A stretch of 64,000 nucleotides of DNA from NCBI RefSeq assembly GCF_900101865.1, contig NZ_FNAH01000003.1:1-64000 (forward strand), given 5' to 3'. Position numbers and translations under genes: made by a program. This document shows, piece after piece, positions 1 through 64,000 of this stretch. Within the stretch, counting starts at the first letter, position 1. Each line of letters starts with the position of its first letter. The DNA is from Paracoccus isoporae. Lineage in GTDB: Bacteria > Pseudomonadota > Alphaproteobacteria > Rhodobacterales > Rhodobacteraceae. Under the pieces are notes generated by a model. That model searched no databases and was not told where the DNA came from. It saw only the letters and a list, made by a program, of their open reading frames with translations.

Positions 1-215
1 CCGCAACAGAGGCCGGATACATGTCAGCACCCGGTGACGCGCCAGCAGCAGCTCCGAAATTACCTCTTGCGCAAGGGGCGGTTATACATGTTGCAACAGT
101 GATCATCGTGTAACTTTTTAGTCATGCATCTGTGCAATGGTGCTCTTTGATACTACTTTTTCTTGGCGCTTCGTCCTACGTGAGACAGAGGCGACATCTT
201 TGCTTGGGGGTAAAA
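1..215. other. left-edge stretch, no confident gene
   Basis: Two plus-strand frames run in open from the window edge, ending at a TGA at 100-102 and a TAA at 112-114. Either could be the tail of a gene lying outside the window, and I cannot choose between them. The DNA is visibly AT-richer than the rest of the window. No RNA gene or repeat was recognised. Confidence 0.5.
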
Positions 216-467
216 ATGTCTAAACATATCCGATCGAAAGCTTTTTGGCAGGGCTTCCGACAGGGTCTGGCAAGCCCTTACGAAGTATTTTATGGCTCGC
301 GCTGGCATCCCACTGTGAAGCCGCGAGGTACTTTGTTGCACTCGTGGATGAAGACCGGATACGCTCTACGCTGTGCTATTGATGACGCAAGAGAAGAGTT
401 GAATGAAGCCCAACCAGTCGCGCCCGTCAAGAGAACTGAAGAAAGACGAGAACTCTGCGCCTCCTGA
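216..467 (+). CDS. small hypothetical protein (83 aa)
   Basis: I do not recognise this protein. It is basic and aromatic-rich in its N-terminal half (several Trp, Phe and Tyr) and acidic near the C-terminus, with no signal peptide or clear membrane segment. ATG at 216 is chosen over the upstream in-frame ATG at 132 because a G-rich ribosome site (TGGGGG) lies just upstream of 216. Its last 65 bp overlap the start of the DUF2335 gene in another frame, so the two are probably translationally coupled. Base composition is AT-richer than the core genes, which suggests acquired DNA. Function unknown. Confidence 0.45.
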   Translation: MSKHIRSKAFWQGFRQGLASPYEVFYGSRWHPTVKPRGTLLHSWMKTGYALRCAIDDAREELNEAQPVAPVKRTEERRELCAS

Positions 468-921
468 AGGTGAAGCTTCTCTCAAGCCTCCCTTCGATAT
501 GGAGCATCTTGAGGCAGAAATTGCTAAGCAAGTTGGCGATTTAATTCCGCGCAAGTCGCGAGAGGAAGTCGTCAGTCGCGTGACGGCCCTGATGATCAGA
601 GAATCCTTTTCTGGGCCCCTGCCTCACCCTCGGCATCTTGCTCAGTACGAAAGTGTTTCCCCTGGCTCCGGTGATCGCATCATCGCGATGGCAGAGAAGC
701 AGCAGGAGCACCTCATGGCCTTGGATAACATAGGGCTGAGCGCCGAAATTGCGGATAGGAAACTCGGAATGAAGGCCGCCGTTGGCTCGCTCTCCTTGCT
801 CGTCGTAAGCGGCCTAATTGCCGGTGTGTGGACTGGCTCGCCCGGTATGGCTGCCGTTTTCCTGGGTACCGCGGCGCTCGGGGCCGTTGGAGCGTTTATT
901 CGGGGCCGAAACGGCCGTTGA
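403..921 (+). CDS. DUF2335 family membrane protein
   Basis: A 172-residue protein of the DUF2335 family, which has no established function. The family signature is visible: SGPLPHP at about residues 70-76, then PGSGDRIIAMAEKQQEH at about 87-103. Two hydrophobic helices follow, at about 125-142 and 149-167, ending in a short Arg-rich tail, so the protein is probably an inner-membrane protein with a cytoplasmic N-terminal domain. ATG at 403 has a GAGAAGAG ribosome site; Met33 (position 499) is an alternative start. The gene overlaps the 83-residue ORF upstream and sits in AT-richer DNA. The family is common in accessory regions, which fits this setting. Confidence 0.8.
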   Translation: MKPNQSRPSRELKKDENSAPPEGEASLKPPFDMEHLEAEIAKQVGDLIPRKSREEVVSRVTALMIRESFSGPLPHPRHLAQYESVSPGSGDRIIAMAEKQQEHLMALDNIGLSAEIADRKLGMKAAVGSLSLLVVSGLIAGVWTGSPGMAAVFLGTAALGAVGAFIRGRNGR

Positions 922-1264
922 TGGGTTCTGCATCGGTTGCTTCGACTTCTTTGTTTCCGGCAGACTTCGTAGCAGGCGCCATCATCTTGCCCACGAGGGC
1001 AGCACCGATGCCAAATCTCGGTTAGCTCTCAGGTATCGACATTCGTCTCTTCAGAGTGCTGACGATTTTACCAATTCGATTTTGAGCTTACCCAAATATC
1101 TGCGCAGCGACGCTCGCTAAGACACTCTACGAAGCTGGAATCACTCGTAGAACTCGTTAGACACCGACGAGAATACCGTCCGCCAGATCAGCATAAGCAA
1201 TCTGCTTAGAGCTTCGTTAGATTCAGCAGCACCTCAGCACCGCACCGTTTTCGCTCAAATGCAT
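922..1264. other. AT-richer intergenic stretch
   Basis: About 340 bp between the DUF2335 gene and the carB stop, with no supportable gene. Short open fragments on both strands look gene-like but lack starts, for example plus 1063-1209 and minus about 898-1023, and may be decayed remnants. Two small inverted repeats are visible: TAAGCA/TGCTTA at 1194-1208, and ACGAAGCT at 1129-1136 with AGCTTCGT at 1210-1217. Neither carries a T tract that would make it a clear terminator for carB. Confidence 0.5.
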
Positions 1265-4200
1265 CTAAGCCTGCAAACTCCGCACCCCAACTTCCCCATC
1301 CCCCCGCGACCTGATCGCCGCGACCGCGGCAATACTCCCCGCCGCCGTCGTGTAATACGGGATCTTGTCGTAGAGCGCGACGGCGCGGATCTCTCGGCTG
1401 TCGGCGATGGCCTGGGCGCCCTCGGTGGTGTTCAGCACCATGGCGATCTCGCCGTTTTTCAGGCGGTCGACGATGTTGGGGCGGCCCTCATAGACCTTGT
1501 TGACGCGGCTCGCCGCGATGCCGTTTTCGGCCAGGAATTCGGCCGTGCCGCTGGTGGCGATGATGGAGAACCCCATCTCGGTCAGGTCGCGCGCGGCCTG
1601 GGCCATCGCCTCGGTCTTGTCCGCGTCGCGGATGGAGATGAAGACCGCGCCCTCATGCGGCAATTGCGTGCCCGCCCCCATCTGGGATTTCAGGAAGGCG
1701 CGGGGGAAGTTGCGGTCCCAGCCCATCACCTCGCCGGTCGAGCGCATCTCGGGGCCGAGCAGCGTGTCGACGCCGGGGAAGCGGGCGAAGGGCAGCACCG
1801 CCTCCTTGACCGAGAACCAGGGCGTGAGCGGGTCGGCCAGCGTCAGCGGGTCGGCGAAGGGCAGGTCATCCTCCGGCGCCACCCCGTCGGGATAGGGGTC
1901 GCGGGCGGGGAAGGCGGACATCTTTTCGCCGGCCATGAGGCGCGCGGCGATGGAGGCGATGGCGCTGTCAGTGGCCTTGGCGACGAAGGGCACGGTGCGC
2001 GAGGCGCGGGGATTGACCTCCAGCACGTAGATCGCGCCGTCCTTGATGGCGAATTGCACATTCATCAGCCCGATCACGCCGAGTTTCCTGGCCATCGCCT
2101 CGGTCTGGCGCTTGAGTTCGTCGATCGTGGCGGCGCCCAGCGTATGGGGCGGAAGCGAGCAGGCGCTGTCGCCGGAATGGACGCCGGCCTCCTCGATATG
2201 TTCCATGATGCCGGCGACATGGACCGTGTCACCGTCGCTGAGCGCATCGACATCGACCTCGATCGCGCCGGAGAGATAGCTGTCGAGCAGGACCGGGTTC
2301 TTGCCCGAGACATCCACGGCATGGGTGATGTAGCGGTTGAGATGGTCCATATCCCGCACGATCTCCATCGCGCGGCCGCCGAGCACGTAGCTGGGGCGGA
2401 TGACCAGCGGGAAGCCCACGCGGGCGGCGATCTCGCGCGCCTCGGCGTCGCTATGGGCGATGCCGTTGACGGGTTGTTTCAGGCCGAGTTCGTTGAGCAT
2501 CTGCTGGAAGCGCTCGCGGTCCTCGGCCAGGTCGATGGCGTCGGGTGAGGTGCCGAGGATGGGGATGCCGGCAGCCTCCAGATCATTGGCGAGCTTCAGG
2601 GGCGTCTGGCCGCCGAACTGGACGATGACGCCGTGCAGCGTGCCGTTTTCCTGCTCGATGGAGAGGATTTCGAGGACATGTTCCAGCGTCAGCGGCTCGA
2701 AATAGAGCCGGTCGGAGGTGTCGTAATCGGTGCTGACCGTCTCGGGGTTGCAGTTGACCATGATGGTTTCATAGCCGGCATCGGTCAGCGCGAAACAGGC
2801 GTGGCAGCAGCAGTAATCGAACTCGATCCCCTGCCCGATCCGGTTCGGGCCGCCGCCGAGAATGACGACCTTCTTGCGGTCTGACGGGCGCGCCTCGTTC
2901 TCGACCTCGCCCATGGCGGGGGATTCATAGGTCGAATACATATAGGGGGTCTGCGCCTCGAACTCGGCGGCGCAGGTGTCGATGCGCTTGAAGACCGGGG
3001 TGATGCCGTGGTCGTGGCGGGTGCGGCGGATCTCGGCCTCGTCCCGGCCGGTGAGCCTGGCCAGGCGGGCGTCGGAGAAGCCCAGCATCTTGAGCGCCCG
3101 CAGCCCCTCCGCATCGGGCAGGCCGGTGTCCCGGATGCGGGTTTCGGCCTCGATGATTTCGCGGATGCGGGCGAGGAACCAGGGCTCAAACGCGGTGACG
3201 GCGTGGATTTCATCATCCGACAGCCCGTGGCGCATGGCCTGGGCGATGACGCGGATGCGGTCCGGCGTCTGGTTGGAGAGCGCGCGGATGATGGCGGGCT
3301 TGCCCTCGTCTTCCGCGCCGGGAATGGCGATCTCGTCGAGGCCGGTCAGCCCGTTCTCCATCGAGGCGAGCGCCTTTTGCAGCGATTCGTGGAAGCTGCG
3401 GCCGATGGCCATCACCTCGCCCACGGATTTCATCGCCGTGGTCAGTTCGGGCTTCGATCCGGGGAATTTCTCGAAGGCGAAGCGCGGGATCTTGGTGACG
3501 ACATAGTCGATGCTGGGCTCGAAGCTGGCGGGCGTGACCTTGGTGATGTCGTTGTCGAGTTCGTCCAGAGTGTAGCCGACGGCCAGTTTCGCGGCGATCT
3601 TGGCAATCGGGAAGCCGGTGGCTTTGGACGCCAGCGCCGAGGAGCGGCTGACGCGCGGGTTCATCTCGATCACCACCATGCGGCCGTCATCGGGGTTGAT
3701 GGCCCATTGGACGTTTGAGCCGCCGGTCTCCACCCCGATCTCGCGCAGCACGGCGATGGAGCCGTTGCGCATCCGCTGATATTCGCGGTCGGTGAGCGTC
3801 AGCGCGGGCGCGACGGTGATGGAATCGCCAGTATGCACCCCCATCGGGTCGACGTTTTCGATGGAACAGACGATGATGGCGTTGTCGGCGTGATCGCGCA
3901 CCACCTCCATCTCGTATTCCTTCCAGCCGAGCAGCGATTCATCGACCAGAATCTGGCCCACCGGCGAGGCATCCATGCCGGAGCGGCAGTAATGGATGTA
4001 ATCCTCGCGGTTGTAGGCGACGCCGCCGCCCGTGCCGCCCAGCGTGAAGGCGGGGCGGATGATGGCGGGCAGGCCGATCTCGTCCAGCGCGTCGAGCGCG
4101 GTCTGCACCCCGGCCTCCAGATCGAACTTGCCGCGCGCATCCTTGGGCGCGGTGACGATGGTGGCCTTGGGGTTTTCCAGCCCGATCCGGTCCATCGCCT

Positions 4201-4600
4201 CGCGGAACAGCTTGCGGTCCTCGGCCATCTCGATGGCGGCGCGCTGTGCGCCGATCAGCTCCACCCCGTATTTGTTCAGCACGCCCGCATCGGCGAGCGC
4301 GAGCGCCGTGTTGAGCGCGGTCTGCCCGCCCATGGTCGGCAGGAGCGCATCGGGGCGTTCGGCGGCGATGATCTTTTCGACCATGTCCGGCGTGATCGGC
4401 TCGATATAGGTGGCGTCGGCCATTTCCGGGTCGGTCATGATGGTGGCCGGGTTGGAGTTCACCAGAATGACGCGGTAGCCTTCTTCGCGCAGCGCCTTGC
4501 AGGCCTGGGCACCGGAATAGTCGAATTCGCAGGCCTGGCCGATGACGATGGGTCCGGCACCGATGATGAGGATGGACTTGATGTCGGTTCTCTTCGGCAT
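1265..4600 (-). CDS. carB: carbamoyl-phosphate synthase large subunit
   Basis: Makes carbamoyl phosphate from bicarbonate, ATP and ammonia (delivered by the small subunit CarA) for arginine and pyrimidine synthesis; cytoplasmic. At 1111 residues it is full length. It shows the duplicated architecture: the N-terminal half begins with [20 protein letters not shown] and the second half repeats this with [20 protein letters not shown]. Both ATP-grasp halves carry the Gly-rich loop and the EMNPR or EVNPRAS signature. A methylglyoxal-synthase-like regulatory domain lies near the C-terminus (about 980-1080). carA is not in the window, so the two subunits are unlinked here, as is common in alphaproteobacteria. 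The stop abuts the AT-rich left patch. Confidence 0.98.
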
Positions 4601-4641
4601 GGCGGACCCCTGGGCGGTTGACTGGCGGCAAATCGACCGGG

Positions 4642-4669
4642 GTTATAGTGAAGCCGCGCGAGGACGCAA
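4642..4669 (-). promoter_or_regulatory. candidate carB promoter
   Basis: On the minus strand TTGCGT (4669-4664) is followed after 16 bp by TATAAC (4647-4642), a reasonable sigma-70 match. This would give a leader of about 35 nt before the carB ATG at 4600. It is a pattern match only. Confidence 0.4.
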
Positions 4670-4996
4670 GGGGAAGTGGCTGGAAATGCGCGGGGTTGCG
4701 GGCGCGCGCAGGCGCTTGGGACGGCGGGGAAATTCGGGATTTCCGCGGTTTTGCGGCACTGGGGGCACGCCCTTTTTTCGGCGCGGGCGGGGTGGGGCCG
4801 GCGCGATGTCCGGCGGGGCGTCGCAGCCCTTGAGGGCAGTGTCGCTGGTGCGGGTGGTGGTGCAGATGCGGGTGGTGGTGCAGGTGCAGGTGGTCTTGCC
4901 GGTGATGCTGCGGGTCGCGGTTTCGATGCAACACAAGGTTCTCGCAAGGCCGCGCTGCGCCGCGGGGTCAGTTCAGGGTCGCGAGGCGCCGCAAGG
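4670..4996. other. intergenic stretch upstream of carB
   Basis: About 330 bp with no confident gene. It contains an 18-bp imperfect tandem repeat at 4848-4919 (listed separately). Open frames cross it on both strands, including a minus-strand frame from a TTG at 4936 giving a Cys- and Thr-rich peptide. None has a convincing ribosome site. Confidence 0.5.
4848..4919. repeat. 18-bp imperfect tandem repeat, about four units
   Basis: Units at 4848-4865 and 4866-4883 differ at one base (core TGCGGGTGGTGGTGCAG). Units at 4884-4901 and 4902-4919 are progressively diverged. The period is a multiple of three, so a translated product would be a 6-residue repeat (Arg/Val/Gln on plus; Cys/Thr/Arg on minus). 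Confidence 0.7.
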
Positions 4997-5794
4997 TCAG
5001 TGCGGGGCGCCGCCGCGCAGCAGGGTCAGCGCGACCGAGAACCTGCCCTGATCGGCGGTGGCGCGCAGCGAGTCGCGCATCAGGAAATGCCGGGTCAGGG
5101 TCTCGACCTTCCCGGGGTCGGTGAACTGGGCGATGTCGGGCCTGCCCAGCATCCGCTCCGCCGCGTCGGCATAGTCGCGAAGCTGGCGGTCGATCGGCAG
5201 GCGGCCGTGGGCGGGACCGAAGCCGAAGGCGGTCTGGAACAATTCGCGCAGCGGCGGGTCGCCCAGGACGGCGAACCATTTCGTCCGCGCGCTGCTGTCG
5301 CGCGCCGCCAGATCCGGCAGCGTGCGCCGCGCGCTCAGCGCCAGGCGCAGCGATGGCTCGGCGGCGCCGACACGGGTTTCAAGCTCCGCCTCGACATAAT
5401 CGGCGACGACGCGGTCGGCAAAACCGTCCTGCGCCGTCCGGCCCGCCCCGCCAACCCCGAAGCCGAACCGCTCCGCCAGCCGCAGGTAGCGCGAGTCGGA
5501 GAGGCGGTTGGCCAGGCTGCGGTCATCCGCCAGATCGCTCTCCAGCACCTGGCGGATGAAGGCGCGGTTGCCGATATCCGCGCCCAACCCGAAGGCGCGC
5601 AGCGTGACGTCCAGCAAACGGTAATCATCCATCAGCGCATCCGCCGAGCGGACCGCGCCGATCCGCTCGCGGTAATGCTGCGCGGCCATGCGCACCGGGC
5701 CGTCATTGGCAACCAGCGCGCGCTGCCGCGCGATGCTGCGGGTCAGGAGCGCCCAGCCGGGAATGCCGCTGCCGGTCTGGATGGCGACGGTCAT
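4997..5794 (-). CDS. DUF1217 domain protein of the flagellar cluster
   Basis: A 265-residue protein matching the DUF1217 family, found beside flagellar genes in Rhodobacterales; its biochemical role is not established. It is Ala/Arg/Asp-rich and predicted mostly helical, with no signal peptide. ATG at 5794 is chosen because the family normally begins just before a Gly-x-x-Gly-Trp segment (here GSGIPGWALLTRS). The frame is open upstream to 5977, but that extension is a very basic sequence unlike the family. It is the last gene of the minus-strand run flaF-flbT-DUF1217, separated from flbT by about 214 bp. Confidence 0.8.
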   Translation of the reverse strand: MTVAIQTGSGIPGWALLTRSIARQRALVANDGPVRMAAQHYRERIGAVRSADALMDDYRLLDVTLRAFGLGADIGNRAFIRQVLESDLADDRSLANRLSDSRYLRLAERFGFGVGGAGRTAQDGFADRVVADYVEAELETRVGAAEPSLRLALSARRTLPDLAARDSSARTKWFAVLGDPPLRELFQTAFGFGPAHGRLPIDRQLRDYADAAERMLGRPDIAQFTDPGKVETLTRHFLMRDSLRATADQGRFSVALTLLRGGAPH

Positions 5795-6008
5795 GGTCCC
5801 GACCCTGCCGCGCGCGGCGCCGTGATGCGGTCGCGCCGCATGTCTGATCCTGATCGGCAGGCGCGTGCCACGCGCGAACGCGATTTGCAGATCGCCGGGC
5901 TTTTGGCTCGCTTGTTGTTGGCGCGCGACCTTGCGGCGCGGGACGCGCCTGCGCGCCGCCTGCATGCGGCGGAACATGCCGCGCCGCGGCTGTGTTGCCA
6001 GGACGCGG
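5795..6008. other. pocket between flbT and the DUF1217 gene
   Basis: A 214-bp gap in an otherwise tight run. A minus-strand frame (6012-5791, 73 codons) begins with a GTG overlapping the flbT stop (GTGA) and ends in a TGA overlapping the DUF1217 start (ATGA). Its product would be an Arg/Ala/Ser-rich peptide unlike anything I know. A frame on the opposite strand from 5838 gives a Leu/Ala/Arg helical sequence. Neither is called as a gene. Confidence 0.4.
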
Positions 6009-6410
6009 TCACGGCGCGCGCCCCATCAGCCGGGCCTCTCGCGGCAGCAGGTCGCGCAGCGCCCGCATGGTGCGGTAGTAATTCGCATCCAGCACCCCGC
6101 TGGTCGCCTCGGCCAGCAGGTTGCGACTGTCACGGTCGTCGAAAACCTGGGTGAGCTGTTCGATGGCCAGCAGCATGCCCGCTCGTGCCGCTTCGGGATC
6201 GCGATCGCCGCTGAGCACCAGCTGCGCCTCGTAGCAGGCGCGGCGCACCGGGGTGTTCGCCTCCTCGGGATGGATGGCGTCGCGCAGGCGCAGCACGTTC
6301 GCATTCGGCGTCTTGATGGTAATTCTCGTGCGGCGCGGGCCGTTCTCGATCACCACGCCGTTGATCAGCACACGTTCATTCGGTGCGAGTTTCAGCACCA
6401 GCCCCGTCAT
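6009..6410 (-). CDS. flbT: flagellar biosynthesis repressor FlbT
   Basis: A 133-residue FlbT protein. In Caulobacter, FlbT acts after transcription, binding flagellin mRNA leaders and promoting decay while the hook is unfinished. The sequence starts MTGLVLKLAPNERVLINGVV and carries the family pattern of an N-terminal beta-rich segment followed by a helical C-terminal half. The start overlaps the flaF stop by 4 bp, so the two antagonistic regulators are coupled. Its target flagellin gene lies immediately upstream, at 6873-8111. Confidence 0.93.
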   Translation of the reverse strand: MTGLVLKLAPNERVLINGVVIENGPRRTRITIKTPNANVLRLRDAIHPEEANTPVRRACYEAQLVLSGDRDPEAARAGMLLAIEQLTQVFDDRDSRNLLAEATSGVLDANYYRTMRALRDLLPREARLMGRAP

Positions 6411-6778
6411 TCCGCCCCCGTCACGCCGGAGAGGCCGCGAATGACGGCCCGGTTGATGTCGATCAGCGGCTGCGGCTCGCCCTCGCCGCGGCGCAGCGCC
6501 GCGCTGTGGCCGAGCACGAAACCCGCCAGCGAGATCAGCCCCGCGCGCAGCGTCTCGGGCAGGCGGTTGCCATCGCCCGCCAGATCGGCCGCGATCTGGG
6601 ACCAGAAGCGGTCATTGTCATGCAGAGCCTGCATGAATTCGGCCTGGTCGCGCACCGGGCGGGCGGTGGCGCGCGCGAGGTTCGCGGTCAGCCGGGCCAG
6701 CAGCCGCGCTTCGGCCTGCCGCGCATCCTCGACCTGGGAAATGGCGGTCTGATACCCGCCAAGGGCTAGTACACTCAT
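6407..6778 (-). CDS. flaF: flagellar biosynthesis regulator FlaF
   Basis: A 123-residue FlaF protein, the partner and functional opposite of FlbT, needed for flagellin translation or secretion in alphaproteobacteria. Family marks include the N-terminal GGYQTAI and EARLLARLTANLARA segments and a C-terminal LIDINRAVIRGLSG helix. ATG at 6778 follows an AGGAGA ribosome site; a GTG at 6781 is an equally placed alternative. It lies about 90 bp after flagellin on the same strand, with a strong hairpin between them. Confidence 0.92.
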   Translation of the reverse strand: MSVLALGGYQTAISQVEDARQAEARLLARLTANLARATARPVRDQAEFMQALHDNDRFWSQIAADLAGDGNRLPETLRAGLISLAGFVLGHSAALRRGEGEPQPLIDINRAVIRGLSGVTGAE

Positions 6779-6842
6779 CACGTGGTCTCCTGTTCACCGT
6801 CGTTCCGTCTGCATCACCGCCGGGCGCGGGCCCGGTTGGGTT

Positions 6843-6866
6843 GCGGGGCGTCCGGGGACGCCCCGC
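6843..6866 (-). terminator. hairpin downstream of fliC
   Basis: A perfect 10-bp stem (GCGGGGCGTC / GACGCCCCGC) with a 4-nt loop, 7 bp beyond the fliC stop. No T tract follows on the minus strand, so it may be a partial terminator or an mRNA-stabilising end that raises flagellin expression over flaF-flbT. Confidence 0.6.
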
Positions 6867-6872
6867 GCGCGG

Positions 6873-8111
6873 TTAGCGGAACAGCGACAGGAGCGCCTGC
6901 GGCGCCTGGTTGGCGATCGACAGCGATTGCGTAGCAAGCTGCTGCTGGACCTGCAGCGCCTGGAGCCGGGCCGAGGCCTCCTCCATATCGGCATCCACCA
7001 ACGCCCCGATGCCGGAGCGCATGGAATCGGTGAGCTTCCCGATGAAGTCGCGCTGCGTCTCGATCCGGCCCTGCGACGAGCCGAAGGCCGCGGTGGCGTT
7101 GACCGTCACCTTGATCAGATCCTCGATCTCGGTCAGCGCGGCGGCCGGGCCCCCGTCGGCCGTGACATCGAGTGTCTCCAGCCCCGCCAGCGCGCCGCCT
7201 CCGGGCGCGACCGACCGGGTCGTGCTCATCACCACGGCCATGTTGCCGTTGCCCGTGCCGGCATCGAAGGTCAGCGTGCCGGAGGCGCTTGCCAGCGTTC
7301 CGCCGATCCCTGCCGTGGTCTTGGCCGTGTTCAGCCCGGAAGTGATCTCGGTCAGCGTGTCGCCGTCCTGGACGGTATAGGTGATCTCGCTGCCTTCGAT
7401 GGACAGGGTGATCACGTCGCCGGCCAGCAGCTCGGTTCCGTCCGTCGGATCGGCGGTGGCATCGCTGGCGGCGATCGCACCGGCGCCGCCCTGGAAGCTC
7501 AGCGTCGGGCTGATCGCCAGCGCGCCGCCGCCATCGAGCGCCGAGCCGCTGAAGCCCGGCCCGTTCACCGTCGTCGCGGCGCCAGTGCCGGTCAGGCTGA
7601 GATTGAAGGTCTTCACATCAATGGTCGAGGCACTGACCGATCCATCCGAGGCGCGATCCAGCGACGAGTTGACCTGCATCGGATCGACCGATGTGCCATT
7701 GATCAGATTCTTGCCGTTGAACTGCGCCGAGCCGATCACCGTGGCGATCTGGTCCTTGAGCGCATCGATCTCGGTCTGGATCATGGCCCGGTCATTTGCC
7801 GACGTCCCGGCTTCCTGCGCGGCGATGATCTTGGTCTTGATCTTGCCCAGCAGATCCGTCACCGCCTCGGTCGCGGCGCGGGCGGTGGCGACGGTGGATT
7901 CCCCGATGGCGAGCGTCTGGTCGAGGGCCTTGAAAGAGGCGACATCGGAATCCATGGTCTTGGAAATGGCCCAGATGGCCGCGTTGTCCTTGGCGTTCGC
8001 GACGGATTTTCCGGTCGAGATCTCGCTTTGCGTGCGCGCCAGGTCGGAGTTGATACCCTTCAGGGTCTGCAACGCGACCATCGCACCGATATTGGTCAGA
8101 ATACTGGACAT
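6873..8111 (-). CDS. fliC: flagellin
   Basis: The filament subunit, exported through the flagellar type III system. At 412 residues it has the conserved N-terminal D0/D1 helices (MSSILTNIGAMVALQTLKGI, about 1-140), a variable centre, and the C-terminal D1/D0 helices ending QAPQALLSLFR. The centre holds a segment like the flagellin hook IN motif (GDVITLSIEGSEITYTVQDG). An excellent ribosome site, AGGAGG, precedes ATG 8111. The gene has its own upstream region with a perfect CtrA-type site at 8217-8231. Two ATG-proximal features, strong ribosome site and 3' hairpin, fit high expression. Confidence 0.97.
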   Translation of the reverse strand: MSSILTNIGAMVALQTLKGINSDLARTQSEISTGKSVANAKDNAAIWAISKTMDSDVASFKALDQTLAIGESTVATARAATEAVTDLLGKIKTKIIAAQEAGTSANDRAMIQTEIDALKDQIATVIGSAQFNGKNLINGTSVDPMQVNSSLDRASDGSVSASTIDVKTFNLSLTGTGAATTVNGPGFSGSALDGGGALAISPTLSFQGGAGAIAASDATADPTDGTELLAGDVITLSIEGSEITYTVQDGDTLTEITSGLNTAKTTAGIGGTLASASGTLTFDAGTGNGNMAVVMSTTRSVAPGGGALAGLETLDVTADGGPAAALTEIEDLIKVTVNATAAFGSSQGRIETQRDFIGKLTDSMRSGIGALVDADMEEASARLQALQVQQQLATQSLSIANQAPQALLSLFR

Positions 8112-8216
8112 GACGTCCTCCTACAAAATGGCAATCTGCCGATACATGAGAGGCCATTCTGACCGCGGGATTTCCCTTGTGCCGTTCCGCACGAGGCCGT
8201 TTCTACCCAGCCGGAT

Positions 8217-8231
8217 TTAACAATCCCTTAA
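8217..8231 (-). promoter_or_regulatory. CtrA-type binding site upstream of fliC
   Basis: TTAA at 8217-8220, seven bases, TTAA at 8228-8231: an exact match to the full CtrA consensus TTAA-N7-TTAA. It lies about 106-120 bp upstream of the flagellin start. CtrA control of flagellar genes is well established in Rhodobacterales. TTAA is rare in this GC-rich DNA, so the match is unlikely to be chance. Confidence 0.75.
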
Positions 8232-8271
8232 CGCACGCAAATCCGCCAGAGATCAATACCGAGGGGTTTAT

Positions 8272-8577
8272 TCAAAACCGTCCCAGTTGAGTCGCGGGGC
8301 CGCGATGGATCGTCTTTTCCCCCGCCTCGTCATAGGTCCCGGCGTCCTGCACCGCCTGACGCGCCGCGACGAGGATGGCGCGCGCATCCGCCACGCCCGT
8401 CACCGCCGCCTCGGCCAGTTCGCGCAGATGTGCCAACCGCTCCGCCAGCCCGGGCGCGGCCGGACCTGCCAGCCCGATCACCCGTTCCAGTTCGGAGAGC
8501 CGCTGCAGCGCCCTGCCGGGATCCCCGTCGGCCAGGGCTTCTGCCACGCCGTCGAGAAGCGCGCCCATATCAGCCAT
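8272..8577 (-). CDS. FlgN-like flagellar chaperone
   Basis: A 101-residue helical protein (MADMGALLDGVAEALADGDP...) with the size, all-helical composition and C-terminal Tyr/Asp/Gly tail seen in FlgN-type chaperones of Rhodobacteraceae, which escort hook-associated proteins. It contains Leu/Ala heptad stretches (LQRLSELERVIGL, LAERLAHLRELAEAAV). ATG at 8577 overlaps the end of the FlgJ-like gene by 8 bp, marking coupling. The frame is open upstream to 8685 but that part is Pro-rich and lies inside the flgJ-like gene. Assignment rests on context and composition rather than a hard motif. Confidence 0.65.
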   Translation of the reverse strand: MADMGALLDGVAEALADGDPGRALQRLSELERVIGLAGPAAPGLAERLAHLRELAEAAVTGVADARAILVAARQAVQDAGTYDEAGEKTIHRGPATQLGRF

Positions 8578-8797
8578 CGCGCCCCGCCTGCAAGCCGAGA
8601 TCGACGCGGGCGGCAAGGGCTGCGGCGTATTCCCGCCGCAGGAAAGAGGCGAAGGCGCTTTCGCCGGTGCCGGATGCCAGCGCACCCCCCGCCTTGGGCA
8701 TCATATGGGTCAGCATTTCCTCGAGAAATACCTGCTCCAGCCTGGGGGATTTGGGCGCGGGGGGTGATGGCAGTCCTGTCTGGGTGTCGATCCGCAT
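8570..8797 (-). CDS. FlgJ N-domain-like rod-binding protein
   Basis: A 75-residue protein matching the rod-binding domain of FlgJ without the muramidase domain, as is usual in alphaproteobacteria. The signature LEQVFLEEMLTHMM followed by FASFLRREYAAALAARVDLGL is characteristic; in FlgJ this domain caps the growing rod in the periplasm. No separate signal peptide is visible, consistent with export by the flagellar system. An AGGAGA-like ribosome site precedes ATG 8797. It is the first gene of the minus-strand flagellar run and is divergent from fliK. Confidence 0.78.
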   Translation of the reverse strand: MRIDTQTGLPSPPAPKSPRLEQVFLEEMLTHMMPKAGGALASGTGESAFASFLRREYAAALAARVDLGLQAGRDG

Positions 8798-8841
8798 GGG
8801 CTCTCCTGTCGGCCGGTCCGGGGCACGATAGGCGTGCGGCC

Positions 8842-8856
8842 GTAAATATTTGGTAA
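8842..8856. promoter_or_regulatory. degenerate CtrA-type site between flgJ-like gene and fliK
   Basis: GTAA at 8842-8845, seven bases, GTAA at 8853-8856, which on the minus strand reads TTAC-N7-TTAC. The spacing equals the CtrA consensus and each half differs from TTAA at one base. It sits in the 82-bp divergent promoter region, where it could serve both directions. Confidence 0.4.
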
Positions 8857-8879
8857 TCGCGCATTGCTATCGAGGGGTC

Positions 8880-10877
8880 ATGGAGATGCGAATCAACCTT
8901 GCCGATCCGGGCAGGCCCCGTGAATCTGGCCCCTCCTCGCCCGGCTCGGGGGCACAGGCCGTGCCCGGGTTCGAGGCGTATCTGGCCGAACGGATTTTGC
9001 CGTCCCCGGCGGGCGGGGCTGCGTCTTGCGCGCCGCGGGGGGCGGTTTCTGACGATGGAAACCGGCCGTGTGGCGGGGCTGCGGCGAATGGTGCGGACAC
9101 GGGGCCGGCCGCCGACGACCAGACGACCGGGGACAGCTCGGCGCCTGCCCCCCCGGGGGGGGATACGTCGGATCAGCTCGCGTCGCCTGCAAGTGCCGCG
9201 ATCCACCCGGCGGATCCGCGTCCGGCGGGCATGGCCGCGGCTGCGACCATGGCGTCAGGGCCTGTTCCTGGCCTGCCGGACAGCCTCGGCGGGGCGGCGA
9301 CGGGCAGGCCGGAGCCTCAACGCGTTGCAGCGCCTCTGGTGGATGCCGGTGGGGCGGCCAGGCGACCGACCAGCCAGTCCGGGGATCTGGCGGGACCGGG
9401 GTTGCAGAGTGAAGCATCCGGTCAGGGAGCCGGACAAGCGGTGCATGCGATGGACGTCACCGCACAGCCGCAATCGGCTTACGCAGACGCCGATTCAGGT
9501 GCACATATACCTGCGCCGGAGCCATTGCGCCCCCGCAACTGGCAGCGGCCCGCTCGCGAGGCAGACCGTGAGCCGGGTCCCAAGCCGATCACAATTGCCG
9601 GGGAGATGCGCGCGCCGTCAGATGCCAGGGATGAGGTCGGCCAGGTGCCGCCCGACGATCGAGGCGATGATGCGAAAATTGCGTCAAATCCGCCGAAACG
9701 TCCCTGGCCCGTCGCCCGACCCGCCATCCCCGAACAGCCTGCCAATTGCGGTGACACCCGGATTGCCGGCCCGCCCGCCGCCGCGTGGCAGACAGAGGCG
9801 CGATCGCAGGTCGATCCGGCTCTCGGACGTCAACCGGGATCAGCGCCTTCGACCGGCGCCGCGCCGCAGAGCCCGGCGGCGCATGGCAGCCAGATGGCCC
9901 ATGCCTCCCCGACGCCCGACACAGCCCCCGGCACCGGCATCGCTTTTCCCGCTCCGCCCCCGACGACCACGGTCGCAGCCGTGACGGATGCAGACCGCGC
10001 GCAGGACCACGCGGGCGCTGCACCCGGCGCGGCAACCGGTCCCGATCCGCGTGACCAAGCCGACACGCCCGCGCCGGTCATCCCGCGCGATCCCGTTCTC
10101 GCCCGCGCAGCTAGCGCAGGAACCCCGGCGAAGGGAAAAGAGACCGGCCTCCCCGGTCTGGCCGCGGGCGACGCGGCTTCGGCCCATCCGCGCGAGGATG
10201 TTCCGACCGCTCCCCATCAGGGCAGCGCCGGTTCGGCCATGAGGCCGGCGGATGCTGCCCATACTCTGAACGCAGGCCCTTCGGATGCCGCGTCACCGTC
10301 AGGCCATCCCCTTCAATCCCGGAACTGGCCGGACCGGACATCGACCGCATCCCCGCCTCAGGAGACCCTGACGGACACCACCATCCCGAGCCGCGCCGAA
10401 CCTCCCCCTGGCCTCGCCCAGACCGACCACGCGCGCGCGGCACCACCCAACCCGGCCACTGTCCAGAAGGCGCCGCCGCCCGCCGAGCAACTGGCGGAGA
10501 TGATCCTGCGCGCGTCCTCCGCCGGGGGCGAGACCGAGCTTCTTCTGGCCCCGGAGGAGCTCGGCCGCCTGCGATTCGCGATCCAGCAGGTCGACGGCGC
10601 GCTGACGATATCCATCTCGGCGGAACGGCCGGAGACATTGGCGCTGCTGCGGCGGCAATCCGATCTGCTGCAATCCGAACTCATCCGCTCGGGGCTGGAG
10701 GATACGACGCTGGATTTCCGCGAAGATCGCGGGAACCGGCCCTCGCAGCACCACCCGGATGACATGGCCCGACCCGCCGCAGGGGAGGGCGGCGCGACCG
10801 ATGCCGCGCCACCGACGCCGGCCATCGAGCATCCACCCGCCACCCCGCATGGCCCGCGGCTGAACCTTCGGGTCTGA
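8880..10877 (+). CDS. fliK: flagellar hook-length control protein
   Basis: A 665-residue FliK homologue, the secreted ruler that fixes hook length and switches export to filament-type substrates. Residues up to about 535 are a low-complexity Pro/Ala/Gly/Asp stretch, as expected for the ruler. The conserved C-terminal domain follows (ETELLLAPEELGRLRFAIQQ, about 555-575), with the LxPExLGxLxF pattern and a glutamine- and aspartate-rich tail. ATG 8880 or 8886 follows GAGGGG; I take 8880. The upstream TTG at 8850 has no ribosome site. flgD follows after 29 bp, so they form an operon. Confidence 0.88.
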   Translation: MEMRINLADPGRPRESGPSSPGSGAQAVPGFEAYLAERILPSPAGGAASCAPRGAVSDDGNRPCGGAAANGADTGPAADDQTTGDSSAPAPPGGDTSDQLASPASAAIHPADPRPAGMAAAATMASGPVPGLPDSLGGAATGRPEPQRVAAPLVDAGGAARRPTSQSGDLAGPGLQSEASGQGAGQAVHAMDVTAQPQSAYADADSGAHIPAPEPLRPRNWQRPAREADREPGPKPITIAGEMRAPSDARDEVGQVPPDDRGDDAKIASNPPKRPWPVARPAIPEQPANCGDTRIAGPPAAAWQTEARSQVDPALGRQPGSAPSTGAAPQSPAAHGSQMAHASPTPDTAPGTGIAFPAPPPTTTVAAVTDADRAQDHAGAAPGAATGPDPRDQADTPAPVIPRDPVLARAASAGTPAKGKETGLPGLAAGDAASAHPREDVPTAPHQGSAGSAMRPADAAHTLNAGPSDAASPSGHPLQSRNWPDRTSTASPPQETLTDTTIPSRAEPPPGLAQTDHARAAPPNPATVQKAPPPAEQLAEMILRASSAGGETELLLAPEELGRLRFAIQQVDGALTISISAERPETLALLRRQSDLLQSELIRSGLEDTTLDFREDRGNRPSQHHPDDMARPAAGEGGATDAAPPTPAIEHPPATPHGPRLNLRV

Positions 10878-10906
10878 GCCCGGTTTCACAACGAAAGGAA
10901 TGCCAC

Positions 10907-11584
10907 ATGGTTGAAGCCACAGGCGCGGCCCCTGCCACCTCATCGTCGCCCCGCACCGCCAGGCAGACCGGGCAGGCAGAGGTCAAGGGGGGCTTCGCCA
11001 ACAGCGATTTCGAGACCTTCCTGAAGATGCTGACCACGCAGATCCGCAACCAGGACCCGCTCAACCCGATGGAGGGGTCGGAATTCGCGGTCCAGCTGGC
11101 CACCTTCTCCGGCGTCGAGCAGCAGGTGCAGACCAACACGCTGCTCAGGGAGATGCTGGGCACGCAGGCCGGTGGCGCGCTCGCGCGGTACGGCGACTGG
11201 ATCGGCCGGCAGGTGCGCACCACCGGGCCGGTCCATTTCGGCGATGCCCCGATCGAGATGGCGCTCACGCCCAGGACCGGCGCCGACGACGCCATCCTCG
11301 TGGCGATGGACGCTGCGGGACGGCGCGTGGCGGAAGACCGAGTCGGCGCCGGCGCCGGGCGTGTCGACTGGTTCGGCCGGGACGACGCCGGCAACAGGCT
11401 GCCGGCGGGAATCTACAGCTTCACGCTGGAAAGCCTGCGTGGCGGCGAGGTGATCGGCAGCACCCCGGTCGCCAGCTACGCCGTGGTCGAGGAGGTGCAG
11501 AGCGATGCGGACGGGATCAGCCTGATCCTGCAGGGCGGCGTGCGCGCGACGCCGGACCAGATCGAGGGGCTCGCCGCGCGGTGA
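10907..11584 (+). CDS. flgD: flagellar hook-capping protein FlgD
   Basis: The scaffold protein that caps the growing hook. At 225 residues it has the hallmark N-terminal segment DFETFLKMLTTQIRNQDPLN followed by EFAVQLATFSGVEQQVQTN (about 34-70), then the Tudor-like and fibronectin-like half with IGRQVRTTGPVHFGDAP and LPAGIYSFTLESLRGGEVI. ATG 10907 follows a GAAAGGAA ribosome site. It is co-directional with fliK. The hook gene flgE, often downstream of flgD, is not here: a 530-bp gene-poor stretch follows. Confidence 0.95.
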   Translation: MVEATGAAPATSSSPRTARQTGQAEVKGGFANSDFETFLKMLTTQIRNQDPLNPMEGSEFAVQLATFSGVEQQVQTNTLLREMLGTQAGGALARYGDWIGRQVRTTGPVHFGDAPIEMALTPRTGADDAILVAMDAAGRRVAEDRVGAGAGRVDWFGRDDAGNRLPAGIYSFTLESLRGGEVIGSTPVASYAVVEEVQSDADGISLILQGGVRATPDQIEGLAAR

Positions 11585-12114
11585 TCGGGGGTCTTTTACC
11601 CATGCCAGACGGGTATTTGCGGCCCGATCCGCTGCATCCGCACGTGATTGAAGGGGCGGCGCAGTTCGGACCAGCAGGGCCGCGCCGCCTGTTGCCGCGA
11701 GCGCCCGCCCGGAACTGTTTTGCGCGCAAACACGAGCATGCGTCTCAGTATGCGTTCTGACCATTTGGGGGGTGCGCGCATGTCCGTCGGCGCGCCCGAC
11801 AAGAATCCGTGGCGTCGTTCGTTCAATCGGACCAGCCTCAGCGCCGGGCGGGCAGGATATCGGCAGGCATCTCCAAGACACCTTGGTCGCGTGTCCTGCT
11901 GCAGCCTTGCGTAGTCAATCACTCGCCCTCCCCTCAGCCAGAGCTGGTCTGTGCCTGCGAGCGCGCGGGCTGTCGGCGCACCGGCGACGGCGCAGGGCCT
12001 GCACCTCCGCAACCCATGCGCCGCGTTCCCTGTGGATCCGCACGGCGATGCCGCGAGGGCGGCGCGACGGGAGGCGCGGCGCCATGATGGCCGGACCGAC
12101 CGTGCGGCCCCCGC
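11585..12114. other. gene-poor stretch after flgD
   Basis: About 530 bp without a confident gene. Two short plus-strand frames are possible: 11602-11760 (52 codons from an ATG with no clear ribosome site) and 11780-11914 (44 codons, ATG preceded by GGGGGG). Their peptides are Arg- and Pro-rich and unrecognised. A perfect 12-bp palindrome, TTTGCGCGCAAA, lies at 11719-11730. A minus-strand frame of 138 codons also crosses the area, without recognisable motifs. The stretch may be an old deletion or insertion scar. Confidence 0.5.
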
Positions 12115-13116
12115 TCAGCCACGCTCCGCGGCCAGGATCGCTGCCAGCCCGCTGCGATAATCCGGGTGGCGCAAGCGGTACCCGAGGATCTGCGTCAGGC
12201 GGTCATTCCGCACCCGTTTGCTGTCACGGTAGAAGCTGCGGGCCATCTCGGTCATCCGGGCGGTCGCGAAATCCTCGCGCGGCGGGGGCTGCATGTGCAG
12301 CATGGCGGCGGCGGCGGCGATCACCTCCTGCGGCGGACATGGGGCGTCGTCGCACAGATTGACGATCAGCGGCGTCTCCGCAGGGGCCTCGCGGCTGGCC
12401 GCGCGGGACAGGCCGGCCGAATGCGCGGCGTCGGGGCGCGCGGGGGCCGCGTCGGGGCGGGGCGGGACATGCCAGTTCAGCGCGGCGATGACCGCCCCGG
12501 CAATATCGTCCACATGAATGCGGGAAAATACCTGGCCCGGCTTCTCGATCATCCGCGCCCGGCCCTGCCGCAGCTTGGCGAAGGGGCCGCGGCCGGGGCC
12601 GTAGATCCCGGCCAGGCGGAAGATGGTCAGCGCCCAGCCAGACTGCGCGGCAAGATCGGCCCAGCCCTGTTCCGCCGCCACGCGGGCGCGGCCACGGTGC
12701 GACGTTGGCGCGGGCGGTGTCGTCTCGTCGACCCAGGCGCCGCCATGATCGCCATAGACATTGGTCGAGGACAGGTAGCCGACCCAGCGGGCAGAACTGA
12801 TCCGAAGCGCGTCCGAGAGTTCGGCCAGCACCGGGTCAGTCGCGACCGGGCCGGGAGTGCCAGCCGGGTCGGTTGCGTCGCCCGGCTGTGCGGTTCCGGT
12901 CGTGACCGGCGCGACGCAGCTCAGGATCGCGTCGGCGCGGGCAATTTCCTCTCGCATCCGGGCCGCATCGCCCGGCCAGATCAGCGGCTCTGCCCCGCTC
13001 TCGGCGACGCGGGCGGGGTCGCTGCGTGTCGTGCCGGTCACCGTCCAGCCGGCCGCGATGAGGCGCGGGGTCAGTGCGGCGGCAGTATAGCCATGTCCCA
13101 AGATCAGCATATGCAT
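12115..13116 (-). CDS. NAD(P)-dependent epimerase/dehydratase-like SDR protein
   Basis: A 333-residue extended short-chain dehydrogenase-like protein of the YeeZ type. It opens with a Rossmann beta strand and glycine loop (MLILGHGYTAAALTPRLIAA) and has GYLSSTNVYGDHGGAWVDE, where the active-site Tyr belongs to a TNVYGD segment, and IFRLAGIYGPGRGP further on. The canonical SDR YxxxK is not obvious, as in YeeZ relatives, so catalysis is uncertain. ATG at 13116 or 13110 precedes the Rossmann strand; the frame upstream is Arg-rich and overlaps the next gene. The substrate is unknown. Confidence 0.85.
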   Translation of the reverse strand: MHMLILGHGYTAAALTPRLIAAGWTVTGTTRSDPARVAESGAEPLIWPGDAARMREEIARADAILSCVAPVTTGTAQPGDATDPAGTPGPVATDPVLAELSDALRISSARWVGYLSSTNVYGDHGGAWVDETTPPAPTSHRGRARVAAEQGWADLAAQSGWALTIFRLAGIYGPGRGPFAKLRQGRARMIEKPGQVFSRIHVDDIAGAVIAALNWHVPPRPDAAPARPDAAHSAGLSRAASREAPAETPLIVNLCDDAPCPPQEVIAAAAAMLHMQPPPREDFATARMTEMARSFYRDSKRVRNDRLTQILGYRLRHPDYRSGLAAILAAERG

Positions 13117-13192
13117 GGGCAACAACTGGCCGCTCAACGTTCGGCGGTCAAGACGCCGGACGCGCGCAATGCGGGGTGGCGTTCCGAAGGGG

Positions 13193-14209
13193 CTACGCCG
13201 CCCCGGCCGTCGCGCCCGGCTGCATGTCGTCCAGCACCTCGGCGGCCAGCCGGTAGGAGGTCTGGCGCGCCTCCGGGTCGTGGATCTGCCCGGTGATGAT
13301 GAGTTCGTCCGGGCGATAGCGCTCGACAAGCTGCGAGAGCTGCTGGCGGACCGTCGCCTTGCTGCCCACGGCGCTGATCCTCAGGGCCTGATCGACCATG
13401 CGCTGCAAGGGCGGGGTGATCTCGGCCAGGTCGCGCGTTGGCGCGGGCAGCTTGCCGGGTGTGCCGCCGCGAAGCCGCGCGAAGGCCAGTTTCTGGCTGG
13501 ATTGCAGGAACCGCGCCTCGTCGTCGCTCTCGGCGGCGATGACATTTACCGCGAGCATGAAATGCGGCCCCTCCTCGGCCTCGGCCCGGCCCGACGGCTC
13601 GAAGCGCTCCCGATAGAGCGGCAGCGCCTCGTCGAGCGCGCCGGGGGCGAAATGCGACGCAAACGCATAGGGCAGGCCCAGCATCGCGGCGAGTTGCGCG
13701 CCGAACAGCGATGAGCCCAGCATCCAGACCGGCACATGCGTGCCCTGCCCCGGATGGGCAATGACCGGCGCGCCCGGTCGGGCATCGCCCAGATATTCCA
13801 TCAGTTCGATGACATCCTGCGGGAAGTTCTCGGCCATGTCGGGGGACTTGCGCAGCGCGCGGAACACCGCCCCGTCGCCGCCCGGCGCGCGCCCGAGTCC
13901 CAGATCGATCCGGTCGCCATGGATCGTGGCCAGCGTGCCGAATTGTTCGGCAATCGACAGCGGCGAGTGGTTCGGCAGCATGATCCCGCCGGCACCCACC
14001 CGGATGCGCGATGTGGCCGACGCGATATGCCCGATCATGACCGAGGTCGCGGCCGAGGCAATGCCGACCATATTGTGATGCTCTGCCAGCCAGTAGCGGT
14101 GGTAATTCAGCCCGTCCGCCATCTGCGCGAGCGCGACGCTGTTGGCGATGGCATCGGCGGTGGTGCTGCCTTCGGGAACGGGTGCAAGGTCGAGAATGGA
14201 ATAGCGCAT
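13193..14209 (-). CDS. LLM-class flavin-dependent oxidoreductase
   Basis: A 338-residue luciferase-like monooxygenase of the MsnO8/YhbW type, expected to use reduced FMN on an unknown substrate. Typical features are [20 protein letters not shown] near residues 42-61 (catalytic His pair region), [38 protein letters not shown] and, in the C-terminal half, [15 protein letters not shown]. It is divergent from amn across a 110-bp gap and lies 76 bp upstream of the epimerase gene on the same strand. Luciferase-family proteins are easy to place in the family but hard to assign a reaction. Confidence 0.9.
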
Positions 14210-14319
14210 GACGAACGGCTTTCGGTAACAGACGGGTTCGGACCCGATCTAGGTATCCCCGCGCTGTCTTGCCAGTGTCGCCTCACGCTGGCAGTGTCGT
14301 TCGAAACGCGAGGCACCTG

Positions 14320-15798
14320 ATGCATGACGATTTTCTGCCGCTGGAAACCCCCGATGCGGTCGAGCGGGAATATTTCTCCGACCCGGCGGAGGCGGTCGCC
14401 CGGCTGCGCGCGCTTTATGACGCCGCGTCGGGATTTCTGACCGAGCGCTTCGTGGCCTGCCTGGGCGGCGAGAAGCCGCGCGCCCGGTTCCGCGCCTATT
14501 ACCCGGAGGTGCGGCTGACCACGACCAGCCATTCCAAGACCGACTCGCGGCTGTCCTTCGGCCATGTGACCACGCCGGGCAGCTATACCGCGACGATCAC
14601 ACGGCCCGAGCTGTTCGCGAATTACCTTGAGGAGCAGCTCGCCCTGCTGATGCGCAACCATGCCACACCGATCGGGATCGGCTACAGCGACACCCCGATG
14701 CCGGTGCATTTCGCCGTGGCCACCCGCACCGATCTGAACGTCCCGCAGGAAGGCGTGCTGGATTTCAGCCTGCGCGACGTGTTCGACGTGCCGGATCTGA
14801 ATACGGTGAATGACGACATCGTCAACGGCATGGCCGAGCCACATCCCGACGGCGCCGAGGATCTTGCGCCCTTCACCGCGCAGCGGGTGGATTACTCGCT
14901 GGCGCGGCTGGCGCATTACACCGCCACCGACCCGGCGCATTTCCAGAATTTCGTGCTGTTCACCAACTACCAGTTTTACGTGGACGAGTTCGAGGCATTT
15001 GCGCGCAGCGTGCTGGGCGATGCCGAGAGCGGCTATACCGAGTTCGTGGCGCCCGGCAACCAGGTGATCGACGCGCCCGACGGCAAGATCCAACCGTTGG
15101 CGAAGATGCCGCAAATGCCCAGCTATCACCTGAAACGCCCCGGCAGCCAGGGGATCACGCTGGTCAATATCGGCGTCGGCCCCTCCAACGCCAAGACCGC
15201 GACCGACCATATCGCGGTGCTGCGCCCCCACGCCTGGCTGATGGTCGGCCATTGCGCCGGGCTGCGCAACAGCCAGAGCCTTGGCGACTTCGTGCTGGCC
15301 CATGCCTATCTGCGCGAGGATCACGTGCTGGACGACGACCTGCCGGTCTGGGTGCCGATCCCGGCCCTGGCCGAAGTGCAGGTGGCGTTGCAGGAGGCCG
15401 TGGCCGAGGTCACCGATCTGGATGGCTACGAGTTGAAGCGGATCATGCGCACCGGGACGGTGGCGACGATCGACAATCGCAACTGGGAGTTGCGCGACCA
15501 GTCCGGGCCCATTCATCGCCTGTCGCTGAGCCGGGCGATCGCGCTCGACATGGAGAGCGCCACCATCGCCGCGAACGGGTTCCGCTTCCGGGTGCCGTAT
15601 GGCACGCTGCTCTGCGTCTCGGACAAGCCGCTGCACGGAGAGCTGAAGCTGCCGGGCATGGCGACCGATTTCTACCGCACCCAGGTCGCCAACCATCTGC
15701 TGATCGGGGTGCGCGCGATGGAGAAGCTGCGGGCCATGCCGCTGGAGCGCATTCACTCGCGCAAGTTGCGTTCCTTCAGCGAGACCGCCTTCCTATAG
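14320..15798 (+). CDS. amn: AMP nucleosidase
   Basis: Hydrolyses AMP to adenine and ribose 5-phosphate, helping to set adenylate levels. At 492 residues it matches the long form of the family: an N-terminal AMN domain (YYPEVRLTTTSHSKTDSRLS, VTTPGSYTATITRPELF) and a C-terminal nucleoside phosphorylase-like domain with VNIGVGPSNAKTATDHIAVL, WLMVGHCAGLRNSQSLGDFV and the purine-site segment ALDMESATIAANGFRFRVPY. ATG 14320 has GAGG upstream; the frame before it lacks a ribosome site. It is a single gene, divergent from the flavin oxidoreductase. Confidence 0.95.
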   Translation: MHDDFLPLETPDAVEREYFSDPAEAVARLRALYDAASGFLTERFVACLGGEKPRARFRAYYPEVRLTTTSHSKTDSRLSFGHVTTPGSYTATITRPELFANYLEEQLALLMRNHATPIGIGYSDTPMPVHFAVATRTDLNVPQEGVLDFSLRDVFDVPDLNTVNDDIVNGMAEPHPDGAEDLAPFTAQRVDYSLARLAHYTATDPAHFQNFVLFTNYQFYVDEFEAFARSVLGDAESGYTEFVAPGNQVIDAPDGKIQPLAKMPQMPSYHLKRPGSQGITLVNIGVGPSNAKTATDHIAVLRPHAWLMVGHCAGLRNSQSLGDFVLAHAYLREDHVLDDDLPVWVPIPALAEVQVALQEAVAEVTDLDGYELKRIMRTGTVATIDNRNWELRDQSGPIHRLSLSRAIALDMESATIAANGFRFRVPYGTLLCVSDKPLHGELKLPGMATDFYRTQVANHLLIGVRAMEKLRAMPLERIHSRKLRSFSETAFL

Positions 15799-15987
15799 CC
15801 CCGGATTTCCGCGCGTTTACGTAGCGTCACCGAAGCCGGATTCGGCCGAATCCGCTGTTTCATGGCAGTTCAGGGGGTTGAGCGGCGAAAAACGGTTGAA
15901 ATATGCGGCGAAACCTTGTGTAGCAGGTTCTATGCCGTGCGTTACGGTGTTGGAATTCCCCAACAGGGGCAACGAGGAGACAATTTA

Positions 15988-16284
15988 ATGGCTCAAGCCG
16001 TCAAGCCGATGACCAAGACCCAGTTCGTCGCCACTCTGGCCGAAGAGATGGGCACCGACAAGAAAACTGCCACTGCCGCCCTGGACGCGATCGCTGCGGT
16101 CGTGACCCGCGAGGTGTCGAATGGTGGTGCAGTGACTCTGCCGGGCATCGGCAAGGTTGCCTGCCGCGCACGTCCCGAGCGTCAGGTCCGCAACCCGCAG
16201 ACCCAGGAGATGATGACCAAGCCGGCCGACAAGCAGGTGAAAGTGACCGTCGCCAAGGCGCTGAAGGACAGCGTCAACGCCTGA
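15988..16284 (+). CDS. HU-family DNA-binding protein
   Basis: A 98-residue nucleoid protein of the HU/IHF family. It has the helical dimerisation half (MTKTQFVATLAEEMGTDKKT) and the beta-arm region with the DNA-intercalating proline in RNPQTQEMMTKPADKQVKVT. GIGKVACRARPERQVRNP matches HU's GFG..R.R..R.GRNP pattern with Ile in place of Phe and Gln for Gly. ATG 15988 follows GAGGAGA, a strong ribosome site. It is a single gene with its own leader (about 190 bp after amn) and a strong terminator. Assignment as HU rather than IHF rests on overall sequence; no symbol is given. Confidence 0.9.
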   Translation: MAQAVKPMTKTQFVATLAEEMGTDKKTATAALDAIAAVVTREVSNGGAVTLPGIGKVACRARPERQVRNPQTQEMMTKPADKQVKVTVAKALKDSVNA

Positions 16285-16306
16285 CCGGCGCCAGAACCGC
16301 GATCCG

Positions 16307-16335
16307 GGCCGCCTTTCGGGGCGGCCTTTCTTTTT
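16307..16335 (+). terminator. rho-independent terminator of the HU gene
   Basis: Stem GGCCGCC (16307-16313) and GGCGGCC (16320-16326) with a 6-nt loop, followed by TTTCTTTTT. It lies 23 bp beyond the HU stop and is the clearest intrinsic terminator of the window. Confidence 0.92.
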
Positions 16336-16410
16336 GTCCCGCCCGCACCGCATGGTCTGGTCACCGGCGCGGCCCGCCCCTAGTGTCGCGGCGAATGGCG
16401 GGGTGCGGAG

Positions 16411-17325
16411 ATGGATCTGAAATCGGTTGCGATGGGGCTGGGCTTTGCCTTCATGTGGGCCTCCGCCTTCACCTCGACGCGGGTGATCGTGACGGCGGCA
16501 CCGCCGCTGACCGCGCTTGTGATCCGCTTCGCGCTGTCGGCCATCATCGGCATCGCCATCGCCCGCGCCATGGGGCAAAGCTGGCGGCTGACCCGCAATG
16601 AATGGCGGGTGCTGATCATTTTCGGTGTCGCGCAGAACGCGCTGTATCTGGGGCTGAACTGGATCGCCATGCAGACCGTCCAGGCCTCGGCCGCGGCGAT
16701 CATCGCCTCGATGATGCCGCTTCTGGTCGCGTTCTTCGGCTGGGCCTGGATGGGCGAGCGGCTGCGGCCGGTCGCGGTGGCCGGGCTGATCCTCGGCGTG
16801 ATCGGGGTGGCCATCGTAATGGGAGTGCGACTGCAACACGGGCTGGATCCGTTCGGCGTCGTGCTGTGCCTGGTCGCGGTGGTCGCGCTGACCGTCGCCA
16901 CCCTGGTCGCGCGCGGGGCCGGGGGCAGCCGCAACATGCTGATGATCGTCGGATTGCAGATGGCGGTGGGCGCGGCGGTGCTGACCCTGCCCGCCATCGC
17001 GATGGAATGGGGCCGCGAGATCGAATGGAGCTGGACGCTGGTTCTGGCCTTTCTCTACACCGTGGCGGCGCCGGGGCTGGCGGCGACCTTCATCTGGTTT
17101 CTGCTGGTCAACCGGATCGGCGCGGTGCGCGCCGCCACGTTCCATTTCCTGTCCCCGATCTTCGGCGTCACCATTGCCGCGATCTTCCTTGGCGAACGGT
17201 TCGGGCTGTCGGACATCATCGGTGCCTGCATCGTGGCGGCGGGCATCCTGATGGTGCAGATGGCCCGCCTGCCTGACGCAACCGCTCAGCCCCCCGCGAC
17301 CGCGCGGACGGAGTCGCGATCCTGA
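16411..17325 (+). CDS. DMT-superfamily (EamA) transporter
   Basis: A 304-residue inner-membrane protein with about ten hydrophobic segments and two EamA repeats, typical of drug/metabolite exporters. The first repeat begins AMGLGFAFMWASAFTSTRVI; the first half ends with PLLVAFFGWAWMGERLRPVAVAGLILG and the second with FGVTIAAIFLGERFGLSDII, the paired (W/L)GE signatures of the family. Substrate unknown. The 3' end overlaps that of the convergent GST gene by 40 bp. Confidence 0.92.
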   Translation: MDLKSVAMGLGFAFMWASAFTSTRVIVTAAPPLTALVIRFALSAIIGIAIARAMGQSWRLTRNEWRVLIIFGVAQNALYLGLNWIAMQTVQASAAAIIASMMPLLVAFFGWAWMGERLRPVAVAGLILGVIGVAIVMGVRLQHGLDPFGVVLCLVAVVALTVATLVARGAGGSRNMLMIVGLQMAVGAAVLTLPAIAMEWGREIEWSWTLVLAFLYTVAAPGLAATFIWFLLVNRIGAVRAATFHFLSPIFGVTIAAIFLGERFGLSDIIGACIVAAGILMVQMARLPDATAQPPATARTESRS

Positions 17326-17873
17326 CAGCGCGCGACCCAGTCGCTTATCGCCGGTGTCAGGGTCATCTTGTCGCCGAACAGGGCGAACGGGCCGGCCGCC
17401 AGCAGATCGGCGGCGCTGTAATCCGCGCCCAGCAGATAGGGCTGATGCGACAGCACCTCGTCGAGCCGCTTGAGCGCCGTGTCGTGATCGCGCAGGGAGT
17501 CGCGGATCATCGGGTGATCGACCCCGGCCCAGCTCAGGATCATCACCGGTTCCAGAACCCCCTGATACCAGGCCAGCCAGGAAAGATAGCGCCCGCGCTG
17601 CGGATCGCCCACCGGCCGGCCCAGACCCGCGGCCGGGAAACGGTCCGTCAGATACAGGAAGATCGCCGCCCGCTCGCGCACGAAATCCGCGCCGTCGGTC
17701 AGATACGGCACCTTTCCCTCGGGATGCGGATTTGTCGGGTCGCGCCCGCCACTGCCGTCGGGGCGCGGGATGGTGACGTTCTCGACCCGGACCGCATCGG
17801 TGGCGCCCAGTTCATGGAGCAGTTGCAGCACCGCGGTGGAGCGGGAATCAGGGGCGTGGTAGAGTGTGAGCAT
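17286..17873 (-). CDS. glutathione S-transferase family protein
   Basis: A 195-residue GST-like protein. The N-terminal thioredoxin fold has MLTLYHAPDSRSTAVLQLLH and the cis-Pro/SNAIL-like region GKVPYLTDGADFVRERAAIF; the helical C-terminal domain includes LDEVLSHQPYLLGADYSAAD. The catalytic residue is probably the Ser in the SRST segment rather than Tyr. It likely conjugates or reduces electrophiles; substrate unknown. It is divergent from a YafY-type regulator 62 bp away, which probably controls it. Confidence 0.92.
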   Translation of the reverse strand: MLTLYHAPDSRSTAVLQLLHELGATDAVRVENVTIPRPDGSGGRDPTNPHPEGKVPYLTDGADFVRERAAIFLYLTDRFPAAGLGRPVGDPQRGRYLSWLAWYQGVLEPVMILSWAGVDHPMIRDSLRDHDTALKRLDEVLSHQPYLLGADYSAADLLAAGPFALFGDKMTLTPAISDWVARCQDRDSVRAVAGG

Positions 17874-17935
17874 GATGGACTCCTGTCATTCGATGCGCCA
17901 TCTATGACGCCCCGCCCCTGACAGATCGTGACAGC

Positions 17936-18640
17936 ATGGCACGCACCGACCGGCTGATGAGACTGATGGACGCGCTGCGCCGCCTGCCCGCCCCGGTCAC
18001 CGCCGCGCGGCTGGCGGAGGAAACCGGCGTCAGCCCGCGCCAGCTTTACCGCGACATCGCGACATTGCGGGCGGGCGGCGCGCTGATCGACGGCGAGGCG
18101 GGGCTGGGTTACCGGCTGATCGAGGATGGCGCGCTGCCGCCGCAAAGCTTTTCACGGCTGGAGATCGAGGCGTTGCAACTGGCCGTGGGCGCCCTGCCCC
18201 GGATCGGGGATGCCGCCCTGATCGAGGCCGCCAACACCGCGCTTTCACGGATCGCCGCTACCCTGCCCGAGCCGCAGGTCCAGCACCTCATGCATTCGGT
18301 GATGCGCAGCTTCGGGCCGCAAAGCACGCGCGCGGAGCCGTCCGTCGACATGGCGCTGATCCGCCGCGCCTGCTGGGCGGAGGATGAGTTGTCGATCCGC
18401 TATCGCGACCTGCAGGACCGGGACACAGAGCGGGTGATCCGCCCGCTCGGCCTGTCGCTGTCCGAGCATTCCATGATGTTGCTGGGTTGGTGCCTGCTGC
18501 GCGAGGATTTCCGGATCTTTCACTGCAACCGGATCCTATCTGTCGAATGCACCGGGCAGAGTTTCCGTCCGCATCGCGTCCGCCTGCTGCGCGATTACGT
18601 GGCGGCGCGGCGCGAATGCGACGCCGCACCGCCGATGTGA
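17936..18640 (+). CDS. YafY-family HTH/WYL transcriptional regulator
   Basis: A 234-residue regulator. The N-terminus is a DeoR-type winged helix (LMDALRRLPAPVTAARLAEE, GVSPRQLYRDIATL), and the C-terminal half is a WYL ligand-sensing domain (LSIRYRDLQDRDTERVIRPL then WCLLREDFRIFHCNRI). It is divergent from the GST gene, so a local regulator of that gene is the natural inference. The effector is unknown; WYL domains commonly sense nucleotides or other small ligands. Confidence 0.9.
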   Translation: MARTDRLMRLMDALRRLPAPVTAARLAEETGVSPRQLYRDIATLRAGGALIDGEAGLGYRLIEDGALPPQSFSRLEIEALQLAVGALPRIGDAALIEAANTALSRIAATLPEPQVQHLMHSVMRSFGPQSTRAEPSVDMALIRRACWAEDELSIRYRDLQDRDTERVIRPLGLSLSEHSMMLLGWCLLREDFRIFHCNRILSVECTGQSFRPHRVRLLRDYVAARRECDAAPPM

Positions 18641-18642
18641 AA

Positions 18643-18672
18643 CGGGGCCGCGCGATCGCTCGCACGGCCCCG
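18643..18672. terminator. bidirectional hairpin between convergent genes
   Basis: CGGGGCCG (18643-18650) pairs with CGGCCCCG (18665-18672), a perfect 8-bp stem whose loop contains the palindrome GCGATCGC. It sits 2 bp after the regulator stop and 21 bp before the end of the convergent barrel gene. There is no T tract. Confidence 0.6.
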
Positions 18673-18692
18673 CGAAATCACCGATCGGCAGA

Positions 18693-19439
18693 TCAGAACT
18701 GGTAGTTCACGCCCAGCTTGATCTGGTGCCAGTCGGGCGTCGCTTCGGTGGTGCGGTCATTCACGTCGCTCAGCGTCTTCTTGTCGTAACGCTGGTATTC
18801 CCACTCGCCCGTCATCGACCATTTGTCGCTGAATCGCCGCTCGACGCCGAGGCCGACGATGAAACCGTTCGTGGTCTCGCCGTCATCCTTGATCGACACC
18901 GCGCCCGCGGCACCCGCAGTTCCGGTGACGGCATAGTCGAAATCGGCGCGCGCGATGCCGGAGATGCCGTAAAACAGCGTATTCCCGGCCTGGTTCAGCA
19001 GACCGGTCTTGAAGCGCAGCGCGAGGACGCTGTTCATCTCCACATCAGCGGTATAGCCGCCGGAGCTGAGCTTGTCGCTGACCGATCCGGCGTCATACCC
19101 CAGCTCGGCCCCGATCACCCAGTTGCGCTCGCCCCATAGCTGCTGGGTGCGATAGCCCGCGCGCAGCCCGTAATTCGCACCGCTGAGCTTCATCTTGCCG
19201 AGCGAGGTATAGAGACGGGTCTGGCCCTGGCTGATGCCGACCACGTCATCGCCGCTGAAGCCGTAACCGAGCGTGGCACCGCCATAGGCACCTGACCAGT
19301 CAAAGCCCGCATTCACGTCGTCAACGACCACCACCTCGGGGGCGGCACCCCCGACCGGAGCGGTATAGCCGCCGGCACAGACCGAAGTCGCAGCACAGAT
19401 CCCTGCTGCCGCGGCCAGATTCACAAACGTCATTTTCAT
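18693..19439 (-). CDS. outer-membrane beta-barrel protein
   Basis: A 248-residue secreted protein with a signal peptide (MKMTFVNLAAAAGICAATSV, cleaved near CAGG) and a mature part of alternating beta strands ending in the outer-membrane targeting pattern IKLGVNYQF with terminal Phe. DWSGAYGGATLGYGFSGDD and similar Gly/aromatic strands are typical of small OmpA-like/Opa-like barrels of alphaproteobacteria. Role unknown, perhaps structural. ATG 19439 follows TGGAG. A perfect CtrA-type site lies about 86-100 bp upstream. The gene is convergent with the YafY-type regulator. Confidence 0.85.
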   Translation of the reverse strand: MKMTFVNLAAAAGICAATSVCAGGYTAPVGGAAPEVVVVDDVNAGFDWSGAYGGATLGYGFSGDDVVGISQGQTRLYTSLGKMKLSGANYGLRAGYRTQQLWGERNWVIGAELGYDAGSVSDKLSSGGYTADVEMNSVLALRFKTGLLNQAGNTLFYGISGIARADFDYAVTGTAGAAGAVSIKDDGETTNGFIVGLGVERRFSDKWSMTGEWEYQRYDKKTLSDVNDRTTEATPDWHQIKLGVNYQF

Positions 19440-19524
19440 GCACAACTCCACAAGCAGAAGGGAAATTCCCCCGGTGAACATTCCCGTACAGAATATCGAG
19501 CCGGCGACACCGCGACAATCTATC

Positions 19525-19539
19525 TTAACGATAGGTTAA
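19525..19539 (-). promoter_or_regulatory. CtrA-type binding site upstream of the barrel gene
   Basis: TTAA (19525-19528), seven bases, TTAA (19536-19539). On the minus strand it reads TTAACCTATCGTTAA, including the preferred TTAACC half. It is an exact full-site match in an AT-richer 277-bp intergenic region, and the nearest downstream start on that strand is the barrel gene at 19439. Confidence 0.7.
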
Positions 19540-19758
19540 AGAGTTCAGTGCATTAGCGCCGGCAGTGAGGCAGGATTACCACAGAATTTCGTCCACAGGT
19601 TGAACTTTTCTGCAAAATTCGCGCATGATGGAAAGGCCAGGATCAGTTTCAATAGTTAACTTTTTGCATCATGAGCCGCCGCGTCCGCCCGCGTGATCCG
19701 GCCGCACAGCGAGGCCCTGCTGGGTGACAGGGCAGTGATCTCCCCATGCCGCGGCCGG

Positions 19759-22209
<2,451 letters not shown>

Positions 22210-22355
22210 TTACTCTGCGCAATATATAGTCGTCTGACGCGGTAAAGTCACGGCAAAGACACAGTATTTCGTGGCTCTGCCGTGCAGGGCGTCATGCGGT
22301 TGCGCAGGGTCAGCGCGGCGCGGCAGAGTAGCGGTGTCACTGGTGGGAAACATTG

Positions 22356-23903
22356 ATGTCCTGGCTGCGCCTCTTGCTCGTCCTGATCCTCGCGGTGCTG
22401 CTGCTGTGGCTCCTGGGGCGGTGGCTCTTTCCCATATCCTCGACCGAGGGGCGCGGGGCGGAGACATCCATCCCCTTCGATGAAAGCACCACGCTGGGTC
22501 CGCGCGCGGCACAGGCCTTCGCGGAACATCCCGGCCGGACCGGCGTGATCCCGCTTTCCGACGGCAACCAGGCCCTTCAGAGCCGGATCGCGCTCGCCCA
22601 GGGCGCGGAGCGGTCGCTCGACGTGATGTATTACATCTGGCACACGGACGAATCCGGTCTGCTGCTGCTGGATGCGCTGCGCGATGCCGCCGAACGCGGC
22701 GTGCGGGTGCGGCTGCTGCTGGATGATAACGGCATCAGCGGCATGGACGCGATGCTGGCCGGGCTGGACGCATTGCCGAATTTCTCGGTGCGGCTGTTCA
22801 ACCCTTCGCCGATCCGCCGCCCGAAAATGGCGGGTTTCGCGCTCTACCCGCTGCGGATGAACCGGCGCATGCACAACAAGGCGTTTCTGGTCGATGGCGC
22901 GGTCGCCATTGTCGGCGGGCGCAATATCGGCAACGAATATTTCTCGGTCGGGGATGCGCCGGCCTATCTGGATCTGGACGTGCTGGCGACCGGGCAGGTG
23001 GTGAACGACACGGCCGCCATCTTCGATGAATACTGGAACAGCCGGCCGGTTCTGGAACTGGACCGGGTCATCACGCGAGGCGGCGATCTGTCCGGGTTCG
23101 ATGACGCGGTCGCGGCCGCGGAACGCTCGGACGCAGGGCAGAAGATAACCCGGCAGATCGGCACCGAGGCGGGCGCGATGGCGGCGGGCGAAGCGCCGCC
23201 GATGGAATGGACCGATGTGCGCGTCGTGGCCGACGATCCCGCGAAGGGCATGGGCGAGGCCTCGCGCGAGGAGCTGATGATTACGCGGCTGACCGATATT
23301 CTGGGCGAGGTGGAGCGCAATCTGGACCTCGTGTCGGCGTATTTCGTTCCCGGCAGGCAGGGCAGCCGCTTCTTCGCCGGGCTGGCCTCAGCGGGGGCGC
23401 GCATCCGGGTGCTGACCAATTCCTGGCGGGCGACGGATGTGCCGATGGTCCATGCAGGATATGTCAAATACCGGCGCGAATTGCTGGAAGCCGGGGTCGA
23501 TCTCTTCGAGCTCAAACCCGGCGAGGAGGCGCCGAGCGGCAAGGCCGAGCTGGGGCCGGTCGGCGCGTCGGGCGCGTCGCTGCACGCCAAGACCTTCTCG
23601 GTCGATGATGCGCGGCTGTTCATCGGATCGTTCAATTTCGATCCGCGTTCGGCCCTGCTGAATTGCGAGATGGGATTCCTGATCGAAAGCCCCGGCATGG
23701 CGCAGGCAGGGGCCGATGCGATGACCGACCGGCTGATCGGCCGCAGCTATCAGCCGCTGCTGACCGAGGGTGGCAAGATGGTCTGGCGCGACCCGCGCGA
23801 CGATGGCGGGGCGCGGCTGATCGAGCATGAGCCGGGGCTGGGTCCGCTTGATCGCGTGCTGGTCTATGTGCTGAATGTGCTGCCGATCGAGTGGCTGCTG
23901 TAA
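22356..23903 (+). CDS. phospholipase D-like (cardiolipin synthase-type) membrane protein
   Basis: A 515-residue protein with an N-terminal membrane anchor (LLLVLILAVLLLWLLGRWL) and two PLD domains. The HKD motifs are complete: MHNKAFLVDGAVAIVGGRN at about residues 171-189 and LHAKTFSVDDARLFIGSFNF further on. Such proteins make cardiolipin from phosphatidylglycerol or act as phospholipases; the length and anchor resemble the ClsC/YmdC-like branch. ATG 22356 follows GTGGGAAA; a TTG lies one codon earlier. It reads opposite to gyrB and recF, between them. Its 3' end abuts the recF stop. Confidence 0.85.
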   Translation: MSWLRLLLVLILAVLLLWLLGRWLFPISSTEGRGAETSIPFDESTTLGPRAAQAFAEHPGRTGVIPLSDGNQALQSRIALAQGAERSLDVMYYIWHTDESGLLLLDALRDAAERGVRVRLLLDDNGISGMDAMLAGLDALPNFSVRLFNPSPIRRPKMAGFALYPLRMNRRMHNKAFLVDGAVAIVGGRNIGNEYFSVGDAPAYLDLDVLATGQVVNDTAAIFDEYWNSRPVLELDRVITRGGDLSGFDDAVAAAERSDAGQKITRQIGTEAGAMAAGEAPPMEWTDVRVVADDPAKGMGEASREELMITRLTDILGEVERNLDLVSAYFVPGRQGSRFFAGLASAGARIRVLTNSWRATDVPMVHAGYVKYRRELLEAGVDLFELKPGEEAPSGKAELGPVGASGASLHAKTFSVDDARLFIGSFNFDPRSALLNCEMGFLIESPGMAQAGADAMTDRLIGRSYQPLLTEGGKMVWRDPRDDGGARLIEHEPGLGPLDRVLVYVLNVLPIEWLL

Positions 23904-24980
23904 TCAGTCCGCCTCGCGGATTTCGGATGCGGTATCCGGGCGCGCGACGGCGAAGCGGCGGGCGCGGCCGGCAAATTCTGCAAACAATTCCGGCCCGGTG
24001 CCGGTCAGAAAGCTTTGCGCGCCAAGCGCCGTGATCTGGTCATAGAGCGCATCCCGGCGATCCGCGTCCAGATGGGCGGCGACCTCGTCGAGCAGCAGAA
24101 GCACCGGTTGATCCGACAAGGCGCGGGCATTGGCGAGGATCAGCGACAGCAGCAGCGCCTTTTGCTCACCGGTCGAGGACAGCGCCGCAGGCATGTCCTG
24201 CGCCCCCCAGCTTGCACCCAGATCGGCGCGATGCGGCCCGGTCAGGCTGCGCCCCGCCGCCAGATCGCGCGGCCGCATTGCGGCCAGCCGTCCGGCGATA
24301 TCCGCTTCGCTTGGATCGTCGGCAAACCCCTCCCCCGCCATGAGCCGCAGCCGCGCGGCCGGAAAGCCGGTGGACTCGTCCTGCGCGGCCGTGATCGCGT
24401 CGAGCGCCGCCAGCCGGTTGGCCGTCAGCCGCGCACCGGCGGACGCCATCTGCGATTCCAGCGCGCGATACCAGCCCGGATCGGTGACCTGGTCGCGCAG
24501 CAGCCGGTTGCGCTCGCGCATCGCCTTGTCATAGCCGAGCGACGCCTCGGCGTGATCGGGATGAAAGCTGAGCGTGATCCGGTCCAGAAACCGCCGCCGC
24601 CCCTCCGGTGCCTCGGTCCACAGCCGGTCCATCGCCGGGGTCAGCCAGATCACCCGCATCAGCGCCCCGAGCGCGGTCTGCGGCGCAGGCTTGCCGTTCA
24701 TCGCCACCTCGCGCCTTGCTGCGGGCGGGGCGGTGGTCTCTACCTCGTCCTCGCCGATGCGGGCGCGGATCCGCCAGCCGGCACCTACGCCCTGCCTTGC
24801 CTGATCGGCGGGCGGGGCGCCGCGCATCCCGCGGCCGGGCGACAGCATCGAGATCGCCTCCAGCACATTGGTCTTGCCCGACCCGTTCGGCCCGTAAAGC
24901 GCGACCGGCCGCGCATCGAGGTCGAGAGCGAGGCGCGGCCAGGAACGGAACTGGGCAAGTGACAGGTGAGAGAGAATCAC
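23904..24980 (-). CDS. recF: DNA replication and repair protein RecF
   Basis: Loads RecA on gapped DNA with RecO and RecR. At 358 residues it has the SMC-like ATPase features: Walker A ALYGPNGSGKTNVLEAISML near residues 28-47, signature STGEQKALLLSLILAN, and Walker B VLLLLDEVAAHLDADR. The start overlaps the dnaN stop by 4 bp (ATGA), giving the standard dnaA-dnaN-recF order. Its end abuts the convergent PLD gene. Confidence 0.96.
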   Translation of the reverse strand: MILSHLSLAQFRSWPRLALDLDARPVALYGPNGSGKTNVLEAISMLSPGRGMRGAPPADQARQGVGAGWRIRARIGEDEVETTAPPAARREVAMNGKPAPQTALGALMRVIWLTPAMDRLWTEAPEGRRRFLDRITLSFHPDHAEASLGYDKAMRERNRLLRDQVTDPGWYRALESQMASAGARLTANRLAALDAITAAQDESTGFPAARLRLMAGEGFADDPSEADIAGRLAAMRPRDLAAGRSLTGPHRADLGASWGAQDMPAALSSTGEQKALLLSLILANARALSDQPVLLLLDEVAAHLDADRRDALYDQITALGAQSFLTGTGPELFAEFAGRARRFAVARPDTASEIREAD

Positions 24981-26095
24981 ACGCGCATCGGCATGACGAC
25001 ATAGACCGCCGAGGGATCGGTGCCCTCGCGGATCAGCGCGGCATCGCCCGAGCCGTTGAACATGAACACCGCGTTCTCGCGGTCGATCTGGGCGGCGATT
25101 TCCTGCAGATATTTGGCGTTGAAGCCGATCTCCAGCGGATCGTCGCCGTAAGCCACCGCCAGTTCCTCATCGGCGGTGCCGGAATCGGGGGCATTCACCG
25201 ACAGCACCACGCTGTCCATCTCCAGCGCCAGCTTCACCGCGCGGGAGCGTTCGCTGCTGACTGTCGCCACCCGATCGACGGCGCGGGCGAAATCATTCGC
25301 GTCCACCTCCATCTTGCGGGCATTGCCCATCGGGATGACGCGCGTGTAATCGGGGAAGGTGCCGTCGATGACCTTGGAGGTCAGGGTGATGTTCGGGGTC
25401 GCGAAGCGCACCTTGGTCTCGCTGACCGAGACGGCGATCTGCGCCTCGTCATCCTCCAGCAGCTTGCGCAGTTCCGCCACGGTCTTTTTGGGCACGATGA
25501 CACCGGGCATCTCGGCGGCGCCATCCGGCAAGGGTGCGTCGATCCGCGCCAGACGGTGCCCGTCCGTGGCGACGCAGCGCAGCACCTGACCCTCCTCCGA
25601 TTCGGTCACATGCATGTATACCCCGTTGAGGTAGTAGCGCGTCTCCTCGTTGGAGATGGCGAATTTCGACTTGTCGAACAGGCGGCGCAACACCTGCGCC
25701 GAGGCGGCGAAATTCGCCGTGTATTCGGCATTGGCCATCACCGGGAAATCCTCGGTGGGCAGCGTCGCGAGCGTGAAGTTCGACCGGCCCGCCTGCACGG
25801 TCAGCCGCTCATTCGCGCCGTCCACCGCAATCGTCACGAGCGCGCCGTCGGGCAGTTTGCGCGAGATTTCATTGAGCATCTGCGCCGAGACGGTGGTGGC
25901 GCCGGGGCGTTCCACATGGGCCGGCGCGCGGTCCACAACTTCCGTGTCGAGGTCGGTCGCGCGGAAGCTGACCCCGTCCGGCACGGCCTCGATCTGCACA
26001 TTGGCCAGGATCGGGATCGTGTGCCGCCGCTCCACCACCGATTGCGCCTGTGCCACGGCCTTCACCAGATCGGCCCGTTCGATCGAGAATTTCAT
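24977..26095 (-). CDS. dnaN: DNA polymerase III sliding clamp (beta)
   Basis: The ring-shaped processivity clamp; a 372-residue protein with the usual threefold domain repeat. It starts MKFSIERADLVKAVAQAQSV and includes RPGATTVSAQMLNEISRKLP, RYYLNGVYMHVTE, MPGVIVPKKTVAELRKLL and the ending DPSAVYVVMPMRV, where the C-terminal MPMRV is the standard tail. ATG 26095 is chosen because the upstream extension to 26128 is not conserved in the family. It is coupled to recF and follows dnaA after 88 bp. Confidence 0.98.
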   Translation of the reverse strand: MKFSIERADLVKAVAQAQSVVERRHTIPILANVQIEAVPDGVSFRATDLDTEVVDRAPAHVERPGATTVSAQMLNEISRKLPDGALVTIAVDGANERLTVQAGRSNFTLATLPTEDFPVMANAEYTANFAASAQVLRRLFDKSKFAISNEETRYYLNGVYMHVTESEEGQVLRCVATDGHRLARIDAPLPDGAAEMPGVIVPKKTVAELRKLLEDDEAQIAVSVSETKVRFATPNITLTSKVIDGTFPDYTRVIPMGNARKMEVDANDFARAVDRVATVSSERSRAVKLALEMDSVVLSVNAPDSGTADEELAVAYGDDPLEIGFNAKYLQEIAAQIDRENAVFMFNGSGDAALIREGTDPSAVYVVMPMRV

Positions 26096-26132
26096 TGTCT
26101 GCCCTCTGTCTCGCGCGCCGGATCGCACGCCT

Positions 26133-26154
26133 GGACCGGCCAGATCGCCGGTCC
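26133..26154. terminator. hairpin between dnaA and dnaN
   Basis: GGACCGGC (26133-26140) and GCCGGTCC (26147-26154) form a perfect 8-bp stem with a 6-nt loop in the 88-bp gap. No T tract follows, so it may be an attenuator or mRNA processing site rather than a full terminator. Confidence 0.4.
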
Positions 26155-26183
26155 GTGGAATGTCGATGGAAATGCGACCGGAA

Positions 26184-27548
26184 TCAAGCCTCGAGGGCGC
26201 GGCGCAGCAACTGCACGTCCTCGGCCAGCCCGTGATCCTCGCAGCAGAGTTCCTCGATCTTGCGCACGCCGTGCATGATGGTGGTGTGATCGCGCCCGCC
26301 GAAACGCCGCCCGATCTCGGGCAGGCTGCGGGTGGTCATCTGCTTGGCCAGATACATCGCCACCTGGCGCGGGCGGGCGATGGTGCGCACCCGCTTCTGC
26401 CCGACCATGTCCGAGAGCCTGATGTTATAATGCTCGGCCACCTTCCGCTGGATGTCTTCGATCGACAATTTGCGGTCGGAGGAGCGCAGGATGTCGGCCA
26501 GGCAATCCTGCGTCAGTTCCATGTCGATTTCCCGGCCCACCAGCGAGGCGAAGGCGAACAGGCGCTGCAGCGCCCCTTCCAGCACGCGGACATTCGAGGT
26601 GATGCGATGGGCCAGAAACTCCAGCACGCCCGGCGCGATCTGAAGCCCAGAATACTGGGCCCGAAACGCGTCGGCCTTGGATTGCAGGATTCCCAGGCGC
26701 AGCTCGTAATCGGTCGGGTGCAGATCGACCACCAGCCCGCATTGCAGACGCGACTTGATCCGATCCTCCATATCCTTGATCTCGCCCGGGGCGCGGTCGG
26801 CGGAAATCACGATCTGCTTGCCCTGATCGACAAGCGCGTTGAAGGTGTGGAAGAACTCCTCCTGCGTCGATTCCTTGCCGGCGATGAACTGCACGTCATC
26901 GACCATCAGCACCTCGACATTGCGGAACATCTCCTTGAAATCCATGATCGTGCGTTCGCGCAGGGCCTGGACGAAGCGATACATGAACTGTTCGGCCGAG
27001 AGATAGAGCACCCGCGATTCCGGGCGGCGGGCGCGGATCTCGCGCGCGATGGCGTGCATCAGATGGGTCTTGCCCAGCCCGACCCCGCCATAGAGGAACA
27101 GGGGATTGAACGTCACCGGCCCGCCTTCGGCCACGCGGCGCGCGGCAGCATGGGCCAGCTCGTTCGGCTTGCCGACCACGAAATTCTCGAAGGTGAAGCG
27201 CGCATCCAGCGGGGCGGACATCTCGGGATCCGCGCCACGCGCGGACTCCGCCGCCGCATCAGCCGCGTCACGTTTCGCCCCGGCGCGGGGCGCGGTGGGT
27301 TTCGGGCGGGCAGAGGCGACCTGAAAGCTCAGCCGGGCGACATCGGCGCCAGCCTTGACGAGCGCATCGCGGATCGCATCGGCGTAATGGCGCTGCACCC
27401 AGTCCGAGATGAAGCGCGTGGGCGTCGAGATCTGCGCCTCGCCCGATTCGATACCGGTCAGGCCGAGCGGCGCGATCCATGCGGTGTGGTTGTTGCTGCC
27501 GATCCTGTCCCGAAGTGCGTCACTGGCCCGATCCCATATCTCGTTCAT
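26184..27548 (-). CDS. dnaA: chromosomal replication initiator DnaA
   Basis: Opens the replication origin. A 454-residue protein with domain I (about 1-75), a linker rich in Ala/Arg/Pro (75-112), AAA+ domain III with Walker A YGGVGLGKTHLMHAI (about 153-167) and Walker B VEVLMVDDVQFIAGKE, and the DNA-binding domain IV with DHTTIMHGVRKIEEL near the C-terminus. ATG 27548 has GAGAAGA upstream. It begins the dnaA-dnaN-recF run. I see no cluster of TTATCCACA boxes in the gap upstream, so the origin is probably elsewhere. Confidence 0.98.
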   Translation of the reverse strand: MNEIWDRASDALRDRIGSNNHTAWIAPLGLTGIESGEAQISTPTRFISDWVQRHYADAIRDALVKAGADVARLSFQVASARPKPTAPRAGAKRDAADAAAESARGADPEMSAPLDARFTFENFVVGKPNELAHAAARRVAEGGPVTFNPLFLYGGVGLGKTHLMHAIAREIRARRPESRVLYLSAEQFMYRFVQALRERTIMDFKEMFRNVEVLMVDDVQFIAGKESTQEEFFHTFNALVDQGKQIVISADRAPGEIKDMEDRIKSRLQCGLVVDLHPTDYELRLGILQSKADAFRAQYSGLQIAPGVLEFLAHRITSNVRVLEGALQRLFAFASLVGREIDMELTQDCLADILRSSDRKLSIEDIQRKVAEHYNIRLSDMVGQKRVRTIARPRQVAMYLAKQMTTRSLPEIGRRFGGRDHTTIMHGVRKIEELCCEDHGLAEDVQLLRRALEA

Positions 27549-28056
27549 TCTTGTCTTCTCGTTCGTCTTTTTCCCCGGTTCCGGCCCTGTCGCATGCCGG
27601 GCGGCTCAACGCGCGATGGGGGCAGGACACAGACGGACGCTGCGACAATCGCGGTCGCATGGTCCGTCGGGACCGAACTGAATACACCGATCTCGCAGAA
27701 GGGATGGCAGCCCTTCCACATGGTCAGTGTCTGACCGGATGTCGGTCTATCAAAAACTGCGTGTCCGAGTTTCGGTGGCAGACCGAGCCGCACGCAATTT
27801 CCCCCAAGGCGACGTGAATCGCAGGAACGAAGCTAGCCGCTTGCCACTGCGTCCCGCAACCGATCTTCGCGCTTGACAGAAACTTCGCTGGAACGAATCC
27901 GGGACGCCAGTCACAAACCCGTCGTAAATCCAAAGGCTTGCTAAAAATTATTGGAAATTCAGAAGTTTGTGCTGCTGCACATGCAAAAGGGCGCATCCGG
28001 GATGCGCCCTAGCGTCAACTTGGCAGGCCGGATTTCCAGCCTGCGCTGAACGGAAT
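27549..28056. other. dnaA-rpsT intergenic region
   Basis: About 510 bp with no gene recognised. The right end holds the rpsT terminator (27985-28009). The remainder presumably carries the dnaA promoter on the minus strand. I looked for DnaA boxes (TTATCCACA and one-base variants) and found none convincing, nor a full CtrA site. A run of A/T (TAAAAATTATTGGAAATTC, 27943-27961) precedes the terminator. Confidence 0.6.
27985..28009 (-). terminator. rho-independent terminator of rpsT
   Basis: GGGCGCATC (27989-27997) pairs with GATGCGCCC (28001-28009), a 9-bp stem with a 3-nt loop. On the minus strand it is followed by TTTTGCAT. It lies about 48 bp beyond the rpsT stop. Confidence 0.88.
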
Positions 28057-28326
28057 TCACTTCGCTTCGACAGCCTTCACGCGGGCAGCCAGGCGCGAGA
28101 TTTTCCGCGCCGCGGTGTTCTTGTGATACACGCCCTTGGTGACGCCGCGCATAATTTCAGGCTGGGCCGACTGGAGGGCGGATTTCGCCGCCGCAGCATC
28201 GCCTGAAGCAATCGCTTCCTCGACCTTGCGCAGATAGGTGCGGATGCGCGAGCGGCGGGCCTTGTTGATTTCGGTGCGGCGCACGACCTGACGGGCGCGC
28301 TTCTTGGACTGGGCGGTGTTGGCCAT
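28057..28326 (-). CDS. rpsT: 30S ribosomal protein S20
   Basis: An 89-residue, Lys/Arg/Ala-rich helical protein that binds 16S rRNA early in 30S assembly. The start [20 protein letters not shown] and the segment [20 protein letters not shown] are diagnostic. An ACAGGA ribosome site lies a little upstream of ATG 28326. It sits alone between dnaA and the enoyl-CoA hydratase gene, with its own promoter and terminator. The leader contains a 6-bp hairpin (28381-28398). Confidence 0.98.
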
Positions 28327-28442
28327 GGGTTCGGTCCTGTGTGTTCTTCCAAATGTCGATCACGCAAAAGACCCATGGCGCCGTTCATCGTCGAACGGAC
28401 ATGATTCTTGCCTAAGCGGGCCCACGCGCATGTAAGCCCGGC

Positions 28443-28471
28443 CCTATACAGGCGACGGGCGGGAAAGCCAA
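28443..28471 (-). promoter_or_regulatory. candidate rpsT promoter
   Basis: On the minus strand TTGGCT (28471-28466), 17 bp, then TATAGG (28448-28443): each box matches the sigma-70 consensus at four of six positions. It would give a leader of about 110 nt before the S20 start. Confidence 0.45.
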
Positions 28472-28478
28472 GCGAAAA

Positions 28479-29255
28479 TCACTTGTCGCGGAATTGCGGC
28501 TCGCGCTTCTCCAGGAAGGCGGCCATGCCTTCCTTCTGATCCTCGGTCGCGAACAGCGCGTGGAACAGGCGGCGTTCGTATTGCAGCCCCTCCTGCAGCG
28601 TCGTCTCGTAGCTGCGGTTCACGGCTTCCTTCGCCGCCTTCACCGCGATCTGCGAGCGTTCTGCGATCTTCTTGGCGGCACTCATCGCCTCGGGGATCAG
28701 CTTCGCGGCCGGCACCACACGGCTGACCAGGCCGGACCGCTCGGCCTCTTCGGCATCCATGAACCGGCCGGTCAGGTTCATGTCCATCGCCTTTGACTTT
28801 CCGACAAAGCGGGTCAGGCGCTGCGTGCCGCCGATCCCGGCGATGACGCCCAGGTTGATCTCGGGCTGGCCGAATTTCGCATTCTCGGCGCAGATGATGA
28901 AGTCGCAGGCCATGGCCAACTCACACCCGCCGCCAAGCGCATAGCCCGACACGGCCGCGATGATCGGCTTGCGGATCTCGGAAATCTCTGCCGCGGGCGC
29001 GGCAAACAGGTTGTCGTGATAAACCTCGACGAAGCCCTTCTGCGACATTTCCTTGATGTCGGCCCCCGCGGCAAAGGCCTTGTCGCTGCCGGTGATGACG
29101 ATGCAGCGCACCTTGTCATTGCCGTCCGCATCGGCGAGCGCGGCGGTCAACTCTTCCAGCAGCTTGCTGTTCAGCGCGTTCAGCGCGTCGGGCCGGTTCA
29201 GGCGGATCAGCGCCACATTGTCGCTGATCTCGACATTGATGTTCTGGTAAGCCAT
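28479..29255 (-). CDS. enoyl-CoA hydratase
   Basis: A 258-residue crotonase-fold enzyme that hydrates 2-enoyl-CoA in fatty acid or amino acid breakdown. The oxyanion-hole segments are [17 protein letters not shown] and [20 protein letters not shown], followed by the catalytic Glu region [20 protein letters not shown], all matching mitochondrial-type short-chain hydratase closely. ATG 29255 is chosen because [10 protein letters not shown] matches the family start; the frame upstream (to 29510) is unrelated. It lies alone on the minus strand between mutM and rpsT. Confidence 0.95.
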
Positions 29256-29322
29256 TCGGGCATCCCTTCGCGATTGCGGTCCGCAAACACCTAACAAAGC
29301 CGTGAGGGACTGGCCAGTGCCG

Positions 29323-30165
29323 TCATCGCTGGCAGGCGCGGCACCAGAAGCTGGACCTGCCTGACTGCACGACGCGCCGGATGACGCCTCGGCATCCCGG
29401 ACGCGGGCAGGGTTCGCCTGCACGATCATAGACGCGGAAACTGTGCTGGAAATAGCCCAGCTCTCCGCTGGCCTGCCGGTGATCGCGCAGCGAAGAGCCG
29501 CCCGCGGCAATCGCCTCGGTCAGCACATCCTTGATGTGCAGCGCCAGGGCGTCGAGCCGCGTCCGCCCGATCCGCCCGGCCGCCCGGCGCGGGTCGATCC
29601 CGGCGCGATGCAGCGATTCGGAGACATAGATATTGCCCAGCCCCGCCACGACGCGCTGATCGAGCAGCAGTGCCTTCACCGGCGCACGCCGTCCGGCAAA
29701 AGCGGCGGCCAGCGTGGCGCCGGTGAACGACGCCCCCAAAGGCTCCGGCCCCAGATGGTCGAGCAGCGGCGAGCGGTCGTCGCGGATCAGGTCCACCATG
29801 CCGAAGCGCCTTGCGTCGTTCAGCGTGATCCGCGTGCCGGCATCGGTGTCGATCACGACATGGTCATGCTGCGGCAGGATGGCCGGATCGCGGTGGAACT
29901 GGCCCAGCCCCGCGCCTTCGATCACCAGCCGGCCGGACATGCCCAGATGGATCAGCAGCGCCGCATCACGATCCAGATCGGCGAGGATATATTTGGACCG
30001 GCGGCGCAGCCCGGTCACCATCGCCCCCGTGGCGATCTGGGTCAGCTCGGGCGGGAATTTCCAGCGCAGGCCGTCACGGTTCAGCAGCAGCCGGTCGATG
30101 CGCCGCCCCTCCAGATGGGGAAGAAGTCCACGTCGGACGGTCTCGACTTCGGGCAGTTCTGGCAT
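29323..30165 (-). CDS. mutM: formamidopyrimidine-DNA glycosylase
   Basis: Removes 8-oxoguanine and other oxidised purines and nicks the abasic site. A 280-residue protein starting [14 protein letters not shown], where Pro2 is the catalytic nucleophile and Glu3 and Glu6 are conserved. [20 protein letters not shown] and the C-terminal zinc finger (four Cys in [17 protein letters not shown] and WCRACQR) are intact. The true start is fixed by PELPEVE; the open frame upstream to 31092 is a shadow of ubiE and ubiB. It is divergent from ubiE across 75 bp. Confidence 0.97.
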
Positions 30166-30240
30166 TCCGCAATCTTTCGTCGCATTGTGTCGGCCAATCT
30201 GCGGTCTTAACTGGCCCCCAGAGACAGCAACGGCAAGAGC

Positions 30241-30987
30241 ATGACGAGCGAGAAACAGACCCATTTCGGCTTCCGCAGCGTGGCCGAGGACGAAAAGGCC
30301 GGCATGGTGCATGGCGTGTTCTCGCGCGTGGCCTCGCGCTACGACGTGATGAACGACCTGATGAGTGCAGGGATTCACCGCATCTGGAAGAACGCGATGA
30401 TGGACTGGCTGGCCCCGCAGAACGGTCAGGACTTGCTGGATGTCGCGGGCGGCACGGGGGACATCGCGTTCCGCTTTCTGGATCGCGCCCCGCAGGCGCG
30501 GGCCACGGTCTGCGACATGACCGAATCGATGCTGGTCGAGGGCCGCAAGCGCGCCGAGGCGGAACGGCTGGCCGACCGGCTCGGCTGGGTGACGGGCGAC
30601 GCGATGGCGCTGCCCTTCGCGGATCACAGCTTCGACCGCTACACGATCAGCTTCGGCATCCGCAATGTCACCCGCATCCCCGACGCGCTGTCCGAAGCGT
30701 TTCGCGTGCTGCGCCCCGGCGGGCGGCTGATGGTGCTGGAGTTCAGCCAGTTGCCGGTGCCGGCGGTGCAATGGGCCTATGACCGATACAGCTTCAATGT
30801 CATCCCGGCGATGGGGCAGCTCGTCGCGAATGACCGCGACAGCTATCAATATCTGGTCGAATCGATCCGCCGCTTCCCCGATCAGGAGGCATTCGCGCAG
30901 ATGATCCGCGATGCCGGGTTCGAGCGCGTGCAGTATCGCAACCTGTCCATGGGCATTGCCGCGCTGCATTCGGGCTGGAAGCTGTAA
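30241..30987 (+). CDS. ubiE: ubiquinone/menaquinone C-methyltransferase UbiE
   Basis: SAM-dependent C-methylation in ubiquinone synthesis. A 248-residue class I methyltransferase with [20 protein letters not shown] and [19 protein letters not shown] near the N-terminus (UbiE signature 1), the SAM motif [16 protein letters not shown], and [20 protein letters not shown] (signature 2). The ending [17 protein letters not shown] is the family tail. ubiB starts 1 bp after the stop, so the two ubiquinone genes form an operon. Confidence 0.98.
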
Positions 30988-30988
30988 C

Positions 30989-32524
30989 ATGCGCGGCCCG
31001 CATAATATCTGGCGCCTGATCCGCACCGGCGCCACGTTCGAGCGCACGGGCGCGATGGGCGTGGCGCTCGATGCCATGCAGGCGCCGCGCAATGTCCGCG
31101 CCGCCGCGCGTGTGCTGGGCTGGCCGTTCCGATGGCTCGGCTATCGCGGCGATCCGTCTTTGCCGCCGGTGACGCGCGCCATCACCGCACTTGGCCCGGC
31201 CTATATCAAGTTCGGGCAGATTCTCTCCACCCGGCCCGATGTGGTGGGGGTCGAGCTGGCCAACCAGCTCAGCTATCTGCAGGACAAGCTGCCGCCCTTC
31301 CCGACCGATCAGGCGCGCCAGATGATCGAGGCCGATCTGGGCCGCCCGGTTGCCGGGTTGTTCAGCGAATTTTCCGATCCCGTCGCCGCCGCCTCGATCG
31401 CGCAGGTCCACCGGGCGCGGCTGGCAGATGGCGGGCGCGACGTGGCGGTGAAGGTGCTGCGTCCCGGCATCAACGCGGCCTTTGCGCGCGACATCGATGC
31501 GTTCCATTTCGGCGCGAACATGATCGAGATGCTGTCGCCCGCCACCCGCCGTCTGCGGCCCCGCGACGTGGTGGCGCATTTCGAGGGGGTGGTGAATGGC
31601 GAGCTGGACCTGCGGCTGGAAGCGGCCTCGGCCTCGCTGTTTGCCGAAAACACGCGCGAGGATGCGCGGTTCCAGGTCCCTGCCCCGCAGTGGAACCTGT
31701 GTTCGCGCCGCGTGCTCACCTCCGACTGGGCCGAGGGCATCCCGCTTGGCAATGTCGCGGCGATCCGGGCCGCCGGGCATGACACCGAGGCGCTTGCGGA
31801 ACGCATTTTGCAGCTTTTCCTGTCCCATGCGCTGCGCGACGGGTTCTTTCACGGCGACATGCATCAGGGCAATCTGAAGGTCGCGCCGAATGGCGACCTG
31901 ATCGCCTATGATTTCGGCATCATGGGCGAGATCGACGAATATACCCGCCGGATCTATGCCGAGATCCTGATGGGGTTCATCCGCCGCGATTACGACATGC
32001 TGGCCAAGGTGCATTTCGAGGCGGGCTATGTGCCGCGCGACCGCGATCCCGCCGCCTTCGCCCGCGCCCTGCGCGCGGTGGGAGAGCCGATCTTCGGCGC
32101 CGATGCAAGCCAGATCTCCATGGCCAATCTGCTGGGCTATCTGTTCGAGGTGACGGAGCGGTTTGGGATGCAGACCCGGACCGAGCTCATCCTTCTGCAA
32201 CGCACCATGGTCGTGGTCGAGGGCGTGGCGCGGTCGCTGGATCCGAACCTGAATATCTGGAAGGCGGCGCGGCCTGTGGTCGAGGATTACATCAAGGCCA
32301 ATCTGGGGCCGCGCGCGCTGATCTCGGACGGCCAGCAGATCGCGCGGACCTTGCAGCGGGCCATGCCGCTGATGCCGCGCCTGCTGGAAGACGCCATCTG
32401 GCGGGCGCGGCACGGATCGGCCCAAGTCGAGCGGCCGCAGCGGGACCGGTTCAGTTGGCGCTCAGCCGCAATCGGGGCAGCGGCGACGGCCGCGCTGTCG
32501 CTGGCACTGACCGCCTTGGGCTGA
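30989..32524 (+). CDS. ubiB: ubiquinone biosynthesis kinase-like protein UbiB
   Basis: An ABC1/UbiB atypical kinase needed for ubiquinone synthesis, attached to the inner membrane by its C-terminus. The 511-residue sequence has the KxGQ motif in [20 protein letters not shown], the Ala-rich loop [18 protein letters not shown], the catalytic [11 protein letters not shown] and the metal-binding [10 protein letters not shown]. The C-terminal helix ([17 protein letters not shown]) is a membrane anchor. ATG 30989 begins 1 bp after ubiE. Confidence 0.96.
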
Positions 32525-32537
32525 TCTTGCGCGCGGA

Positions 32538-33161
32538 TCAGGGGCCGGCGGGCCGCGCGATCCAGCAACATCCGGTCGACAGGCGCGGCGTTTCGCCATC
32601 GCGGACAACTATCGCGTCCAGCCCGTAGCGCATGTCCGACATGCCATCATTGCAGGCGGCATTGGTGATCGAGGCGGTCAGCCTGCCCTCCGGTCCCGAG
32701 GCCAGCAACGCACGGCGCGGGCTGCGGAACACGCCCGTATCCAGCACGGTCAGATCGTCATAAAACATCTCGCCTTCGGGGGTCCACCACATCAGACCGC
32801 CATCGCGCGGCTCGATCATCCAGAACGGCTCGTTGCCGCCGCAGCGCAGCCCGGCCGGCACGGCATCATCCTGCCAGACATCGGTGCGATAGCGCAGATA
32901 GCGCATCGAGACCCAGCCGGTCCGCTCATTCGTGTTGAGCAGGCCCCAATTGCCTTCGGTCTCGATGATCTCGATCCCCGTGGCGTCGGGGGCGAGGCTG
33001 CCGATGATCGGCGATCCCGCATCGGGACGCTCGCGGATGTTCAGCACGTCATCCGCAGCCACCCCATGCACATCGAAGAGTGTCGGCAGGATATATTCCT
33101 GCGTGGCCCAGGCGGGTAACGCGACGGCGGTCAGCAGGCACAGCAGCACAGCCTTCAGCAT
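32538..33161 (-). CDS. secreted SH3-domain protein
   Basis: A 207-residue protein with a signal peptide (MLKAVLLCLLTAVALPAWAT), so probably periplasmic. Residues about 30-95 form a bacterial SH3 domain (VLNIRERPDAGSPIIGSLAP, NWGLLNTNERTGWVSMRYLR). The C-terminal half has LRCGGNEPFWMIEPRDGG and ACNDGMSDMRYGLDAIVV, like the uncharacterised COG3650-type domain, with two Cys pairs that could form disulfides. Function unknown. Six bases separate it from the VIT-family gene upstream, on the same strand. Confidence 0.82.
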   Translation of the reverse strand: MLKAVLLCLLTAVALPAWATQEYILPTLFDVHGVAADDVLNIRERPDAGSPIIGSLAPDATGIEIIETEGNWGLLNTNERTGWVSMRYLRYRTDVWQDDAVPAGLRCGGNEPFWMIEPRDGGLMWWTPEGEMFYDDLTVLDTGVFRSPRRALLASGPEGRLTASITNAACNDGMSDMRYGLDAIVVRDGETPRLSTGCCWIARPAGP

Positions 33162-33166
33162 CGGCC

Positions 33167-33883
33167 CTATCCCATGGTTACGCCGAAGACGCGCCCGATC
33201 AGCGCGGTCACGGCCATTGCGAAGCTCCCCCAGAATAGCACACGCAGCACCGCCTTGCCTATCGGCGCGCCACCGGTCCGCGCCCCAATTGCCCCAAGCG
33301 TCGCCAGCGCGATCAGCGTGGCGATCCAGACCACGGGGATCAGGCTGCTGCCCTGCGACAGCGCGGCGCCGGTCAGCGGCACCGCACCGGCCAGCAGAAA
33401 GGTCAGCGCCGACGTCACCGCCGCCTGGATCGGGTTGGCCGCATGGACATCGGAGAGGCCTAACTCGTCGCGGATATGCGCACCGAGCGCGTCATGCTCG
33501 GTCAACTCGGTTGCAACCAGCAGCGCGGTGTCCGGTGCCAGCCCGCGCTGTTCGTAGATCGCGGCAAGCTCTTCCAACTCCACATGCGGGTTCTCGTCAA
33601 GCGCCTGGGTCTCGCGCAGGATGTCGGCCCGTTCGATATCCGACTGGCTGGAGACGGAAACATATTCACCCGCCGCCATCGACAGCGCCCCGGCGGACAG
33701 GCCGGCCAGCCCGGCCAGCATGATCTCCGCATGTCCCGCGCCAGACGCCGCGACGCCGACCAGAAGCGAGGCGACCGAGACGATCCCGTCATTCGCCCCC
33801 AGCACCGCCGCGCGCAGCCAGCCCGAGCGGGAGACGTAATGCGGATCGTCGGGGTGGGCGTCCGGGTGTGTGTGACGTGTCAT
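33167..33883 (-). CDS. VIT1/CCC1-family transporter
   Basis: A 238-residue inner-membrane protein of the VIT1/CCC1 family, which moves iron or manganese in eukaryotic vacuoles and often has unknown cargo in bacteria. Signature segments are WLRAAVLGANDGIVSVASLL, GLSAGALSMAAGEYVSVSSQ and the cytoplasmic Glu-rich region (LEELAAIYEQRGL). Five hydrophobic helices are visible. The N-terminus is His/Asp-rich (MTRHTHPDAHPDDPHY), a possible metal-binding tail. Confidence 0.93.
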   Translation of the reverse strand: MTRHTHPDAHPDDPHYVSRSGWLRAAVLGANDGIVSVASLLVGVAASGAGHAEIMLAGLAGLSAGALSMAAGEYVSVSSQSDIERADILRETQALDENPHVELEELAAIYEQRGLAPDTALLVATELTEHDALGAHIRDELGLSDVHAANPIQAAVTSALTFLLAGAVPLTGAALSQGSSLIPVVWIATLIALATLGAIGARTGGAPIGKAVLRVLFWGSFAMAVTALIGRVFGVTMG

Positions 33884-33910
33884 GCGGTGGGCCCGTCCCC
33901 TATCGCCACG

Positions 33911-35827
33911 CTAGGCCCGCGCGGTCATCCGCGCGATGCCCAGCACCTCCAGCACCTTCGCCTCGATATCGGGCGCGTTCATCGCGGCATCGGCATACAT
34001 CGCCGCCGGGCTGTTCTGGTCGATGAATGTGTCCGGCAGCACCATGGAGCGGAATTTCAGCCCGCGATCAAACACCGCTTCCTCGGCCAGAAGCTGCGCG
34101 ACATGGCTGCCGAATCCGCCGATTGCACCCTCCTCGATGGTGATGAGCGCCTCGTGTCCGGCGGCGAGACGCAGGATCAGGTCCCGGTCGAGCGGCTTGG
34201 AGAAGCGCGCATCCGCCACGGTCGGCGTGATGCCGCGCGCCATGAGCGCCTCGCGCGCGGCCATCACCTCGGAGAGCCGCGTGCCGAAGGACAGGATCGC
34301 CACCCGTCCGCCCTCGGCGACCACGCGGCCCTTGCCGATCTCCAGCGGGCGGCCGCGCTCCGGCATCTCGACGCCGGTGCCCTCTCCGCGCGGGAAGCGG
34401 AAGGCGATGGGGCCATCATCATGGGCGGCGGCGGTGGCGACCATATGGACCAGCTCGGCCTCGTCGGCGGCCGCCATCACTACCATGCCGGGCAGGCTGG
34501 ACAGGAAACCAATGTCGAACGCACCGGCATGGGTCGCGCCATCCGCGCCGACAAGCCCGGCGCGGTCGATGGCAAAGCGCACCGGCAAACGCTGGATCGC
34601 GACGTCATGGACGACCTGATCATAGCCGCGCTGCAGGAAGGTCGAATAGATGGCGCAGAACGGCCGAAGCCCGCCCGCCGCCAGACCTGCCGAGAAGGTC
34701 ACCGCGTGTTGCTCGGCAATCCCCACATCGAAGCAGCGGCGCGGGAACCGCTCGGCAAACAGGTTCAGCCCGGTGCCGTCCGGCATGGCGGCGGTCACCG
34801 CGACGATGCGATCATCGGATTCCGCCATCCTCGTGAGCGAGCGGGCAAACACGCTGGTATAGCTGGGGGCGTTCGACTTGGCCTTGGCCTGCTCTCCGGT
34901 CAGCACGTCGAACTTGGCGCGCGCATGGCCGCGATCCGCCGCGTCCTCGGCCGGGGCGTACCCCTTGCCCTTGCGGGTGATCGCATGGATCAGCACCGGC
35001 CCGGTCGCCCGCGACTTGAGCGTACGCAGCAGCGCCAGAAGCTGGTCCAGATCATGCCCGTCCACCGGGCCGATATAGGAAAACCCGAGCTCCTCGAACA
35101 TGGTGCCGCCAATCGCCATGCCCTTGAGCATCTCCTTGGCCCGGCGCGCACCCTCCTGCAACGGCTCGGGCAGGAAGCCGACCGCGCCCTTGGCAATGGA
35201 TTTCAGCTCATGGAACGGGCCTTCGGTGTAAAGCCGCGTGAGATAGCTGGACAATGCGCCGGTGGGCGGGGCGATGGACATCTCGTTGTCATTCAGGATC
35301 ACGAACAGCCGCTTTCCCAGGTGCCCGGCATTGTTCAGCGCCTCGAAGGCCATCCCCGCCGACATCGCGCCGTCCCCGATCACCGCCACCGCATCGCCCG
35401 GATCGCCGCCCAGCTCGCGCGCCATGGCGAAGCCGAGCGCGGCACTGATCGAGGTGGAGCTGTGGCCGGCCCCGAACGGGTCATAGGGGCTTTCGGACCG
35501 CTTGGTGAAGCCCGACAGCCCGCCCGCCGCGCGCAGCGTGCGGATCCGGTCGCGGCGTCCCGTCAGGATCTTGTGGGGGTAGCATTGATGGCCGACATCC
35601 CAGATGATCTTGTCGCGCGGCGCGTCAAACACCGCGTGCAGCGCCACGGTCAGTTCCACCACGCCCAGCCCGGCACCCAGATGACCGCCGGTCTCGCTGA
35701 CCGCGCTGATCGTTTCGGCGCGCAGTTCTGCGGCGAGCTGGGACAGTTCCCTGTCGTTCAGCGCCTTCATGTCGGACGGCAGATTGACCCGGTCGAGCAC
35801 GGGTGTCTTGGGGCGGTCTTGGCTCAT
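33911..35827 (-). CDS. dxs: 1-deoxy-D-xylulose-5-phosphate synthase
   Basis: First enzyme of the non-mevalonate isoprenoid pathway, condensing pyruvate and glyceraldehyde 3-phosphate with thiamine diphosphate. The full 638 residues include [20 protein letters not shown], the ThDP motif [38 protein letters not shown] and [23 protein letters not shown] 35827 begins 23 bp after ispA stops, on the same strand as ispA and xseB, forming a compact isoprenoid operon. Confidence 0.98.
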
Positions 35828-35850
35828 CTGTGGCGGCCCTTTCCGGGGCT

Positions 35851-36714
35851 TCAGCTTTGGCGGTCGATAACGAAACGCGCCAAATCGCGCAAGTTATCCG
35901 CCTGCTCACCATATGGTGAGAGGGCGGCAATCGCCCGCTCGGTCAACTCGGCGGCGTGCGACCGCGCCCCGTCCAGCCCCATCAGCGAAACAAAGGTGGC
36001 TTTTCCGGCCCGGGCATCCTTGCCGACACGCTTTCCGATGGTCTCTTCGTCGCCGGTCACATCCAGCACGTCGTCATGGATCTGGAAGGCCAGGCCGAGA
36101 TTGTCGGCATAGTCGCGCAGCGCGGCAGGATCCGCATTCGCGATCAGCGCGCCGGCCTCGGCGGCGAAGATGATCAGCGCCCCGGTCTTGGCGGCCTGCA
36201 TCCGCTTGATGCCGTCGAGATCCAGCGGCGTGGTTGCCTGTTCGGCCGCGATATCAAGCATCTGGCCATTCACCATGCCGCGCGCCCCGACAGCGTCGGC
36301 AAAGCGCGCGATCAGCCGCATCCGGGTTTCGGCCGCCCCGATGACCGGATCGGACAGCAGCGCAAAGGCCAGGCTCTGCAGCGCGTCACCGGCCAGGATC
36401 GCGGTGGCCTCGGACCACTGGACATGCACGGTCGGCATGCCGCGCCGCAGATCGTCGTCATCCATCGCCGGCAGATCGTCATGGACCAGGCTATAGGCAT
36501 GCAGCGCCTCCACCGCGGCAGCAACCGGCAGCGCCGCCGCCTCCGGCACGTCGTGCAGCCGCGCCGATTCCATCACCAGGAACGCCCGCAGCTTCTTGCC
36601 GCCCACGCAGGCATAGCGCATCGCGTCGGACAGCTCGCCGCCAGGCAGCGCCGACATGGCGGAATCGAGCGCAGATTCCACCTGCTGCTTTACCGCCTCC
36701 AGCCTGTCAGACAT
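35851..36714 (-). CDS. ispA: farnesyl diphosphate synthase-type prenyltransferase
   Basis: Short-chain trans-prenyltransferase, 287 residues. The two Asp-rich motifs are [15 protein letters not shown] (about 85-99) and [20 protein letters not shown], and KAGALI... is seen as [18 protein letters not shown]. It makes the precursor for quinones and carotenoids, so dxs downstream supplies its substrates. ATG 36714 overlaps the xseB stop (TGATG), placing it in the xseB-ispA-dxs operon. The chain length of the product (C15 against C20) cannot be fixed by eye. Confidence 0.95.
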
Positions 36715-36947
36715 CAGAGCCCCTCGGCCTTGGTCGTGCCGGTGGGTTGTCCCTGCGCCAGGGTGATCTTCTCGACCCGCTCCTCGGCCGCGCGCAGCCT
36801 TGCCTCGCAATGGGCGCGCAGCGCCGCCCCGCGCTCATACAGCTTGATCGAATCCTCCAGCGTCGCATTGCCGCTTTCCAGCCGCGACACGACCTGTTCC
36901 AGTTCCTTCATCGCGTCCTCGAAGGACATATCCGCGATTTCACTCAT
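36714..36947 (-). CDS. xseB: exodeoxyribonuclease VII small subunit
   Basis: A 77-residue helical protein with the XseB signature: MSFEDAMKELEQVVSRLESG and LEDSIKLYERGAALRAHCEA. It pairs with XseA (not in the window) in a nuclease that degrades single-stranded DNA. ATG 36947 overlaps the histone-deacetylase gene end by 4 bp, and the stop overlaps ispA (TGATG), so the three are coupled. The xseB-ispA-dxs order is common in proteobacteria. Confidence 0.97.
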   Translation of the reverse strand: MSEIADMSFEDAMKELEQVVSRLESGNATLEDSIKLYERGAALRAHCEARLRAAEERVEKITLAQGQPTGTTKAEGL

Positions 36948-37861
36948 CCGGCGCGCCTCATCAGTGTGTCCACATGCGCCCGCACCGAAGCCCCGAGCGC
37001 CGCAAGGTTGTAGCCCCCTTCGAGGCAAGAGACCACCTTTGCATCGCTGTTTCGCGCCCTGTACAGAATGGCGCCGGTCAGCGCGGCAAAATCCTGCGTC
37101 TGCCAGTTCAATCCGGCCAGCGGATCGTCCGTGTGGGCATCGAACCCGGCGGAGATGATGACCAGCTCCGGCCCGAAGGCGGCGACACGGCCGAGAATTT
37201 CATCCCAGGCCGCTCGCGCCGTGGACCCGTCCGATCCCGGCGGCAGGGGCGCATTGATGATCTGCCCGTGCGCCCCGGTCTCCTGCGCCGCGCCGGTGCC
37301 GGGCCAGAGCGGCATCTGATGGCTGGAGGCGAAGATCACGCCCGGCTCGTCCCAGAGCAGCGCCTGCGTGCCGTTGCCGTGATGCACGTCGAAATCCAGC
37401 ACCGCCACGCGGGACAGGCCACGCTTATGCAGCGCGTGCTTCGCGGCGATCGCCGCATTGCCGAAGATGCAGAACCCCATCGGCGTCTCGGCCTCGGCAT
37501 GGTGGCCGGGCGGGCGCATGGCAACGAATGCAGTGTCGTCAGATCCGTCCAGCACCGCATCCACCGCCGCCACCGCGCCACCCGCAGCCCGCCGCGCGGG
37601 CTCCAGCGAGCCGGGTGACAGATAGGTGTCGGCGTCCAGCATCGCGCAGCCCGCATCCGGCACGGCCGAGGCGATCCGGTCCAGGTAACGCTGCGGATGG
37701 CAGAGCAGCAGGGACGCATCCGTCGCCAGCGGTGCCTCCCTGCGGTCCAGATCCAGATCCGCCAGGGCCTCAATCACCGCGTCATAGCGCGCGACCTGCT
37801 CGGGGTGACCCGGCGGCGACGCATGCGACAGCGCGCTCGGATCGGCGAACAGCAGGGTCAC
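36944..37861 (-). CDS. histone deacetylase family protein
   Basis: A 305-residue class II HDAC-like amidohydrolase, like acetylpolyamine amidohydrolases and AcuC relatives. All catalytic elements are present: RPPGHHAEAETPMGFCIFGN (active-site His pair), VAVLDFDVHHGNGTQALLW (zinc Asp and His), SAGFDAHTDDPLAGL (second zinc Asp) and LEGGYNLAALG. The bacterial substrate is probably a polyamine or an acetylated protein lysine. It begins the operon with xseB, ispA and dxs, although no functional link is obvious. Confidence 0.93.
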   Translation of the reverse strand: MTLLFADPSALSHASPPGHPEQVARYDAVIEALADLDLDRREAPLATDASLLLCHPQRYLDRIASAVPDAGCAMLDADTYLSPGSLEPARRAAGGAVAAVDAVLDGSDDTAFVAMRPPGHHAEAETPMGFCIFGNAAIAAKHALHKRGLSRVAVLDFDVHHGNGTQALLWDEPGVIFASSHQMPLWPGTGAAQETGAHGQIINAPLPPGSDGSTARAAWDEILGRVAAFGPELVIISAGFDAHTDDPLAGLNWQTQDFAALTGAILYRARNSDAKVVSCLEGGYNLAALGASVRAHVDTLMRRAG

Positions 37862-37879
37862 GGCAGCGCCCCTTGCGGC

Positions 37880-38251
37880 TCAGACCTGATGTTGCAGATC
37901 ATCTTCTTCATATTCCGGCGAGATCCCGAGCGCCTCCATCCCCGCTTCCAGCAGATCGGCCAGGCGAGGCTCGCCCATCAGGTAATCCTCCGTGGGCGCG
38001 GTCTGCTTTGTCCGGGCGGTGGCCATGGCCTCGTCCAGCTCGCTCGCGTCGAAGCTGTCGCGGCCGATCCACATGATCGCGGTCAGCGCCGCCTGCTCGT
38101 CCTCGTTCAGATTGGCGATGAACTCGTGCAGCTCGCTGCGCACGCCGGTGCCCTTGCGCTGCCCGCTATGCGCCCAGGCGTTGATGCCGCTGTCATATTC
38201 GCGGGCGCGAATGATGATGAAGGCGAGCTTGTCGGCGGTGATCTCTAGCAT
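37880..38251 (-). CDS. DUF3775 domain protein
   Basis: A 123-residue protein of the DUF3775 family, function unknown. The family core is LHEFIANLNEDEQAALTAIM followed by WIGRDSFDASELDEAMATAR (about 40-83). It is acidic at the C-terminus (SPEYEEDDLQ) and has no export signal. Its start is 46 bp from the mutL stop and its end 18 bp from the HDAC gene, all on the minus strand. Confidence 0.85.
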   Translation of the reverse strand: MLEITADKLAFIIIRAREYDSGINAWAHSGQRKGTGVRSELHEFIANLNEDEQAALTAIMWIGRDSFDASELDEAMATARTKQTAPTEDYLMGEPRLADLLEAGMEALGISPEYEEDDLQHQV

Positions 38252-38297
38252 GTCCGTCCCTCCGCGGGGTCAGTGTCGCGCCATTCCGCGGACCGCG

Positions 38298-40127
38298 TCA
38301 ATCCTTGCGACCGAAGAGCCGCTCGATATCGGACAAGGACAGCCGCACCCAGGTCGGCCGACCGTGATTGCACTGCCCGGAGCGCGGCGTCTGCTCCATT
38401 TCGCGCAGAAGCGCGTTCATCTCGGCCGCGGTCATGCGTCGGCCCGACCGGACCGATCCGTGGCACGCCATCGAGGAGAGCACCGCATCGACCCGCGCCT
38501 GCAGCCGGTCGGACGACCCCTGATCGGCCAGATCATCGGCAATGTCACGAATCAGCGCCGTCGCGTCGAGCCGCCCGAACAGGGCCGGGATCTCGCGGAC
38601 GGCAATCGCGCCGCCGCCGAAGGGCTCGACCGTCAGGCCCAGATCCGCAAGCGCGTCGCGAATCGAGAGAATGCGCGCGGCGTCATCCTCGGGCAATTCC
38701 ACGATCTCGGGGATCAGCAAGGCCTGCGCGGCAATGCCGTTCTCCGCTGCCAGCCGCTTCAGCCGCTCATACACAAGCCGTTCATGGGCGGCGTGCTGAT
38801 CGACAAGGATCATCCCGTCGGCGGTCTGCGCGACGATGTAGTTCTCATGGATCTGCGCCCGCGCCGCGCCGAGCGGGGCATCCACCGGACCGTCACCCTC
38901 GCCGATCTCCTCGAACCGCGCGGAGGGCGCGTCGGCGAACCCGTCGAAGGCCGGGGCCTGTGCGTCATGGGCGGCCCGGATGGCGGCGCGAGACGGAGAG
39001 GTCGGGCGATACTCCATCTGATACCGCGCGACCGGCGGCTGATCCGATACCGGATCGGCCCGGAACGCCGCCAGCGTGGCCGCGCCGACCGTGTCAGAGG
39101 CGCGCCGCGATTCGCCGGCCAGCCGATGGCGCAGCGTCGCGACCACGAGACCGCGCACCGCGGCGGGATCACGAAACCGCACCTCCGCCTTGGCCGGATG
39201 GACATTCACATCCACAAGCTGCGGATCGCAATCAATGAACAGCGCGGCCGCCGGATGCCGACCAGAGGGCAGGACATCGAAATAACCGGCCCGCAGCGCC
39301 CCGGTCAGCAGCTTGTCGCGCACCGGGCGGGTGTTGACGAACAGATGCTGCGCCACCGCCGCGCCGCGGGAATAGGTGGGCAGCGCAGCGAAGCCGGACA
39401 GCCGAACCCCGTCGCGCTCTGCCTCGATCCGAACCGCGTTGTCGATGAAATCGCGCCCCATGATCCGGCTAAGGCGCGCATGCAGCGCGTCGAACAGATC
39501 GCCCTGCTCCGCATCGGCGCGCAGAATCACCCGGTCCTCCTCCGACAGGGTGAAGGAAATCGAGGGTTCCGCCATCGCCAGGCGGCGCACCACTTCCGCG
39601 ATCGCCTGGGTTTCCGCCCGCTCGCTGCGCAGGAATTTCAGCCGCGCCGGGGTGGCAAAGAACAGGTCGCGCAGCTCGACCGTGGTGCCGCGATTGGACG
39701 CTGCCGGCCGGACCGGCTCGATCCGGCCGCCGGTCACGCGGATTTCCGCGCCGTCGGCCTCGGCACGAGAGGTAATGGTCAGCCGCCCGACCGCGCCAAG
39801 CGATGGCAGCGCCTCACCGCGAAAACCGAAGCTGCGAATCGCCAGAAGATCGCTGCCATCGATCTTGGAGGTGGCGTGGCGCGACATGGCCAGCGGCAAA
39901 TCCTCGGCCGACATGCCACAGCCGTCATCGGACACGCGGATCAGCGCCTTGCCGCCCTGCGAGATGGTCACATCGATGCGCCCTGCGCCTGCGTCGATGG
40001 CGTTCTCGACCAATTCCTTGACCGCCGAGGCCGGACGCTCGACCACCTCGCCCGCGGCGATCCGGTTGGCGACGCTGTCATCGAGCTGCCGGATTACCGG
40101 GCGGATATGGGGGTGCTGAGCGTTCAT
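38298..40127 (-). CDS. mutL: DNA mismatch repair protein MutL
   Basis: Couples MutS recognition of mismatches to strand nicking. A 609-residue protein with the GHKL ATPase motifs ([40 protein letters not shown] and [15 protein letters not shown]). The C-terminal domain keeps the endonuclease motif [12 protein letters not shown], matching DQHA-x2-E-x4-E, with a CHGSVRSG and a CNHGRP segment. It should therefore be an active nicking endonuclease, as expected in an organism without MutH. mutS is not in the window. Confidence 0.97.
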
Positions 40128-40263
40128 AACGCAATATCTAGCAAATCTGAACGGCGCGGGAAATGATTCTCCGGCTCAAACCGGCTGGCAGGGAAACCGG
40201 CCTGTGTCGCCGGGCGTTAATGATCCAGCGGAATGACTTCCGTCCTAATTAGGGAGAGTTGAG

Positions 40264-40440
40264 ATGAAAAGAATTGCAGCCCTCGTGATCTGCGGATCGG
40301 TTCTCGCAGTCGCCGCCTGCGGCGAAAACGCCGCCACACGCGCCACCACCGGCGCGGCGACGGGTGCCGTTGTCGGCGGTCCGGCGGGCGCGGTGGCCGG
40401 TGCGGCGCTCGGTGGCTCGGGCGCGGTCCGGGTCGAATAA
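40264..40440 (+). CDS. small glycine-zipper lipoprotein
   Basis: A 58-residue protein. The N-terminus is a lipoprotein signal (hydrophobic stretch then LAVAAC at residues 14-19, Cys lipidated), followed by a Gly/Ala zipper (TGAATGAVVGGPAGAVAGAA) typical of membrane-inserting osmotic-stress or envelope lipoproteins. ATG 40264 follows AGGGAGAG. It is a single gene between mutL and the M16 proteases, with a strong palindromic terminator 24 bp beyond its stop. Function unknown. Confidence 0.82.
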   Translation: MKRIAALVICGSVLAVAACGENAATRATTGAATGAVVGGPAGAVAGAALGGSGAVRVE

Positions 40441-40463
40441 ATCAATTGAAACGATACGAGGCC

Positions 40464-40500
40464 GCCGCGCAGCCCGGCCGGGCTGCGCGGCGTCTTTCTT
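40464..40500. terminator. strong palindromic terminator
   Basis: GCCGCGCAGCCCGG and CCGGGCTGCGCGGC (40464-40491) form a perfect 28-bp palindrome, folding as a 12-bp stem with a short loop, followed by GTCTTTCTT. It ends the lipoprotein gene on the plus strand. The convergent M16 gene stops at 40505, so the hairpin may serve both. Confidence 0.88.
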
Positions 40501-40504
40501 GCCT

Positions 40505-41845
40505 TCAGTCCGTCGGCCGTGATGCCTCATCAACCCCTTCGGGCCGGCCCACGAGAACGAAGAACAACTCCTCCGGGTCAAGCCACTGCTGCGCGACGCG
40601 GGCGACGTCATCCGATGTGACCGCCTCGACCAGATCATTGCGCCGGTCGGGATAGTCGATCGGCAATCCCATGAGTTGCATCCCGGTCAGGATTGACGAG
40701 ATCTTGGCGTTGCCGTCCCAGCGAAGCGGATATTCGCCGGTCAGATAGGTCTTGGCATCGGCAAGTTCCCGATCGCTCACCCCGTCTGCCATGCGCGCCC
40801 ATTCCTGCCGGACCAGATCCACCGCCTCTTCGACCGAGGCGTTGGAACTCGACATGCCGCCCTGCCAGGTCGGGGCATAGGCGCCGTTCACCAGCGAGGT
40901 ATAGACGCCATAGGTCAGGCCGCGCTCCTCGCGGATCTCCTCCATCAGCCGCGACGAGAACCCGCCGCCGCCGAGGATGTGATTGGCGACATAGGCCGCG
41001 AAATAATCCGGATCGTCCATCTCCGGGGCAGGCTGCACGAAGCCCACGACGGTCTGCGGGCTGTTCCAGTCGATCACCTGTTCGCCGCCCTCGGCCAGGA
41101 ACTCGGCCTCCGACGGCAGCGGCGCGGTGCCGGTTTCGGGAATGCCGCCCAGCACCTCGTCGATCAGTTGGCCAAGCTCTTCGGGACTGATATCGCCCGC
41201 CGCACCGATCACGACGCGGTCGCGCGCCACCACCCGGTTCAGCGCCTCCACCATATCCTGCGGTCCCAGCGGCGCCACCGATTCCGCCGTGCCGTTGATC
41301 GAACTGCCATAGGGATGCGCCCCGAAGGCCGCCTCTGCCGCGGCCTTGCGCGCGATGGTCTGCGGATCGGTGTCCTCGGAGCGGATGATCGCCATCACCT
41401 GCCCCTTCACCCGCGCCACCGCGTCCTCGTCGAAACGCGGCGCGCTCAGCGCGTCGGACAGCAGCTCCGCCGTCGCGTCGCGGTTCTGGGTCAGGAACCG
41501 GGTCGAGACGGTCAGCGCGTCGTCGCCAACATCGAAGCTGATGCCCGCCCCAAGCTCCTCGACCGCGGCGGCAAATTCGGTCGCGTCCATCTCTGCCGCG
41601 CCTTCCTCGAGCGTGTGCGTCATCAGGTTGATCGCCCCGCGCTTGCCGGGCGGATCGAGGCTGGCGCCGCCCCGAAAGGCGAAATCGACCGCCGCGAAGG
41701 GGATGCTGTCATCCTCGACCAGCCAGGCCGTGAGACCGCCAGGGGAGGTCACCTCCTGGATCTCGATGGCGCGTGCCGGCGCGGCGGTGGCGAGGGGCGC
41801 GGCGCACAGCACCGCGGCGAAAAAGACCTTCCGCATGATCGTCAT
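40505..41845 (-). CDS. M16 peptidase-like protein, non-catalytic partner
   Basis: A 446-residue secreted protein of the M16 (pitrilysin-like) family with signal peptide RKVFFAAVLCAAPLATAAPA. Where active members have HxxEH, it has NLMTHTLEEGAAEMDA with no zinc motif, so it is probably the non-catalytic subunit of a two-chain protease. The other half of the fold is present (QTVVGFVQPAPEMDDPDYFA, LGGGGFSSRLMEEIREERGL). The overlap with the upstream catalytic M16 gene is 4 bp, so the pair is coupled. Start at 41845 or the ATG at 41836. Confidence 0.92.
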   Translation of the reverse strand: MTIMRKVFFAAVLCAAPLATAAPARAIEIQEVTSPGGLTAWLVEDDSIPFAAVDFAFRGGASLDPPGKRGAINLMTHTLEEGAAEMDATEFAAAVEELGAGISFDVGDDALTVSTRFLTQNRDATAELLSDALSAPRFDEDAVARVKGQVMAIIRSEDTDPQTIARKAAAEAAFGAHPYGSSINGTAESVAPLGPQDMVEALNRVVARDRVVIGAAGDISPEELGQLIDEVLGGIPETGTAPLPSEAEFLAEGGEQVIDWNSPQTVVGFVQPAPEMDDPDYFAAYVANHILGGGGFSSRLMEEIREERGLTYGVYTSLVNGAYAPTWQGGMSSSNASVEEAVDLVRQEWARMADGVSDRELADAKTYLTGEYPLRWDGNAKISSILTGMQLMGLPIDYPDRRNDLVEAVTSDDVARVAQQWLDPEELFFVLVGRPEGVDEASRPTD

Positions 41846-43317
41846 TCTCCCGCCTCCGTCTCGCTCTCCGCGTTGTCCGGCTGCCCGTCGGCCCGGCCTG
41901 CGTCCGCGCCGGACGCGGCTTCGCCGGCGCCGTCGGCAGACGGGGCGATGTCATCCGGCTTTGCGACCGGCGGATCGACGGCAGATGATTGCGCGTCGTC
42001 CGCCTCCTCCGGCAGCAGCCAGCCGGTCACGCTGGCCGTGCTGTTCAGCACCAGATCGGCCGCTTCCATCACATCCGCCTCCGTCACATCGGCCAGCAGA
42101 TCGGGCCAGGCATTCACATCCTCGATGCTCAGCGTCGTGGCGAGACCCTGACCATATTGATAGGCCCGCCCATGCGCGGAATCCTGTTCATAGATCTTCG
42201 CGGCGCGGATCGTGGTCTTGACCCGCTCAAGCTGCTCGGGGTCCGGGCCTTCTTCCAGAAACCGCGCCAGAACCGCGTCCAGGGCCGCCTCGGCCTCCTG
42301 CGGCGACTGCCCATCGACCGGCGCCATCGAGATGTAGAAATTGGTCGGATCGACGGCGAGGCCCTCATACCCTGCCCCGGCATATAGCGCCTGCCCGGTC
42401 AGCACCAGTTCGCGACCCAGAACAGAGGTCTGCGGCGATCCGCCCAGCAACTCGGCCAGCACGCTCAGCGCCGCGGCCATGTCCTGATCGCCCGGGTTGC
42501 GCTCCGGCACCAGCACGGTGCGGACCATGGAGGGTTGCGGGACACGGGGATCGCGCATCTCCATCCGGCGGGGCGCGCGCTGCGTCGGCTCCTGCGGGCG
42601 CGCGGCACGGTCCACCCCCTCCTTGGCCGGGATGGGTCCGTAATATTCCTCGGCCAGTTCGCGCGCGCGCTCAGGCGTCACGTCGCCCGCCAGCACCAGG
42701 ATCGCATTGTTCGGCGCGTAATAGCGGTCATACCAGTCAAGCGCGTCAGACCGCGTCAGATCCGTCATCTCGGCCCGCCAGCCGATCACCGGGCGGCCGT
42801 AGGGATGGTTCAGATACTGCGCCGCGCTGCGTTCTTCTGCGAACAGGGCCGAGGGGTCGCTGTCGGTGCGCTGCGCGCGTTCTTCCAGCACCACCTGACG
42901 CTCCGCCTGCCAGTCCTCCTCGCCGATGCGCAGATTCTCCATCCGGTCGGCCTCCATCTCCATGATCATCGGCAGCCGGTCCGAGGCGATCCGCTGGAAA
43001 TAGGTGGTGAAGTCATAGCTGGTGAACGCGTTGTCCCGCCCGCCATTGGCCGTCACCGTGCGCGAGAACTCGCCCGGTTCGACCTGCTCCGTGCCCTTGA
43101 ACATCAGATGCTCGAGATAATGCGCGAGGCCGGTCTTGCCCGGCACCTCATCTGCCGAACCGATCTTGTACCAGAGCATCTGCACGACGACCGGGGCGCG
43201 ATGATCCTCGATCACCACGGCTTCGAGGCCGTTATCCAGCGTGAAATGGCTGACACCGGGGGGCATCTCGGCAAAGGCCGGCGTGGCCATGAGTGCGGCC
43301 AGGAAAAATGCGCGCAT
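41842..43317 (-). CDS. M16 family zinc peptidase
   Basis: A 491-residue protease with signal peptide MRAFFLAALMATPAFAEM. The inverted zinc motif HYLEH is present in TGLAHYLEHLMFKGTEQVEP (about residues 62-66), with the distal Glu in AERQVVLEERAQRTDSDPSA. It resembles periplasmic PqqL/YmxG-like proteases. The C-terminal 60 residues are acidic and low-complexity (DIAPSADGAGEAASGADAGR). It is coupled to the non-catalytic M16 gene that follows; together they probably form a heterodimer. Confidence 0.93.
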   Translation of the reverse strand: MRAFFLAALMATPAFAEMPPGVSHFTLDNGLEAVVIEDHRAPVVVQMLWYKIGSADEVPGKTGLAHYLEHLMFKGTEQVEPGEFSRTVTANGGRDNAFTSYDFTTYFQRIASDRLPMIMEMEADRMENLRIGEEDWQAERQVVLEERAQRTDSDPSALFAEERSAAQYLNHPYGRPVIGWRAEMTDLTRSDALDWYDRYYAPNNAILVLAGDVTPERARELAEEYYGPIPAKEGVDRAARPQEPTQRAPRRMEMRDPRVPQPSMVRTVLVPERNPGDQDMAAALSVLAELLGGSPQTSVLGRELVLTGQALYAGAGYEGLAVDPTNFYISMAPVDGQSPQEAEAALDAVLARFLEEGPDPEQLERVKTTIRAAKIYEQDSAHGRAYQYGQGLATTLSIEDVNAWPDLLADVTEADVMEAADLVLNSTASVTGWLLPEEADDAQSSAVDPPVAKPDDIAPSADGAGEAASGADAGRADGQPDNAESETEAGE

Positions 43318-43433
43318 CGTCGCTCCTTTCGCGGGGGCTGAGGCAGCGCGAAAATGGCGCTGCGGATCCGGGCGGACAAATCACGTCCGGGTGACCGCTC
43401 CCGCCGAGCGGCGGCAGACGCGCGGACGCGGGA

Positions 43434-43946
43434 TCACTCTTCCAGCAGCGGCGGCGCGGACGGGGTGCGGGCGCCGGCGCGCTGCCAGCGATCCTGCTCG
43501 GCCCAGCTATCCAGCGTCATTGGCTCATAGGCGCGGTAATAGACATCCGTGCGCGCCAGGTTCTCCAGCAGGCGGCGCGAGTGATTCGACCGCCAGGCGA
43601 GGTCTTCCTGCGCGAGCTGCTGACGGATCCCCGCGGTCACGCCAAGCCGCGAGGCGTAGGTCACGAGCGCACCGTCCGCCGCACCGATCCCGGTCGGGGC
43701 CAAACGCTCCGGATTGCCGCCAAGAGCCGCCACCGCGTCGCCTTTCGGGTTCGGATCGGTGATATTGGCACCGCCCGGTGTCGGCTGCGGAAGCTGGTTC
43801 AGATCCGGTGGCATGGACAGGGGCCGCGTGGGCACGATGGAGAACTCGTCCGGCGTGTCCTGCCCGGCCGTCAGGTTATGGAGCTGCGGATCGCTGGAAC
43901 ATGAGGCCAAAGCCCCCGCCCCGATCAGTGCCCAGATTAGCCGCAT
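43434..43946 (-). CDS. DUF3035 lipoprotein (BamF-like)
   Basis: A 170-residue lipoprotein, lipobox GALASC at residues 11-16 (Cys16 lipidated). It belongs to the DUF3035 family, which includes the Caulobacter BamF component of the outer-membrane assembly complex. Family features are DEFSIVPTRPLSMPPDLNQL and PNPKGDAVAALGG near the centre, with LDSWAEQDRWQRAG near the end. A role beside BamA in barrel insertion is inferred by homology. It follows lspA, the signal peptidase that would process it. Confidence 0.85.
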   Translation of the reverse strand: MRLIWALIGAGALASCSSDPQLHNLTAGQDTPDEFSIVPTRPLSMPPDLNQLPQPTPGGANITDPNPKGDAVAALGGNPERLAPTGIGAADGALVTYASRLGVTAGIRQQLAQEDLAWRSNHSRRLLENLARTDVYYRAYEPMTLDSWAEQDRWQRAGARTPSAPPLLEE

Positions 43947-43982
43947 TCCGGTCCCCCGTTTCTCATTGCAGCACTTCTAGCC

Positions 43983-44612
43983 TTATTTGGCAGGCGCGTC
44001 ACGGGTCTTGTCCGCGCCCGGCCGATTGGACTGGGGCGGTTGCAGGATCAGCCCGAACGCGCCTGCGAAGATCGCGATATCGGCGACGTTGAAGCTGTAG
44101 GGGTTGCGCCAGTTGGGCAGCGACATGTTCAGGAAATCGGCCACTGCCCCGTAGAGCAGCCGGTCGATCACGTTCCCGATCGCCCCGCCGATCAACAGCC
44201 CCGCGGCCAGCTGGGTGAAGCGGCCCGGCCGGGTGCGGCGCACCCAGATGATCACCCACAGGCACACGGCGATGGCGATGGCGATCAGCACCCATCGCAT
44301 CGGGTCGTTTGAGGAGCTGAAAAGTCCGAAATTCACCCCCTGGTTCCACGCCATGCGCAGATTGATCCAGGGCGGCAACACGTCGATCTCACGCAGCCGG
44401 TCCAGCCGGAGCACATGGACGACATAGTATTTGCTGATCTGGTCGATCAGAATGATCGCCGCCGCCACCCATGCCAGGGTGTGCAGCGAATTTGGCTCCG
44501 GCGGCGGTGGTGCGGATGCCTTCTTGCGGCGCGGCTTGGCCGCGCCCTTCCCGGCATCGGATCCGGTCCTGGCCTTCTGCGGGACCGCTGTCTTTTTGGA
44601 CTCGCCCGACAT
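43983..44612 (-). CDS. lspA: signal peptidase II (lipoprotein)
   Basis: Cleaves signal peptides of diacylated prolipoproteins in the inner membrane. The catalytic aspartates are in IGGAIGNVIDRLLYGAVADF and NVADIAIFAGAFGLI, with four membrane helices around them and DQISKYYVV near the N-terminal side. The 209-residue product is longer than usual (about 160) by an N-terminal Lys/Ala/Pro-rich extension of roughly 40 residues (SGESKKTAVPQKARTG). ATG 44612 overlaps the purH stop (TGATG), supporting this long start; an internal start near Leu43 is the alternative. Confidence 0.93.
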   Translation of the reverse strand: MSGESKKTAVPQKARTGSDAGKGAAKPRRKKASAPPPPEPNSLHTLAWVAAAIILIDQISKYYVVHVLRLDRLREIDVLPPWINLRMAWNQGVNFGLFSSSNDPMRWVLIAIAIAVCLWVIIWVRRTRPGRFTQLAAGLLIGGAIGNVIDRLLYGAVADFLNMSLPNWRNPYSFNVADIAIFAGAFGLILQPPQSNRPGADKTRDAPAK

Positions 44613-46201
44613 CAGTGCCGGAAATGACGCTGGCCGGTGAAGACCATGGTGATGCCGCGCGCATCCGCCGCCGCGATCACCTCGGCGTCGCGGACCGAGC
44701 CGCCGGGCTGGATCACCGCCTCGGCCCCGGCATCGGCCAGGGCCTCGACCCCGTCGGCAAAGGGAAAGAACGCATCCGAGGCCACCGCCGCACCGGAGGT
44801 CAGCGGCAGCGGCAGCGACAGCGCCTCGGCCATGTCCTGCGCCTTGCTGCGCCCGATCCGGGTGGAATCGATCCGGCTCATCTGCCCGGCCCCGATGCCG
44901 ACCGTGGCCAGATCCTTGGCGTACACGATGGCGTTCGATTTCACATGCTTGGCCACCGACCAGGCGAACATCAGATCGGCCAGTTCGGCCTCGCTCGGCT
45001 GGCGCTTCGTGACCACCTTCAGCTCCGGCGGTGCCACGCGCCCATTGTCGCGCGATTGCACGAGGAAGCCCCCCGCCACCTGCCGGAACGCGGTGCCGCC
45101 AGCGGCCGGGTCGGGCAGGCCGCCGGTGGTCAGAAGCCGCAGATTCTTGCGACCTGCAAACACCTCGCGCGCTTCGTCGGTGGCGTCGGGGGCGATGACG
45201 ACCTCGGTGAAGATCTCGGTGATGGCGCGCGCGGTCTCGCCATCCAGCGTCTGGTTCAGCGCGATGATCCCGCCGAAGGCCGATGTGCGGTCGCAGTCGA
45301 AGGCACGGCGATAGGCCTCGGCCGCCGTATCCGCACGCGCCACACCGCAGGGATTGGCGTGCTTGATGATCGCGCAGGCGGGACCGTCCGCCGGGTCGAA
45401 CTCCGCCACCAGCTCGAAGGCCGCATCGGTGTCGTTGATGTTGTTATAGGACAGCTCCTTGCCCTGCCATTGCCGCGCCGTGGCCACGCCCGGCCGTGCC
45501 TCTCCGGTGGTGTAGAAGGCCGCGCGCTGATGCGGGTTTTCGCCATAGCGAAGCCCCTGCGCCAGGGTGCCCGCGAAGGCGCGGCGGCGCGGCGTCTCCA
45601 CCCCGATCGCGCCGGCCATCCAGTTCGACACCGCCGCATCATAGGCCGCGGTGCGGGCATAGGCGGTCTGCGCCAGGCGCTGCCGCGTGGCCAGGTCCAG
45701 CCCACCCGACGCGCGAAGCTGATCCAGCACCTCGTCGTAATCCTGCACATCGACCACCACCCCCACATAGGCGTGGTTCTTGGCCGCCGCGCGGATCATC
45801 GCCGGGCCGCCAATGTCGATATTCTCCACGCAGTCGGCATAATCGCCGCCGCGCGCCACCGTCTCCTCGAACGGGTAGAGATTGACCACCAGCAGATCGA
45901 TCATGCCGATTCCGTGATCCTCCGCGGCCTTCTGATGCGCCGCATCGTCGCGCAGCGCCAGCAATCCGCCATGCACGGCCGGATGCAGCGTCTTGACCCT
46001 GCCGTCCATCATCTCCGGGAAGCCGGTCACATCCGCCACGTCCGACACCGCCAGCCCGGCCTCACGCAGCGCCTTCGCCGTGCCGCCGGTCGACAGGATC
46101 TCGACCCCTTCGGCGTCGAGCGCGCGGGCGAACTCGACCAGCCCGGTCTTGTCGGAGACCGAGATCAGGGCACGTTTCAACGGGATGATTTCTTGCGGCA
46201 T
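44612..46201 (-). CDS. purH: bifunctional purine biosynthesis protein PurH
   Basis: Catalyses the last two steps of IMP synthesis (AICAR formyltransferase and IMP cyclohydrolase). The 529 residues contain the N-terminal cyclohydrolase domain ([40 protein letters not shown]) and the transformylase domain with [23 protein letters not shown] and [20 protein letters not shown]. The last residues give FTGQRHFRH. It is coupled to lspA by a 1-bp stop/start overlap and follows the heparinase-like gene by 35 bp. Confidence 0.98.
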
Positions 46202-46236
46202 TTTGTCCTGAGTCGTCGCGGTTCGGGAATTGCCGC

Positions 46237-47877
46237 CTAGCTAGCGCCTGCGCGGATGAAGGTCCAGCCGATCTGGACTGCCGGTTCGGTCAGGCTGTGC
46301 CCCAGCACGATCTGGGTCGCCGCCAGCGGCTCCGGCTGACCGGCCTCCAGATAGGCGGTGGGCTCCAGCCGCAACGCGGCCACGCCGTCATGGCGGAAAC
46401 ACCAGGTCTCGCCGGGCAGATGCAGCGTCACCGCGTCGCCCTCCGTTCTTACCGTCACATCGGGATGCAGATGAAAGCGGATCTCGAAGCCGACGCCGCC
46501 CTGCGCGGCAAGGATGCGGTCCAGGATCGCCCGCGACTTCTCGTCCAGGGCGGCCAGCATATCCTCGCCCCGCAGCGCGTCGCCATCGGGTGACAGGACA
46601 AGCTCGCGCAGATGGCTCAGCCCGTGACTGCCCTGCCAGCCGTCGTGGCCGGCCAGGACCGTCTGCGGCAGGCGCGGCGGCGGGGTGTCGGGCGGCAGCA
46701 GATTGCCCTCTTCGTCGCAGGCACCGGCCCAGACCCGCTGTGGCAGCAGGGTCAGACGCTCATTTCCCGCGCTGTCGGGGGGCAGAAGCCTGGCAGAGCT
46801 TTGCCCCGACAGGCACAGCGTCGAATGGCAGGCCGTCGCACGGCTGGCGCGCGCCCAGTCCGGCCCGAACATCCGGCCGGGTCCGCAACTGATCACCACC
46901 GGGTGCCGGGCCGAGGTGAACTCCATACCCAGTGTCGAGGCATGGGCGTGGGTCGCGGCGGGCCCGGCGGGGGGTGGCGCGGCGTCCAGCATGACCGTCG
47001 CCCGCGCCCGCGCCAGCCGCGCGAATCCCATGATCTGCCCGGTTGCCGTCGCGGCCGGGCCGGTGGCGGCGCGCAGCCCGTAATCCAGCCTGCCCGCCAC
47101 GCCCCGCCCGCCGCCATGAAACCGCGGCAGACCGCCATCGGCATGACGCAGCGCCCGCAGCATCGGGGCGATCTCCTCGATCATCCGAGAGATCTCTGCG
47201 GGCAGGTCGTGGCCGGTGTCCCCGGCCGCATCCTTCACCCAGCCGAGCAGCGTCAGACAGGCCGACAGCTCCTCCGGGCACCGGCTGCGCATCACGGGGC
47301 CCGCGATGCTGCTTGCCGCGTCGCCTGACAGCCGGTCAAGGGCGGGGGCCACCGCCGCCTCCGCGCCGCGGAGCCGCATCGCCGCGATCGCCTGTGCGCT
47401 CAGCGCCTCGATCCGCGCCCGGCCCGCAGGGGCCTCGACCCGCGCCAGGAAGGCGAGTTGCGCGTGAAGGCTGTCGAACACCGGCTGCGCGGCGGCGCGA
47501 TCCAGTCCGGGCAGGATCTGCCCGGCGTGAAAGATCCAGCGCAGCACACGCCGACCGCACGTATCGGCCCGCCAGACAGCGCCATCCGGCTCCTGCGGCG
47601 GGGTTGGATGGGCCGCAATCCAGCCGAGCACCCAGCCCTGCGCCAGCTCACGCGCCCTTGGCTGCCCGACAGCGGCCAGATCGTCCAGCCAGCCGAACCC
47701 GTGCAGTTCCGCCGCATGATGGGCGTCGCGCGCCGGTTCGGCGAAGGGATCGCCGGCCGGATCCCCGCCGGTCGGACCAAGCCGTCCGGCCATGATCTCC
47801 TGCCCGCGGATCGCGGAGCCGAGGCTGCGCGACTCCATCCGCGTGGTAAATCCGTGGGGCCGGTTGCTATCATCCAT
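46237..47877 (-). CDS. heparinase II/III family protein
   Basis: A 546-residue protein matching the heparinase II/III-like family: an N-terminal alpha/alpha barrel-like half ([37 protein letters not shown]) and a C-terminal beta-sandwich half ([40 protein letters not shown]). No signal peptide is visible, so a cytoplasmic role, perhaps in polysaccharide or cell-wall sugar turnover, is possible. In Rhodobacterales this gene sits next to rsmB-like and purH genes as here. Activity is unproven. Confidence 0.87.
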
Positions 47878-47886
47878 GACCGGAGC

Positions 47887-49164
47887 CTAGCGGGCGGTTT
47901 CCGGCTTGCGCAAGCGGGCGATGAAGAACCCGTCCATGCCACCCAGATCCGGCCAGTAATCGGGACGCAGCCGCAACCCGCCCCGCGCCGTGATCCAGTC
48001 CGGCGAAATCCCCTCAACGTCGGGCGGTTCCACGACCACAGCCGGATGCCGCGCAAGCGCCGCGGCGAGCTGATCCTCGCCCTCCGCGGGCAGCAGAGAA
48101 CAGGTGGCGAAAACCAGCCGACCGCCGGGACGCAGCATCTCGAGCGCCCGGTCGATCAGCCGCGCCTGCAGCTCGCACAGCCCCGCAATGGCCGATCCGT
48201 CGCGGATCAGCGGCAGATCAGGATGGCGGCGGATCGTGCCGGTGGCCGAGCAGGGCGCATCCAGAAGGACCGCGTCAGGCGCCGTCGCCGGGGTCCAATG
48301 CAGCGCATCCGCCGCAACGATTCCGGCCGTCAATCCGCACCGATCGAGGTTCTCGCGCAGACGCTCCAGCCGCGGGGCGGAGATATCCACGGCCGTCACC
48401 GCGGCACCGGCGGCGGCGAGTTGGAGCGTCTTGCCACCCGGCGCGGCGCAGAGATCGACGATCAACTCGTCCGGCTTCGGATCGAGCATCCGCACCGCCA
48501 GGGCCGCAGCCGCATCCTGCACCCACCAGTTGCCTTCAGCGTAGCCGGGCAGACGGCTGATCTGGCCCGCCTCGCGCAGGCGGAAGGAGCCGGTCGGCAG
48601 CCTCTCTCCGGGCGCGGATTGGCCGGGCTTGACGCTCAGATCTGGCAGCGCGCCCTGCTGATGCGCGGCCTCGATGTTCAGGGCCACCCCCGCACCCCAC
48701 TTCGCGATGACCGGGTCGCGCAGCCAGCCCGGCATTTCCTCCGGCCGCAGGCTGGCCCAGTCGGTCTGCTGGACCGAAATCTTGCGCAGCACCGCATTCA
48801 CCATCCCGGCGGCGGCCCGGCCCTTCGGCCCGGCATTGCGCACCAGGCCGACCGCGGCATTGACCACCCCATGCGGTGCTTCGCCATGTTCCAGCAACTC
48901 CACAGTGCCGAGCCGCAGGATGTTCAGCACATCCGGGCGCGGCTTGCGCGACAGATGGGTGACCAGCAAGCTATCGGCCCGGTCGATGTTGCGCAGCACG
49001 CTCAGCGCCAGCCGCTGCGCCCGCGCCTTGTCCTGCGGGGCCAGCCGCGCAATCGCGCCCGCCTGTTCCGCGAGGGACTGCCCCTCCAACACCCCGCCGA
49101 TCAGCCGCAGCGCGCCCTTGCGCGCCGGATCCTGCGGCGATCGGGTCGTCTTTGCCTTGTCCAA
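47887..49164 (-). CDS. RsmB/NOP-family RNA methyltransferase
   Basis: A 425-residue SAM-dependent methyltransferase of the RsmB (16S m5C967) type. The N-terminal half is a NusB-like RNA-binding domain (ALRLIGGVLEGQSLAEQAGA); the catalytic part has the SAM motif VDLCAAPGGKTLQLAAAGAA and the two catalytic cysteines in LDAPCSATGTIRRHPDLP and VFATCSLLPAEGEDQ. I choose the TTG at 49164, preceded by a G-rich site (AGGGAAGGGG); an earlier TTG at 49245 would overlap the divergent gene at 49219. Confidence 0.88.
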   Translation of the reverse strand: MDKAKTTRSPQDPARKGALRLIGGVLEGQSLAEQAGAIARLAPQDKARAQRLALSVLRNIDRADSLLVTHLSRKPRPDVLNILRLGTVELLEHGEAPHGVVNAAVGLVRNAGPKGRAAAGMVNAVLRKISVQQTDWASLRPEEMPGWLRDPVIAKWGAGVALNIEAAHQQGALPDLSVKPGQSAPGERLPTGSFRLREAGQISRLPGYAEGNWWVQDAAAALAVRMLDPKPDELIVDLCAAPGGKTLQLAAAGAAVTAVDISAPRLERLRENLDRCGLTAGIVAADALHWTPATAPDAVLLDAPCSATGTIRRHPDLPLIRDGSAIAGLCELQARLIDRALEMLRPGGRLVFATCSLLPAEGEDQLAAALARHPAVVVEPPDVEGISPDWITARGGLRLRPDYWPDLGGMDGFFIARLRKPETAR

Positions 49165-49218
49165 TCCCGGCCCCTTCCCTAGATACCGTCCTGTTACCGC
49201 AATGAAAGGCAAGCTGCC

Positions 49219-49395
49219 ATGACCGAGACGCGCGACCTGCCCCAAGCCGCGCTGCGCGCCCTAGCCGAAGCGGAAGAGCGCCGCCGCCTTGCCGCCGAGA
49301 AACCGGTCCTTCCGATCGAACTGGGCGGTCGCGACGGGCCGGAGCCGGTGCGCTACGGGGATTACGAGAAAAAGGGCATCTGCGTCGATTTCTGA
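49219..49395 (+). CDS. DUF1674 / SDHAF4-like protein
   Basis: A 58-residue protein with the conserved tail RYGDYEKKGICVDF, the signature of the DUF1674 family whose mitochondrial member is the succinate dehydrogenase assembly factor SDHAF4. The rest is an Ala/Glu/Arg-rich helix (LRALAEAEERRRLAAEKP) and a short Pro/Gly linker. A role in assembling flavinylated SdhA is inferred by homology. ATG 49219 follows AAAGGCAA. It is divergent from the rsmB-type gene, and no sdh genes lie in the window. Confidence 0.85.
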   Translation: MTETRDLPQAALRALAEAEERRRLAAEKPVLPIELGGRDGPEPVRYGDYEKKGICVDF

Positions 49396-49427
49396 GCGTC
49401 GCAGCGGTCCGCTTGGAGGAAGCCCTG

Positions 49428-50306
49428 TCAGCCGGTCAGACCTGCCGGATCGGGCAGATCATTCGCCCGGCAACAGGCGGTCAGCGTGTTGGCCAGCAGG
49501 CAGGCGATCGTCATCGGGCCGACCCCGCCCGGCACCGGCGTTACTGCCGCGGCGATCTCGACGGCCGAAGCATAATCCACGTCGCCCACCAGCCCGGCCT
49601 CTGTGCGGTTGATCCCCACATCGATGACGACCGCGCCGGGCTTGAGCCAATCACCCTTCACCATCTCGGGGCGGCCCACCGCCGCCACGACGATATCGGC
49701 GCGGCGCACCACCTCGGGCAGATCCTTCGTGCGTGAATGGGCGACGGTCACCGTGGCATTGTCTCCCAGAAGCAGCGACGCCATCGGCTTGCCGACGATG
49801 TTCGACCGGCCGATCACCACCGCCTCCTTGCCCGAAAGATCGCCCATCTGATCGCGCAGCAGCATCAGGCACCCCAGCGGCGTGCAGGGCACCATTGCCC
49901 GCTGACCCGTCGCCAGCCGCCCGGAATTGGCCACGGTAAACCCGTCCACATCCTTTTTCACCGCAATTGCGTTGATGACCTCGGATTCGTTGATATGGCC
50001 CGGCAGCGGAAGCTGGACCAGAATGCCATGCACCTCCGCATCCGCGTTCAGCCGGCCGATCAGCGCCAGCAGCTCCGCCTGCGTCGCATCCGCCGGCAGG
50101 CGATGCTCGAAGCTCTTCATCCCGGCCTCGACGGTCTGCTTGCCCTTGGAGGCGACATAGACCTGGCTTGCGGGATCCTCACCGACCAGCACGACGGCCA
50201 GCCCCGGAACCAGATCATGCGCCTGCTTCAGCTCCGCGACCTGTTCCGCGATCCGTGCCCGCAATCGGGCCGCATGGGCCTTGCCGTCTATCCGCGTCGC
50301 CGTCAT
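49428..50306 (-). CDS. folD: methylene-tetrahydrofolate dehydrogenase/cyclohydrolase
   Basis: Interconverts 5,10-methylene-THF and 10-formyl-THF with NADP. A 292-residue bifunctional protein; signatures are [40 protein letters not shown] (Rossmann loop) and [20 protein letters not shown]. The catalytic Lys lies in [14 protein letters not shown]. Its product feeds purH (10-formyl-THF), metF and one-carbon methylation. ATG 50306 is the start. It is a single minus-strand gene. Confidence 0.98.
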
Positions 50307-50392
50307 TCATCTTCCCCGAGACAACCCTGTCCCGCGACGGCCTAGTCCATCGCCACCGGAAATTCCACTGCAAGTTTGGGTCCGTCCCGGTG

Positions 50393-50686
50393 TCAGGGAC
50401 GGCCCAGCTGTGACTCTTCCTGGGCGATGAAATGCTCCATCATCCGGCGCCACAGCGCCTCGGCCAGATCCGGGTCCAGCCCGGCCTCGCGGGCACGACT
50501 GCGGGCCAGCATCGCCACCTCCTCGACGCGGGACTCGATTCGCGCGGGCAGGTTCTCTCGCGCCTTGATCTCGGCGGCGCGGTCGATCAGACGGCTGCGC
50601 TGCGCCAGAAGCGCGATCAACTGCTCATCCAGCGCGTCGATCTGGCTGCGCAGGGTCGTCATGTCGTGAATCTCGTTGGTCCGCAT
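50393..50686 (-). CDS. AroQ-type chorismate mutase
   Basis: A 97-residue all-helical chorismate mutase (chorismate to prephenate, toward Phe and Tyr). Features are LRSQIDALDEQLIALLAQRS, the conserved Arg/Lys residues RLIDRAAEIKARENLPARIE, and the C-terminal helix EALWRRMMEHFIAQEES. ATG 50686 follows AGGAAGC; the upstream frame to 50740 is non-conserved. It lies 86 bp upstream of folD on the same strand. Confidence 0.93.
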   Translation of the reverse strand: MRTNEIHDMTTLRSQIDALDEQLIALLAQRSRLIDRAAEIKARENLPARIESRVEEVAMLARSRAREAGLDPDLAEALWRRMMEHFIAQEESQLGRP

Positions 50687-50838
50687 GGGCTTCCTGTAAA
50701 CCGCGCGCCGGCCCGGCCGCAACCCTGGCGTTGCAAACATGCCGCAGTGCAGAATCAGGGCTGGAGAATCGGAACTGCCACCGGATTGCCGCGTTTTGTC
50801 ACATAATGCAGCATGAGGCTGCGACGAAAGGATACGCC

Positions 50839-50919
50839 ATGGACAGAATTGGCGTGATTATCAACCTGGGTTTCGCGCTTGCGCTTGTGGTCGGTGTTTC
50901 CGTCCTGATGGTTTTGTAG
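50839..50919 (+). CDS. 26-residue single-span membrane peptide
   Basis: MDRIGVIINLGFALALVVGV continues to a hydrophobic end: one charged turn at the N-terminus, then a single membrane helix. ATG 50839 has an AAAGGA ribosome site 8 bp upstream. Tiny membrane peptides of this kind often tune larger membrane complexes, but no homologue is known to me. It lies between the chorismate mutase gene and ftsH, pointing opposite to both. A G/C hairpin that terminates ftsH follows, on the other strand. Function unknown. Confidence 0.6.
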   Translation: MDRIGVIINLGFALALVVGVSVLMVL

Positions 50920-50954
50920 CGGAAGTTCCGGCATTGCCAATGTAAACTGAAAAA

Positions 50955-50984
50955 CGACACTCCCCCCGGTCCGTCGACCGGGGG
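50955..50984 (-). terminator. terminator of ftsH
   Basis: CCCCCGGTC (50963-50971) and GACCGGGGG (50976-50984) form a perfect 9-bp stem with a 4-nt loop, about 27 bp past the ftsH stop. On the minus strand a run of T's (from AAAAA at 50951-50955) follows after about 8 nt, so the U tract is displaced. Confidence 0.65.
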
Positions 50985-51010
50985 AACAGGCTTGTGTCAG
51001 ATGTCCAATG

Positions 51011-52909
51011 TCACGATTGCGGCACCGGCTCCGATGCGCCCGAGCCCGGCGCGCGTCCGGCCTTCGGGACGGAGGCCACCTGCGGGATGCCCGAGGACGG
51101 CGTGTCGTCATCGCCGCCAAGCGCCTCGCCGCGGATGACCTTGCCGATCTCTTCGCCGGTCAGCGTCTCGTATTCCAGAAGCCCCTGCGCCAGCCGCTCG
51201 AATTCCTCTTCCTTGTCGATGAGGATCCGCCGCGCCTCCTGGTAGCCTTCCTCGATCAGCTCACGCACTTCCTGCTCGATCAGCTCTTTCGTCGCCGCCG
51301 AGACCGAGAACCCGCCAGTATTGCCGGAATAGCCTTCATGCGCCTCGGCGTAGTCGATATTGCCGACCTTGTCGGACATGCCCCAGCGCATCACCATCGC
51401 GCGGGCAAGCTGGCTGGCCTGCTGGATGTCTCCAGCGGGACCGTTCGAGACGCCATCCTCGCCGTATTTGATGATCTCAGCCGCTTTACCGGCCATGGTC
51501 ATCGCCAGCTTCTGCTTGACCTCGTCCTTGTGGAAATTCAGCCGATCCATCTCGGGCAGCGACACCACCATGCCGAGCGCACCGCCGCGCGGGATGATCG
51601 TCGCCTTGTAGACCGGATCGCATTTCGGCAGCGAGAGACCCACGATGGCGTGGCCGGCCTCGTGATAGGCGGTCTTTTCCTTCTGCTCGGGCGTCAGCAC
51701 CATGCTTCGGCGCTCGACACCCAGCATGACCTTGTCCTTGGCGTTCTCGAAATCCTCCATGGTCACGAAGCGCCGCCCGATCCGCGCCGCGGTCAGCGCC
51801 GCTTCGTTGACCAGGTTCATCAGATCCGCGCCGGAGAATCCGGGCGTCCCGCGCGCGATGATGCGCAGATCGACATCGGGTCCCTGCGGCACCTTCTTGG
51901 CATGCACGCCAAGGATCTTCTCGCGCCCCTTGATGTCGGGATTGGGCACATGGATGTTGCGGTCAAACCGGCCCGGACGCAGCAGCGCCGGGTCCAGAAC
52001 GTCCTTGCGGTTGGTCGCGGCGATGATGATGACGCCATCATTGGCGTCGAACCCGTCCATCTCGACAAGCAACTGGTTCAGCGTCTGCTCGCGCTCGTCA
52101 TTGCCGCCGCCGATGCCGACGCCGCGGGCGCGGCCGACCGCGTCGATCTCGTCGATGAAGACGATGCAGGGGGCGGATTTCTTGGCCTGTTCGAACATGT
52201 CGCGGACGCGGCTGGCACCGACACCCACGAACATCTCCACGAAGTCGGAACCAGAGATGGTGAAGAACGGCACCCCGGCCTCGCCCGCGATGGCACGCGC
52301 CAGCAGCGTCTTACCCGTGCCCGGCGGGCCCACCAGCAACGCCCCTTTCGGGATCTTGCCGCCCAGACGGCTGAATTTCTGCGGGTTGCGCAGGAATTCG
52401 ACGATCTCCTCAAGCTCTTCCTTGGCCTCGTCGATCCCCGCCACGTCGTCGAAGGTGACCCGTCCATGTTTCTCGGTCAGCAGCTTGGCGCGCGATTTGC
52501 CGAAGCCCATCGCCCCGCCTTTGCCGCCGCCCTGCATCCGGTTCATGAAGAAGATCCACACCCCGATCAGCAGGATGAAGGGCAGCCACACGCCCAGGAA
52601 CGACATGAAGCCGGATTGCTGCTGCGGTTCGACACGCACCTCGACATTCTTGGCGATCAGGTCATTGGCGATCTCCTCGCCCTGCGGACGCACCGTGGTG
52701 AACTGGCCGCCGTCATTTGTTGTCAGGTAGATATCTTCACCGTCGATGGTCACGGTCGAGACCTGATCGCCCTCCACCCGCTGGATGAAATCGGAATAGC
52801 TGATCTGGCGGCTGTTCATCTGGGATGCCCCGTCGCTGAACAGGTTGAACAGCATAAGGATCATGAGGAACAGGACGACCCAGAAGGCGATGTTGCGTGC
52901 GTTACCCAA
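51011..52909 (-). CDS. ftsH: ATP-dependent zinc metalloprotease FtsH
   Basis: Inner-membrane protease degrading misfolded membrane proteins and regulators such as LpxC and sigma-32. At 632 residues it has two membrane helices (about 7-24 and 104-122), the AAA+ domain with Walker [21 protein letters not shown] (about 191-210) and Walker [32 protein letters not shown], and the zinc site HEAGH (416-420). It follows tilS, 66 bp apart, with its own gap. A terminator lies after it. Confidence 0.98.
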
Positions 52910-52975
52910 AGGGCTCTCCTCCGGCGGGACAGGGAAAAAGGCTTTGCCGTGAAAATAGGGATTCGCCTGCGCTGT

Positions 52976-54208
52976 TCAATGCCCAAGCAGAATCCGTCGG
53001 AAATCCAGCATATCACGGATCGGCGTGGCAGACAGCCCGTCACCTGCCTCCCGCAGCGGCAGGATGATCCGGCCATCGCGGACCACCACCGGCAGGGCCT
53101 GCGCCTCCAGATGGGTGGTGCCGAGCGTCCGCCAGTCCAAATTCGCGACCCCGTCGCCAAGGGCTGCGACCCGGTCGCCCTTGCGCAACCCGATGATTTT
53201 CCACCTGTTATCCCAGCGATCCGCATCAAGCGCCGCGCGCGTCGCCGCGGCCGGCTCGCGATGCACCAGAAGCCGGTCGCCCGACGGGTCCAGAACCACG
53301 CCGTCCAGCGTCACGCGCGTCCCCGCCTCCAGCGATTGCAGCGCGTGATCCACCCCGGAACGGCGCGGCGGATAATCGCCCCCGGTGACGAATCGGGTCG
53401 CTGCGACAACGAGCCGCCGTCGCAATTCGGCCGGCGCGGCCGCAAAGCGCGGGCGGTTCAGCACGAGTGCCGCCAGACGTGCTTCGGCATCCTCGATCAG
53501 CGGCAACATGGCCGCGTTCAGCGCCGCGCGTGCTTCGGCAATGTTGGCGGCGGAGAGCGCCAGCATGGCCGGGTCCAGCCCCATCTCTGCCATCACCCGC
53601 CGGATCCGGGCGCGGTCGAAGCTCTCGTCCTCATTGGTCGGGTCTTCGATCCAGCTTGCGTCAGTTTGCCGCAGCCAGTCGCGCAGTTCCTGCCGCCCGA
53701 CATCCAGCAGCGGGCGCAGCCACTCCACGCCATGCGAGGCGCGCCGTTCGGTCATCGCCGAGAGGCCGTCAATCCCCGCCCCGCGTCCCAGCCGCATCAG
53801 CAGCGTCTCGGCAACATCGTCCCGCGTGTGACCCAGCAGCACCGCCCCCAGACCGCGCGCCCCGGCCCAGTCGGACAGAAGCCGCAGCCGCGCCGCGCGG
53901 GCGCGGGCCATCAGATTGCCGCGCCCGTCCCCCGCGTCCCAGCGAATCGTCTGATGCGGAAAGCCCAGCCGAGCCGCTCCGCGGGCCACCCCGCAGGCCT
54001 CCCCTGCCGAGGCGGCGCGCAGCCCGTGATCGACCGTGGCCACTGAAACGGCATGGCGCGAACGCCCCGGCCAGCGGCTGACGAGCTGCATCAGCGCCAC
54101 CGAATCGCCCCCGCCCGACACGGCCAGGCCAAGCCCCGACACCCCATCCGTCAACCGGTCGAGCGCAACGAAGGCGCGCCTTTCCAGCTCTTTCGGATCA
54201 GTCGGCAC
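52976..54208 (-). CDS. tilS: tRNA(Ile)-lysidine synthetase
   Basis: Modifies the AUA-reading tRNA-Ile anticodon C34 to lysidine, an essential step. A 410-residue PP-loop ATPase: LGLAVSGGGDSVALMQLVSR near residues 24-43, TVDHGLRAASAGEA and GHTRDDVAETLLMRLGRG, with a C-terminal substrate-binding extension. I choose the GTG at 54208 because GGAGGGGG lies directly upstream; it overlaps the cpoB stop by 11 bp, so translation is coupled. The frame upstream to 54328 lies inside cpoB. Confidence 0.9.
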   Translation of the reverse strand: MPTDPKELERRAFVALDRLTDGVSGLGLAVSGGGDSVALMQLVSRWPGRSRHAVSVATVDHGLRAASAGEACGVARGAARLGFPHQTIRWDAGDGRGNLMARARAARLRLLSDWAGARGLGAVLLGHTRDDVAETLLMRLGRGAGIDGLSAMTERRASHGVEWLRPLLDVGRQELRDWLRQTDASWIEDPTNEDESFDRARIRRVMAEMGLDPAMLALSAANIAEARAALNAAMLPLIEDAEARLAALVLNRPRFAAAPAELRRRLVVAATRFVTGGDYPPRRSGVDHALQSLEAGTRVTLDGVVLDPSGDRLLVHREPAAATRAALDADRWDNRWKIIGLRKGDRVAALGDGVANLDWRTLGTTHLEAQALPVVVRDGRIILPLREAGDGLSATPIRDMLDFRRILLGH

Positions 54209-55232
54209 CGTCCCCCTCCGGCGCGGCTTGGTCAGCGCAGGCTGCGGCGGCAGGGTGTTCGGTCCCGGCGGCCGCTTCCGCGGAATCGGGGAAGCGACGG
54301 CGCAGCTCCTCCAGAAACGGACAGGCATCGCCCGGCTCGCCCATCTCTCCCAGCACCTCGGACAGCGCCAGCAGGCTGGCCGCGGCGCGCGCGCCGTCCG
54401 GCGCGGCCGAAAACGCCATCAGCCAAGATTTCGCCGCCGCCTCCGGCATCTCGCCCGCGTTCTGCGCCAGCCCGAGCAGATACAGCGAATCCGCCGTCAG
54501 CGGCCCTCCGGCATGCGCGCTGACCAGGTGGTCGAGCTGGGTCATGGCCTCCTGCCAGCGGCCCGCCTCCACCGCGCGACGCGCGGCGGCGAATTCGCGG
54601 TGCTCCTCCTCGGTGGGCGGGGCAATATCGACCGGCGTGTCTGCCGGCGGCGGCAGCACCACCGCGCTGATGTCGGATGGCGGCGCGGACGCGGGCGGCG
54701 CGCCCGGCGGCGCAGCCGCGCCGGATCCGAGCTGTTCAGACATCAGTGCGCCCAGATCGCAGTTCGGATCCAGCTCGCAGAGGCGGAATTCCAGATCGCC
54801 GATCCGATTGCCGGTCTCCGCGACCACGCGGCGGATGGTGTTCGACAGTTTTTCCGTGCGCGCGGTCAGATCCGCGATCCTGCTTTCCATCGCGTTCATG
54901 CGGTCAATGGCAGAATCTCCGCCCGCCGCCGCGAAGCCCTGCGCACCGGAGGCGAGCAGCTCTGCCCGCAAGCCCTGGAGATCGGCGGAAATGGTGCGCA
55001 GATCGGCCTGCATGTCGGCCAGCGTGTCCGGGTCCATCTCCGCGGCCGCTCCCGCGCTCACGGGGTCCTGCTCGACCGCCTCGCTGCCCTGCTGCGGCAG
55101 CGCCTCCAGACCTTCGACAAGGGCCGGGTCATCGAGCGCAATGGCACCGCCCATCGGCGCGATGTCCTGCCCGGCCGCCGGCAGAGCCGCGCCGCAGACC
55201 AGAAACAGCAGCGACAGGCGCGCGCCGCGCAT
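54198..55232 (-). CDS. cpoB: Tol-Pal system protein CpoB (YbgF)
   Basis: A 344-residue periplasmic protein coordinating peptidoglycan synthesis with outer-membrane constriction. A signal peptide (MRGARLSLLFLVCGAALPAA) is followed by a helical segment (DTLADMQADLRTISADLQGL) and, after about residue 205, TPR-like repeats (FAAARRAVEAGRWQEAMTQL, SLYLLGLAQNAGEMPEAAAK, SLLALSEVLGEMGEPGDACP). ATG 55232 overlaps the pal stop by 1 bp (TGATG). The end overlaps tilS. Confidence 0.93.
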   Translation of the reverse strand: MRGARLSLLFLVCGAALPAAGQDIAPMGGAIALDDPALVEGLEALPQQGSEAVEQDPVSAGAAAEMDPDTLADMQADLRTISADLQGLRAELLASGAQGFAAAGGDSAIDRMNAMESRIADLTARTEKLSNTIRRVVAETGNRIGDLEFRLCELDPNCDLGALMSEQLGSGAAAPPGAPPASAPPSDISAVVLPPPADTPVDIAPPTEEEHREFAAARRAVEAGRWQEAMTQLDHLVSAHAGGPLTADSLYLLGLAQNAGEMPEAAAKSWLMAFSAAPDGARAAASLLALSEVLGEMGEPGDACPFLEELRRRFPDSAEAAAGTEHPAAAACADQAAPEGDGAD

Positions 55233-55795
55233 CAGACCCCGGCCTGGCTCTGGCTGACCTGGGTGACGGCCCGGCGATTGCGCTCAAGGCAACTCGGCTC
55301 CGCGCCGCAGATCGAGGCCGGGCGTTCCTTGCCGTAGGACAGCGTGCGGATGCGGCCCGGCGCCACCCCGTTCGCCACCAGGTATTCCCGCACCGAGGTT
55401 GCCCGCCGTGCCCCGAGCGCCAGGTTGAATTCCCGCGTGCCGGGCTCATCCGCATGGCCCTCGATGACCGCGGCATAGGCGCTGTTCTGGGTCAGCCACG
55501 CGGCCTGGCGGGTCAGCGTCCTGCGCGCCTCATCGGAGAGATCCGCAGCAGATTCCCCGAAATAGACCGTCGTCCCGACCGCGGCGAATTCCGTCCCCGG
55601 CGCGGGTGCGGCGGGCGCGGCGTCGCCCGGCAGGCGGGTTCCGGGCATGTTCACATCGCCCTGATAGACCGCGACCCCGCCCGGCCCGGTGACATAAGGA
55701 TCGGCGGCGGGGGCAGACACGATCTGCCTGTCATCCGGGATGCCGCAGGCAGACAGGGCCAGAGCGGCGCTCAGCAGGATCAGGGTCAGACGCAT
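55232..55795 (-). CDS. pal: peptidoglycan-associated lipoprotein Pal
   Basis: A 187-residue outer-membrane lipoprotein that binds peptidoglycan and TolB. The lipobox is LALSACGIP (Cys17). The C-terminal OmpA-like domain begins VGTTVYFGESAADLSDEARR and has VIEGHADEPGTREFNLALGA and RATSVREYLVANGV, with the Asp and Arg that hold diaminopimelate. It starts 21 bp after tolB ends and is coupled to cpoB. Confidence 0.97.
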   Translation of the reverse strand: MRLTLILLSAALALSACGIPDDRQIVSAPAADPYVTGPGGVAVYQGDVNMPGTRLPGDAAPAAPAPGTEFAAVGTTVYFGESAADLSDEARRTLTRQAAWLTQNSAYAAVIEGHADEPGTREFNLALGARRATSVREYLVANGVAPGRIRTLSYGKERPASICGAEPSCLERNRRAVTQVSQSQAGV

Positions 55796-55816
55796 GAACA
55801 GGTACCTCGGCAGCGA

Positions 55817-57145
55817 TCAGGGCAGCAGCGGCCCCCAAGCTGGGTCGGAGGCCGCATCATTCAGCGACACTGCTCGCATGTTTCGGCCCGTGATGTCCAC
55901 CGAATGCAGATGCGGCACGCCGTCATCGCCATTCGATCGTGTGAAGATCAACACACGCCCGTTCGGGGCCCAGCTTGGCCCGCTATCGGCCGGGCCGTCC
56001 GACAGCAGGGTCTCGCCGGACCCGTCGGGCCGCATCACGCCGATGGCGGAGCCCGCGCCGTCATGGCGGGTATAGGCAATGCGGTCACCGCGGGGCGACC
56101 ATTGCGGCTCGCCATACCGGGCGCCGTCCTCACCGAAGGAGATCCGCTCCGGCGCGCTGCCATCGGCGCGCATAACGTAAAGCTGGGAACTGCCCGAGCG
56201 GTTGCTCTCGAACACGATCCGCTGGCCATCGGGCGACCAGGACGGCGCGGTGTCGATCGACGGACCCTGGGTCAGACGCTGTGCGAAACCGGGATTCGAC
56301 ACCCGCATGATCCAGATATCGGTGTTTCCGTCCTTTTCGCGTGAAAACGCCACCCACTGCCCGCCCGGCGAATAGCGCGGCGCGAAGCTCATCGCCGTGG
56401 CATCGCGGGTCAGGGCAGAGCTGGTGACCGTCTCGACATCTATGGCCATGATCTGCGGCAGGCCGCCCGCATAGCTGGTGTAGAGCACGGTCCGCCCATC
56501 CGGGGAAAAGCGCGGCGAAAGCACCAGATCCTCGCCAGAGGTCAGCCATTTCAGCCCGGCCCCGTCGTAATCCATCACCCCCACCCGCTTGACGCGGGCC
56601 GTCGCCGGGCCGCTTTCCCCGATGAAGGCCACGCGGCTGTCGAAATACGGCTCCTCTCCGGTCAGCCGCGCATAGATCTGGTCGGACAGCTTGTGCGCGG
56701 CGCGCCGCCACCCCTCGCGGGGGGCATCGAACTGCATCCCGTCGCCAAGCGGCTGGCCCGCGAAGATGTCGAACAGCCGGAACCGCAGCGACATCTCCTC
56801 GGCATCGGCGGTGATCTCCGCGGTGACGAGCGCCTCGATCTCCGTCGCCTTCCAGCTCACATAATCCACCGCCTGATCGAAGCGCACCGGCGGCGCATCC
56901 TTGGGCGAGACGATCTCGAACAGCCCGGTGCCCGCCAGATCGGCGGAGACCACAGCCGCGATCTCGGCCGCCAATCCGCCTTCATCCTGATCCGCGCCAT
57001 CCCCGGCCCCCGCGACGCGCAACGCCAGCGGCATCGGCCGGCTGACACCTTCGGTGATCTCGATGCGCAGCGGCGAATCCTGCGCGGCCACCAGACCGGG
57101 CAGCAGCGCCAGAAGCCCCGCAAGCCACAGGATCGCGACCCTCAT
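55817..57145 (-). CDS. tolB: Tol-Pal periplasmic propeller protein TolB
   Basis: A 442-residue periplasmic protein bridging TolA and Pal. Signal peptide MRVAILWLAGLLALLPGLVA; an N-terminal alpha/beta domain; then a six-bladed beta-propeller made of PD40 repeats (LSPRFSPDGRTVLYTSYAGG, FAPRYSPGGQWVAFSREKDG, PSWSPDGQRIVFESNRSG). ATG 57145 overlaps the tolA stop by 4 bp (ATGA). Confidence 0.97.
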   Translation of the reverse strand: MRVAILWLAGLLALLPGLVAAQDSPLRIEITEGVSRPMPLALRVAGAGDGADQDEGGLAAEIAAVVSADLAGTGLFEIVSPKDAPPVRFDQAVDYVSWKATEIEALVTAEITADAEEMSLRFRLFDIFAGQPLGDGMQFDAPREGWRRAAHKLSDQIYARLTGEEPYFDSRVAFIGESGPATARVKRVGVMDYDGAGLKWLTSGEDLVLSPRFSPDGRTVLYTSYAGGLPQIMAIDVETVTSSALTRDATAMSFAPRYSPGGQWVAFSREKDGNTDIWIMRVSNPGFAQRLTQGPSIDTAPSWSPDGQRIVFESNRSGSSQLYVMRADGSAPERISFGEDGARYGEPQWSPRGDRIAYTRHDGAGSAIGVMRPDGSGETLLSDGPADSGPSWAPNGRVLIFTRSNGDDGVPHLHSVDITGRNMRAVSLNDAASDPAWGPLLP

Positions 57146-58911
57146 TGCAGACCCTCGATCCCGTTGGGGGTGAAGGTCATCTCGACATCGTCCCATTCAT
57201 AGAACTTGTCGTCCGGCAGGTCATAGCCGCCGGCCGCGCAGCGCAGCACGGCGCGGCGGGCCGCCTCGAAGGCCTGCTGGCGGGCGGGATCGGGATCCGG
57301 GTCATCGACGATGCGGAAACTGTCGGGATCGGGCACCCCGTCGCGATCCATCTGGAACCCCACCACCACGCGGGTCTCGGCCGCCTCCAGCGACAGGGTC
57401 GAAAGGTTCCAGCAGCTTTGCACCGCGTCCCGGAATGCATCTCGTTCCTCCAGCGTCATCGGCACAGAGGCGATGTCCACCGCCTCGCTGAGGTCGCGCT
57501 CCGACAGGCGGGTTTCGCCCATCGCATCGGCAAGCGCGTCGTCCAGCAGGTCGGCATTGATCGCGGCTGCACCGGCATCGTTCAGCGCATCGGTCAGCAC
57601 GTCCGAGCCGCCGCCCTCGCCGGTCCCCTTCGGCGCGTTGCCGTCCACCGGGCTCGGCGTGGCCTCCTGCGCGTTCAGCGCCTCCTGTTGCAGGCGCTCC
57701 TGCTCGGCCAGACGCTGCGCGAGGTCGCGTTGCCGGGCAAGCTCTGCCTCGGCGCGGGCGCGGGCCGCCTCGGCGGCCTGTTGGCGGGCCTCGCGCGCGA
57801 TCCGCGCGGCTTCCTCGCGCTCTGCGGCCTCGGCGGCGCGGCGCTCTTCTTCGGCCCGGCGCTGTTCTTCCAGTCGCCGCTCTTCCTCGGCCCGCCGCTG
57901 TTCTTCCAGGCGCCGCTGTTCTTCGGCCCGCCGCTGCTCTTCCGCTTCGCGGCGACGCTGTTCCTCGGCTTGGCGCGCCTCTTCGGCCAGGCGCTCCTGT
58001 TCGGCACGCTCCGCCTCCAGCCGCGCAGCCTCGGCCTGCTGGCGCGCCGCTTCCTCCGCTGCCCGCGCCGCTTCTTCCTGCCGGGCGCGTTCGGCCTCCG
58101 CCTCGCGTGCCGCCGCCTCCTGCGCCAGTCGTTCCTGTTCCTGCCGCTCGGCCTCCGCCTCGGCCTGGCGCTGCTGCTCCGCCTCGCGCGCCGCCTCTGC
58201 TGCCGCCAGCCGCTCGGCCTCTGCCGCTGCGGCCGCTTCGGCCGCCGCCTCCGCCTCTGCCGCCTGACGCGCCGCCAGGACCGCCTCGCGAAGCCCTTCC
58301 GGCCGGTCCGGCGGCGGGCGCGAGCTGCTCAGCGCCAGTTCGGAGACCGGCGGTGCCGCAGGCTGTTCGGGTGCCACGGGTGCATCCGGCCGTTGCGGGG
58401 CCGCCGTCTCGGGCGCAGCGTCGGGAGATGGCGTCTCGGGCGCGACCTCGATGGCGGGTTCCGGCGGGGCGGGCGCAGGCGCAAGCGTCGCCACCTCGAC
58501 CGGCGGCGTCATGGTTTCGACATCGCTCAGATCCGGCGCGGCTTCCGCCGTGGTCGCGGGCTCCGGCAAGATCGTCGCGCTGCTGTCGGGCTGCGGGGTA
58601 TCCAGCGCCAGATCCGGGCCCTCGGGCGCGGTGGTGTCGCCGGGCGCTTCGGGCTGGACCGGCGCTTCGCCATCGGCCTGCCCCACCGGCCCGGCCCCGC
58701 GGGACCGCGCCGCCAGCTCCTCGAATTCCTGCGCAGAGATCGTCACCACCTCGGTCAACTGTGGCGGCGGATTCTCGCGGGCGGAAAACAACGCACCCCC
58801 GACCACGGCCCACAAAACCAGCCCGGTATGGGCGAGGCCAGAGATCCACAGACCGAAGCGCTCGGCCCGGTCCCGACCCTGTCCCTGTTCGATCTCGACC
58901 GGATCCAGCAT
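57142..58911 (-). CDS. tolA: Tol-Pal inner-membrane protein TolA
   Basis: Inner-membrane protein reaching across the periplasm to Pal and TolB. At 589 residues it is longer than the E. coli protein (421). Parts: one membrane helix (about 20-43), a Pro/Ala/Glu stretch (75-205), a long charged helix of Ala/Glu/Arg (about 205-415) with six-residue repeats, and the C-terminal domain (about 490-589) with a Cys pair (SCWN, RCAAGG). It reads the same way as tolR, 4 bp downstream of it. Confidence 0.95.
   Translation of the reverse strand: MLDPVEIEQGQGRDRAERFGLWISGLAHTGLVLWAVVGGALFSARENPPPQLTEVVTISAQEFEELAARSRGAGPVGQADGEAPVQPEAPGDTTAPEGPDLALDTPQPDSSATILPEPATTAEAAPDLSDVETMTPPVEVATLAPAPAPPEPAIEVAPETPSPDAAPETAAPQRPDAPVAPEQPAAPPVSELALSSSRPPPDRPEGLREAVLAARQAAEAEAAAEAAAAAEAERLAAAEAAREAEQQRQAEAEAERQEQERLAQEAAAREAEAERARQEEAARAAEEAARQQAEAARLEAERAEQERLAEEARQAEEQRRREAEEQRRAEEQRRLEEQRRAEEERRLEEQRRAEEERRAAEAAEREEAARIAREARQQAAEAARARAEAELARQRDLAQRLAEQERLQQEALNAQEATPSPVDGNAPKGTGEGGGSDVLTDALNDAGAAAINADLLDDALADAMGETRLSERDLSEAVDIASVPMTLEERDAFRDAVQSCWNLSTLSLEAAETRVVVGFQMDRDGVPDPDSFRIVDDPDPDPARQQAFEAARRAVLRCAAGGYDLPDDKFYEWDDVEMTFTPNGIEGLQ
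57843..57970. repeat. 18-bp tandem repeat inside tolA
   Basis: About seven imperfect 18-bp units encode the 6-residue repeat RRAEEQ/RRLEEQ/RRAEEE. It is the core of TolA's periplasmic helix and a candidate for length variation between strains by slippage. Confidence 0.7.
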
Positions 58912-58915
58912 CGGA

Positions 58916-59365
58916 TCAGCCGTCCATCCGCGGCCCGCCGGTTTCCGTCACCAGCACGATATTGTTGAACCCGGCGGCGTTCAGCGCCCCCATCACCTGC
59001 ACCACGCGGGCATAGGGGATCGTGCCGTCGGCGCGCAGGAAGATCTTCGACGACTGGCGCTGCTCGGCAACCTCGCGCAGCCGGGTGACCAGCTGCGCTT
59101 CCTCGACGCTGTCATCCATCAGCACCAGCGGACCTTCGGCGGGCACCGAGATGGTCAGCGGCTCCTCCGGTTCCGCCGCCACCGCATTCGCGGCGGTATC
59201 GGGCAGTTGCAGCGGCACGCCCACGGTCAGCAGCGGGGCCGCCACCATGAAGATCACCAGCAGCACCAGCATCACGTCCACGAAGGGCGTCACGTTGATC
59301 TCGGCCATGGGCTGACGGCGGGACCGCCCCCTGCGCGCCGGCCGGTTGCGGGACTGGACCTGCAT
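58916..59365 (-). CDS. tolR: Tol-Pal proton-motive protein TolR
   Basis: A 149-residue inner-membrane protein of the ExbD/TolR family. Its single helix carries the essential Asp (VTPFVDVMLVLLVIFMVAAP, about 26-45), preceded by a basic N-terminus (RNRPARRGRSRRQPMAEI), and the periplasmic domain ends with IPYARVVQVMGALNAAGFNN. It works with TolQ to energise TolA. It starts 3 bp after tolQ stops. Confidence 0.97.
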   Translation of the reverse strand: MQVQSRNRPARRGRSRRQPMAEINVTPFVDVMLVLLVIFMVAAPLLTVGVPLQLPDTAANAVAAEPEEPLTISVPAEGPLVLMDDSVEEAQLVTRLREVAEQRQSSKIFLRADGTIPYARVVQVMGALNAAGFNNIVLVTETGGPRMDG

Positions 59366-59368
59366 CGG

Positions 59369-60043
59369 TCAGCCCTCGTTCAACTGGCGCGAGAGGATGG
59401 TCGAGAACTCGTCCGAGAAATTCTCGTAATTCGCGCCCAGCCGGTCCGCGTCCGCCGTGAACTTGTTATAGAAGATTACCGCCGGAATCGCCGCCAGCAG
59501 GCCGAGCGCGGTGGCCAGCAGCGCCTCGGCAATGCCCGGCGCCACCACGGCCAGCGATGTGTCCTGCGCAATCGCGATCTGCTCGAAGGCGGTCTTGATC
59601 CCCCAGACCGTCCCGAACAGCCCGATGAAGGGCGAGGTGGAGCCGATTGTCGCAAGGAAGGACAGCCCCCGCGTCAGCCGCACCTCCTCGCGCCCGATGG
59701 CGACATTCATCGCCCGGTCGATGCGCTGCTGCGTGCCGGGGATCATGCCGCCGGTGTCATCCTGCGACTTGCGCCATTCACCCATGCCGGCCGCGAAGAT
59801 CCGCTCCGCAGCCCCGCGCGGCTTGTCGCCCAGCCGGTCATAAAGATCGTCCAGAGGCTCGCCCGACCAGAAGGCGCGGTCGAATTTCGCCGCCTCCCCC
59901 CGCGCGGCGGAAAACTTCATCAGCTTCTGGATGATGAGCGCCCAGGACCAGAAGGATGCAAGGATCAAGAGCACCATCACGATCTTCACGATCAGCGAGG
60001 CACGCATGAACAATGCGATCAGCGAAAAGTCAAGTTGTTCCAT
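59369..60043 (-). CDS. tolQ: Tol-Pal proton channel protein TolQ
   Basis: A 224-residue ExbB/MotA-family membrane protein with three helices that forms the proton channel with TolR. Family features are FWSGEPLDDLYDRL after helix 1, GLSFLATIGSTSPFIGLFGT and GIAEALLATALGLLAAIPAV in helices 2-3, carrying the conserved Thr/Ala/Gly residues. ATG 60043 starts the tolQRAB-pal-cpoB run; ybgC precedes it, 82 bp away. Confidence 0.97.
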   Translation of the reverse strand: MEQLDFSLIALFMRASLIVKIVMVLLILASFWSWALIIQKLMKFSAARGEAAKFDRAFWSGEPLDDLYDRLGDKPRGAAERIFAAGMGEWRKSQDDTGGMIPGTQQRIDRAMNVAIGREEVRLTRGLSFLATIGSTSPFIGLFGTVWGIKTAFEQIAIAQDTSLAVVAPGIAEALLATALGLLAAIPAVIFYNKFTADADRLGANYENFSDEFSTILSRQLNEG

Positions 60044-60125
60044 GATCTGCCCGTTATGCCAGCCATTTTCGGCCTTTGCCGGGTGTTCTAGCAGATCCGG
60101 CGCGCGACGACCAACGAATTGGCGT

Positions 60126-60515
60126 TCAACTTCCCATGATGTGCGCTAGATCGCCAGGCAGCCGCCGCGGCCGCATATCCGCGCCCAGACAGGCCAGCAC
60201 CACCCGCGCTGCAAACAGGACATGGTCGCCGCGCAGAACGGTCTGCGCAAGCTCGATCCGGGCGGGGGTGATGCGGACCGCTTCGGTCGTGACGCTCAGC
60301 GCATCATCGAAGACGGCGGGCGACAGGTAATCCGCCTCCACCCGCCGGACGGCGAAGACGAGACCCTGCTCCGCCTTCAGCCGCGCCTGATCCACCCCGA
60401 GCGCGCGGATCCATTCGGTCCGGGCGCGCTCGATATATTTCAGGTAATTGGCGTAATAGACGATCCCGGCCAGGTCGGTGTCCTCGTAATAGACCCGGAC
60501 CGGCCAGCGATGCAT
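60126..60515 (-). CDS. ybgC: Tol-Pal-associated acyl-CoA thioesterase YbgC
   Basis: A 129-residue hot-dog-fold thioesterase. The catalytic Asp is in YYEDTDLAGIVYYANYLKYI (Asp14 region), a motif shared by all YbgC proteins. It often leads tol-pal operons; its cellular role is debated (phospholipid or acyl-CoA metabolism). ATG 60515 overlaps the inositol monophosphatase stop by 1 bp, so the two are coupled. Confidence 0.95.
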   Translation of the reverse strand: MHRWPVRVYYEDTDLAGIVYYANYLKYIERARTEWIRALGVDQARLKAEQGLVFAVRRVEADYLSPAVFDDALSVTTEAVRITPARIELAQTVLRGDHVLFAARVVLACLGADMRPRRLPGDLAHIMGS

Positions 60516-61303
60516 CAGTCCCAGCTCCGGATCTGCGTGGCGAGTTCGGGGAAAAGCTGCGGGTTGGCGCAGACAATGTTACCGGCATCGACCACCGGCC
60601 CCTCGCCCCTTATCGCCTCGACGAACCCGCCGGCCTCCTTGACCAGCAAGATCCCCGCCGCGACGTCCCAGGAATGGATGCCGCGCTCCCAGTAGCCGTC
60701 ATAGCGGCCTGCCGCGACATAGGCGAGATCCAGCGACGCCGCCCCGAAGCGGCGCACCCCTGCGGTCAGCGGCATCAGCCGGGCCAGATCCTTCAGCGTC
60801 GCCGGCAGCGTGTTGCGCCCGCCGAACGGAACCCCGGTGGCGAAGATCGATTCGATCATCTGGCGCCGGCCCGAGACCCTGAGCCGCTGCCCGTTCATCC
60901 AGGCCCCACCCCCCTTTTCGGCGGTGTAAAGCTCGTCCTTGGCGGCGTCGAAAATCACCGCCGCGACGATCTCACTCTTATGCTCAAGCGCGATGGAGAC
61001 CGCCCAATGCGGCAGGCCGTGCAGAAAATTGGTGGTGCCATCCAGCGGATCGACGATCCAGCGGCGGGTCGGATCCTCTCCCGGCTCCTCGCCGGTCTCC
61101 TCGCCGATCCAGCCGTAATTCGGCCGCGCGCCGCGCAGCTCTTCCTTGATGATCTTCTCGGCCTCGCGATCGGCGCGGCTGACGAAATCGCCCGCCCCCT
61201 TCACGCTGACCTGAAGGTTCTCGACCTCGCGGAAATCCTTGACCAGGCTGCGGCCCGCCTTGCGGGCGGCCTTGATCATCACGTTCATATTGGCGCTCGG
61301 CAT
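60515..61303 (-). CDS. inositol monophosphatase family protein
   Basis: A 262-residue magnesium-dependent phosphatase fold. The metal-binding motifs GEETGEEPGEDPTRRWIVDP, DPLDGTTNFLHGLPHWAVS and, near the C-terminus, SWDVAAGILLVKEAGGFV are intact, matching the SuhB-like branch. Possible substrates are inositol phosphate or a ribosome-assembly partner; which applies cannot be told. It starts the ybgC run and is separated from the MetR-like gene by a hairpin region. Confidence 0.92.
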   Translation of the reverse strand: MPSANMNVMIKAARKAGRSLVKDFREVENLQVSVKGAGDFVSRADREAEKIIKEELRGARPNYGWIGEETGEEPGEDPTRRWIVDPLDGTTNFLHGLPHWAVSIALEHKSEIVAAVIFDAAKDELYTAEKGGGAWMNGQRLRVSGRRQMIESIFATGVPFGGRNTLPATLKDLARLMPLTAGVRRFGAASLDLAYVAAGRYDGYWERGIHSWDVAAGILLVKEAGGFVEAIRGEGPVVDAGNIVCANPQLFPELATQIRSWD

Positions 61304-61341
61304 GGCGCGGCTCCTGAATCCCGGTTTGGCGGGGGTTTAGG

Positions 61342-61371
61342 GGCAATGGCGCGCAAAGGGAAGCCATTGCC
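61342..61371 (-). terminator. hairpin after the LysR-type gene
   Basis: GGCAATGGC (61342-61350) and GCCATTGCC (61363-61371) form a perfect 9-bp stem with a 12-nt loop, 32 bp past the regulator stop. No T tract follows, so termination is possible but not certain. Confidence 0.5.
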
Positions 61372-61403
61372 TGCGCGCCGCGCCGCGCGCGCCCCGCCGC
61401 GCC

Positions 61404-62315
61404 TCAGGCCAGCGGACGCCGGTTCCTGGCCCCTTCCAGCTTCGCCAGCCGCAGGAAATGCTGCATATAGGGCTGCTGCAATTCCAACCCCCGCACCGCG
61501 GCGTGCACGGTGCGGGTCACGCCGGCCTCTCCCAGCCGCAGAAACGCCAGCTCGGGATTGTCGGCATGACGGCGCAGCACCCAGTCGGGCATCACCGCCA
61601 CGCCGCGCCCGGCCGCCACCAGCATCAGCGTCACATCGGTCAGCTCGATCTGGCGGACCTCGCGCGGCTCGACCTTGGCGGGGCCGAGAAACTCCGAGAA
61701 CACGTCCAGGCGCTCGCGATACATCGGATAGACGATCAGGGTTTCGGGCGCCAAATCCTCGGGCCTGACCCATCCGCGTCCGGCCAGCGCGTGCATGGCG
61801 GACACGACAAGCGTGGGCGAGTAGTCGAACAGCGGCTCGAAATGGATCTCCGGCAGGTCGTCGGGATCCATCGAAATGACCAGATCGACCTCCTCGCGCT
61901 GCAGTGCGGGCAGCGCGGTAAAGGCCAGACGCTGGCGGATGTCCAGATCGACCTCGGGGAAGCCGCGCCGGAACTGGTCGAGCGCGGGCAGGATCCAGTC
62001 GAAACAGGCATGGCATTCCAGCGCGACATGCAGCCGCCCGACCCGCCCTGCCTCGACCCCCTTCAGCTCGGCCTCCGCCGCCTCGACCTGCGGCAGCACC
62101 TGTTCGGCCAGACGCAGCAGGCGCAGCCCCGCCGCGGACAGGCGCATCGGCCGGGCGCGGCGCACGAACAGCTCCACGCCCACCTGCTCCTCCAGCGCCT
62201 TGACCTGGTGCGACAGCGCCGACTGGGTGATGTTCAGCGTCTCGGCGGCACGGGCCAGCCCGCCCTGGTCGTGAATGGCGCGCACCGTGCGGAGATGACG
62301 AAGTTCGAGATGCAT
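61404..62315 (-). CDS. LysR-type regulator, MetR-like
   Basis: A 303-residue LysR-family regulator (winged helix in MHLELRHLRTVRAIHDQGGL and LNITQSALSHQVKALEEQVG, then a substrate-binding-like effector domain). It is divergent from metF, and MetR controls methionine genes with homocysteine as co-inducer, so this is the best reading. I choose ATG 62315; an upstream ATG at 62324 would fall within a palindrome. No other start has better support. Confidence 0.85.
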   Translation of the reverse strand: MHLELRHLRTVRAIHDQGGLARAAETLNITQSALSHQVKALEEQVGVELFVRRARPMRLSAAGLRLLRLAEQVLPQVEAAEAELKGVEAGRVGRLHVALECHACFDWILPALDQFRRGFPEVDLDIRQRLAFTALPALQREEVDLVISMDPDDLPEIHFEPLFDYSPTLVVSAMHALAGRGWVRPEDLAPETLIVYPMYRERLDVFSEFLGPAKVEPREVRQIELTDVTLMLVAAGRGVAVMPDWVLRRHADNPELAFLRLGEAGVTRTVHAAVRGLELQQPYMQHFLRLAKLEGARNRRPLA

Positions 62316-62319
62316 GTGT

Positions 62320-62345
62320 TTCATAAAAAACTTGTGGATTATGAA
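62320..62345. promoter_or_regulatory. palindrome in the metR-metF promoter
   Basis: TTCATAA (62320-62326) and TTATGAA (62339-62345) are perfect 7-bp inverted repeats separated by 12 bp, in the 85-bp gap between the divergent genes. LysR-type regulators bind such AT-rich dyads; the TTCA/TGAA ends match the known MetR half-site type. Confidence 0.6.
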
Positions 62346-62400
62346 TTTGTCTCACGCCGCCGGGAATGGCACAAGGGGGCAAGCTTCAAGGATATTGTTC

Positions 62401-63258
62401 ATGCCCACGCCGAATGTCAGTTTTGAGTTTTTCCCGCCGCGCAATCTGGACGCCTCGTTCCGGCTCTGGGAAACGGCGGGCGCGTTGGCGCCGCTGGCGC
62501 CGGAATTTGTGTCCGTGACTTACGGGGCGGGCGGCACGACCCGGCAGTTGACGCATGAGGCGGTGACGGCGCTGTCCGATCATTATGGGCTGAACGTGGC
62601 GGCGCATCTGACCTGCGTGAATGCCAGCCGCGAGGAAACGCTGCAGATCGTCGATGAATACGCGGCCTCGGGCGTGCGCGAGATCGTGGCGCTGCGCGGC
62701 GATGCCCCGAAGGGAGAGGACCGCTGGACAGCGCATCCCGACGGGTTCGCCTCCTCCGTCGAGCTGATCGAGGCGATTGCGGCGCGCGGCGACATCACCA
62801 TCCGCGCCGGGGCCTATCCCGAACCGCATCCCGATTCGGGCGGCTCCAGCAATGCCGATGTGGCGTTTCTGAAGCGCAAGATGGATGCCGGGGCCAGTTC
62901 GGCCATCACCCAGTTCTTCTTCGATGCCGACACGTTCTTCCGCTTCCGCGACGCCTGTGTCGCGGCGGGGATCGACGCGCCGGTCCTGCCCGGCATCCTG
63001 CCGATCCAGAGCTGGACCGGCGCGCGCAAATTCGCCGAGCGCTGCGGCACCTCGGTGCCCGGCTGGGCGGTCGAGGCGTTCGAGCGCGCGGGCAAGGAGG
63101 GCGAGGCCGCCCTGGCGCGGAATCTGTGCGTGACGCTGTGCCGCGACCTGCTGGATGGCGGGGTCGAGCATCTGCATTTCTACACGCTGAACAGGCCGGA
63201 GCTGACCCTTGCCGTGTGTGAGGATCTGGGCGTGGAGCGCACGGGTCTCGCCGCCTGA
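62401..63258 (+). CDS. metF: methylenetetrahydrofolate reductase
   Basis: Reduces 5,10-methylene-THF to 5-methyl-THF for methionine synthesis, using FAD. A 285-residue TIM-barrel protein: VSFEFFPPRNLDASFRLWET, FVSVTYGAGGTTRQLTHEAV, AHLTCVNASREETLQIVDEY and ALRGDAPKGEDRW carry the family's folate and flavin contacts. ATG 62401 (AAGGA upstream) is chosen over the upstream extension to 62314, which crosses the regulatory palindrome. No metE or metH gene is in view. Confidence 0.97.
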   Translation: MPTPNVSFEFFPPRNLDASFRLWETAGALAPLAPEFVSVTYGAGGTTRQLTHEAVTALSDHYGLNVAAHLTCVNASREETLQIVDEYAASGVREIVALRGDAPKGEDRWTAHPDGFASSVELIEAIAARGDITIRAGAYPEPHPDSGGSSNADVAFLKRKMDAGASSAITQFFFDADTFFRFRDACVAAGIDAPVLPGILPIQSWTGARKFAERCGTSVPGWAVEAFERAGKEGEAALARNLCVTLCRDLLDGGVEHLHFYTLNRPELTLAVCEDLGVERTGLAA

Positions 63259-63287
63259 AAACCCAGCAAATCAGGGCCGGCAACGGC

Positions 63288-64000
63288 TCAGTGATGCCAG
63301 TTTCCGGCGCGGCGCAGATGGCGTTGGCGGCGGCGGGCGCGGCGGCCGGTGTGGTCTTCCGCGAAGGGCGCGAGATGGCCAGTCAGCACCGCCGGGCCGC
63401 CATAAGGTCGGGCGACCGATCCATGCAGATCCTCGCTGGCGTCATGGCCGGCGAGGCGCGGCGCGCGGGCCAGGAACGCCTTGCCCCAGCCGCGCCAGTT
63501 CCCGACCGGCGGCGCGTCGGCGTCGCCGCGGAACCGGGCGCGCCAGCCATCCGGCAGCCTCATGCCCGCGGCCTCGGCCTGGTCCAGCATCCAGACCAGC
63601 GGAATATTGGCCAATGGCCGCGAGTCCTCCGCCCCCCAGAGCTGGCCGCCGATATCGGAATGATAGCCGCGGAACCACATCTGGCGCACCGCGCCCGGCG
63701 GGTGGTCGGCGCTGCGCCACAGGATCGGCTGGTAGGCTTTGCGGGTTTCGTTCAGCGCCAGGGCCTGCGCCGCGCGCTGCACATTGCCGCCGAGTTGCTG
63801 GTCGTGGAAGCGATAGCGCGGCTCGGTCAGCATCCACAGCATCGGCAGGCGGATCCCGAGCGCCATCACCGTGTCGAACACCCCGAGAAACGCGATGGGA
63901 ACCCCATCATGACACAGCCTGCGCCGCAATTCGGCGCGCGCTGCATCATCGGTTCCGGTGCGGTAGTTCCGCCATAAGCTGCGTATATTCCGTGTCGTCG
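63288..64000 (-). CDS. DUF2235 domain protein, 5' end missing
   Basis: The C-terminal part (about 237 residues seen) of a DUF2235 protein; the frame stays open past the right edge, so the start is outside. Family features are FLGVFDTVMALGIRLPMLWM and RQMWFRGYHSDIGGQL, the Asp/His-bearing region of the alpha/beta-hydrolase fold. The nucleophile GxSxG would lie upstream, beyond the window. DUF2235 includes type VI secretion phospholipase effectors but also cytosolic enzymes of unknown role, so no function is claimed. The last residues are basic and low-complexity. Confidence 0.85.
   Translation of the reverse strand, partial: TTRNIRSLWRNYRTGTDDAARAELRRRLCHDGVPIAFLGVFDTVMALGIRLPMLWMLTEPRYRFHDQQLGGNVQRAAQALALNETRKAYQPILWRSADHPPGAVRQMWFRGYHSDIGGQLWGAEDSRPLANIPLVWMLDQAEAAGMRLPDGWRARFRGDADAPPVGNWRGWGKAFLARAPRLAGHDASEDLHGSVARPYGGPAVLTGHLAPFAEDHTGRRARRRQRHLRRAGNWHH

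Follow-up and report, generated by a model that had tools for sequence, protein, structure and literature searches.

The exact TTAA-N7-TTAA site between gyrB and the gene of a small outer-membrane barrel protein is best read, from the sequence of this genome and of its relatives, as a CtrA box peculiar to this lineage that was added to a promoter independent of CtrA, an explanation that can be given roughly an even chance of being correct. A sigma-70-type core promoter (TTGTCG-N17-TATTCT) would express the barrel protein, which is found throughout the genus, without CtrA. The box would have been gained by this lineage immediately before the -35 element, with its centre approximately 49 bp before the predicted transcription start (approximately 19483), and phosphorylated CtrA may bind there and adjust, most probably raise, transcription of the barrel gene in the phase of the cell cycle or of growth during which CtrA is active.

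The site has the sequence TTAACGATAGGTTAA on the forward strand at 19525-19539, which is TTAACCTATCGTTAA when read towards the barrel gene on the minus strand. It is located in the gap of 319 bp between gyrB (stop codon at 19759) and the barrel gene, and since the barrel ATG is at 19439, the box is 86-100 bp upstream (Table 1). The initial annotation described it as the second perfect site of its kind, in front of a barrel gene, and both the position and the match proved accurate: it is one of two exact matches in the window (the whole stretch of 64,000 nucleotides that was analysed), where 100 shuffles predict 0.00. The longer form TTAA-N7-TTAAC, quoted for the Caulobacter CtrA site in a section of PMC4046655, is not matched by the barrel site, in which the next base is G; this is the commonest base at the position after the second TTAA (46% of 54 comM and cckA sites). 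The gap is longer by approximately 140 bp than in G064, G008 and G078 (174-182 bp), with the extra stretch in 19600-19758. No Rfam model matched 18500-20500 above its gathering score. A terminator or other inverted repeat was rejected as the feature: the search gave a single terminator-like hit (versus 0.4 expected), and the inverted repeats of the gap lie elsewhere.

Table 1. Features of the gyrB-barrel gap and its flanking genes (window coordinates).
Feature	Coordinates	Strand	Basis
CtrA-type box TTAACCTATCGTTAA (TTAA-N7-TTAA)	19525..19539	-	sequence; consensus fit P = 0.028; not conserved in relatives
Dyad CTATC-GTTAA-GATAG overlapping the box	19520..19534		3/104 gaps; post hoc
-35-like hexamer TTGTCG	19513..19518	-	TTGnnG at matching place here and in the four genomes closest by barrel match
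-10-like hexamer TATTCT, 17 bp from -35	19490..19495	-	TTGnnn-N17-TAnnnT in 4/5 gaps
Shine-Dalgarno GGAG	19446..19449	-	sequence
Outer-membrane beta-barrel protein, 248 aa	18693..19439	-	Pfam PF13505 OMP_b-brl
gyrB, same-strand upstream neighbour of the barrel gene	19759..22194	-	present at 104/125 fetched barrel or paralogue loci

The genome (G000, 3.52 Mb; the window is positions 1-64000 of its contig C16) is presumably Paracoccus-like, since its carB region shares 84% identity with Paracoccus records. It encodes ctrA (NF045991, 403.3 bits versus a cut-off of 350) and has 14 exact matches to TTAA-N7-TTAA, spread over 12 loci. Other spacings between the two tetramers occur on average 1.7-2.3 times (1.7 for spacers of 1 to 16 when N6 and N7 are set aside, 14 in all), and these other spacers are a better control than shuffles because shuffles ignore local AT-richness. 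The backwards pattern AATT-N7-AATT is a less clear control, being found 9 times in this genome versus 14 for the forward pattern; across 125 genus genomes the totals are 1413 and 1717, with the forward pattern higher in 82, equal in 6 and lower in 37. As a class, N7 sites exceed the spacer control, and the backwards control is modestly lower than N7. The main rival explanation is that two TTAA tetramers lie 7 bp apart by chance in a promoter spacer where CtrA is inactive, which is quite possible but falls on the improbable side of even. In its favour, roughly 1.7-2.3 of the 14 sites would be accidental by the spacer control and more by the backwards control; against it, the N7 excess remains without the three loci that have conserved sites (11 sites at 9 loci; Poisson probability 0.0007 or less for 9), nine leftover loci of which flagellin and the barrel were covered by conservation tests.

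The genes beside N7 sites encode a CckA-like hybrid kinase (its best NCBIfam matches are CckA models, with scores below their cut-offs), a YifB-family protein that we take to be ComM, a PAS protein that is presumably DivL-like, flagellin, three Hint_2 proteins and a family-2 glycosyltransferase; other neighbours have no link to CtrA, among them genes that by eye encode a tRNA ligase and an aldehyde dehydrogenase. CtrA control of cckA and divL, and of comM in Dinoroseobacter, is described in parts of PMC4046655, PMC2877005 and PMC6473078, the first and last of which link all three genes to CtrA in Dinoroseobacter. Given the spacer tally, the neighbouring genes, the presence of ctrA and this published control, the motif class is very probably real in this genome. 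Three of the 12 loci are upstream of Hint_2 (PF13403) genes (L042:3076, L043:3061 and L045:3023, on C18 and C19), possibly a shared CtrA-linked family. There are also two triple-TTAA arrays that each contain two overlapping N7 sites (L040:3055-3080 and L041:3026-3051), one before a gene that is followed by a glycosyltransferase-like gene and the other beside an aldehyde dehydrogenase-like gene (by eye). TTAA-N6-TTAA is likewise in genome-wide excess (11 versus a mean of 1.7 when spacers 6 and 7 are excluded), in agreement with the functional 6-bp CtrA sites of Cereibacter described in part of PMC6180460.

The barrel protein passes the curated cut-off of PF13505 (54.1 bits versus 28.7), and matches with E <= 1e-5 exist in 98 of 101 genomes of the genus and in 23 of an additional 24, a few of them weak or partial. 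The gyrB-linked barrel is near-universal in the genus, and outside it six of the 147 sampled family genomes have a match (E <= 1e-12). A sequence search of the PDB returned no relative at E <= 1, the related-locus search confirmed no close relative, and the single-sequence structure model is unusable (mean pLDDT 34.5).

Conservation of the site was assessed in 125 fetched barrel or paralogue loci, from which lower-scoring matches were in part left out; the main count comprises the 104 loci with a gyrB end, of the remaining 21, 19 were scanned as a separate set (L115 across just 85 nt), the contig-end fragments L067 and L070 were left out, and the genome itself is counted in all conservation figures. 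The exact N7 site is present in three of the 104 gyrB-linked gaps (this genome, G085 and G009), compared with a total of three gaps for 24 other spacers between 0 and 24 (N6 one, N16 two). It is absent from the remaining 101 gaps, from all 19 other barrel or paralogue loci and from all three loci fetched outside the genus (of six matching genomes), the very outcome, absence upstream of orthologues, that the initial annotation had named as refuting its claim. Among the nearest relatives, the site is missing from G064, G008 and G078; at the place of the left TTAA, the four nearest by barrel match have either CCAA (G064, which keeps the right half) or no match. The half-site of G064 implies that such a site can appear or vanish by few changes, which favours the chance explanation, as do the 101 gaps without it when compared to control genes that keep theirs. 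With an exact site sought within 300 bp upstream, 27/28 comM, 27/28 cckA and 23/28 PAS-protein genes have one, and each of the three controls reaches 28/28 with one mismatch (two of 30 genomes were skipped for each because the match had no start); the barrel gene in the 30-genome set has 3/30 exact and 4/30 with one mismatch. The sites kept at these control genes imply that the test detects kept CtrA-type sites where they are present. Because three of 104 gaps compare so poorly with the controls, the barrel gene does not belong to the shared regulon, and its site is outside the conserved CtrA regulon of the genus. The two further exact sites in the matching gap of other species (G085 and G009) nevertheless argue against chance.

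The other site in the window (8217-8231) is 106-120 bp upstream of the start of flagellin and was found in one of 26 flagellin upstream regions of the 30-genome set, its own. Flagellin was found in 26 of the 30 genomes, in many only by its ends, so its orthology is sure only for G078, G008, G064 and G089 (66-71% identical), whose upstream regions lack the site. As the flagellin site is equally unshared, unshared sites cannot all count as functional.

Outside the TTAA tetramers, the fit of the barrel site was evaluated with a matrix of seven spacer positions and two flanking bases made from 74 sites of relatives, this genome being left out. Read towards the gene, the barrel site reaches 3.8, a score that 2.8% of random ones attain (P = 0.028), versus -4.5 in the other orientation; both the fit and the orientation argue against a chance origin. 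The fraction of random ones reaching the score by the same matrix is 21% for the flagellin site and 62% for the site at this genome's PAS-protein gene, and the barrel sites of G085 and G009 fit less well (P = 0.148 and 0.051). By a full matrix from 54 comM and cckA sites, the barrel site scores 21.9, inside the control range (median 23.4). Over the gaps, full-matrix scores of at least 18.3 are found in 3/104 versus 0 in shuffles, and scores of at least 9.8 in eight versus a mean of 1.5; compared to spacer-shifted matrices the excess at N7 is small (4 versus 0-1 at the highest threshold, 9 versus 0-7 at the lowest). Judged by its letters, the barrel site is a good CtrA box. The initial assignment of the barrel gene to the CtrA regulon stands only in part: the encoded ctrA, the sites at CtrA-type genes and the consensus fit and orientation speak for it, but membership in a shared regulon does not survive the 101 gaps without a site.

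In 50 of 54 promoters of comM and cckA, the second TTAA is followed at 11 nt (+/-1) by a -10-like triplet, 35 times at exactly 11, a rule derived from those same 54 promoters, with a background of 3.6% per position. The barrel site has GCG at this place and so does not resemble a CtrA-activated promoter of the comM/cckA type, and this lack of the canonical -10 spacing is a further point for chance; four of the 14 N7 sites of this genome have the triplet. What follows the box is instead TTGTCG, beginning 6 nt after it, and TATTCT after a further 17 bp (19518-19490). The elements at the matching place in the nearest relatives are TTGCTG and TATCGT (G064), TTGCCG and TATCGT (G078), TTGCTG and TATTCT (G105), and TTGCTG with TATAGC (G008). 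TTGnnn-N17-TAnnnT is found in four of the five gaps of this genome and its four nearest relatives, a number reached by none of 3000 shuffled sets, although the count followed its discovery in the alignment and shuffles take no account of common descent. Over all gaps it is found in 15 of 104, versus a mean of 6 (range 2-10) in shuffles, which makes the putative promoter characteristic of the near clade and not of the genus as a whole. With eight of 12 consensus bases it falls short of the nine required by a generic promoter scan, which consequently did not report it and reported TTGAAA-N16-CATCAT at 19652-19625; because of this, the argument for the putative promoter is its sharing with relatives. 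A sigma-70-like promoter of the form TTGnnG-N17-TAT is predicted to be common to this genome and its four nearest relatives.

A second rival explanation is that the dyad CTRTC-N5/6-GAYAG, which abuts the -35 element, is the operator of some other regulator and that the TTAA in its loop mimics a CtrA box. The dyad is at the matching place in G000, G078 and G089 with arms that co-vary (CTATC/GATAG versus CTGTC/GACAG, N5/6), and it occurs in 3/104 gaps versus 0-1/104 in 20 shuffles. It is absent, however, from the near relatives G064, G008 and G105; it was spotted by eye and counted post hoc on the same sequences; some 5-bp dyad occurs in 15% of 33-nt gap segments; and an operator here would be compatible with a CtrA box on top. 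Having been noticed by eye and being missing in three near relatives, the dyad is kept as a rival only, and an improbable one.

In Caulobacter, CtrA binds the origin of replication, and the gap is in a dnaN-recF-gyrB-barrel neighbourhood according to Pfam matches (the gene matching SMC_N is presumably recF, from its match and its place), which would suit a CtrA site that controls replication near the origin instead of the barrel gene. This is very improbable: the gap has a single site, the whole 64-kb window has no exact TTWTNCACA DnaA box (exact boxes being what was searched), and the site is not kept in relatives where the barrel gene also follows gyrB. The absence of an exact DnaA box and the single site led to rejection of an origin-linked site.

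The lineage-specific CtrA box on a CtrA-independent promoter is favoured by the presence of ctrA, the N7 excess, the sites at the cckA-like, comM, PAS-protein, flagellin and Hint genes, the consensus fit and the sites of G085 and G009. It is opposed by the rarity of the site among the gaps, the GCG in place of a -10-like triplet, the near relatives without the site and the modest backwards control, and also by the shared promoter-like element, which needs no CtrA. In a broader and rather unlikely version, the lineage has rewired its CtrA network, recruiting flagellin (site at 8217) and the gyrB-linked barrel 11 kb away, with a box added to a promoter already in place, so that a surface protein found across the genus and otherwise independent of CtrA came under control of the cell cycle or motility phase, and with independent gains in G085 and G009. 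The coupling to motility or gene-transfer-agent development that had been suggested for the barrel found no support, as nothing tested links the barrel to either. The case separates a kept genus core of CtrA-type sites (at cckA-like, comM and PAS-protein genes) from sites of one or a few species. Should the barrel site be functional, it would illustrate clearly, on a small scale, how a regulator acquires a target whose promoter already exists; should it be inactive, it warns against assigning a gene to the CtrA regulon on the strength of a perfect TTAA-N7-TTAA match.

The Omp25 protein is itself a small OMP_b-brl barrel. In Brucella, CtrA reportedly binds in front of omp25 and influences the abundance of Omp25 (in part of PMC10538546, citing Francis et al. 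2017), so a link from CtrA to a barrel gene, of which the initial annotation was not aware, is already on record and is not unheard of; barrels are not mentioned in the searched parts of PMC4158056 and PMC7232146. The present case is like omp25 in having CtrA, here predicted, upstream of an alphaproteobacterial outer-membrane protein gene, a likeness by description. It is unlike omp25 in that the region bound there is -389 to -337 by experiment (same part of PMC10538546), whereas the box here is a prediction much closer to the gene. The barrel site resembles the full-site CtrA promoters of Rhodobacterales (cckA, divL, comM) in having TTAA-N7-TTAA, for which the distal part is mostly TTAACC, directed towards the gene and within approximately 100 bp of the match start. 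It differs from these promoters, whose sites 23-27 of the 28 genus members retain, by its presence in so few gaps, and from comM and cckA by lacking the -10-like triplet that mostly follows their sites at 11 nt. At the fla2 promoters of Cereibacter sphaeroides, as described in sections of PMC6180460, more than one architecture works, as does a 6-bp spacing. The barrel gene is like these in having a CtrA site near a sigma-70-type promoter, here a putative one, and unlike them in that theirs are flagellar genes with the CtrA element near -35, whereas the box here is upstream of a recognisable -35 element.
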